Shown: positions 1 to 34,716 of the stretch, one piece after another | Numbering within the stretch: the first letter of the stretch is position 1 | How the letters are laid out: each line of letters starts with the position of its first letter | Source: Herpetosiphonaceae bacterium | GTDB taxonomy: Bacteria; Chloroflexota; Chloroflexia; Chloroflexales; Kallotenuaceae | Direction of reading: 5' to 3' | DNA: 34,716 bases | NCBI GenBank assembly: GCA_036374795.1 | Contig: DASUTC010000135.1 | Coordinates: 1 to 34,716 of the forward strand | The notes under the pieces: model-generated | The model's input: only the letters and a program-made list of their open reading frames with translations | Databases searched by the model: none | Told to the model about the DNA's origin: nothing | Translations under genes and position numbers: made by a program

Positions 1-1
1 C

Positions 2-148
2 TGGCAGCAGGCGGCGCTGCTCGATGAGGATTCTAGCATAGATCGGCCCTACCTGGCAGACGATCTCGGCCAGCACGCGGCACGCGATCAACCTGTTGTC
101 TTCAGCGCGATCCCAATACTTTCTCTACGAGATACTAACAACTTCTGA
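2..148 (+). CDS. Possible C-terminal end of an upstream gene (partial)
   Basis: A frame is open from the left edge and ends at a TGA at 146-148, giving 48 residues that start WQQAALLDEDSS and end RDTNNF. The composition is protein-like (mixed acidic and hydrophobic residues), and the next gene on the same strand starts about 150 bases further on. I recognise no family. The stretch is too short to exclude a chance open frame, so it is offered only as the probable tail of a gene lying mostly outside the window. Confidence 0.3.
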   Translation, partial: WQQAALLDEDSSIDRPYLADDLGQHAARDQPVVFSAIPILSLRDTNNF

Positions 149-302
149 ATATCATGGCGGTATCCTTGGGATCATGCCGCAGCACCACACCGGATCAGCG
201 CCTACTGGAGCGCAAGGGTCGTGAAGCTGTACGTAGCATGTGGCTCAGAACCGAATACCGATGCTCGGCACAATTGCCAGCACAAAAAAGGAGCACAGGA
301 GC

Positions 303-875
303 ATGACCCTCAAAAAACTCTGGATACTTGCCATCACACCGCTGCTGGTCTTGATCCTGGCCGCCTGTGGCAGTAATGCCGCATCCTCAACCACGGCTGC
401 ATCCGGCTCAGGGGAGCAGACAACGACGCCAGCCGCAAGCGCCGCAGCTACAGCGGGCGCTGTAGGGGCAGCATCGGATGCGGGCGCAGCAGGGGCAGCG
501 CAGACTACGAAGCTGAATCTGAACACGGCGACCGAGGAGCAGTTGCTCGGCACCATCCCCAACTTTAGCCAGCGCATGGTCCGTGAGTTCATGGAGTATC
601 GCCCGTATATCAGCATCGAGCAGTTCCGACGCGAGATCGGCAAATATGTCGATGCCGCGCAAGTCGCCGCCTACGAGCAGTACGTCTACGTGCCCATCGA
701 CGTGGACGAGTCCGATGCGGCAACGTTGCAACAGATTCCAGGCGTCGACCCAACGATTGCCAACAGCCTGATCGCAGGCCGGCCCTACGGCTCGAACCAG
801 GCATTCCTTGCCACGCTTGGCACGTCTGTCTCGCCCGACCAGCTAGCAGCAGCAGCGGCCTATCTCGCGGACTAA
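303..875 (+). CDS. Secreted lipoprotein with two helix-hairpin-helix (ComEA-like) repeats
   Basis: 190 aa from the ATG at 303, chosen because AAGGAG (288-293) sits 9 bases upstream and the protein then begins with a clean lipoprotein signal: MTLKKLW, a hydrophobic run, and lipobox LAAC with Cys at about residue 22. An upstream in-frame ATG at 240 would add 21 residues before the signal and is less likely. A Ser/Thr/Ala/Gly-rich linker (residues ~23-75) leads to two helix-hairpin-helix units. The first starts LNLNTATEEQLLGTIP and the second DVDESDAATLQQIPGV, the pattern of ComEA and PF12836 domains that bind DNA non-specifically. Inference: an outer-face DNA- or polymer-binding lipoprotein. 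No competence genes are adjacent, so a role in DNA uptake is unproven. Confidence 0.8.
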   Translation: MTLKKLWILAITPLLVLILAACGSNAASSTTAASGSGEQTTTPAASAAATAGAVGAASDAGAAGAAQTTKLNLNTATEEQLLGTIPNFSQRMVREFMEYRPYISIEQFRREIGKYVDAAQVAAYEQYVYVPIDVDESDAATLQQIPGVDPTIANSLIAGRPYGSNQAFLATLGTSVSPDQLAAAAAYLAD

Positions 876-886
876 GCATGATTGAG

Positions 887-918
887 GACGGGCCAGCAGA
901 TGGCATGGCTGGTCCGTC
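887..918 (+). terminator. Hairpin downstream of the lipoprotein gene
   Basis: GACGGGCCAGC (887-897) pairs with GCTGGTCCGTC (908-918) with one G-U pair and a 10-base loop, starting 11 bases after the stop codon. There is no U-tract, so it is either a weak or factor-assisted terminator or an mRNA-stabilising hairpin. Confidence 0.4.
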
Positions 919-936
919 TGATAGGAAACACGGCCC

Positions 937-1419
937 ATGGATACAAGTACGATCGCTCAGCGGCTCCGCAGCTTTCTCCTGGTACTATCAGGATGCCTGT
1001 GCATCTTTACCGCTGTCGAACTCTTGCTAAGCGAACACATGGAGAGCGCGATCCAGCTCATCCCCCTCGCGCTGTGCGGCCTGGGGCTGGTTGCGGTCCT
1101 CGCTGCGCTGATCCGTCCCCAGCGGGCCATCCTCTGGGCGCTGCGGCTGATCATGGCGCTGCTGATTGCGGGTAGCCTCTTCGGCATTGTCGAGCACTGG
1201 GAAGCCAACATCGCGTTTGAGCGCGACATTCGGCCCAATGCCGCGACCGGCGTGGTCGTGCTGGCGGCGTTGCGTGGAGCCAGCCCGCTGCTTGCGCCCG
1301 GCATGCTGGCGCTCGCCGGAACGCTTGGGCTAGGCGCAACCTATTATCACCCCGCGCTCGGCCAGCCAACGACAGCCAGCGAGCGGCGTTTCATGGGCCT
1401 GTTTCGCGATTGTCGCTGA
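937..1419 (+). CDS. Small integral membrane protein, function unknown
   Basis: 160 aa starting at ATG 937, with AGGA at 923-926 and a 10-base spacer. About four hydrophobic segments are visible: residues ~12-31, ~40-59, ~62-84 and ~104-135. A charged loop (EHWEANIAFERD) lies between the third and fourth. No catalytic motif is evident. It follows the lipoprotein gene on the same strand after 61 bases containing a hairpin and precedes the glycosyltransferase gene by about 100 bases. I do not recognise a named family; the topology is a generic four-helix small membrane protein. Confidence 0.65.
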   Translation: MDTSTIAQRLRSFLLVLSGCLCIFTAVELLLSEHMESAIQLIPLALCGLGLVAVLAALIRPQRAILWALRLIMALLIAGSLFGIVEHWEANIAFERDIRPNAATGVVVLAALRGASPLLAPGMLALAGTLGLGATYYHPALGQPTTASERRFMGLFRDCR

Positions 1420-1515
1420 GTATGTGGCGTGGAACTGCGGTATAACGCATAGACTGTTCTATTCGATCGTTGCTGCGCCGACGACACAGCACGTGCAGTT
1501 TGAGGACCAGAAATT

Positions 1516-3555
1516 ATGTCAACACAACTACCGTCCATATCTCGCACGAAAAGCCTCAGGTTCCCGTTCAGCCTACGCCGGACATCGCTCGGACTATGGG
1601 CGATCGTCCTCCTGGCAGCGGTCCTGCGTCTCGCCAACATCGACGCGATCGGACAATCGAACACCTACTACACGGCTGCTGTGGAAAGCATGCTCCAGTC
1701 GTGGCACAACTTCTTCTTTGTTGCCGCCGAGCCGGGCGGCTCCGTCTCGGTCGACAAGCCGCCGGTTGGCCTGTGGATCGAGGTGCTCTCAGCCTACCTA
1801 CTGGGTGTCAGCGGCTTTGCCACCGTGCTGCCGCAGATCCTTGCGGGTATCGGCTCGGTGATCCTGCTCCATCATCTGGTGCGGCGCTCCTTCGGCGATG
1901 GCGCGGGCCTGCTATCGGCCCTCGTGCTGGCGGTAACACCCGTGATGATCGCCGTCGAGCGCAACAACACGCAGGACGCCACGCTGATCTTCACGCTGCT
2001 GCTGGCGGCCTGGGCCTTCATCAAGGCCACTGAAACCCGCAGGCTTCGATTTTTGATCCTTGGCGCGGTGCTGATTGGCATCGGGTTCAACATCAAGATG
2101 ATGCAGGTGTTGTTGCCGGTGCCCGCGCTGTACGCGCTGTACTTCTTTGGCTCGCAGCAGCGCTGGTGGCGCAAGCTCGGCCACCTGGGACTCGCCACGC
2201 TGGTGCTTATTCCTGTCGCGCTCTCGTGGGCGGTGATCGTCGATCTCACGCCCGCCGACCAGCGACCCTATGTTGGCAGCAGCGGAAACAACTCCGCGCT
2301 CAACCTGATCGTCGGCTATAACGGCATCCAGCGGCTGGTCGGCATCATGGGCGGTAGTCGCCAGCGACTAGCGTTTCCACCCGGCGGTATGCCCGCCCCA
2401 TCAGGTCGGCCCCAGGCCAATGTGCTGATCGGCCCTGGTGCGGCTCCTGGCGGACCCGGCGGCTCGTTTGGCACGGGCAGCCCCGGCGTGCTGCGCATGT
2501 TCCAAATCGGCCTCGCGGCTCAGGCGAGCTGGCTGCTGCCGTTCGCGCTGACCATGCTCGTGGCGATGGCGGCGAGCGTCTCCTGGCGACGACCGCAGAC
2601 CGAGCTGCATCGAGGGCTGTTCCTATGGGGCGGCTGGCTGCTGACGTGCGCCATCTTCTTCAGCGTCGCGGGTTTCTTCCACCAGTACTACCTGGCGATG
2701 CTCGGCCCACCGCTCGCCGCAATCGTGGCGCTGGGCTTGATGTTCCTGTGGCATCTGCGGACCAGCCACCCTCTGCGCGCGGCGCTGCTACTGCTGCTGG
2801 CTGCGGTCGTCACGCTGGCCTTTCAGTCCTACGCCGTCAGCATGTACATGGCAAACCCGTGGTGGGTTGCCGTCCCGCTGGGCCTTGGCGGAATCGGGCT
2901 GGGCCTGTTCCTGCTGCGCGCGCGGCACGGCGTGGGCATGCTGCCGCGCGTAAGCTTCGGATTGGTCATAGCCGCGCTGCTCATCGTGCCGACCGTGTGG
3001 TCCTGCCTGACAACGGCCTACGCGGACACGAGCAGCCCGCTCACACAGGCATATACGGGGAATCTCGGCAGGTTTGGAATGGGCGGTCCCCCGAATGGGG
3101 CGGCGTTCGGCGGGGCGGCTCCTGCGGCGGTGCCTGGGGGCGACATGGGAGGAGCCGTCAATCAAACGTTGCTGGACTACCTCCAGGCCAACACCCAGGA
3201 CACGAAGTACCTGATAGTCGTACCCAGCGCCAACGTCGGCGCGGCGTACGTGCTGGCAACCAGCCGACCGGTGCTGTACGCGGGTGGCTTTAGCGGCAGC
3301 GATCCGGTGATCGACGGGGATGATCTCGCCAGGCTGGTCGCCAGCGGCGACGTCCGCTATGTGCTGTGGGGCGGCGGTGGTGGCCCTGGCGGTGGCCCTA
3401 ACCCCAGCATCAGCCAGTACGTGCAATCAGCGTGCAGCGTCGTCACCGAGCCCGGCCTCGGCACGCCGACCAGCAGCGCGCCGAGCACGGACAGGCCACC
3501 AGCGTTTCCTGGCGGTCGCGGCGGACCGATGACGCTGTACCGCTGCGGATCGTGA
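1516..3555 (+). CDS. GT-C glycosyltransferase, ArnT/YkcB-like (PMT_2 type) membrane protein
   Basis: 679 aa, start ATG 1516 with GAGGA (1502-1506). The N-terminal half has the GT-C hallmarks: a first membrane helix followed by an acidic extracytoplasmic loop (RLANIDAIGQSNTYY), the YkcB-type SVDKPPVGLW motif, and ERNNTQDA in a later loop. Ten or more membrane spans follow to about residue 500. Gly/Pro-rich stretches occur around residues 285-325, 515-550 and 617-627. The C-terminal soluble part (TKYLIVVPSANVGAAYVLATS) resembles the YkcA/YkcB C-terminal domain. Family knowledge: these enzymes transfer sugars from polyprenyl-phosphate carriers to lipids, proteins or wall polymers on the outer face of the membrane. 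The exact donor and acceptor cannot be read here. It seems to be transcribed alone and ends at a long hairpin. Confidence 0.85.
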   Translation: MSTQLPSISRTKSLRFPFSLRRTSLGLWAIVLLAAVLRLANIDAIGQSNTYYTAAVESMLQSWHNFFFVAAEPGGSVSVDKPPVGLWIEVLSAYLLGVSGFATVLPQILAGIGSVILLHHLVRRSFGDGAGLLSALVLAVTPVMIAVERNNTQDATLIFTLLLAAWAFIKATETRRLRFLILGAVLIGIGFNIKMMQVLLPVPALYALYFFGSQQRWWRKLGHLGLATLVLIPVALSWAVIVDLTPADQRPYVGSSGNNSALNLIVGYNGIQRLVGIMGGSRQRLAFPPGGMPAPSGRPQANVLIGPGAAPGGPGGSFGTGSPGVLRMFQIGLAAQASWLLPFALTMLVAMAASVSWRRPQTELHRGLFLWGGWLLTCAIFFSVAGFFHQYYLAMLGPPLAAIVALGLMFLWHLRTSHPLRAALLLLLAAVVTLAFQSYAVSMYMANPWWVAVPLGLGGIGLGLFLLRARHGVGMLPRVSFGLVIAALLIVPTVWSCLTTAYADTSSPLTQAYTGNLGRFGMGGPPNGAAFGGAAPAAVPGGDMGGAVNQTLLDYLQANTQDTKYLIVVPSANVGAAYVLATSRPVLYAGGFSGSDPVIDGDDLARLVASGDVRYVLWGGGGGPGGGPNPSISQYVQSACSVVTEPGLGTPTSSAPSTDRPPAFPGGRGGPMTLYRCGS

Positions 3556-3575
3556 GCGATGCCTGGGCCAGAGAC

Positions 3576-3612
3576 GGCGGGGCGGGCAAGCGCTGAACTT
3601 GCCCGCCCCGCC
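3576..3612 (+). terminator. Perfect 15-bp stem between convergent genes
   Basis: GGCGGGGCGGGCAAG (3576-3590) pairs perfectly with 3598-3612 across a 7-base loop, between the glycosyltransferase gene ending at 3555 and the dipeptidase gene ending at 3686 on the other strand. It has no T-run on either side, yet the position and length of the stem suggest a bidirectional transcription barrier. Confidence 0.6.
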
Positions 3613-3685
3613 GTGCTCGGCTATCCCGCCGATTGCCGCCCGGAGATGCACCACGCGAGCCAGCTCGCCCCGCTCCTGGGGCGTT

Positions 3686-5083
3686 CTATCGCGCTGCCCG
3701 CCGCCCCTTGGTCGGCAGATCGGCGAGACGATGCAGCAGCCGGATATACGCGCGCTGGCCCGACTCGAAGCTGGACAGGCGGAAGAACTCATCGGGCGCA
3801 TGCATCTGCTCATCCGGCAGCGCGAAGGCGAAGTTGACCGTGTACACGCCGAGATCATTCAGAAAGACCATCATGATCGGAATACTGCCGCCGGAGCGCA
3901 CATAATACGGCTCGCGTCCGTACAGCTCGATCAGCACGGACCGCGCCGCCTCGTTGCCCGGATGATCGGCGGGCATCAGGTATGGATAGGCGCGGAACGG
4001 CTGCTGCTGAGCCTGGACCCTCACGCCCTGCGGCGCGTGCTTGTGGACATGGTCGATCACCCGCTGCGCGATCGTGGTCGGGTCTTGATTCGGGACCAGA
4101 CGGCAGGTTATTTTGGCATGTGCCTCGTTGGGCAGCACCGTCTTGACGCCCTCGCCCTGGAATCCGCCGTAGATGCCGTTAATCTCCAGCGTCGGTCGTG
4201 TCCAGGTGCGCTCACGCGTCGTGTAGCCGGGCTCGCCATACAGCGCGTCGATGCCCAGCTTCCGGCAGTACTCCTGCTCGTCGAAGGGCACGGCAGCCAC
4301 AGCGGCGCGCTCCGCATCGCTGAGCTCGGCGACATCATCGTAAAAGCCCTCTACCAGGATCTTGCCGTCGGGACTACGCATCGTGTCGAGGATGCGCACC
4401 AGCGCGTGGAGCGGATTCTGGATCGCGCCGCCGTACTCGCCGGAGTGCAGATCGCTGACGGCTCCCTGCACATCGATCTGGATCGCACAGCCGCCGCGTA
4501 AGCCAAGCAGAATCGCTGGCTCTGTCTCGCTCCACTGGCCGCCGTCGGCGCTCACGGCCAGATCGCAGGCCAGCAGCTCACGGTGCGCCGCGACAAACGC
4601 CGGGATCTGCGGGCTTCCGATCTCCTCCTGGCCCTCGAAGAGGAACTTCAGGTTAACAGGCAGCGATCCCTCGCTCGCGAGCAGCGCCTCGACCACCAGA
4701 ATCGGCACGAGCATGTTGCCTTTGTCGTCGCTCGCGCCACGGGCATAGACCCGCCCATCGCGGACTACCGGCTCGAACGGCGGCGAGGTCCACAGCGCGA
4801 GCGGATCGACCGGCTGCGTATCGAAGTGCCCGTAGATCAGGATCGTCGGCTTCCCGGCGGCGTGAAGCCAATCGCCATACACGACGGGATGGCCGCCCGT
4901 CGGAAAGATCTGCACATGCTCGATGCCTGCGGCGCTCATACGCCCGGCAACCCACGCGGCGGCACGCTCGACATCGCCGGCGTGTTCCGGCAGCGACGAG
5001 ATACTAGGAATACGAAGAAACTCAAGCAGTTCGTCGAGGTAGCGCGCTTGCTGCGCATGGAGGTACGTTTCTGCCTGGGACAT
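3686..5083 (-). CDS. M20 family metallo-dipeptidase
   Basis: 465 aa, the normal length for an M20 dipeptidase. The start at 5083 is supported by TAAGGAG five bases upstream on the minus strand. All metal-site motifs are visible: YGHFDTQPVDP (His86, Asp88), GRVYARGASDDKGN (Asp119 region), FEGQEEIGS (catalytic Glu153, metal Glu154), SADGG, and a C-terminal His in the PDEQMHAPDEFF stretch. The RSGGSIPIMM segment is typical of the lid and substrate site. Family role: a cytoplasmic di-zinc (or Mn) peptidase cleaving dipeptides or N-blocked amino acids. It stands alone, convergent with the glycosyltransferase gene, and its upstream region holds word repeats. The substrate is not predictable. Confidence 0.92.
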   Translation of the reverse strand: MSQAETYLHAQQARYLDELLEFLRIPSISSLPEHAGDVERAAAWVAGRMSAAGIEHVQIFPTGGHPVVYGDWLHAAGKPTILIYGHFDTQPVDPLALWTSPPFEPVVRDGRVYARGASDDKGNMLVPILVVEALLASEGSLPVNLKFLFEGQEEIGSPQIPAFVAAHRELLACDLAVSADGGQWSETEPAILLGLRGGCAIQIDVQGAVSDLHSGEYGGAIQNPLHALVRILDTMRSPDGKILVEGFYDDVAELSDAERAAVAAVPFDEQEYCRKLGIDALYGEPGYTTRERTWTRPTLEINGIYGGFQGEGVKTVLPNEAHAKITCRLVPNQDPTTIAQRVIDHVHKHAPQGVRVQAQQQPFRAYPYLMPADHPGNEAARSVLIELYGREPYYVRSGGSIPIMMVFLNDLGVYTVNFAFALPDEQMHAPDEFFRLSSFESGQRAYIRLLHRLADLPTKGRRAAR

Positions 5084-5164
5084 GCTAACTCCTTATGGTA
5101 CACAGCGCATATTGTACTCCCAATCTGTCCTTTGTCTATCAGCAATCTTCAGGGCCTCGAATTC

Positions 5165-5262
5165 AGCGAACAAAGGAACAAAAGAACAAAGGAACCGAGT
5201 GTCTTCTGGGCGCACCAAGTTCCAGGCGCCGGAAACTCGGAACTTGGAACTTGGAACTTCTA
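5165..5262 (+). repeat. Intergenic short-word repeat block A (GAACAAAG / GGAACTTGGAACTT)
   Basis: The block is built of reiterated words: GAACAAAGGAACAAAAGAAC followed by further AAAGGAAC copies, then CTTCTGGGCGCAC (5203-5215), then tandem GGAACTT units. The 13-mer CTTCTGGGCGCAC recurs inverted at 33087-33099 inside the NRPS gene. Related words occur at 13995-14165 and 30990-31070. It fills the gap between the dipeptidase start and the phosphoesterase stop. Confidence 0.6.
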
Positions 5263-5264
5263 CG

Positions 5265-7895
5265 CTAGCGCGGCAGCGCGTCGGCGGGGATGGACGGCGG
5301 CTTCTGTGACTCGTCCGCTGGTATCACCACCGCCGCTGTCGGCTCCGGCATCGCTAACGCCCTGGCGATCTCGACCGGCAGCCGCTCCCATTCGACGGGC
5401 GGCAAAGTCTGGTCGCCGTCCGGCCCCTGTGCCAGGTTCGGGATCAGCACCAGCCTCCAGCCCTGCGCATCGAGATGCATATGCGCCTCGACAAAGCTCT
5501 GAAGCAGCGGCAGACGATCGTGCTCCAAAAAGTTGGTGAAGCCCTTGGCGAGGATGCGGGACTCGTACCAGGCGCGGATGCGATTGAGCCAGGCGTCGCC
5601 CGCCGTTCGATCCCATCGTCGATTCTTTTGCGGCCCGAACTTGGCGCGCATCATCTCGGCGCTCGGAAAGAGATTATGCAGCACAACCCGATCCGGGCCG
5701 CACTGCGCATCGTGGAAGACGTAGCGATCGTCGAGCGGCATCGGACCTCCGGCATAGCCGCAGATCCAGTCGCCATCCATCGGACACGACAGATAGGCAC
5801 CGCCGCCGCCGTTCACGATATGATACATCACATGCTCGCGACCGTCGGCGGTGTAGCGGACCTCGTACTGCTGATAGGTATGCGTATCGCCGCCCATCAC
5901 CACATCCACCCGATGCGCCCGCAGCAGTTGGTATAGCTCGGCGTGCATGCCCTGCGTGTCAAACTTGCCATCGACATACAGCGGAGTGCTCAGCAGCACG
6001 AGCTTAAGCTGATCGCGCGCGCGGAGCAGGCAGCGTTCTAGCCAGGCCCGCTGAAGCGCATCGACGGAGCCCGTGCAGCCGGTATCCACGGCGATCACCG
6101 TCAGCGGCACGCCCTGATCGGCAAAGCTGATCTCGAAGAACGGTAGCCGCTGCTGGCTCTCCGGCTGCTGCGGAATGCCGCCAAGCTTCTCCAGGCCGTA
6201 TCGCTCGCGCAAGCGCCGGATCTCGCCCCAGCGCAGCCCGCTCAGCAGGCCACCGTACATCGCCCACGGACCACGCCGCATCGCGTCACGCCAGGGAGTG
6301 CGCTTCGTCTCGTGCGCCGCAGCGTAGCCAAAGTTCGCCAGAAAGCCGTTCAGGTCGTCGTACCAGTCGTGGTTGCCGGGCAGGGCATAGATCGGAATGC
6401 CGTTTTGTGGCGGGCGACCAGGCTGATTGGTGCGGAAGGGCCGATACACCGCGCGCTCATAGTCCATCAGCTCTCCCGCCGGGTAGATCACATCCGAGCT
6501 GATGATCATAAAATCAACATGTTCGTCATCCGTGGCCTGCTTCAACACCTCCGTCCGCGCTCCGCGAATCGGATAGAGCTGGCTATCATCGCCCTCGCCG
6601 GGATCGCCGACGATCGAGAAGGCATAGTGGTTCTTAGGCTCCGCGACGGGCACGATCCGCGCAGCCTCGTCGATCGCCGTGGCAAGATCGGGCCGCGCAT
6701 CCCCGACGATCGCCCTGATGAACGCCTCGCGCATCAGATCGACGTTGCGCGTCTTATCGTAGAGCAGGTCGCGCCACACAACGCGGAAGTTGGGCGGGTC
6801 GAACCACGACAGGCCGCGCGAGCCCGTCAGACGGCGGATCGCGTAGGTCGTGGCGTAGAAGAGCGAGAGCACAAAGAGCATGCTCGCCAGATTATGCGTC
6901 CAGATGTCGATGCTGGCGATCAGCAGGCTATTCGTGTTCTCCGCAATCGACAGACGGATCACCACCCACAGCGGAATCGTCAGCAGCGCCGCGAGCGTCC
7001 CGCCAATCACCATGATCAGGCTCAGAAATTGCACGACGACAATCAGGCCGCCCGTCAGGCTGCTCAGCGATCGATCGCCGGTGCGCCAGCGCCGCCGAAA
7101 TTGCCGCCACAGCGTGACGCCGCCGCAGAAGACCAGATTCGCCAGAATGAAATTGCGCAGCACGACAAACTCTCGCGGCAGCAGCACCAGCACCAGAATG
7201 ATGCTGACCGTCGCGAGCAGCCTGGTGAGCGCCGAGACGGCGCTGGCGACGCGCATCCGCCCGATCGACTTGTGGGTCGCCGGGGCGACTTCCAGCGCGA
7301 TGAAGAGCGCCAGCAGCCACACGCTGATCTTGATGAAGGCCATGCTGCTGGGAAAAGGACCGAAGAACAGCCGCAGCACGTCATCGAGCCACGCCGATTC
7401 GATCCGGGGCAGCCAGGCCGTCACCGCGCTGAGGGCGCTGCTAATCGGCACGTCGTAGGGCGGCAGCAGCCAGCTTAGCCGCACCGCCGAGGCGATCAGC
7501 AGCCACGCCAGCAGCTCGACCGCCCAGCCGAAGTAGGTCTTGATCATGCTCTGGACGGATGGGAACAGCCGCAGCCCGGCGATCTGGATCAGCTCAAGCA
7601 GCGCCATGATCAGCAGCAGGCCCAGGGTTTGCCTCAGGTGAAAGCCCGGATCGGCGCTGACGGTGAGCCAGAGCCAGCTTGTCCAGACGACACTGACGGT
7701 AGCCAGCGACATGGTGACGAGCCGGAGCCAGGAGATCGGCGAGCGGCTGCTCCGAGGCGCAACTTCTGGCCCGGCAGCCAGCCGTGCGCGCGCCGACCAC
7801 TGGTGCAGCAAGACGGCGCAGGCGACCAGACCAAACGAAATCCAGAGGTAAAAGCCTATATCGGACATACTCCCAAAGGATGTGAACTGGAGCAT
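5265..7895 (-). CDS. Multi-pass membrane protein with C-terminal metallophosphoesterase domain
   Basis: 876 aa from ATG 7895 (MLQFTSFG), chosen because GGGAGG lies 6-7 bases upstream; the open frame extends to 8063 without support, and ATG 7868 is the alternative. Residues ~12-420 contain roughly eight to ten hydrophobic helices. The rest is a calcineurin-like metallophosphoesterase: GDPGEGDD at ~430, SSDVIYPAGE, GNHDWYDD at ~505, LLSTPLY, and GGDTHTYQQYE at ~665. GNHD and GDTH supply metal ligands, and GDPGEGD stands where the usual GDxHG/GDxxD motif would be. A Pro-rich C-terminal tail follows. The domain must be cytoplasmic or periplasmic next to the membrane; the substrate (phospholipid, nucleotide or phosphoprotein) is unknown. 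Monocistronic as far as seen. Confidence 0.8.
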   Translation of the reverse strand: MLQFTSFGSMSDIGFYLWISFGLVACAVLLHQWSARARLAAGPEVAPRSSRSPISWLRLVTMSLATVSVVWTSWLWLTVSADPGFHLRQTLGLLLIMALLELIQIAGLRLFPSVQSMIKTYFGWAVELLAWLLIASAVRLSWLLPPYDVPISSALSAVTAWLPRIESAWLDDVLRLFFGPFPSSMAFIKISVWLLALFIALEVAPATHKSIGRMRVASAVSALTRLLATVSIILVLVLLPREFVVLRNFILANLVFCGGVTLWRQFRRRWRTGDRSLSSLTGGLIVVVQFLSLIMVIGGTLAALLTIPLWVVIRLSIAENTNSLLIASIDIWTHNLASMLFVLSLFYATTYAIRRLTGSRGLSWFDPPNFRVVWRDLLYDKTRNVDLMREAFIRAIVGDARPDLATAIDEAARIVPVAEPKNHYAFSIVGDPGEGDDSQLYPIRGARTEVLKQATDDEHVDFMIISSDVIYPAGELMDYERAVYRPFRTNQPGRPPQNGIPIYALPGNHDWYDDLNGFLANFGYAAAHETKRTPWRDAMRRGPWAMYGGLLSGLRWGEIRRLRERYGLEKLGGIPQQPESQQRLPFFEISFADQGVPLTVIAVDTGCTGSVDALQRAWLERCLLRARDQLKLVLLSTPLYVDGKFDTQGMHAELYQLLRAHRVDVVMGGDTHTYQQYEVRYTADGREHVMYHIVNGGGGAYLSCPMDGDWICGYAGGPMPLDDRYVFHDAQCGPDRVVLHNLFPSAEMMRAKFGPQKNRRWDRTAGDAWLNRIRAWYESRILAKGFTNFLEHDRLPLLQSFVEAHMHLDAQGWRLVLIPNLAQGPDGDQTLPPVEWERLPVEIARALAMPEPTAAVVIPADESQKPPSIPADALPR

Positions 7896-7970
7896 AGCGC
7901 GCCTCCCAGAAACTCGCTCTCCACAGCCGCTCTGATGCCAGCAGATTGGTTGACCGATGATCTGTGAATC

Positions 7971-7976
7971 ATTATA
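7971..7976 (-). promoter_or_regulatory. Possible -10 element for the phosphoesterase gene
   Basis: The minus strand reads TATAAT here, about 75 bases upstream of the chosen start at 7895. No good -35 is present at the right distance. A plus-strand pair TTGACC (7950-7955) and TATACG (7973-7978), 17 bases apart, overlaps it but faces no recognised gene. Confidence 0.3.
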
Positions 7977-8031
7977 CGGGACACGTCGATCGAGGCGTGA
8001 TGATGGTTGAATAGCTATATTGGAAACGTTC

Positions 8032-8071
8032 GTAGGGGCGTATAGCGACACTCGACGCAGCACGCCCCTAC
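8032..8071 (-). terminator. GTAGGGGCGT hairpin after the oxidoreductase operon
   Basis: GTAGGGGCGT (8032-8041) and ACGCCCCTAC (8062-8071) form a 10-bp perfect stem with a 20-base loop, 50 bases after the hydrolase stop at 8122 on the minus strand. There is no T-run. GTAGGGGC-type palindromes are also common dispersed repeats in cyanobacteria and Chloroflexota, so it may be a repeat element used as a terminator. Confidence 0.45.
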
Positions 8072-8121
8072 CGTCCGCCCCCGATTATTTGCTCATGCGC
8101 CGGTCGTCTCCGCGCCCGATC

Positions 8122-9282
8122 TCAGGAGGCCGCGACCGCAGCTTCCGCCTGCGTGGGCTGCACGACGATCGGCGTCTGGGCGGCACCGCGCTGCTTGTCG
8201 AGGAACTGGACCAGCCGGGGGAAGATGTCGATGTGGCAGTTCTTGCCCATGAACACATCCTGGTGCCCGTAGCCCGGAAAGATATGCAGCTCGTGGCGTC
8301 CCGGCACGATCCGCTCCAGGCGCCGATGACAGACGATATTCGAGTCGGTGAAGACCCGGTTGTTCTTGCCGGTCATGAACAGCACCGGCGTCTTGATCTC
8401 GCGGGCATACTGGAAGTAGTCGTTCGGCAGGCGATCGTACTTGCGGTCGCTCGGATCGTACTTGAGCGGACGGCTGCCGGCTTTGACCATTTTACGCACA
8501 TGCCGATAGTAATTCATCGAGGTCGGGCCGTAGAGATCGCCGCCGCGCCGATGCGTAATCTCGTCGAGGTTGCTGTGTTCGTACAGCGCGGGCCAGCCCG
8601 TGCCCCACATCAGGCTCAGCATATGGCAGGCGGGCACGTCGCACTCGCGGTGGAAGAACGACACCGCCTTGGAGAAGAGCCGCCCACGGTGCAGAAAGCC
8701 CTGCTCCTCGCTCCAGCGCGGGCTGATGTACGGCAGGCCTAGGATCGAATCGACAAAGAAGGGCGCGAACGAGAGCTTGATCCTGGACCAGTTCGGCACT
8801 CGTGGCGTCAGCGCGACGCTGTTGGCGATCACGCTGCTGATGTCGGTGACGGCCTTGCCGAAGAGACTCATCATGAACGAAACCGATCCCAGGCAGTGGC
8901 AGATCACATGGATGCGCCGGTTGCCGATCTGCTCGCGCATCTTGGCAATCGCCGCCGGATGATCGAAGAGCGCAATATCGTCGTGGTTGTAGCGATGCTG
9001 CCACAGATTGTACGGATGCCGGTTGCTCATGCGAAAGTCCAGCGTCCAGACATCGGGGAAGCCGTTGTCGTGCAGAAAGCGCACCAGATTGTAGTGTTCG
9101 GGCTGGATGAACATGTCCGATGATGTGGTCAGACCATGAATGATCAAGACCACATCGTCGCTCGGCGCGCGGCAGAAGCGCAGCAGGCTCAAGCCCAGGC
9201 CGTCCTCAGTCGAGAAGTAGTGTGTCGAAATATCGGCGTTCGGAACGCCTTCCAGCGTGTACAGCGGAATCTCACGTTGCAT
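8122..9282 (-). CDS. Alpha/beta hydrolase, PHA-synthase-like, with Cys nucleophile
   Basis: 386 aa. Alpha/beta-hydrolase signs are VVLIIHGLTTSSDMF (oxyanion HG at 49-50), a nucleophile elbow VICHCLGS, and a late acid (TGKNNRVFTDSN) and His340 in GYGHQDVF. The elbow puts Cys130 where lipases have Ser, as in PHA synthases (GxCxG), and the first Gly of the box is also Cys. No signal peptide is seen. The start at 9282 lies just after the stop of the SDR gene, so the two are surely co-transcribed. Family knowledge: closely related domains are found fused to, or beside, GMC cholesterol-oxidase-type enzymes, which matches the order here. Inference: hydrolysis or transfer of an acyl ester of the compound oxidised by the operon. 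Confidence 0.8.
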   Translation of the reverse strand: MQREIPLYTLEGVPNADISTHYFSTEDGLGLSLLRFCRAPSDDVVLIIHGLTTSSDMFIQPEHYNLVRFLHDNGFPDVWTLDFRMSNRHPYNLWQHRYNHDDIALFDHPAAIAKMREQIGNRRIHVICHCLGSVSFMMSLFGKAVTDISSVIANSVALTPRVPNWSRIKLSFAPFFVDSILGLPYISPRWSEEQGFLHRGRLFSKAVSFFHRECDVPACHMLSLMWGTGWPALYEHSNLDEITHRRGGDLYGPTSMNYYRHVRKMVKAGSRPLKYDPSDRKYDRLPNDYFQYAREIKTPVLFMTGKNNRVFTDSNIVCHRRLERIVPGRHELHIFPGYGHQDVFMGKNCHIDIFPRLVQFLDKQRGAAQTPIVVQPTQAEAAVAAS

Positions 9283-9283
9283 C

Positions 9284-10258
9284 TTACACCTCGTTTGCGT
9301 GGGCTTGCATCTCTTGCAGGCCCATCTCGCGGCTGACGATCGGCCTGTAGCCTAGCTCCTGCTTGATTTTATTCAGCTTATACGCCCGTGGCAGCGCCAC
9401 AAACGACCACTCGAACCTTGAGAGCGGCGGCGGGCTTTTGAGGCGCAGCCCGCGCCAGATACCCTCGGCCAGCGTCGCCGCCGGTCGCGCGATGAGCTGG
9501 GGCAGGCTGCGGCTCGGCGGGACGATCCCGCGTGTGGCGAGCAGCGCCGTAAAGAACTCGCGGAACGAGACGGGCGCGTCGTCGGTGACGAAATAGATCT
9601 GCTTATCGCGTCCGACGGCACACGCCAGCATGATCGCCTCGACCACGTTATCGACATGGACCATCTCGATGATGCAGCGCCCCTGATCGATCCAGGCGAA
9701 CTGTCCGGCCTTGATCTTGTCCTCGATATTCTTGGATGTTTTCTCGCCCTTGCCCCAGATATAGGTCGGGCGCAGGATGATACAGGTCATCTCGGAGCGA
9801 TGATTCACGACCTCGATCTCGGCCAGCTTTTTGGCCTTGCCGTAGTAGGAGTTCGGCTCGGCGGGATACGGAAACGTCTCGTCGATGCCGACCAGCGGCG
9901 TGGTATCTTGCAGCACCGACTCGGAGCTGATATAGATGAAGCGGCCAACCTGCATCCTGGCGGCATGATCGAGCAGCTGCCGGGTAGCCAGCGTGATCTC
10001 GCGGTGAAACTTCTCCCACGGCCCCCAGAACTCGACCGGAGCCGCGCAGTGGATCACCACGTCCTGCCCGCGCAGCGAGTCGGCCCATTCGGCCACGTTG
10101 TCGAGCGAGCCGTGGACAGGCTGCGCGCCCAGGTGCCGGAGCATCTCGGCGGACGAGGCGGAGCGGGCCAGGGCGCGCACCTGATGACCCTCGCGGACGA
10201 GCCGCTGGATCAGCCGCGCGCCAAGAAAGCCAGTTCCGCCGGTGACAAACATGTTCAC
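9284..10258 (-). CDS. NAD-dependent SDR, 3-beta-hydroxysteroid dehydrogenase / epimerase-like
   Basis: 324 aa. The start is the GTG at 10258, with AAGGA seven bases upstream; ATG two codons later is an alternative. The extended SDR pattern is complete: TGGTGFLG (residues 6-13) for NAD(P) binding, HCAAPVEFWG, YISSES with the active Ser, and YxxxK as Tyr139/Lys143 in SYYGKAKK. A later segment reads LRPTYIWGKGE. Family knowledge: this branch includes 3-beta-HSD/isomerases and sterol C4-decarboxylases, as well as nucleotide-sugar epimerases. The gene sits 18 bases after the GMC oxidoreductase and directly before the hydrolase, so a sterol- or terpenoid-alcohol role is preferred over sugar epimerisation. 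Confidence is high for the fold and moderate for the substrate class. Confidence 0.82.
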   Translation of the reverse strand: MNMFVTGGTGFLGARLIQRLVREGHQVRALARSASSAEMLRHLGAQPVHGSLDNVAEWADSLRGQDVVIHCAAPVEFWGPWEKFHREITLATRQLLDHAARMQVGRFIYISSESVLQDTTPLVGIDETFPYPAEPNSYYGKAKKLAEIEVVNHRSEMTCIILRPTYIWGKGEKTSKNIEDKIKAGQFAWIDQGRCIIEMVHVDNVVEAIMLACAVGRDKQIYFVTDDAPVSFREFFTALLATRGIVPPSRSLPQLIARPAATLAEGIWRGLRLKSPPPLSRFEWSFVALPRAYKLNKIKQELGYRPIVSREMGLQEMQAHANEV

Positions 10259-10276
10259 AAGAAGATCCTTCTGCGT

Positions 10277-12706
10277 CTACATAGCTAGCTGCTGCCCCGG
10301 CATCTCGAATCCTTTGTACGTTTCGTAGAGCGCGCCGAGAAAGAATTGTCCAAAGCGCGCCTTGGCGCTCAAGCGCTCGGAGAGGCTTTCCGCGTTCGTG
10401 ATCTCGATCGTGGTAAGCTGGCGGGCAAAATCGGTCGCGAAGATCTTGAGAATGCCCTTGCCGACGAGCGGGCCGTCGGCGCTGCGGCCTTCATAGACCG
10501 TGATATACAACGTCGTCGTATCGGCCCACACGTCGAAGCCGAAGTCGTCGTGGATCACCTTGAAGCCGTCGAAATAGTAGGCCCTGCCGTCGGTCGTCTC
10601 CATCACCATCCGATAGCGCATGCGCCGCGTCCGCTCCTGCTCGGCATCGACGACGAACAGATTGAAGGTGCCGTCGGCGACGGAGAGCGGATCGGGCGAG
10701 AGTGCCGGGGCCAGCACGCTGCCGGAGAGCCGCGCGCTATGCTCGGCATCGGCCAGCATCTGATCCACGTCGTCGGCGGTGATCGTGAGTGTAAACTGGA
10801 ACGGAGAGCCGTCGGCCTCGCCTTGCGCGGCGGCGCGGGCGTAGTCATCCGTCACCCGCGTCGAGAAGTGGCCTTTCATCGTCTCAGTGAATTGCAGGCC
10901 CAGGTGCGGAGCGGCGGCGGAAGACGCGAGCACGGGCATCGGCTCCGGCAGCGGCTCCGGCATTGGTTCAGGTTGAACATTATCGGCGGTACTCATCACA
11001 AAAGCATCCTTTGTCAGCATATGATCCGCAAAGCGGTCGGCCAGCGCGGCGATCGTCAGGCTGGGATTGGGACCGACCGGCCCCGGCATGACCGAGCCGT
11101 CGGCGATGTACAGGCCGGGATAGTTGAAGACCTGACCGTAGGCATCGACAACACCCTCGGCTTCGTCGCGGCCCATCGGGCAGCCGCCGAGCGGGTGAAC
11201 CGTGAGCAGCCGGTTCAGGCGGTACGTGGGATTTTCCCTAAATGTCGCGCCCAGCGCATCGGCGATCTGCTTCGACGTACGCATCACGTGATCGAAATAG
11301 GGCGTCGATCGCTTCTTCGTCCAGTCGATGTCGAGCCGCTTGCCATTCAGCCACATGTTGCCATCGGGAATATCGCGGCCCATGCCCAGGATCGGCATCG
11401 AGCCAGCCGACAGCTCGGTCGTGCCGAAGAGATCGGCGATCTCCGCGCTGAGATTGCTCTCCGGCTCGTTCCTGAGCCACTGGCGCACGATTCGGCGCAG
11501 CACATGCAGCGCGCGTCGGGCCATGCTGGGCGTGTCGAGTAGTTGCAGCATCCAGTTGGCGAAGTCGGGATAGCCCGCGTCCTGAAGATAAAAGCCGCGT
11601 CCGGCTGCGCCGTTGCCGTCGAGCTGATCGGGAACGCGAATCGTGCTGGTGATCACCGGGCCGTAGCTGCTGTCGATCACGCGCGGCATACGCTTGCCGC
11701 CGCTGGTTTCGCTGCATTTGACCGCGAAGGTCAGCAGGTCGCCGTTGCCGCAGAAGCGCGTGCCGAGCTTCTTGCTGAGACGCGGAAAGTTCTCTTTATT
11801 TTTGAGCAGCAGATAGGTCGAGCCAAGCGTTCCGGCGGCCAGAATCAGGCGATCGGCGGTGATCGTCTGCAATGGCAGCACCGCCGGATCTGAGGTATCG
11901 AGCGGCTTGCCCTCGTGCTCAGGCTGGTGCTCGACATAGCTGATCGTATAGCCGCCGCCGGGCCGTGGCGCGAACGACCGGACCTCGCAGCGGGTACGAA
12001 TATCGGCTCCGTGACGCTTTGCGGCGGAGAGGTAGTTGAAGTCGAGCGAGTTCTTGCTGCCGTAGTTACACCCGATGTCGCACTCGCCGCACAGCCGACA
12101 GGTCGAGCGAACATAGTCGGGACCGTGCAGGCTCGGATCTTCCTGAATCGGCTGTCCCGGCACCGGGGGCCGTCCCTCGTTGGCGAAGGTTACAGCCAGC
12201 GGCGGTCGGAACCACTGGAGCTGAAGATCCTGGGCGGCGGCCTTGAAAGCGTTTGTCTTGGAGGTCGTGTTGTATGGCGCGTGCTCGATCGGATAGGGCT
12301 GTGCCTTCATCATGCGCTCAACCCGGTCGTAGTGCGGATCGAGGTCGGCGCGGTTGACCGGCCAGTACTCATAGCCGCCGTCGCGCAGATCCTCTTTGAC
12401 AAACCAGTGCTCGTCTTTGCGCAGCAGCACGTTGGCATAGATCAGCGAGCCGCCGCCCAGGCCGCTCGACACAACAGCGCCCAGGCCGCGAAACGACCAG
12501 ACATCGAACATGCCGTAAAGACCCGCGCTGGGGTCCCAGAAATTCTTGCGCATCCGATGGGGGCTGCGGGGGAATGAGCCGGGGGGATAGGCCTTGCCGC
12601 GTTCCAACAAGCAGACATTCAGACCGGCTTCCGCCAGCCGGTAGGCCGTCACCGAGCCGCCAAAGCCTGAGCCGACGACAACAGCCTCGAAGTGCATTGG
12701 AGCCAT
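10277..12706 (-). CDS. GMC oxidoreductase, cholesterol-oxidase-like, with extra C-terminal domain
   Basis: 809 aa from ATG 12706, preferred to the frame's first ATG (12751) because CAGGTGG lies just upstream and the FAD motif VVVGSGFGGSVTAYRLAEAG then begins near residue 7. Family segments include GLGGGSLIYANV, the cysteine cluster STCRLCGECDIGCNYGSKN (resembling those of ferredoxin-like GMC relatives), and the active-site and C-terminal FAD region HPLGGCPMG ... ADGSVMPGPVGPNPSLTI. After ~residue 575 a PMPEPLPEPMP linker leads to a ~220-aa beta-rich domain, GLQFTETMKGHFS..., unlike ordinary GMC enzymes. Role: FAD-dependent oxidation of a sterol or similar alcohol. It is the first gene of a three-gene operon; no signal peptide or Tat motif is seen. 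Confidence 0.85.
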   Translation of the reverse strand: MAPMHFEAVVVGSGFGGSVTAYRLAEAGLNVCLLERGKAYPPGSFPRSPHRMRKNFWDPSAGLYGMFDVWSFRGLGAVVSSGLGGGSLIYANVLLRKDEHWFVKEDLRDGGYEYWPVNRADLDPHYDRVERMMKAQPYPIEHAPYNTTSKTNAFKAAAQDLQLQWFRPPLAVTFANEGRPPVPGQPIQEDPSLHGPDYVRSTCRLCGECDIGCNYGSKNSLDFNYLSAAKRHGADIRTRCEVRSFAPRPGGGYTISYVEHQPEHEGKPLDTSDPAVLPLQTITADRLILAAGTLGSTYLLLKNKENFPRLSKKLGTRFCGNGDLLTFAVKCSETSGGKRMPRVIDSSYGPVITSTIRVPDQLDGNGAAGRGFYLQDAGYPDFANWMLQLLDTPSMARRALHVLRRIVRQWLRNEPESNLSAEIADLFGTTELSAGSMPILGMGRDIPDGNMWLNGKRLDIDWTKKRSTPYFDHVMRTSKQIADALGATFRENPTYRLNRLLTVHPLGGCPMGRDEAEGVVDAYGQVFNYPGLYIADGSVMPGPVGPNPSLTIAALADRFADHMLTKDAFVMSTADNVQPEPMPEPLPEPMPVLASSAAAPHLGLQFTETMKGHFSTRVTDDYARAAAQGEADGSPFQFTLTITADDVDQMLADAEHSARLSGSVLAPALSPDPLSVADGTFNLFVVDAEQERTRRMRYRMVMETTDGRAYYFDGFKVIHDDFGFDVWADTTTLYITVYEGRSADGPLVGKGILKIFATDFARQLTTIEITNAESLSERLSAKARFGQFFLGALYETYKGFEMPGQQLAM

Positions 12707-13214
12707 GCTACCACCTGATTCTTGATAACCAATCATAGAGATATGGCACACTGGAGGCAGGATCTTACAGATGGCTGTCTGGAATGGTAACAGCTACGCT
12801 CATATCCGTTGCAGATTGGTTAGACGTGAAGAAGCACCTGGGCAAGCCACGCCGCATGCTATGTACTCATTAAGCCGATACACAGCCTATTTATCACAGA
12901 CGTTACGGCGATCCGATCGTTACGTCCAGTACAGGTTCAAGGCGCGTAAGGCGCGGGAGAATGGGGCACTGGTCCAACACACTGGAACAGACGGGACTGG
13001 TGTTCCGGGGAGAAGCCGAAGATGGGTTGTAGTGGATGAAGGTGATTATCGGTGGAACAAGCCGTACCCTGAGCACACCTGCCATGTGCTCCTGTTAATA
13101 CCGAATATAGCACCAAGCTTGCTCGGAATCAATAGATCACCGCAAATGCAATCGACATCGCATTACGCATGGGTTGATGTTGCGCATGAATGTCGTCAAC
13201 GATGACTACGCAGC
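12707..13214. other. Intergenic region, no convincing gene
   Basis: 508 bases between the GMC gene start and the aquaporin gene stop, both on the minus strand. It must hold the promoter of the GMC operon; a weak minus-strand pair TTACCA / TAAGAT with 17-base spacing lies around 12780-12810. A plus-strand open frame at 12771-13205 (144 codons, ATG with AGGA upstream) has no recognisable domain and unusual composition and is not called. Confidence 0.4.
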
Positions 13215-13946
13215 TCATGCCCTGGGTGGCGACGCTTCGCCGGACGGATACTCGGCATCAGAAGCACTACCTGCTCGTTCTGCGGGGATCGCTGGGAGAG
13301 GCGTTCGGAGGACTTGATAGGTCACAGCGCCAAGTGCGGCGCCGATCAGGGGAGCAACCACATAGATCCATTGGTCACGCCACACCCCGGCAACCAGCGC
13401 CGGACCGAGTGAACGTGCCGGGTTCATCGACGCGCCGCTGATCGGACCGCCCCATAGCGCATCGAGCGCCACGGTACCCCCGATCGCCAGTGCGGCAAGC
13501 TGGCCGACAGCGCGGGTATCGGTTGCCACCGCCATAATCACGAACATCAAAAAGGCCGTGAGCAGGATTTCAAGGCCGAATGATTGGAGGACACTCCCGC
13601 TTGGGAGCGTGACACCGAGCTGTGCCACGTCGCCGAACAAGGCGCGCAGCGTCAGCGCTCCGGCAGCCGCCCCTAGAAGCTGCCCACCGATATAGAACGG
13701 GACATCACGCCAGGAAAAATGCCGGGTCAGCGCAAACGCAATCGTGACCGAGGGGTTGAAGTGTGCGCCGGAAAGGTGGCCGGTCGCCGCAATCATCACC
13801 ATGATGATCAGGCCAAAGGTGAGCGCGACGCCAACATGCGTCAACCTGCCGCTGATGCTGTTCACAACAATTGCCCCGCACCCGGCGGTGACTAACGCAT
13901 ACGTGCCGACTAATTCGGCTCCAGCCCGGCGTAACAAAAGGTTCAT
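13215..13946 (-). CDS. MIP-family channel (aquaporin / NIP-like) with NPS in the first loop
   Basis: 243 aa from ATG 13946 (MNLLLRRAGAELVGTYALV), the usual N-terminus of the family; an in-frame start at 13991 would add 15 polar residues. Six membrane spans and two half-helix loops are visible. The first loop reads SGAHFNPSVTIAFAL, with NPS (residues 64-66) instead of NPA. The second reads GASMNPARSLGPAL, with normal NPA (175-177). Family knowledge: NPS in the first motif is found in some plant NIPs that pass boric acid, silicic acid or arsenite, and in related bacterial NIP-like channels. Inference: passage of a small neutral solute such as glycerol, a metalloid acid or water. The gene stands alone; no arsenic gene is adjacent. 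Confidence 0.9.
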   Translation of the reverse strand: MNLLLRRAGAELVGTYALVTAGCGAIVVNSISGRLTHVGVALTFGLIIMVMIAATGHLSGAHFNPSVTIAFALTRHFSWRDVPFYIGGQLLGAAAGALTLRALFGDVAQLGVTLPSGSVLQSFGLEILLTAFLMFVIMAVATDTRAVGQLAALAIGGTVALDALWGGPISGASMNPARSLGPALVAGVWRDQWIYVVAPLIGAALGAVTYQVLRTPLPAIPAERAGSASDAEYPSGEASPPRA

Positions 13947-13994
13947 CCGTCGCCTTTCACTCGGTCGCTCAACAGTCGCAGCGGCAGGCATTCA

Positions 13995-14165
13995 CGAACC
14001 TGGTTCTTGGCGCGGCCCTCACCCAGGGCACAGAGGGCACCCGCCCTGCCCCACGCTCAGGCGGGCTTCCGCCTGAGCGGCCATAGGAGAGGGGGAGACA
14101 CAGGTTCTTGGTTCTCGCTGTGTTCTTTGTTCCGTTGTTCGGTTCCTGGCTCTTGGTTCTCCTAC
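13995..14165 (+). repeat. Intergenic short-word repeat block B (GGTTCTTGG / GTTCTTTGTTCC)
   Basis: Reiterated words GGTTCTTGG, TGTTCTTTGTTCCG and GGTTCCTGGCTCTTGGTTC fill the gap between the carboxypeptidase stop and the aquaporin start. They are reverse complements of the CCAAGAAC and GAACAAAG words of the blocks at 5165 and 30990. The 11-mer GGGCACCCGCC (14035-14045) recurs inverted at 33003-33013 in the NRPS gene. Confidence 0.55.
14055..14078 (-). terminator. Hairpin after the carboxypeptidase gene
   Basis: GCTCAGGCGG (14055-14064) and CCGCCTGAGC (14069-14078) make a perfect 10-bp stem with a 4-base loop, some 85 bases past the carboxypeptidase stop on the minus strand and before the aquaporin start. 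No T-run is present. Confidence 0.45.
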
Positions 14166-15670
14166 CGTCCCTGCGGCACCGCACGCTGCACAAAATCTGC
14201 GAGATCGGCCTTGAGCTGCACCAGCGACGGGCGATGGATATACATCATGTGGCCGGCCTCATAGAAGGCCATCGAGATATTGTCTTGCAGGCTGCGATCG
14301 ATGCCGAGGTGATTGAATGTATAGACCGTGGCAAAGTAGGGCGTTGCGAAATCATAGTAGCCGTTCGCCACAAAAATTTTCAGCCAGGGGTTGTTGGTCA
14401 TGGCCCGGCGTAGCGTCTCCACGACCTCGACGTACTTACCCTCGAAATCGCCGAAGCTCCACGGACGGACGCGCCAGCTCAACACCTCGTAGGGCAGATC
14501 GCTCTCGAACTGGAGATCGCTGCGGATGTAGGCGTTGAATGTCGCGGCGAATGGCCCTAGAATCACCGCGTAGCTTGGATCGTGCTCGTTGTGCTCGCCC
14601 ACGGCATCGCGATCGTAGCCCAGGAAGCGGCTATCGAGCCGACCCACCGTGCGGCGCTGGTCGCGCAGCAACTCCTTGACGAAGCGATCGTCGTTGATGC
14701 GCAGATCGGAGCGATCGATGTAGTCGGGCGAGAGGCCGGTGTAGCGCGCCAATCGCTCCACGATCGCGACCCGCTCATCCTCCGGCAGCGTCGCGCCCTT
14801 GAGCAGCGCCAGCGCGTACTCGCCCATGGCAAACGCCTCGACCTCCTCGACCAGCGAGCGGAGATCGCGCTGCTGGAGATCGCCGGGCAGCCGCTTGTGG
14901 TACCAGGCCGTCGCGGTGTATGAGGGCAGGAACATGATGTACGGCAGATCGTTGCCCGGATCGAACTGGCCGGTGATGAAATGCAGGATCGCCGAGACGA
15001 GCATGATCCCGTTAAGATACATGCCATGGCGCTCCTGCAAGTAGCCCGATAGACCGGCGGCGCGGGTGGTGCCGTAGCTCTCGCCGATCAAGAACTTGGG
15101 CGAGGTCCAGCGCCCGTAGCGCGTGACGTAGAGCCGGATGAAATCGCCAACCGACTCAATATCTTTCTTGAAGCCGTGGAACGTCTTGGCCTTTTCGCCG
15201 GGCACGACGCGGCTATAGCCCGTGCTGACCGGATCGATAAACACCAGATCGGTTATGTCGAGCAGTGAGTACTCGTTTTCGATCAGGCGGTAGGGGGGCT
15301 GGGGCAGATTGCCGATCTCATCCATCAGGATGCGGCGCGGGCCGAGGACGCCCAGATGCAGCCAGACCGACGACGAGCCAGGCCCGCCGTTGAACGAGAA
15401 GGTGATCGGGCGGCTGCCGGGATCGTGCACGTCGTCGCGGGTGTAGGCGATGAAAAACACCGAAGCCTTGGGCCGCTCGCCCTCGGACTCGCCCTCTTTA
15501 TCGCCCTGTTTCTCGGCCTCCTCCTTCAGCACGATCGTACCGGCGGTCACGGTGTAGCGGATCAACTGCCCGTCGATCGTCACCGTGTGATGGGTGATCG
15601 ACAGCGCATCCTTGACTTCCGGCGGCGCGCCGGTCTGGTTCTTCTCCTGCGTATCGTTGGTTCCAGCCAT
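14162..15670 (-). CDS. Serine carboxypeptidase, peptidase family S10
   Basis: 502 aa. S10 hallmarks are complete: oxyanion loop FSFNGGPGSSS (91-101), FIDPVSTGYSR, nucleophile IGESYGTTRA (Ser198), acid YYDFATPYF, and His in YEAGHMMYIHRPSL. A charged insert (EEAEKQGDKEGESEGERPK, ~50-69) splits the first strands. There is no signal peptide, so it is probably cytoplasmic, as in many bacterial S10 enzymes. It removes C-terminal residues from peptides at mildly acidic pH. The start at 15670 is the only reasonable ATG, though the nearest GGAG is about 14 bases upstream. Monocistronic, with a hairpin downstream. Confidence 0.93.
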   Translation of the reverse strand: MAGTNDTQEKNQTGAPPEVKDALSITHHTVTIDGQLIRYTVTAGTIVLKEEAEKQGDKEGESEGERPKASVFFIAYTRDDVHDPGSRPITFSFNGGPGSSSVWLHLGVLGPRRILMDEIGNLPQPPYRLIENEYSLLDITDLVFIDPVSTGYSRVVPGEKAKTFHGFKKDIESVGDFIRLYVTRYGRWTSPKFLIGESYGTTRAAGLSGYLQERHGMYLNGIMLVSAILHFITGQFDPGNDLPYIMFLPSYTATAWYHKRLPGDLQQRDLRSLVEEVEAFAMGEYALALLKGATLPEDERVAIVERLARYTGLSPDYIDRSDLRINDDRFVKELLRDQRRTVGRLDSRFLGYDRDAVGEHNEHDPSYAVILGPFAATFNAYIRSDLQFESDLPYEVLSWRVRPWSFGDFEGKYVEVVETLRRAMTNNPWLKIFVANGYYDFATPYFATVYTFNHLGIDRSLQDNISMAFYEAGHMMYIHRPSLVQLKADLADFVQRAVPQGR

Positions 15671-16086
15671 GAGATGTGCTTCGCTCCTACTTGTACGAGT
15701 CGCACGATTATACGCTCATTCGCAAGCAGAAGCCACATGACTGGAATATCGAGCGCGAGCCGATCCCCCACATCAGCTAGCGCGCAGCAGATCGCGCTCG
15801 GATGAGAGCACCGAGACAGCGGAAGAGTCACCTCCTGCTGCGCGCCGTTGCGTAACATCAAGATCGGTAGCGTATGACCGGTAAATTCGGACGAGATGAG
15901 CAACGTGATAGGCGGATACCGGAGCACCTGTCGTTTAAGACAGTCTTCTACTGTCGCCTACGACAGTAGAAGACTGTCGCAGATGTGCTTGTTTGTAGTT
16001 CCGTGGAGTGTTACATTCATTACAACCGATGTGTACCTTTGTGGCATAAACTCCACTCGCGATTGATATACTTCTGTGAAGCTCAT
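15671..16086. other. Intergenic region carrying a nested palindrome
   Basis: 416 bases between the carboxypeptidase start and the broken receiver gene. The main content is the 18-bp inverted repeat at 15939-15978. A minus-strand open frame (15580-15927, GTG start) overlaps the carboxypeptidase gene and has no ribosome-binding site or known domain, so it is not called. A+T rises near 16010-16080, where the receiver gene's promoter might be. Confidence 0.45.
15939..15978. promoter_or_regulatory. 18-bp perfect inverted repeat made of two GACAGT-N5-ACTGTC dyads
   Basis: GACAGTCTTCTACTGTCG (15939-15956) is followed by CCTA and then its exact reverse complement (15961-15978). Each arm is itself a dyad, GACAGT-N5-ACTGTC, so the site is two head-to-head operator-like dyads or a large cruciform. 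It lies 269 bases upstream of the carboxypeptidase start and about 110 bases before the receiver gene. Confidence 0.7.
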
Positions 16087-16458
16087 GTGGTTGCCATTAC
16101 TACGTTTCTGATTGCAAATGACTCAGCCTCGTATCGCGAGATACTGCGCCAGTTGGTCCTGAATCAGCCGGGCTGATATGACGTAGGCGAGGCAAGCGAT
16201 GGCATAGCAGATCTGCACCTGGCGCTTCGATACCAGCCGGATAGCGTGTTTATAGATGTCGTCATGCCGGTGATGAACGGTATCGAAGCCACACTGCGCA
16301 TTAAACGGACCATACCACAAACGCACATGATTGTCTTCGTCGGGTATGACGACGAGTTTCTCTCTGAGAGCCAGTCTGTCGGTGCCAGCTACTATCTGCG
16401 GAAGGAGGATCTAGATGCGGAGAAGCTGAAACAATTGATTAAAGCCCTCTTCCGATAG
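16087..16458 (+). pseudogene. Response-regulator receiver domain interrupted by an in-frame TGA
   Basis: Read in one frame from about GTG 16087, the sequence gives a whole CheY-like receiver (TTFLIANDSASYREILRQL, then VGEASDG, FIDVVMPVMNG, YYLRKED, LIKALFR) with a single TGA at 16174-16176 between LNQPG and YDVGEASDG. The phospho-acceptor Asp (FIDVVMP) and conserved Lys (LRKED) are kept. The acidic pair is Asn-Asp rather than Asp-Asp, and the usual Thr/Ser position is Gly (VFVGY), so the domain was already divergent. No output domain follows; it would be a stand-alone receiver of about 123 residues. Alternatives are a sequencing error, or a truncated product from ATG 16246. A good terminator follows at once. 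Confidence 0.7.
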
Positions 16459-16470
16459 CCGGGCTTTTTT
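16441..16470 (+). terminator. Rho-independent terminator of the receiver gene
   Basis: AAAGCCC (16441-16447) pairs with GGGCTTT (16461-16467), and the T-run continues to 16470. The stem overlaps the stop codon at 16456-16458. This is the most classical intrinsic terminator in the window, and it shows the broken gene was once a separate transcription unit. Confidence 0.7.
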
Positions 16471-16605
16471 CTCAGATACCAAGTTACGGACCGGGATTCT
16501 TAGCTTCACCTCCTCCCCCGGTACGTCGTGGCATCTCACGCAACCTGTTGACCAGCCTGTGTGCATGATGTACGTGTCGTTCCTCGCAGCTTCGGAGGTA
16601 CTAGC

Positions 16606-17841
16606 ATGAACCTTGCCAGATTCATCCACCGTCTCGCCACGGATGCCACATTCGCCGCGCGGTTCCAAGAAGCGCCCGATCAGCTATTGAGCACAGAGCA
16701 GGTTGCCCTCGATGATGGAGCCAGGAGCGCGCTGCTGACGGTTTGCCGCGACCATGTCCAGTCAACATCTTTATGTAATCCAGCGCAGACCCCACCCCCT
16801 TTTGCCTGGGCACCCGCAAAAGGCTCCTATAACCACCCCATGCAGGCACTCTGGGATTCGACGACGTTCGAGGACGATTATTTGCGTGCCATGCAGGCGG
16901 GGCTGGAGCGCGATCCCGGCACCGCAGCAGCTACCGGCGCTCGCTCGGCGCTGATGGAGCTTCCCAGTCTGTGCTGTGAGGCTGCCGGAGGGCTACGGCA
17001 GCGTGCGCAGCCGGTGACGACAGCCTGGAACTTACTCTATTTTGCCCTGCATATGCTCGATACGCTCGAAGACGGCGATCGTCCCGATGCATCCTGGTTT
17101 CATTGGGGTATCGGCGCGGCGATTAACATCACCACCGGGCTGCTCGCCACCAGCAGCCGCGCCCTTGATCGTCTGGAGCAGACCGGCGTGAGCGCCAGCG
17201 TTGCCCAGGCCATCAGGCATGATTTTAATAGAACGCTGTTTACGATGTGTGTGGGCCAGCATCACGATCTCACGCTCCAGGAGCCGAGCCTTGAGCAATG
17301 CTGGCAGATAGCCGAGGCCAAGTCTGGAGCATTTTTTGCGCTGCCGTGTCGCGCAGGCGCGCGGCTTGCGGGCGCTAATGCGCAAACCGTCAGGCTGTTC
17401 GGAAATGTTGGGCTGCATCTTGGAATGCTGATCCAGATCGGCGACGATCTCAGCGGCTTGTGGTCCACCGATGAGGCTGCGAGCGACCTTGTATCGGGGC
17501 GGCAATCGATGCTTCCCATCGTCTATGCGCTGCACACGGCGTCTGCCGACGATTGCCAGCTCCTGCGCTCCTGTCTGCAACAGGCGGTTGGCAATCCTGA
17601 GGCCGAGGCCACGGCGCGGCAGTTGATCATTAACAGCGGTGCGGTGCTCTACCTGATGACCGAGGCGCAGCGCCATGCAGAGCAGGCCCAGCGCCTCCTG
17701 GCGAGCATGTCGCTCCCCTCCGCCCCCCGTAAAGCTTTGCAGGCACTTCTGGATCGCTCGAATCCTGCCCGTCATAAGAGCTACCCTCACCAGGAGCCAA
17801 CACGTGTGACCGGGCCGGCGTCTATGATCAGGACCGTCTAG
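16606..17841 (+). CDS. Polyprenyl-synthetase-like protein with N-terminal peptide-leader-like domain
   Basis: 411 aa from ATG 16606, with GGAGGT six bases upstream; the frame is open from 16561 but without a ribosome site. Residues 1-50 (LARFIHRLATDATFAARF ... DDGARSALLTV) resemble the helical leader-like domain of the Os1348/NHLP clan and LigA-type families. After a Pro-rich linker an isoprenoid-synthase fold follows. The first Asp-rich motif is LDTLEDGD and the second is QIGDDLSGLW, followed by ASDLVSGRQSMLPIVYAL, the usual position of the DL..gk.TlP segment. The motifs deviate from DDxxD, as in ComQ-like and class-1-like relatives, so activity is uncertain. The C-terminal 25 residues are polar. 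Possible roles are chain-length prenyl diphosphate synthesis or peptide prenylation. Transcribed alone. Confidence 0.75.
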   Translation: MNLARFIHRLATDATFAARFQEAPDQLLSTEQVALDDGARSALLTVCRDHVQSTSLCNPAQTPPPFAWAPAKGSYNHPMQALWDSTTFEDDYLRAMQAGLERDPGTAAATGARSALMELPSLCCEAAGGLRQRAQPVTTAWNLLYFALHMLDTLEDGDRPDASWFHWGIGAAINITTGLLATSSRALDRLEQTGVSASVAQAIRHDFNRTLFTMCVGQHHDLTLQEPSLEQCWQIAEAKSGAFFALPCRAGARLAGANAQTVRLFGNVGLHLGMLIQIGDDLSGLWSTDEAASDLVSGRQSMLPIVYALHTASADDCQLLRSCLQQAVGNPEAEATARQLIINSGAVLYLMTEAQRHAEQAQRLLASMSLPSAPRKALQALLDRSNPARHKSYPHQEPTRVTGPASMIRTV

Positions 17842-18168
17842 CTCTGCTCGCCGGACGCCGCTCCTCACGACGAGCCGCAGCCGGGAGCTGCTAGAGGCTG
17901 TGGATTGGTCGGTGTGGAGCGGTTGACCGTGCGGTTCTGTGAGATCCTACTCCCCGCGAGCCTTACCGATCGGCTGGATCGGGAGTATTCGCCTGTGCTG
18001 CGTGCTCCCGATCCGCCTTCGCCGCTGGAGCCGACTCATTAGAGCTCAACGCTCGATTGCACGGGATGCAACGAGCAAGGTAATCACCGGCAGGCTCGCC
18101 CGTTATTAAGTTATGTCAATAGTCGCTAGCACTCCTCCGAGCCGTTCGTGTGCAGCCCGTTTGCTCTA
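17842..18168. other. Intergenic region between convergent genes
   Basis: 327 bases between the polyprenyl-synthetase-like gene and the 4-TM gene, which converge. Apart from the hairpin at 17976-18014, I see no gene, repeat or motif in it. Confidence 0.5.
17976..18014 (+). terminator. GGATCGGGAG hairpin
   Basis: GGATCGGGAG (17976-17985) pairs with CTCCCGATCC (18005-18014), a 10-bp perfect stem with a 19-base loop, about 135 bases past the stop of the polyprenyl-synthetase-like gene. No T-run follows. Confidence 0.4.
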
Positions 18169-18570
18169 TCAGGCGATGGTTGTCATACGCTTCCGTACGC
18201 CAAGGTATTGAAGCTCAGCGAAGAGCGCGACGACCGCAGCCTGGACGATCACGAAACTGTAGCCCAGCAGATTGGGATCGACCCAACCGCTGAGCAGCAG
18301 CACGATGCTATCCGTCGCCCAGAGCGCATTCATCACGATCACCGCCCACACGGCAGTTCGATTGAGCTGTTCTCGCGTAGCAATGTAGCCCACCAGGGCG
18401 CTGTACGGAATCAGGATCAGTCCGGCGTAGCGCAGGAGCGACTCGGGCAGATCGAGGAAGCTCGTGAGGAAGCTACTACCGAGCACCATCAATAGCCCGG
18501 TTGCTGCGCTGATCAGCGCATCGGCGAGAAGCGCTCGTCGGAGCGAGGGCGAAAAACGAGACGACAGCAT
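18169..18570 (-). CDS. Four-helix integral membrane protein, function unknown
   Basis: 133 aa starting MLSSRFSPSLRR at 18570, chosen because AGGAGG lies eight bases upstream; the ATG at 18588 would place that site inside the gene. Four hydrophobic helices alternate with short charged loops: residues ~13-33, ~40-62, ~72-92 and ~97-118. No catalytic motif is seen. It is divergent from the XRE regulator gene, with 294 bases between the starts, a common layout for a regulator and its target. I do not recognise a named family. Confidence 0.75.
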   Translation of the reverse strand: MLSSRFSPSLRRALLADALISAATGLLMVLGSSFLTSFLDLPESLLRYAGLILIPYSALVGYIATREQLNRTAVWAVIVMNALWATDSIVLLLSGWVDPNLLGYSFVIVQAAVVALFAELQYLGVRKRMTTIA

Positions 18571-18810
18571 AGTCCATTCCTCCTGCATGTGTGCCGGCGC
18601 TGCGCCTGGTGTTTAATCGAAGCAGCCGGTGATCGATCCCCGGCGACAACACCAACATTGCTATCGTTCCAGATGGCGACATATCGGTTGATGGGATACG
18701 TTGATGCGTGTCGACCGCGATACGCCCTGCGGCTGCTTCTTGTGATGACCAGCTGGCTTAACCCGGCGTTTGACCTATCAGCACGATACATCCCGCACGG
18801 TTGGAGATCA

Positions 18811-18827
18811 ATTACCTCGGAGGTAAT
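18811..18827. promoter_or_regulatory. Palindrome ATTACCTCGGAGGTAAT, probable operator
   Basis: Perfect 8+1+8 palindrome ending 37 bases before the start of the XRE regulator (18865), in the intergenic region shared with the divergent membrane-protein gene. The position and symmetry fit an autoregulatory operator for the dimeric regulator and its neighbour. Confidence 0.6.
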
Positions 18828-18864
18828 GGAAGGATCGCGGGGACTGTGGTATCGTTGAGCCTTG

Positions 18865-19707
18865 ATGAGCTATGTACAACCACAACCAGTCGGGGATCTG
18901 CTGCGCGAGTGGCGGCAACGTCGGCGTATGAGTCAGCTTGATCTCGCATGTGAGGCCGATATCTCGACCAAGCATCTGAGCTTTCTCGAAACAGGCCGGT
19001 CACGTCCAAGCCGTGAGATGCTGCTCCACCTCGCCGAGCGGCTCGACATCCCCTTGCGCGAGCGCAACATGCTCTTGATCGCCGCAGGCTACGCCCCAGC
19101 CTTTCCAGCGCGGTCGCTTGACGACCCGGAGCTTCAGGGCGCGCGCAACGCTATCGATCTGGTGCTGGCAGGCCACGAGCCCTACCCGGCCCTCGCCATC
19201 GACCGGCACTGGAATCTGGTTGCGTCCAATCGGGCGGTCGCCCCATTGCTGGTCGGTATCGCCGCGAACTTGCTGCAACCGCCGACGAATGTGCTCCGTT
19301 TGAGCCTACACCCTGACGGTCTTGCGCCCAGGATCGCCAACTATGGCGCGTGGCGCGCTCATTTACTGGCGCGATTGCGCCGTCAGATCGATCTCAGCGC
19401 CGACCCCGTCCTGATCGACCTGCTCGGTGAGCTGAGTAGCTATCCCGCGAGCACAGCGCGATCCGGCCCACCTGCCGCCAATTACGCCACGAGCGTTGCC
19501 GTGGCGTTTCAGCTCATCACCGATGATGGTGTGCTTACCTTCTTGAGCACAACCATGATTTTTGGAACGCCCGTCGATATTACGCTGGCCGAGCTGGCGC
19601 TTGAGTCATTCTTTCCTGCCGATGCTGCTACTGCGGAGGCGATGCGGCGCTTGGTCGGCGGGCACCATTCGGCACGCCCGCAGATGGAGACACGCTCCGG
19701 GATATGA
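18865..19707 (+). CDS. XRE-family regulator with MmyB-like ligand-binding domain
   Basis: 280 aa from ATG 18865 (a TTG one codon earlier is also in frame). The N-terminal helix-turn-helix is clear: GDLLREWRQRRRMSQLDLACEADISTKHLSFLETGRSRPSRE up to about residue 70. Residues ~100-265 form the MmyB-like PAS-type domain: YPALAIDRHWNLVASNRAV, LRLSLHPDGLAPRIANYGAWRAHLLARL and FLSTTMIFGTPVDITLAELALESFFPAD. Family knowledge: these regulators often control a divergent gene, typically an oxidoreductase or membrane protein, and the pocket binds small hydrophobic ligands. The divergent 4-TM gene and the palindrome at 18811 fit that scheme. The effector is unknown. Confidence 0.88.
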   Translation: MSYVQPQPVGDLLREWRQRRRMSQLDLACEADISTKHLSFLETGRSRPSREMLLHLAERLDIPLRERNMLLIAAGYAPAFPARSLDDPELQGARNAIDLVLAGHEPYPALAIDRHWNLVASNRAVAPLLVGIAANLLQPPTNVLRLSLHPDGLAPRIANYGAWRAHLLARLRRQIDLSADPVLIDLLGELSSYPASTARSGPPAANYATSVAVAFQLITDDGVLTFLSTTMIFGTPVDITLAELALESFFPADAATAEAMRRLVGGHHSARPQMETRSGI

Positions 19708-20161
19708 CGATGCTGTTCATCTCAGATACCGAAGACACCCCGTACTTCCCCCGCTAAAACATCTGTTCCAACCTGGCTGTTCCAGCAGGCGCCGGTGCAT
19801 TTGTGATCGCGCTGGTGAGTTGATTATGTCGAGCACAAGCGCAGGCCACGCACATCGACAGGCGCCTCTACGGCAGGTCCACGCGCTGCACCCACTTCGT
19901 CCCCAGCCGATCAGCAGTGCGGCTACCGGCGCTCGCAGCGATGGAAAGCAAGGTTTTCCCGTAGAAAAGATGTTTTCATCCAACCGATCATCTTATTCGC
20001 TTAGAAGACTATGTACCCCGGCAGTTGTTGGCGCCAGATGGTACACTATCCGTTATGGTCGGATCTTATGCGCGGACAGAGGCGCTGAGAGCCGACGGTA
20101 TGAGCGCGCCGGATGACACCCCCCATACACTAACAGACCAACATATCTGGAGGATCAATCG
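19708..20161. other. Intergenic region, no gene recognised
   Basis: 454 bases between the XRE regulator and the DUF454 gene, same strand. It contains complementary AAAACATCT (19756-19764) and AGATGTTTT (about 19969-19977), too far apart for a terminator, and a TACACTAT that might be a -10 for the DUF454 gene. The plus-strand frame 19562-20116 overlaps the regulator and looks non-coding. Confidence 0.4.
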
Positions 20162-20638
20162 ATGGAGCAGCATAGGCCACCGCGACAAACACCAGCCGCA
20201 CCGGATGTGCGGGCCGCCCACCCGCTCGCGCGCTGGGCCTGGATGAGCGCGGGCTTCCTCTTGGTTGGCGTGGGTGGTCTTGGGATCATCTTACCGGTCC
20301 TGCCTACGACCGTCTTTTTCATCGGAGCCGCCGCCTGCTTTGCGCGATCCAGCCCACGCTTCGAGCGCTGGGTGCTTAACCTGCCGCGCATTGGTCCGCT
20401 GGTGCGCGACTACCGGGCCGGGCTAGGAATGCCTCGCCGCGCAAAGCGTATTGCTGCCACTACGATCGTCGTTGTGATTATGCTGAGCAGCGTCTTCATT
20501 CCATCGTGGACGGGTCGTGTCGCCGCCTATGGCATTGCGCTGATCGGTATATGGTATATCATGCAGCGTGTCCCGACGCGGGAGCGTGTGCTGATCGAGC
20601 GCGAGCAGCAGGCGGCTGGAACGCGCCCGCAGGCCTGA
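20162..20638 (+). CDS. DUF454 (YbaN-like) inner-membrane protein
   Basis: 158 aa; GGAGG lies eight bases before ATG 20162. After a polar N-terminus, the DUF454 signature follows: GFLLVGVGGLGIILPVLPTT, then ACFARSSPRFERWVLN and GPLVRDYRAGLGMPRRAKR. Three to four hydrophobic helices are visible (residues ~28-46, ~50-66, ~100-116, ~120-136). Family members are small inner-membrane proteins of unknown role. The long polar tail (RVLIEREQQAAGTRPQA) is cytoplasmic-looking. Not obviously part of an operon. Confidence 0.88.
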   Translation: MEQHRPPRQTPAAPDVRAAHPLARWAWMSAGFLLVGVGGLGIILPVLPTTVFFIGAAACFARSSPRFERWVLNLPRIGPLVRDYRAGLGMPRRAKRIAATTIVVVIMLSSVFIPSWTGRVAAYGIALIGIWYIMQRVPTRERVLIEREQQAAGTRPQA

Positions 20639-21322
20639 GCGGAGCGCCATGATCGATAGGAATAGAGTCCTACCGCTCGCATAAAAGCTCTGAAGACCTA
20701 AGCCACCTGTCGATCATGCCCGTACCCGACTCGCGAACATGGCTGCTTTGCTGCACAGTGCTGCATATCTCGATGCGCGAGGAAGTTCTCTTGAGCAGAT
20801 GTAAACGCTAGAGAACCCCAGGAATCTGGCACCACCATTCACAGAAGACAACCGAGATCCACGGATCAGCCCATGACTGAGCTATCCTGACCGGAAGGCA
20901 CAGTCACGCTGTTGCTTGAAGCGGATGTCACAGCAGATCTGCCTGTAGAGCGAAAGAAGATAGAGGGATGAGTCTCATCCCCAAAAAGTGTTACATTGAA
21001 CCTGGCTTCAGTACACGCTCCGGCGAGGAGCAGGAGCATCAATTGAGCGGCACGTTGGAGGATGAGTCTCATCCCCTGCCTGCAAGTGATGGCTGGTCAG
21101 GAGGGATGAGACTCATCCCGGCCTTAACGGAGAGCCGCCACCATCGCAGATCGGATACAATGTGAGCACCGAGCGATGATCAATAGGGATGAGACTCATC
21201 CCTCATGAATACGATCATCAAGTGATTCAGGATAAAATGTAACTATTACGTGCCGATGGGTGGGGGATGAGTCTCATCCTCTTGTCCAGACAGGGAGCAT
21301 GCCGAGAAAGGACGTGGAATAC
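20639..21322. other. Long non-coding region upstream of parA
   Basis: 684 bases without a gene. The first third shows a small palindrome GCAGATCTGC (20933-20942) and little else. The rest carries the five GGATGAG palindromes and the parA promoter. Open frames here, such as 20866-21072 on the minus strand, arise from the palindromes themselves and have no ribosome sites. Confidence 0.6.
20965..21279. repeat. Five palindromic sites GGATGAG(T/A)CTCATCC, parS-like
   Basis: Copies at 20965-20981 (GGGATGAGTCTCATCCC), 21060-21074, 21103-21119 (centre A), 21186-21202 (centre A) and 21265-21279. The core GATGAG-T/A-CTCATC is invariant in all five, and the outer G/C pairs extend three of them to 17 bp. 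Centre-to-centre distances are 94, 44, 83 and 78 bases. The last copy ends 43 bases before the parA start. Sequence between the copies is unrelated, so selection has held the sites themselves. The best reading is a partition centromere and/or ParA/ParB operator; a site for another repressor is possible. It is unlike the usual chromosomal parS (TGTTTCACGTGAAACA). Confidence 0.8.
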
Positions 21323-22102
21323 ATGCAGGTGATTGCCATCGCAAACGAAAAAGGTGGAACAGGCAAAACGACGACAGCCGTCAATGTCTCCGCCGCGTTG
21401 GGTCTGGCAGGCTATCAGGTGGTCGTGATCGACCTGGATAGCCAGGCTCATGCGACGGAATGGCTGGGGCTGAGCAAATCCGGTATCACCCCTGAGCAAT
21501 CGAGCTACGGCGTGCTCACCGGCGCGACTGAGATTGTGGACGCGCTGCATCCAACCACCGAGCAGCAGGTGCGGGTGTGTCCCGGCCATGCCATGCTGGT
21601 GAAAGCGCCGATGGAGCTCAGTACAAACGTCGATGGCCTCTTCGTGCTGCGGGATGCTTTGCATCAGGCCGCAGAGTCAAGCGAGCAGATCGACTACGTT
21701 GTGATCGATTGTCCGGGCGCGATTGGGCCGCTGGTCTATAACGCGCTGATTGCCGCTCATCTGGTGATCGCCCCGGTTCTCTCGGAACTCCTGAGCATCG
21801 AGGGGCTTGGCGAGCTCACCGAGACGGTGCGACGTGTCAAAGCGCGGCACTCGCCGCAGTTGCCGCCGCCGGTGATCCTGATCAATAACTATGAGGGGCG
21901 ATCGACGACTGATCGCCAGATCCAGAGCGGGCTTCGCGAGCAGTTCGGGCGCTCGGTCTTCAACACCTGCATCGGACGCGACGCGCCGCTCCGCGAGGCG
22001 TTCGGCTCGCAGGAGAGTATTTTCCGCTACCGCCGGAGCGCACGGTCAGCAACGGCGTTCCGCGACCTTGCGGCTGAAATTGTGGAGCGACTCAATGGCT
22101 AG
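21323..22102 (+). CDS. parA: ParA-type partition ATPase
   Basis: 259 aa from ATG 21323 (MQVIAIANEKGGTGKTTTAVNV), with AAGGA ten bases upstream. ATG 21299 has GGGAG only one base away and is less likely. The deviant Walker A box KGGTGKTT (10-17), the Walker A' strand VVVIDLDSQAHAT and the Walker B-like YVVIDCPG are all present, along with the C-terminal helix region ending RLNG. There is no N-terminal helix-turn-helix, so it resembles the small Soj / type Ib ParAs. Role: a dimeric ATPase that positions DNA bound by its ParB partner. Its stop overlaps the parB start, and palindromic sites lie upstream. It may be autoregulated through them. Confidence 0.9.
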   Translation: MQVIAIANEKGGTGKTTTAVNVSAALGLAGYQVVVIDLDSQAHATEWLGLSKSGITPEQSSYGVLTGATEIVDALHPTTEQQVRVCPGHAMLVKAPMELSTNVDGLFVLRDALHQAAESSEQIDYVVIDCPGAIGPLVYNALIAAHLVIAPVLSELLSIEGLGELTETVRRVKARHSPQLPPPVILINNYEGRSTTDRQIQSGLREQFGRSVFNTCIGRDAPLREAFGSQESIFRYRRSARSATAFRDLAAEIVERLNG

Positions 22103-23132
22103 AGATAAAAAGCCCGTTGACATCAACAAGTTTTTTAAGAGTTCGGCGCTGGACTTTCTAGCGGGCGCTACTGCCGACGAGCTGGTCGAGCGGGCGACGG
22201 CGCAAGGGCTGCCGATGCTGCATCTGGACCCTGCTGCAATCGCACCTGATCCTGAGCAATTGCGGCACCTGACACACCCTCACATGCTGCTGGCTGAGGC
22301 AGAGCAGGGTGACTCCGTCGCCACTGCGCTGGTTGCGGAGCTGCGCGCGCTCGGCGCATCGATCCGTGAGCACGGACAAATCCAGCCAGTGATCGTCTAT
22401 CCCGATCAAGATGAGGCCAACCCGACGATCACCCATCGGCTGCTGCATGGTCAGCGGCGCTGGAGCGCGGCGATCCTTGAAAGTCTGTCGACGCTCTGGG
22501 CCGTCGAGGTGCCAAAGCCTTCCCGCATCGATCGTGCCCTGCGGCAGTACGAGGAAAATGAGCGGCGCGAGGGCTTTACCGACATGGAGCGAGCCTGGGC
22601 GCTGATCACGTTGAAGGAGGCGCTGGAGGCGGAGAGCGGAGAGCGAGTTCCCTGGGAGATCGTCGGGCAGCGTATGCGGCTGTCGGAACCTCGACGCAAG
22701 GAATTGCTGCGTTTAGCGCGCCGTTTTTCAGTGGATGCTCAGCAAATCATTCAGCGCTATGGCTGGTCGGAGTGGATGCTCCGTCCGATCCACCAGGCGA
22801 TCGAGGACGGCTTGCTGCCACCCGAAGATGCTACCGATATGCTCCGCGTGCTGGCCGAGTCGCAGGAGGTAAACCTGGCGGTGGTTACAGCGCTCGTGAC
22901 AGCCTACCGGCGACAGCAGCCGTCGCGGGATCTCGGAGCGCCGGACGAGCAGCGCACAGAAGCGCCTCCGTCAGTCCTGCCCTATGTCGGACGGCACTTC
23001 GACAGAATCGGACGGAGCCTTGAGCTTGTGCGCACGCAGCTTCCCACAGCCGACGAGCCGACTCGACAGGCCGTGCGCGAACGGGCTGAGCAGCTTCGCG
23101 CACAGATCGACACGCTGCTGAGCGAGCTATAG
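22095..23132 (+). CDS. parB: ParB-like centromere-binding protein
   Basis: 345 aa; ATG 22095 overlaps the parA stop by eight bases, a tight translational coupling. The N-terminal ParB/sulfiredoxin fold shows ELRALGASIREHGQIQPVIVYP (82-103) and HGQRRWSAA (118-126), the counterpart of the CTP-binding GERRWRA box but with Gly-Gln in place of Gly-Glu. A helix-turn-helix region follows (VPWEIVGQRMRLSEPRRKELLRLAR, ~190-215), and a coiled C-terminal helix (RQAVRERAEQLRAQIDTLLSEL) suits dimerisation. Role: binds parS-like DNA and stimulates ParA. The likely sites are the GGATGAG palindromes upstream of parA. The protein is diverged from chromosomal Spo0J, which suggests a plasmid-type system. Confidence 0.82.
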   Translation: MARDKKPVDINKFFKSSALDFLAGATADELVERATAQGLPMLHLDPAAIAPDPEQLRHLTHPHMLLAEAEQGDSVATALVAELRALGASIREHGQIQPVIVYPDQDEANPTITHRLLHGQRRWSAAILESLSTLWAVEVPKPSRIDRALRQYEENERREGFTDMERAWALITLKEALEAESGERVPWEIVGQRMRLSEPRRKELLRLARRFSVDAQQIIQRYGWSEWMLRPIHQAIEDGLLPPEDATDMLRVLAESQEVNLAVVTALVTAYRRQQPSRDLGAPDEQRTEAPPSVLPYVGRHFDRIGRSLELVRTQLPTADEPTRQAVRERAEQLRAQIDTLLSEL

Positions 23133-23190
23133 GCCCATGCTGCTCAACGACAGATCTATCGAACATATTGACATAATAAATAATTGCTCA

Positions 23191-23508
23191 TCAGATCTCG
23201 GCGTCGAGCGTATCGACAAAAAAGGCTACCTGCTGCCACAGCTCTACATTGTCGATCAGCCGCGTCAGCAGCGCCGCAAGCGCCGGATCATCAACCAGCA
23301 GGGCGGCGGGATGGACGCCTAGCGCGGCGGCAACAGCGGCGAGACGCTCAATCGTCAGCGCGCGGCGTCCGTACTCATAGTGCGCCAGCGTATCACGGGG
23401 CCAGCCCAGGCGCTCAGCCAGAGCGGCCTGGGAGAGACGACGGGCCTGACGCACAGCCGCAATGCGCCGCCCGACCACACGAGTCGCCGCGTGAGCATCG
23501 TGGATCAT
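23191..23508 (-). CDS. Small XRE-family repressor
   Basis: 105 aa with an N-terminal helix-turn-helix: VVGRRIAAVRQARRLSQAALAERLGWPRDTLAHYEYGRRALTIERL (residues ~11-56). A C-terminal helical part rich in Ala/Leu follows (VHPAALLVDDPALAALLTRLIDNVELW). Its ATG overlaps the stop of the antirepressor gene as ATGA (23505-23508), so the two are translationally coupled. A phage-type repressor paired with an antirepressor suggests a switch controlling the neighbouring replication gene. No protease or sensor domain is attached. Confidence 0.8.
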   Translation of the reverse strand: MIHDAHAATRVVGRRIAAVRQARRLSQAALAERLGWPRDTLAHYEYGRRALTIERLAAVAAALGVHPAALLVDDPALAALLTRLIDNVELWQQVAFFVDTLDAEI

Positions 23509-24308
23509 GCAAGCTCCTCAGGTGTGCGCTCCGGTAGCGGCTGGCCGGTAAGCTTCTGGTAGGCCCGATCGATGTAGCTGATACAGTCCTGGTACTGGCT
23601 TGCCGGAATGTGCTCATACTTGGCAACCCGATAGCGGGTCTTTAATGCGGCCCAGCATCCGGCAAACGCGCCTGCCGTCGAAAGATGCTCGTGATCGATG
23701 CGCGCCTGTGCCCAAAGCTGCACAAGCTGGTACACATGGCCGCGCTGCGTCGTCGATAAGGTGGCGGTCGTGCCAAGCTGTTCTTCCAGCCGCCGTAGAC
23801 GCTGCTCGTGATCGCGCCACACCTGGCGGGCCTTGTCCTGGCTCTCCTCTAGCGCCTGCTGCCGGGCCGCAATCCCCTGGATCGCTTCATCGTACTGCTG
23901 GAGATCGGCCAGATCTTCGATGTTGCTGCTGGGACCAGGCGGCAGACCGGCGGCATTCGTGATCGCGTCATAGACCTGGCGGATGCTGAAAAGCCGAAGG
24001 TAGCGTAGCCGCTCGCGGACAACAGTTGATGCGCGCGACCGGTTGACGCTGCTGATCCAGGCCGGGACGAATTCGAGGATCAGGAAATCCTGCTCCTGAA
24101 GCCCACCCGCCGTCGGCACGCGCAGCCGATGCATACCATCGCGGAGATCCTCGTCGGCGCGCAGCCGCCGGAGCTGCGACGAAAGATTGAGGCCGGTCGC
24201 GGTACACAGATCGCGGATCGAGAGGACGATCGTCCCATCGGCGAGCCTGGCGGCGAGGACCGGCTGCTCGAAGAAGGTGACAGCTAAGATCTCGGTTGGT
24301 TCGCTCAT
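23505..24308 (-). CDS. Phage-type antirepressor (P22_AR_N plus ORF6C domains)
   Basis: 267 aa. The N-terminal ~110 residues match the P22 antirepressor domain: VTFFEQPVLAARLADGTIVLSIRDLCTATGLNLSSQLRRL, then EFVPAWISSVNRSR. A coiled stretch follows (ARQQALEESQDKARQVWRDHEQRLRRLEEQL, ~145-175). The C-terminus is ORF6C-like: TQRGHVYQLVQLWAQA, FAGCWAALKTRYRVAKYEHIPASQYQDCISYIDRAYQKL. Family knowledge: such proteins neutralise phage repressors or act in lytic switches, and they occur on prophages, plasmids and ICEs. It overlaps the XRE gene and lies downstream of the 46-bp TGTGTCC repeats, which may regulate it. GGGGAG is about 16 bases before the start, so translation may be weak. Confidence 0.82.
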   Translation of the reverse strand: MSEPTEILAVTFFEQPVLAARLADGTIVLSIRDLCTATGLNLSSQLRRLRADEDLRDGMHRLRVPTAGGLQEQDFLILEFVPAWISSVNRSRASTVVRERLRYLRLFSIRQVYDAITNAAGLPPGPSSNIEDLADLQQYDEAIQGIAARQQALEESQDKARQVWRDHEQRLRRLEEQLGTTATLSTTQRGHVYQLVQLWAQARIDHEHLSTAGAFAGCWAALKTRYRVAKYEHIPASQYQDCISYIDRAYQKLTGQPLPERTPEELA

Positions 24309-24400
24309 AGGCGTATGATTCTTTCTCCCCTACGTGGTGACATCGGTACCGGATCTGGCAGCCGCATCACCAGCCCCCGATTCAGCCCTTCATTATAAGC

Positions 24401-24542
24401 TGTGTCCATTGTGGACACAAGGTGTTGCCTTACGACGACTCCTTCGTAGGGTTATCGATCGCGTGTCGACACGGAAGCCTGCTTAATCCAGCCTATTGTG
24501 TCCACAATGGACACAAGGTGTTGCCTCACGACGACTCCTTTG
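24401..24542. repeat. Two 46-bp direct repeats containing a TGTGTCC palindrome
   Basis: Copies at 24401-24446 and 24497-24542 agree at 41 of 46 positions. Each opens with a 19-bp palindrome, TGTGTCCATTGTGGACACA in the first and TGTGTCCACAATGGACACA in the second, and continues with AGGTGTTGCCT, ACGACGACTCCTT. The palindrome cores are exact reverse complements of each other while the flanks are in direct orientation. A related half-site GGACACA occurs at 25970-25976 upstream of the initiator gene. They sit between the initiator stop (24591) and the antirepressor start (24308), so they are likely operators or replication-control sites. Confidence 0.75.
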
Positions 24543-24590
24543 CTCGACCGAATCAACGAGCAGATCGCAGCCTGGACCTCGCCAGCACCG

Positions 24591-25916
24591 CTAACATGCA
24601 CTGATCACCACCTCGATCTGCACTGGCTGCCCTACAACGGCCTGCAAGGCAGCGGCAAGCAGCGGGGCATACGTGACCGCAACACGTTCACGAGCAAAGA
24701 CATGCGGAGTCGCGATTACAGCCGTGTTGCCAGCAAGCTCGGCCAGCGCGGTCGGACGCAGCCATGTCTCGAAATCAACCGGCGAAACCTGTGGCTGAAG
24801 CGCATCCAGCACCGCCGACCAGATGCGGAGCAGATCGTCGGCTGTCGATGCGCCCACGGCTTCCAGCGAAGGCCCGGCAGACGCCTGCTGCGGCGCAGTG
24901 CCATTTAGCATGCCCGCCTTCGATGCCTGCTCACAGTCAGGGCAACCTGTGCCACGGATGCGCCCATGCGCGCAGTGATAGCGCGCATACTCTCCGTGAG
25001 CAGCATGAAGCTTATCAGACGCGGCTTGCATCCGATCTACCAGCTTTTGGCCGAAGCCCAGCCGCAATAACGAGACGGCAAACGCGGCGGGATCGACGAT
25101 ATTGCGCTGACGACGGGCAAAGCGGAGGCAGGCTTCCACCTGTGGCAGCGGCGTGTGCTTCAATTCGTCAAGCACCAGTGGCGACAGAATGCCCGCCTGC
25201 GCTAATGTTCGGCTGGTTTCGGTTGCATCGGCTGCCGGTGCGTTGCTTGCAGTATCCCGACCACCACCAGAGAATCTGTTTTGGCTTTTAATGGTTTGCC
25301 GGATCAGCTTTGATCGATCGGCAGGTGCAGCATTGATCTCCTGCTCAGGCACAAAAAAAAGCGGGCTGGCTTGCCCCTCGACCTCCACGGGTAGATCCGC
25401 CGCGCGATGACCCTCCTGCTCTGCGTGGATGGTCTGGATCTCAGCGGCAGCAGGCGGCACAGACGACCACGGCTCCGCGTCGTGCATCGGCGGCGCATCC
25501 GACACGGCGTGCTGTGCGGCGTCGTACTGCTGAAGTGGCAAAACATAGGTGTACGAGGTAAGCCCGCCGGGGCGCTGCTTGCGCTCGATCAGATCGGCGC
25601 GCTCCAGAACGTCCAGACGGCGCTTGATCGTGCCGATGCTGGTTTGGAGTCGCTCGGCGAGGTAGTCAAGACCCGGCCAGCAGTAGGTTCGTTCTTTACA
25701 TAATCGAGTAAGCAGCCGGAAGAGCATATAGGCATCGGCGCAGATCCGATGCTGCCAGTAGGCTTCCTCGGCGATGTCAAAGGCGTAGCTCCGCCGCGCG
25801 GCGTACGCCTCGATCGTCGGCGGGCGGGTGGCTGTGCGATCCGCCTGGTGCGGTCGGCTGTGCGATCTCGCTGGACGTGGACGGAATGCGTACACGCCTG
25901 ATTTTTGGGCAAACAT
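24591..25916 (-). CDS. Replication-initiator-like protein: winged helix plus DnaA domain-I-like C-terminus
   Basis: 441 aa from ATG 25916 (MFAQKSGVYAF), with AGGAGGGGAT directly upstream; the frame is open to 26009. Residues ~55-125 form a winged helix typical of plasmid and phage replication proteins: ADAYMLFRLLTRLCKERTYCWPGLDYLAERLQTSIGTIKRRLDVLERADLIERKQRPGG. The middle (~130-250) is low-complexity and acidic. A C-x-H ... C-xx-C group (CAHGRIRGTGCPDCEQ, ~310-325) could bind zinc. The last 82 residues copy DnaA domain I: WSAVLDALQPQVSPVDFETWLRP, ATPHVFARERVAVTYAPLLAAAL. There is no AAA+ motor. Inference: binds origin repeats and recruits helicase or host DnaA through domain I. Repeats flank the gene. 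Confidence 0.72.
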   Translation of the reverse strand: MFAQKSGVYAFRPRPARSHSRPHQADRTATRPPTIEAYAARRSYAFDIAEEAYWQHRICADAYMLFRLLTRLCKERTYCWPGLDYLAERLQTSIGTIKRRLDVLERADLIERKQRPGGLTSYTYVLPLQQYDAAQHAVSDAPPMHDAEPWSSVPPAAAEIQTIHAEQEGHRAADLPVEVEGQASPLFFVPEQEINAAPADRSKLIRQTIKSQNRFSGGGRDTASNAPAADATETSRTLAQAGILSPLVLDELKHTPLPQVEACLRFARRQRNIVDPAAFAVSLLRLGFGQKLVDRMQAASDKLHAAHGEYARYHCAHGRIRGTGCPDCEQASKAGMLNGTAPQQASAGPSLEAVGASTADDLLRIWSAVLDALQPQVSPVDFETWLRPTALAELAGNTAVIATPHVFARERVAVTYAPLLAAALQAVVGQPVQIEVVISAC

Positions 25917-26461
25917 ATCCCCTCCTGCCCTCTTGACAAGGAGGAATCTGGCTGCTAAGCTCATAACAAGGACACAGCAGACTCTCCCTCGTCTGGGAGG
26001 GCAAATCACAAGTGGGTGAGACGGCTCCGCGGTGGTAAACGTTGGGGGCCGTCCCTACGTTTAAAGCACGCACACATCCTGGGCCGAATCAAGGAGCCTG
26101 TGCGGAAACCAGCCGATTCGGCATGAGCAAAGAAAATGATTTAGGGGCTATTCCCGAAGCCCCGGACTGTCGGCCCACCGGGCACGTGCGCTCGTATTGC
26201 TCTGCGCTGTCGTCAGCGCTCATATCGCTATCGAGTGATCCACCTTTCCCCACGCCAGGTACGCGGCCTCCTGCGGCCTCGCTGCCTCTGCCGGGGTTCT
26301 GCTTACAGCATAGAAAATTAGCCCGCAATCGGCAAGAGGTTATGCGCAGACTTTCTCCGCAATTTTCCGCATCTAAGCGCGATTTCCCGCACTTGCGCGC
26401 AAACGGCGTTGCGGGGGTCTGCCACACGGACTCATTCGGGGGTCCATCACACCGGCGATTG

Positions 26462-26576
26462 CCCGCAAAAGCCCGCAAGATCAACATGCGGGCAACTGCA
26501 TACAAGCCGGAGCAGCGCCGCGATTGCTACACCGGCTCGTTTCCCGCAAAAGCCCGCAAGATCAACATGCGGGCAA
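26462..26576. repeat. Two identical 34-bp CCCGCA-rich repeats, iteron-like
   Basis: Identical copies at 26462-26495 and 26543-26576, 81 bases apart. Each holds two CCCGCAA words (CCCGCAAAAGCCCGCAAG) followed by ATCAACATGCGGGCAA, so TGCGGGCAA is inverted relative to the opening TTGCCCGCA of copy 1. The shared leader ACACCGGC precedes both. Degenerate copies of the CCGCA word extend upstream to about 26321. They lie about 550 bases upstream of the initiator start and immediately before the promoter of the ATPase gene. Confidence 0.7.
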
Positions 26577-26615
26577 TGCCAGCAGAGCGCGGCTGGCTCG
26601 GCTACCAGAGGGGCA

Positions 26616-26624
26616 TGATATAAT
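26616..26624 (+). promoter_or_regulatory. Extended -10 promoter of the ATPase gene
   Basis: TGATATAAT (26616-26624) is a perfect extended -10 placed 22 bases before the start codon at 26647. No -35 is visible, which extended -10 promoters can tolerate. It begins 40 bases after the last iteron-like repeat, so proteins bound there could repress it. Confidence 0.55.
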
Positions 26625-26646
26625 GGCGGCATGAGAGAGGTTGTCT

Positions 26647-27672
26647 ATGGCGCTGCTCGTTCCTGAAATCACTGATGGCCGGATCGATGGCTTTGCCGTT
26701 CCGCATGCCGCACTCGATGCGCTCAACATGCACAAGATCCAGGAGCATATCGAGAACGCGCTTGAGGCTGGTCGGCTGGACCAGGCACCCCGGAAGCCGC
26801 TTGATTTTCTGTACCGCTATCGCTGCGTGGTCGATCATCATGGGACGCCCGTAGCGACGATGGCCGGTATTCTGATGTTCGCGCACCAGCCCCAGTTCTT
26901 CTTTCCACACGCCGATGTGGGCCTGGGGCACTTTCCCAGCTCGGTTCCCGACACCGAAGACGTGATCCACCTGAAGCGCCACGGCGGGACGCTGCCGGAG
27001 CAGATCGACTTCGTCGAAGGGTATCTCTGGTCGAACACGCGGCGCGGCTTTACCGTCGAAGACGGCGCGCGGCGGGTGGAGAAGCCGGAGTATCCGCGCA
27101 AGGTGATTCGTGAGCTGACGGTCAATGCTATCGCCCATCGGGATTACAACTCGACGGGCAAGCATACGCGGGTTTCGATGTTTACCGACCGCATCGAGTG
27201 GGTTTCGCCCGGCGGGCTGCCGGGCGGCATTACCGTCGAGAATATTTTGCAGGAGCAGTTCGCGCGCAATCCGACGATCGCCGAGCTGCTGCATCAGGCG
27301 GGCTACATCGAGCGCTTTGGGATCGGCCTCGACACCGTGATGCGCGAGCTGCGCAAAGCCGGATTGCCCGATCTGGGCATGCGCGATACCGGCGTATCAT
27401 TCACGGTCATGGTCTACGGCCACGACGCGCCCTCGATCCGCGCGCAGACGCCGTTCCGGCTCAAGCTGCTGGAGTACGCCCGGCAGCAGGGCCAGATCAC
27501 GATGGAGGATGCGCGTCGGCTGAACGAGGAGCTTCAGGCTTTCCGCTCCGATCGCTCGCTGCTGAACGACCTCAAAGGATTGGTCGAGGCTGGCTTTCTT
27601 CAGCGCGTCGGTCGATCGCGCGACACCGCCTATCTGCCGGTGGCGATCGATACCGCCATCGACCGCCGGTGA
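26647..27672 (+). CDS. Schlafen/AlbA-type ATP-binding protein lacking its AlbA_2 domain
   Basis: 341 aa from ATG 26647, with GAGAGG six bases upstream. The body matches the C-terminal part of the AlbA_2/HATPase_c_4 family: TMAGILMFAHQPQFFFPHADV, GTLPEQIDFVEGYLWSN, YPRKVIRELTVNAIAHRDY (ATP-site N-box), DRIEWVSPGGLPGGITVEN, RNPTIAELLHQAGYIERFGIGLD. A C-terminal winged-helix-like segment (RLKLLEYARQQGQITMEDARRLNEE) ends it. The usual N-terminal AlbA_2 nucleic-acid-binding domain (ESETLEFK ... GG.LLIGV) is absent; only about 40 unrelated-looking residues precede the conserved part. Such genes are frequent on mobile DNA and in defence regions. It is either a 5'-truncated remnant or a natural short form. 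It has its own promoter. Confidence 0.75.
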   Translation: MALLVPEITDGRIDGFAVPHAALDALNMHKIQEHIENALEAGRLDQAPRKPLDFLYRYRCVVDHHGTPVATMAGILMFAHQPQFFFPHADVGLGHFPSSVPDTEDVIHLKRHGGTLPEQIDFVEGYLWSNTRRGFTVEDGARRVEKPEYPRKVIRELTVNAIAHRDYNSTGKHTRVSMFTDRIEWVSPGGLPGGITVENILQEQFARNPTIAELLHQAGYIERFGIGLDTVMRELRKAGLPDLGMRDTGVSFTVMVYGHDAPSIRAQTPFRLKLLEYARQQGQITMEDARRLNEELQAFRSDRSLLNDLKGLVEAGFLQRVGRSRDTAYLPVAIDTAIDRR

Positions 27673-27725
27673 TCGCCGAGCGCTCGCGCTGCGGCAGGTG
27701 CTCCGTCGACACGTCTCGACACGCG

Positions 27726-29867
27726 CTAGCCTGCGGCAAGCGCCGTCTGCTCGCGCTCGCGACCGCCGATGATCACATACGTGTCGGCCTCGGCCTCGCC
27801 GCAGGCTGCCAGCACGATCGCCTGGAGCGGCGCGCGAGCCTTGAGCAAGATCTCGTCAAACTCGGCCTCGGCGTCAGAGAGCGCGACGATAGCCCCGCCG
27901 ACGCCAATGCTCGTCGAGGTAGGCGTCATGACGATTGTGCGAATCACAATGCTCAGATCGGACGTGCTGTTCAGGCCCAGAAAGCCGAGCGCGCCGGAGT
28001 AGACGCCCCTGGCCTCCGGCTCCAGATCGTCGAGGAGCGCCATCGTCCGCACCTTCGGCGCGCCCGTCATCGAGCCGCCCGGAAACGCCTGGCGTATACA
28101 GTCGATCGGACTCAGATCCCGGCGCAGGTGGCCGCGAACCGTCGAGACAAGCTGGTGAACGGTCTGATAGCTCTCGACGTGCATCAGCTTGGGCACCGAG
28201 ACGCTGCCGATCTCGCAGACAATACCCAGGTCGTTGCGCAGCAGATCGACGATCATCAGGTTTTCCGCCCGGCTCTTGGTATCGTTGCGCAGGCTATCGC
28301 TCAAGGCGGCGTCTTCGGCAAGCGTCTTGCCGCGCGGCAGGGTGCCTTTGATCGGCTTCGACTCAACGGAGCCATCGCGATCGATCCGCAGGAAGCGCTC
28401 CGGCGACGAGCTGATCACCGAGATCGTATCGAAGCGCAGAAGCGCGGAGTAGGGCGCGGGGTTGATCCGGCGCAGCGTGCGGTAGAGCGTCAGCGGCTCA
28501 GCGACCGCCGTGGTGTGAAGCTGGTTGGTGAGGCAAATTTCGTACGACTCGCCATTGCGGATATGCGCCTGGCACTGCCGGATGTCGTCGAGATAGACCT
28601 CGTAGGGCCTGCTCAAGGAGAAGGCGATCGGCTCCTGCTGATTGCCGTAGCGCAGCGGCGGCAGTGGCCTCAGTTGCCGCAGTTGTTGCTCGATGGTGTC
28701 GAACCAGCGCCGTGCCTCGGCGCTGTCATCCTTGCGCACCAGGCTGACGAGGTAGCAGCTCCGCTCCTGGTGATCGAAGGCGATCAGCCGGTCGCTGAGG
28801 ATGAATGTCGCGTCCGGCAGCGGCGAAGGATGAGCGAGATTCCCTCCGCACTCGGCCTTCAGCTCGTAGCCGAAATAGCCGACAAAGCCGCAGTTGAAAT
28901 CGAAGGGCAGATCGTCGGCACGACAGGCGAGCTGTCGCAGCTCGCGATCCAGGTAGTCGAAGATGCTCTCGTGCGATCGGCGCGTGCCTGCGGCGGTTGT
29001 CACCGTTAGCTCCTGGCTGCCGATGCGGTAGCTGACGAGGCGGCTGAGCGGCCCGTCGTTGGTGCCCATGAATGAGAAGCGCGAGAGGCCGGGCTCGGCG
29101 CGGCTGCTGTCAAGCCAGAAGGCGACCGGCTGGTCGGCCAGCAGGTTGACGAAGACGCGCTCCGGGTCGTGCCAGGTATCGAGCTTGCGCCAGCAGACCT
29201 CGACGTTGCGCTGCGCGGCGGCGCGCTGCTGGCCTTTGGGAATCGTCGAGAAGCCGCTCCACGACCTGCGGCCCGCGCGGTTCGTTCCGTGCTGCCGCGT
29301 GAGATCGCGAAAGTTCTGGAGCAACTGGTAGCCGTACTCGCTACAGATCGACTCAGGGTGGAATTGCACGCCCCACAGCGGCAGCGCCCGATGCTGGATG
29401 CCCATAACGATCCCGTCGGCGGTCCACGCGGTTTTCTCCAGCGAGGTCGGCAGGTCATCGGCGACGATCAAGGAGTGGTAGCGCACGACCGTGAATGGCT
29501 GCGGGATGCCCTTGAAGATCGGCGCGCCATTGTGATAGACCTCGCTCAGCCGACCATGCATCACCTCCGGCGCATGCGTGACAGTGCCGCCGTAGAGGTG
29601 TGCCAGCCCTTGATGTCCCAGACACACCCCTAGAGTAGGCACCCTCGCCGTTAGCAGCGCATCGCGGCAGATGCCGAAGTCGTGCTCGTGTTCTGGCCTT
29701 CCTGGTCCCGGCGAGATCACGATGTTGTCGAACTCCAAATCCTGAAGCTGTGACCAGCCGAGCTGATCGTTGCGCACCACCAGCGGCTCGTCACCGTTGA
29801 CGTTGGCGATCAACTGGTACAGGTTGAACGTGAAAGAGTCGTAGTTGTCGATGATTAGGGTCTTCAC
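27726..29867 (-). CDS. pabAB: Fused PabA-PabB aminodeoxychorismate synthase
   Basis: 713 aa from GTG 29867 (KTLIIDNYDSFTFNLYQLI), with GAGAGG eight bases upstream; the frame runs to 29945 without support. Residues ~1-195 are a class I glutamine amidotransferase: GVCLGHQG (Cys82) and FHPES (His170, Glu172). The rest is the chorismate-binding part: PFDFNCGFVGYFGYELK, NGESYEICLTNQL, SSSPERFLRI, PIKGTLPRG (Lys ~505), RAENLMIVDLLRNDLG, FPGGSMTGAPK. The PIKGT motif marks PabB, where Lys takes part in catalysis, against PIAGT in anthranilate synthase. Reaction: chorismate plus glutamine to 4-amino-4-deoxychorismate, for p-aminobenzoate. No pabC or folate gene is adjacent. The single-chain form is typical of actinobacterial antibiotic clusters. 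Confidence 0.92.
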   Translation of the reverse strand: MKTLIIDNYDSFTFNLYQLIANVNGDEPLVVRNDQLGWSQLQDLEFDNIVISPGPGRPEHEHDFGICRDALLTARVPTLGVCLGHQGLAHLYGGTVTHAPEVMHGRLSEVYHNGAPIFKGIPQPFTVVRYHSLIVADDLPTSLEKTAWTADGIVMGIQHRALPLWGVQFHPESICSEYGYQLLQNFRDLTRQHGTNRAGRRSWSGFSTIPKGQQRAAAQRNVEVCWRKLDTWHDPERVFVNLLADQPVAFWLDSSRAEPGLSRFSFMGTNDGPLSRLVSYRIGSQELTVTTAAGTRRSHESIFDYLDRELRQLACRADDLPFDFNCGFVGYFGYELKAECGGNLAHPSPLPDATFILSDRLIAFDHQERSCYLVSLVRKDDSAEARRWFDTIEQQLRQLRPLPPLRYGNQQEPIAFSLSRPYEVYLDDIRQCQAHIRNGESYEICLTNQLHTTAVAEPLTLYRTLRRINPAPYSALLRFDTISVISSSPERFLRIDRDGSVESKPIKGTLPRGKTLAEDAALSDSLRNDTKSRAENLMIVDLLRNDLGIVCEIGSVSVPKLMHVESYQTVHQLVSTVRGHLRRDLSPIDCIRQAFPGGSMTGAPKVRTMALLDDLEPEARGVYSGALGFLGLNSTSDLSIVIRTIVMTPTSTSIGVGGAIVALSDAEAEFDEILLKARAPLQAIVLAACGEAEADTYVIIGGREREQTALAAG

Positions 29868-30172
29868 CGTGCTTACCTCTCGTGCGCGTCCTGCCTCACA
29901 CCCGGCTGCCTCCCAATGTGCCAGGCAAGTCGTTCTATCTAGCACTAGACATAATTCCTTCTGCGGGGCCTATCTTCAAACGCCCAGGACGAGCCAGAGC
30001 AGTATGATACTCGACATTCGCATACGCTGCCCAGGTTGCTCTACAATCGTAATGTCTTCTAAACCAATAGCCACAAGAAGGTGCAGCCGAGTTCGTTACG
30101 ATATAAAGGAAGCTACTCCGCTGCATCGCAGGCAGCGGAATTGCCTGATACCTTTTGTGAGAGGAGGTCATC
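29868..30172. other. Divergent promoter region of pabAB and the methyltransferase
   Basis: 305 bases between two divergent starts. A small palindrome TCTAG-CA-CTAGA (29938-29949) lies about 70 bases upstream of pabAB. A hairpin TCCGCTGC / GCAGCGGA (30117-30124, 30132-30139) lies in the probable leader of the methyltransferase mRNA, 34 bases before its start. No clear -35/-10 pairs could be assigned. Confidence 0.4.
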
Positions 30173-30985
30173 ATGGACGACACACGCTGGCGGTTGGAAG
30201 AGATCCCGGAGGACAAGCCCAACCCTGCACGCATGTACGATTATTTCCTGGGCGGGCATCATAACTTTGCGGTCGATCGGGCGGCGGCAGATCGGGTTCG
30301 ATCGGTCTATCCCGATGTGGTGCATGGCGCTCAGGCAAATCGCGCCTTCCTGCGGCGGGTGGTCCGTTTTATGGGCGAACAAGGGATCGATCAGTTTCTG
30401 GATCTTGGCTCCGGAATACCGACGGCGGGGAATGTGCATGAGGTCGCGCAGCGGGCTAATCCGGCAGCCAGGGTCGTGTACGTCGATGTGGAGCCAGTGG
30501 CGGTGATCCACAGCGCCGCGATCTTACGAGGAAATGAGCGCGCGACGATCGTCGAGGCGGATGCGCGACAGCCGGAGGAGATCCTCAAGCATCCTGAGGT
30601 TCAGCGGCTGCTGGACTTCAGCAAGCCGATTGGCGTGCTGATGCTGGCGCTCCTGCACTTTGTCACCGACGACCAGGCGGCGCAGGCCCTGGTGCGGCGC
30701 TATCGCGAGGCGCTGGTGCCCGGCAGCTTTATCGCGATTACCCATGCCAGCCTGGAACGAGTGCCCGCCGAGATTGTCACCCAGTTCGAGCGCGTCTACA
30801 GCCAGACGACCACGCCGATCAAAACCCGTGGTCGCGCTCAGGTCGAGCCGCTGTTCAAGGGCCTGGATCTGGTCGATCCCGGCGTTATCTATGTCCCGCT
30901 GTGGCGTCCAGAGGGGCCGGATGATGTGTTTTTGGATCAGCCGGAGCGCTCGATTAATCTCGGCGGTGTCGGACGAGTGCGGTAG
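30173..30985 (+). CDS. SAM-dependent methyltransferase, Methyltransf_19 (DUF574) family
   Basis: 270 aa; GAGGAGGT lies four to five bases before ATG 30173. The family signature is unmistakable: NPARMYDYFLGGHHNFAVDRAAADRV near residue 18, then QANRAFLRRVVRFM, the SAM motif FLDLGSGIPTAGNVHEVA, VVYVDVEPVAV (acidic end of strand 2), VEADARQP, LLHFVTDD and IAITHASLE. Family knowledge: the fold is a class I Rossmann methyltransferase abundant in streptomycetes and Chloroflexota; its substrates are mostly unknown. It stands alone between pabAB and the NRPS gene and converges with the latter. A tailoring role for the peptide is possible but unproven. Confidence 0.92.
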   Translation: MDDTRWRLEEIPEDKPNPARMYDYFLGGHHNFAVDRAAADRVRSVYPDVVHGAQANRAFLRRVVRFMGEQGIDQFLDLGSGIPTAGNVHEVAQRANPAARVVYVDVEPVAVIHSAAILRGNERATIVEADARQPEEILKHPEVQRLLDFSKPIGVLMLALLHFVTDDQAAQALVRRYREALVPGSFIAITHASLERVPAEIVTQFERVYSQTTTPIKTRGRAQVEPLFKGLDLVDPGVIYVPLWRPEGPDDVFLDQPERSINLGGVGRVR

Positions 30986-30989
30986 GGGA

Positions 30990-31070
30990 CGAAAGAACAA
31001 AGAACGAGCGCCAGGCGGGTGCCAGACCCAAAGGGTACCCCGGCATGGGCACCCGGTACACCAAGAACAA
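30990..31070 (+). repeat. Intergenic short-word repeat block C (GAAAGAACAAAGAAC / GCCAGGCGGGTGCC)
   Basis: Words GAAAGAACAAAGAAC, then GCCAGGCGGGTGCC (31010-31023), then ACACCAAGAACAAG. The 14-mer GCCAGGCGGGTGCC recurs in the same orientation at 32999-33012 in the NRPS gene. GGGTGCC (31017-31023) and GGGCACCC (31047-31054) form an internal inverted repeat. It occupies the space between the convergent methyltransferase and NRPS genes. Confidence 0.55.
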
Positions 31071-31149
31071 GGGGGCCGTCAGGTCGGGGCGGGTAGCCCC
31101 ACTATGTCCTCCCCCTCTTCTGCCGCAGTGGGAGAGGAGGCCGGGGATC

Positions 31150-31184
31150 GAAACCGGGGAGGCATCTCGTGCCTCCCCGGTTTC
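31150..31184. terminator. Strong bidirectional terminator, 15-bp stem
   Basis: GAAACCGGGGAGGCA (31150-31164) pairs perfectly with TGCCTCCCCGGTTTC (31170-31184) across a 5-base loop. The flanking A and T runs give a short U-stretch on both strands. It lies between the methyltransferase stop (30985) and the NRPS stop (31229 on the other strand), which suits termination of both. Confidence 0.75.
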
Positions 31185-31228
31185 TGCTCGCTCAAGGCGC
31201 AACGGCGCGCCCATCCGATCCGAAGCCG

Positions 31229-34200
31229 TCAGTCTTTTTGCACGGCAAGGCAATGATCGATGATCGCCTGCAACGTGTGCATAAAGCTGTCGGCAAGGCA
31301 CTCAATCGTCGCGGGCTGGTGGCGATTGGTGCTATAGACCCATGTCACCTGCAACTGTCCAGCGATCATCACAGCATTGATCTCGATCAGATAGCGCCGC
31401 GCGCTCTCAGGGCTGCGGGTAGGGCCGATCGACTCGTCTGTCAGGCCGCGAATCAGCGATCCGCCGAGCACCTGATCGATCTGGCCCAGGTAGTTGAAGT
31501 TGATTTCAGCCTGCGGCAGCGCCCGCATATGCTCGACGATCTCCGGCACATCGCTGAGGTAGCGCAGCACGCCGTAGCCGAAGCCTGCGTGCGGAATCCG
31601 CTGTAATTGGGCTTTGACGGCCTGCAATCCGCGCTCGATGTCGGCTGGGGAATCCATGCTGAGCAGGACGGGCACGACAGCAGTAAACCAGCCAACCGTG
31701 CGCGACAGATTGAGCTGCTCGAAGCGATCGGCGCGGCCATGCCGATCGAGATCGACCAGCACTGCGGAATCGCCAATCCATGGAGCCAGCGTCAGCAGCA
31801 TGGCCGTCAATAACACATCGTCGATCCGCGTCTGATGGGCCTGATGGACCTCGTGCAGTAGCGCCTGGGTCCGTGCGGCGCTCAGTCGCCGCGTAGCCAG
31901 CGCCGCCGACGCCTCGCTATTGCTCCCATGCGGATCGTCGCATGGCACGCGAGCAGCCTCGGTCGGCAGCGCTTCCCGCCAGTAGTCCCACTCGGCAAGC
32001 AACTCCTGCGTTCTGGCATAGTCCCGCAGGTGCGCGGCCCACTGCTGGTACGATGTGGTCTTGGGCGGCAACTGGGCGGTCGTGCCGCGACTCAACTGCT
32101 CATAGGCGGTCTGAAGATCTTCAAGCAAGATGCGCCAGGAGACAGCATCGATCACCAGATGATGCGCGACGATCAGCAGGCGACCCGATCGATCCGGTCC
32201 CCGGTTGAAATAGACCGCCTGCGCGATCGGGCCGGTTGTCATGTCGAGGCTGCTCTGGATCTCGGTGGCCTGGGCTTCGATCGCCGCCGCCTGCTCCGGC
32301 GCTGACAGCCCCGACAGATCAAGCGATTGGCACGGAACGACAGCCTCCGATCCCGCCGTCGTCTGCCGCCAGCCGTCGCGCTCACGGAAGAAGCGCAGCC
32401 GCAGCGCGTCGTGGTGCTGCGCTAGGTGATCGAGCGCCGCGTTCAATCGCTCGGCATCCAGCGCTGGAGGCACCTCAAGCAAGAGAGCGAGATTCCAATG
32501 GTGTGGCGCGGCCAAGGGCTGCTCGAAGAACCAGTGTTGAATCGGCGTCAGCGGCACGTCGCCAACCACCAATCCCTGCTCGATCGTCGGCTGACTGGCG
32601 GATGCAGCGGCGGCTAGCTCGGCGATCGTCTGGTGCTGGAAGATCTGCCGGGGTATAAGGTGCAAGCCCTGCTGCGCCGCCCGCGCGATGATCTGCATGC
32701 TCAGGATCGAATCGCCGCCGAGCGCGAAAAAGTTGTCATGAATGCCAACCTGCTCCAGTCCCAGCAGATCGGCCCAGATCCTGGCAAGCTGCCGCTCAGC
32801 CTCGGTACGTGGCAGCGCAAGCTGTTCGTTGACTGTGGCGCGCTCAGGCGCGGGCAATGCCTTGCGATCGATCTTGCCGTTGGGCGTGAGTGGTAGCTGA
32901 TGCAGAAACACGAAAGCGGACGGCACCATATACTCTGGTAGGCGCGCTCCCAGGAACGCGCGCAAATCGGCAGAACTAGGAACGGCTGCCACGCGGATGC
33001 CAGGCGGGTGCCCAACAAACCAAGAACTGTCCTCCGCTTCCCCGTGGTTCTGCGTGCTGTGTGCCTGGCTCTCCGTTTGTTCCCTTGTGCGCCCAGAAGC
33101 CACCCGGTTGCCTTGTTCTGCTACCACATACGCCACCAGCCGTTTCTGCCCTGCCTGATCCTCACGGGCGAGCACCACGCTCTGCCGGATCTGTGGATGC
33201 GCCTGCAGCGCCGCCTCGATCTCGCCCAGCTCGATCCGGAAGCCGCGCAGCTTCACCTGCCCGTCGTTCCGTCCCAGGAACTCGAGCCTGCCGTCCGCCC
33301 GCCACCGTCCCACATCCCCCGTGCGATAGAGTCGCGCGCCGACCTCAGCAGCGAACGGATCGGGCACGAAGCGCGCGGCGGTCAGATCGGGCCGCTGGTG
33401 GTAGCCCCGCGCCACCTGCACGCCGCCGACATAGATCTCGCCCGCCACGCCGATGGGCGTCGGCTGCCCCTGCCGATCCAGCACATGCACCTGGACGTTG
33501 CCGATCGGACGACCGAGATCCGGCGCGCGCGCGGCCTGCTCCCGCGGCGGCACGACGCCCGCCGTGGCGACGACGGTGTTCTCGGTCGGGCCGTAGTGGT
33601 TGACCAGCGCAAAGGGCAGCCGCGCGGCGGGGTAGCCCCGAAGCTGATCGCCGCCGGTCAGCAGGGTCCGCAGCGGCGACGCAGACGGCCAGGGCAGCGC
33701 GATCACCTGCTCGGCCAGCGGCGTCGGCGCGAAGGCGATGGTGATCGCGCACGCGAGGAGCCAGTCACGCAGGCGGGGCGGCGACACGCGGGTATCGGGC
33801 GCGGGGAGGTAGAGAGCCGCACCGGCGGCGAGGGCGGGCCAGATCTCCCAAACGCTGGCATCGAAAGCCAGGCCGGCGAGGTGGGTGGTACGATCCCGGG
33901 GGGAGAGGGCCACGGCGCGCTGGTGCCAGGCGACGAGATTGAGCAGCGCGCGCTGGGGCACGGCGACGCCTTTGGGCTGCCCGGTGGAGCCGGAGGTGTA
34001 GATCAGATAGGCAAGCTGTTCGACGCAGACGACCTGCCCTGGATCGGTTTCCGGCTGGCGCATGATCGTCGGCCAGTCGGCGTCGAGGCACACGAGACGG
34101 GCGGCATCTGGCGGCAGCACGGCAGTGAGCGACGCTTGAGTCAACACGATCGGCGCGTGGCTGTCGTCGAGCATAAACCGCAGCCGGGATGGCGGCATGT

Positions 34201-34716
34201 CGGGATCGAGCGGCAGATAGGCCGCACCGGCCTTGAGAATGCCCAGCATGCCGACGATCAAATCCGCCGAGCGATGGAGGCAGACAGCGACACAGGTTTC
34301 TGGCCTGACGCCAAGGCTGCGCAGGTAGTACGCCACCTGATTCGCGCGCCGGTTCAATTCGGCATAGGTCAGCGTCTCCGACCCATCGACCACGGCGGTG
34401 GCTGCGGGATTGTTGACAGCCTGCTGCTCGACGAGCTGATGAACACCGCGATCGGTAGGATAGGGATCGGCGGTGGCGTTCCACGCGGCCAGCAATTCCT
34501 GCTCCGCTTTTGTCAGCAGCGGCAGCGTGGCGATCGGCTGGTCGGGATCGGCCACCACCGCCGTCAGCAGCCCCTCGAACTGGGCCAGCAGCCGCTTCAT
34601 CGTCGCCCCCTCGAACAGATCCGTGTTGTACTCCAGCCAGCCCTTCAGCCCCCCCGCCACCTCCATCAGGTTCAGCACCAGATCCACCTGCGCCGCCCCG
34701 CTCGCCACCTCCTCCT
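31229..34716 (-). CDS. Non-ribosomal peptide synthetase, 3' part: (C)-A-T-E, Leu-type code
   Basis: The frame runs off the right edge, so the N-terminus is missing; 1,162 or so codons are visible. In order: the end of a condensation domain (LFEGATMKRLLAQFEGLL); an adenylation domain with LIYTSGSTGQPKG, FDASVWE, NHYGPTENT, RLYRTGDVGRW and NGKIDRKALPAP; a carrier domain with FFALGGDSILSMQ (Ser for phosphopantetheine); and an epimerisation domain with PLTPIQHWFFEQ, HHLVIDAVSWRIL, RTVGWFTAVVP and INFNYLGQ. My reading of the ten specificity positions is DAWFLGHVVK, one change from the known Leu code DAWFLGNVVK, so D-Leu after epimerisation is expected. No thioesterase follows. A ~40-residue insertion lies between AYVVAEQGN and LRAFLGARLPEYMVP. 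Confidence 0.95.
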   Translation of the reverse strand, partial: EEVASGAAQVDLVLNLMEVAGGLKGWLEYNTDLFEGATMKRLLAQFEGLLTAVVADPDQPIATLPLLTKAEQELLAAWNATADPYPTDRGVHQLVEQQAVNNPAATAVVDGSETLTYAELNRRANQVAYYLRSLGVRPETCVAVCLHRSADLIVGMLGILKAGAAYLPLDPDMPPSRLRFMLDDSHAPIVLTQASLTAVLPPDAARLVCLDADWPTIMRQPETDPGQVVCVEQLAYLIYTSGSTGQPKGVAVPQRALLNLVAWHQRAVALSPRDRTTHLAGLAFDASVWEIWPALAAGAALYLPAPDTRVSPPRLRDWLLACAITIAFAPTPLAEQVIALPWPSASPLRTLLTGGDQLRGYPAARLPFALVNHYGPTENTVVATAGVVPPREQAARAPDLGRPIGNVQVHVLDRQGQPTPIGVAGEIYVGGVQVARGYHQRPDLTAARFVPDPFAAEVGARLYRTGDVGRWRADGRLEFLGRNDGQVKLRGFRIELGEIEAALQAHPQIRQSVVLAREDQAGQKRLVAYVVAEQGNRVASGRTREQTESQAHSTQNHGEAEDSSWFVGHPPGIRVAAVPSSADLRAFLGARLPEYMVPSAFVFLHQLPLTPNGKIDRKALPAPERATVNEQLALPRTEAERQLARIWADLLGLEQVGIHDNFFALGGDSILSMQIIARAAQQGLHLIPRQIFQHQTIAELAAAASASQPTIEQGLVVGDVPLTPIQHWFFEQPLAAPHHWNLALLLEVPPALDAERLNAALDHLAQHHDALRLRFFRERDGWRQTTAGSEAVVPCQSLDLSGLSAPEQAAAIEAQATEIQSSLDMTTGPIAQAVYFNRGPDRSGRLLIVAHHLVIDAVSWRILLEDLQTAYEQLSRGTTAQLPPKTTSYQQWAAHLRDYARTQELLAEWDYWREALPTEAARVPCDDPHGSNSEASAALATRRLSAARTQALLHEVHQAHQTRIDDVLLTAMLLTLAPWIGDSAVLVDLDRHGRADRFEQLNLSRTVGWFTAVVPVLLSMDSPADIERGLQAVKAQLQRIPHAGFGYGVLRYLSDVPEIVEHMRALPQAEINFNYLGQIDQVLGGSLIRGLTDESIGPTRSPESARRYLIEINAVMIAGQLQVTWVYSTNRHQPATIECLADSFMHTLQAIIDHCLAVQKD
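32999..33110 (-). repeat. In-frame repeat-derived insertion within the NRPS adenylation domain (block D)
   Basis: This stretch encodes residues unlike any A domain (RVASGRTREQTESQ ... SSWFVGHPPG) in the C-terminal subdomain, just before the conserved LRAFL-x-LPEYMVPS. Its DNA shares GCCAGGCGGGTGCC (32999-33012) with 31010-31023, GTGCGCCCAGAAG (33087-33099) inverted with 5203-5215, GGCGGGTGCCC inverted with 14035-14045, and CCAAGAAC with the other blocks. Reading frame is preserved. Confidence 0.65.

Follow-up and report, generated by a model that had tools for sequence, protein, structure and literature searches.

The window, that is, the whole stretch of 34,716 nucleotides that was analysed, comes from a contig of a Herpetosiphonaceae bacterium (genome G000) and carries a gene, here called rep, that encodes an initiator-like protein. 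Partition-type genes lie on one side of it and a set of iterons on the other. In the list below, class A denotes the tagged proteins with an HTH_36 body, to which Rep belongs, and L029 is the orthologous locus in a congener (genome G003), whose Rep is the nearest relative at 46% identity.

20,965–21,281, unstranded: five parS-like palindromes, GGATGAG[A/T]CTCATCC, upstream of parA.
21,260–22,102, plus strand: parA gene (PF13614, E 9.6e-40), with a start possibly further in, at MQVIAIANEKGGTGKTT.
21,891–23,132, plus strand: parB-like gene (ParB_N E 8.8e-6, just below the cut-off; TIGR00180 E 7e-10), with a homologue next to the Rep gene of locus L012.
23,191–23,508, minus strand: XRE-type helix-turn-helix gene, overlapping the start of the antirepressor-like gene of the module.
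23,505–24,308, minus strand: P22_AR_N / ORF6C antirepressor-like gene (Pfam and PHROGs), found again beside related Rep genes.
24,401–24,515, unstranded: two 19-bp palindromes, TGTGTCCA-N3-TGGACACA, in the gap that separates rep from the antirepressor-like gene; they may be operators.
24,591–25,916, minus strand: rep gene, 441 amino acids; winged helix, variable linker, helical middle part, optional zinc-knuckle motif and C-terminal DnaA domain I.
24,600–24,839, minus strand: C-terminal DnaA domain I of Rep, amino acids 360–439 (profile, sequence comparison with solved structures, predicted fold).
24,927–24,974, minus strand: zinc-knuckle-like motif, HCAHGRIRGTGCPDC, shared within class A with L029 only.
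24,987–25,220, minus strand: helical middle part of Rep, amino acids 233–310, conserved across class A as QRN..DPAAFAV.L...GFG (AlphaFold model).
25,542–25,814, minus strand: winged-helix domain of Rep, amino acids 35–125, with HTH_36 at amino acids 74–110 (PF13730 over the cut-off, predicted fold).
26,304–26,402, unstranded: first part of the candidate origin, with AT-rich CATAGAAAATTAG and, after it, CCCGCAA-like iterons; L029 is near-identical here.
26,459–26,495, unstranded: 37-bp iteron unit 1, with two direct and one inverted CCCGCAA.
26,540–26,576, unstranded: 37-bp iteron unit 2, 97% identical to unit 1 and 81 bp away from it (82 bp in L029).

The rep reading frame starts with an ATG at 25,916 that is preceded by a ribosome site, AGGAGGGG, and the start of its homologues agrees with this position; we therefore consider the reading frame real. 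An earlier note on this DNA, made from the letters alone, had read an N-terminal winged helix, and this was borne out both by the HTH_36 match and by predicted-structure searches, in which the N-terminal region matches winged-helix folds at Z 8–10. It is the expected DNA-binding part, and the N-terminal part also matches several phage replication-initiation families (PHROGs). The likeness to RepA_N initiators (4pt7, 4pql) is that of winged helices in general, and no match to the RepA_N domain (PF06970) was found in Rep at E values up to 1. The zinc knuckle proposed in the same note stood in part. The motif is present (HCAHG...GCPDC, amino acids 314–328) and conserved in L029 (HCRHG...GCSDC), but the alignment shows that it is absent from all other class A relatives and is thus optional; a search for a role of the motif gave no trace of one. 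Rep is not a complete DnaA: the Pfam search found neither the AAA+ motor of domain III, whose absence the note had already pointed out, nor the DNA-binding domain IV, and the NCBIfam DnaA model matches Rep over model positions 1–74 only.

The C-terminus had been read as DnaA domain I, and three methods agree in confirming this identity. DnaA_N (PF11638) matches amino acids 365–425 at E 3.6e-10, scoring 39.8 bits where the cut-off is 24.6. A phmmer search with the last 84 amino acids against PDB chains found domain I of Bacillus subtilis DnaA (4TPS, E 7.3e-10) and its Escherichia coli counterpart (2E0G, E 2.6e-4). In an AlphaFold model of Rep built on eight relatives, amino acids 359–439 form a block with pLDDT of about 87–93 and the order helix-helix-strand-strand-helix-strand; comparison of this block with 4TPS was strongly positive (TM 0.95 by target length, Z 16, rmsd 1.0 Å, 82 residues). 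Profile and fold were the two tests on which the earlier note had staked its reading, and neither refuted it. The tag, as we call this domain, also aligns with DciA bound to Vibrio cholerae DnaB (8a3v_C, Z 9.2, rmsd 7.8 Å), where the aligned domain contacts the helicase, but that match is far weaker than the one to DnaA domain I.

The residues by which domain I makes its contacts are kept in the tag. T384, W385 and F407 of Rep correspond to T26, W27 and F49 of B. subtilis DnaA, which are essential for the recruitment of DnaD and hence of the helicase (PMC10201431). E. coli DnaA binds DnaB through E21 and F46 and dimerises through W6 (PMC5448010); Rep has D381 at the position of E21, and W366 corresponds to W6. 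All of W366, T384, W385 and F407 are invariant across eight class A sequences, and the TW pair and the F are kept in nearly all other tags, the exceptions being L021 (L for F) and L037 (IW for TW). Rep thus shares with chromosomal DnaA domain I itself, the contact residues for helicase and DnaD and the dimer tryptophan, but it carries the domain at the opposite end of a protein without an AAA+ domain or a domain IV.

The candidate origin lies about 390–660 bp upstream of rep. The sequence, order, orientation and spacing of its CCCGCAA iterons are conserved at L029, where the units have the same location and a different spacer inside the unit. Both loci also share CATAGAAAATTAGCCCGCAA, a possible melting start, and a partly degenerate array of repeats with a spacing of about 10 bp. 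When a motif model was trained on L029 alone, the four best sites in the window, and nine of the best twelve, fell inside 26,319–26,576. Of the 34 CCCGCA sites in the window, nine are concentrated in the 0.8 kb around the candidate origin (binomial P 6e-8, for a region that was picked after the repeats had been seen). Repeats and an AT-rich stretch near rep, conserved at the orthologous locus, are what an iteron-type plasmid origin consists of, and the repeats are putative Rep-binding sites. No DnaA-box-like site was found near the candidate origin; the single match in the window, at 31,276, is far off and expected by chance. Rfam gave no match in 20.0–27.7 kb. The direct-direct-inverted plan of the iterons is similar at L020, with a different core sequence. 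The Rep proteins of L017 and L020 are 76% identical and near-identical in their HTH regions, yet their upstream repeats visibly differ, which would be explained if the replicons are compatible and their sites have diverged, or if a different part of the protein does the binding. Just past the iterons begins an ORF (26,641–27,672) whose match to an ATP-binding helicase-like family is confined to the C-terminal part of that family (HATPase_c_4; PHROG positions 197–479 of 485); it is probably an N-terminally truncated gene.

On the other side of rep, the window encodes a clear ParA and a likely ParB, the latter resting on the two profile matches given above, with the five palindromes upstream of parA. 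A homologous ParA/ParB pair with four related palindromes (GGTATGAGCCCTCATACC sites) accompanies the class C Rep of L012. Judged by their sequences, ParA, ParB, the parS-like sites, the antirepressor-like gene and the XRE gene would make up a complete replicon module with rep and the candidate origin. In three genomes (G000, G003 and G004), ParA and the P22-antirepressor-like gene recur beside Rep genes, although their order and orientation vary. Such recurring modules are how a compatible low-copy replicon family would look. The antirepressor-like gene regularly accompanies these rep/par modules (window 23,505–24,308; L018, L020, L022, L027, L029, L030, L031 and L034), and its usual place is between rep and parA. 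The contig of the window also carries ordinary metabolic genes, and its ends do not overlap as those of a circle would. In 27,726–34,716, ORF translations show a fused anthranilate/aminodeoxychorismate synthase-like gene and, close to it, a large NRPS gene truncated by the contig end.

The chromosomal-type genes on the contig, the truncated look of the neighbouring ORF and the presence of three tagged Rep genes on another contig of the host would all fit a rep gene that is a non-functional relic of an integrated plasmid. We regard this as improbable, since the frame is intact, the contact residues and the origin are conserved and the par genes are intact as well.

A search of plasmids led to proteins of Bacillales that are annotated as 'DnaA N-terminal domain-containing protein'. 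Among them is the protein of pBS72 and of the vector pHT01 (WP_032490596.1), in which HTH_36 is combined with a C-terminal DnaA_N. pBS72 is an established theta replicon that is used for vectors, and its RepA resembles the Rep of the window in that its N-terminal half contains HTH_36 and its C-terminus DnaA_N; some of its relatives on Bacillales megaplasmids adjoin ParA. Profile comparison of class A with the Bacillales set by hhalign (A2 against A3) gave a colinear alignment with probability 97.6 and E 3.4e-12, in which the middle parts align poorly. The two proteins come from different phyla and are 16% identical over aligned columns; the middle part is different in class A, two members of which also have the zinc-knuckle motif. 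Whereas pBS72 RepA is single, the host of the window has 12 tagged proteins on several bodies. The earlier note had called the order of domains unusual, but it is not a one-off: it recurs on Bacillales plasmids and 12 times in the host genome itself. The order is of a known kind, already present in Bacillales in a class of theta-plasmid initiators that is annotated but has received little discussion. A literature search covering few subscription papers found none that discusses the C-terminal DnaA domain of pBS72 RepA. RepN (oriN, DnaA-independent) was considered as a further precedent and rejected: pBS32 of B. subtilis, which we take to carry repN, shows an ORF for a 'replication initiator protein A' and no DnaA_N-like ORF.

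A comparable division of labour is known from staphylococcal RepA_N initiators, which are modular, with a winged helix and a C-terminal domain thought to be host-specific; the HTH of the hybrid pPR9 Rep is pfam13730, the family that Rep matches too (PMC5703833). As is proposed for Rep of the window, RepA_N proteins of the pSK41 type and pPR9 Rep join a winged helix for iterons to a C-terminal domain for a host partner. In these proteins, however, this domain is DnaD-like and binds the DnaG primase.

A single winged helix of this kind is common in regulators, and proteins that target DnaA domain I inhibit initiation (PMC5448010, PMC10201431). Rep might then be a regulator whose tag acts as a decoy, titrating DnaB or its loaders or damping host initiation, as SirA and YfdR do by binding domain I. 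The conserved iterons upstream, the adjoining par genes and the homology to pBS72 RepA make this very unlikely in our judgement.

In the host genome, which comprises 7.75 Mb in 373 contigs and has a contamination rating of 4.9%, there are 13 matches to DnaA_N. L015 is the true DnaA; in the other twelve, the window gene among them, the domain is C-terminal. The twelve bodies fall into three classes: five with HTH_36 (class A), two with DnaD_N (class B) and five of about 740–825 amino acids (class C), for which the one member scanned (L012) has no Pfam match besides the tag. BLAST between the classes finds little beyond the tag region. The class C model, with a mean pLDDT of 55, was too poor for a structure search, although its C-terminus has the same order of secondary structure as the tag. 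What is new here is that a single genome has twelve C-terminal DnaA domain I tags, carried by at least three different bodies. On one 206-kb contig of the host (G000:C347), three C-terminally tagged genes, two of class C and one of class A, lie at 12.7, 82.0 and 94.9 kb; this contig could be either a multi-replicon plasmid or a stretch with integrated replicons.

Tags outside DnaA also occur in other genomes of the same family: G003 has four and G004 five, G001 and G002 have a single one each, and G005 has none. Among the matches listed for 158 genomes of the bacterial class, class A bodies occur in G000, G003 and G004 only, and other C-terminally tagged proteins occur in more distant members. 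Most genomes of one family of the class have a second DnaA_N match in a protein of about 670–810 amino acids, which represents another tagged body type; in L054, L055, L056 and L058 (genomes G109, G112, G110 and G131) this conserved protein seemingly ends in a tandem pair of DnaA domains I, of which the first is degenerate. A scan of named genomes gave three loci where the match is confined to the tag region, and viral contigs yielded no relative. Recent capture of the whole tag from the host dnaA is unsupported for most tags, which are 22–48% identical to the DnaA of their own genome; higher identities, to the DnaA of congeners, were seen for L012 (58%) and L038 (54–55%).

As to partners for the tag, a search of six genomes found DnaB in each, and DciA gave no match in seven genomes searched (no PF05258 match in the host). 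DnaD_N is matched by the class B proteins that carry the tag and by a few further proteins; outside the tagged set, three of the related genomes have no match. Direct docking on DnaB would be the simplest reading, by analogy with E. coli. A DnaD_N-type protein adjoins a second DnaB-type helicase elsewhere in the host (G000:C367, 33,207–35,168), and this pair probably marks an accessory element that has a helicase and a loader of its own.

The contact helix can be compared with the DnaA of the respective host. From the F46/F49 position onwards, the DnaA of G004 reads FVRQE, against FAREK in the DnaA of the G000 genus. The V, the Q and the E are present in all five G004 tags, which sit on at least three body types, and in 3, 0 and 0 of the 18 other tags, respectively. 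The rest of the G004 tags does not match the host DnaA: the two DnaAs differ in 27 further columns, and in only one of these do all five tags match; eight of the 18 other tags share that match, which makes it non-diagnostic. Permuting the labels in a test of overall similarity, which ignores descent, gave p of about 1e-4. With the motif left out, the five tags scatter over the tree (about 70–80 columns, weak), and on the tree there are five changes to Q, leaving out the false match of L040 (SRQEF, outside the motif). The codons of the motif differ from those of dnaA, and recent gene conversion is therefore unsupported.

This pattern fits selection at the helicase-contact helix and is best taken as a lead, coming from one genome and seen after the fact. 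Shared ancestry or chance, in place of host adaptation, has an even chance of explaining the FVRQE match. The signature is confined to five tags of one genome and was noticed once the data had been seen, the trees are weak, and an AU test does not reject a single clade of all G004 rows (p 0.11). The spread of V, Q and E over several bodies, the near-silence of the other 27 columns, the scattering of the tags once the motif is removed and the deviating codons speak against it. This doubt concerns the co-evolution claim only. On balance we put forward tentatively, and with somewhat more reserve than conviction, that DnaA domain I is a portable C-terminal tag for docking on the helicase, acquired by several unrelated plasmid initiator bodies (HTH_36, DnaD_N and the large Pfam-less body), whose contact helix evolves to match the host DnaA.

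For the protein of the window itself, the idea of the earlier note that an initiator docks on host partners through a borrowed domain has gained support. The identity of the domain, its conserved contact residues, the homology to pBS72 RepA, the phage families, the candidate origin with its iterons, the par module with its parS-like sites, the 12 tags on three bodies and the presence of DnaB without DciA all favour an initiator, and the docking would follow from the contact residues; the lack of a nearby DnaA-box-like site and the metabolic genes and non-overlapping ends of the contig count against it. We consider it likely that Rep is a theta-type, plasmid-style initiator of the pBS72 RepA kind with its own origin and a DnaA domain I tag for helicase recruitment. 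Its N-terminal winged helix would bind the CCCGCAA iterons at 26.30–26.58 kb and help to open the adjoining AT-rich stretch. The tag surface formed by T384, W385 and F407 would then recruit the host DnaB, directly or via a loader, so that Rep would need no AAA+ motor of its own. Judging from the neighbouring genes, ParA and ParB would segregate the replicon through the parS-like sites. More generally, DnaA domain I may serve as a portable C-terminal adapter, with fusions to three or more initiator bodies in a single genome.

The tryptophan W366 might also pair Rep with domain I of the host DnaA. Derivatives of pBS72 have been described as DnaA-dependent (PMC5615212), and the tag may thus work with the host DnaA rather than replace it. 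Taken further, the tag would mainly pair with DnaA, domain I to domain I, and DnaA would bring the helicase, leaving Rep as an auxiliary organiser of a DnaA-dependent origin. The conservation of W366 in the tags, at the position used for dimerisation in E. coli, is in keeping with this. We nevertheless find it rather unlikely, because T384, W385 and F407 on the helicase side are at least as well conserved, the host-matching residues sit on that side too, and the candidate origin has no DnaA-box-like site nearby.

If the tag of Rep is indeed a helicase-docking device, it would be a simple natural case of a plasmid initiator that recruits the replisome without an AAA+ motor, and it would offer a clean test of whether one small helix sets plasmid host range. 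The same domain in the pBS72 RepA of common B. subtilis vectors makes the idea testable at once in a laboratory strain, and the candidate origin is a starting point for a vector for this NRPS-bearing lineage. Should the portable tag and its matching to the host prove true, the tag would help to set host range, as has been proposed for the C-terminal domain of RepA_N initiators.
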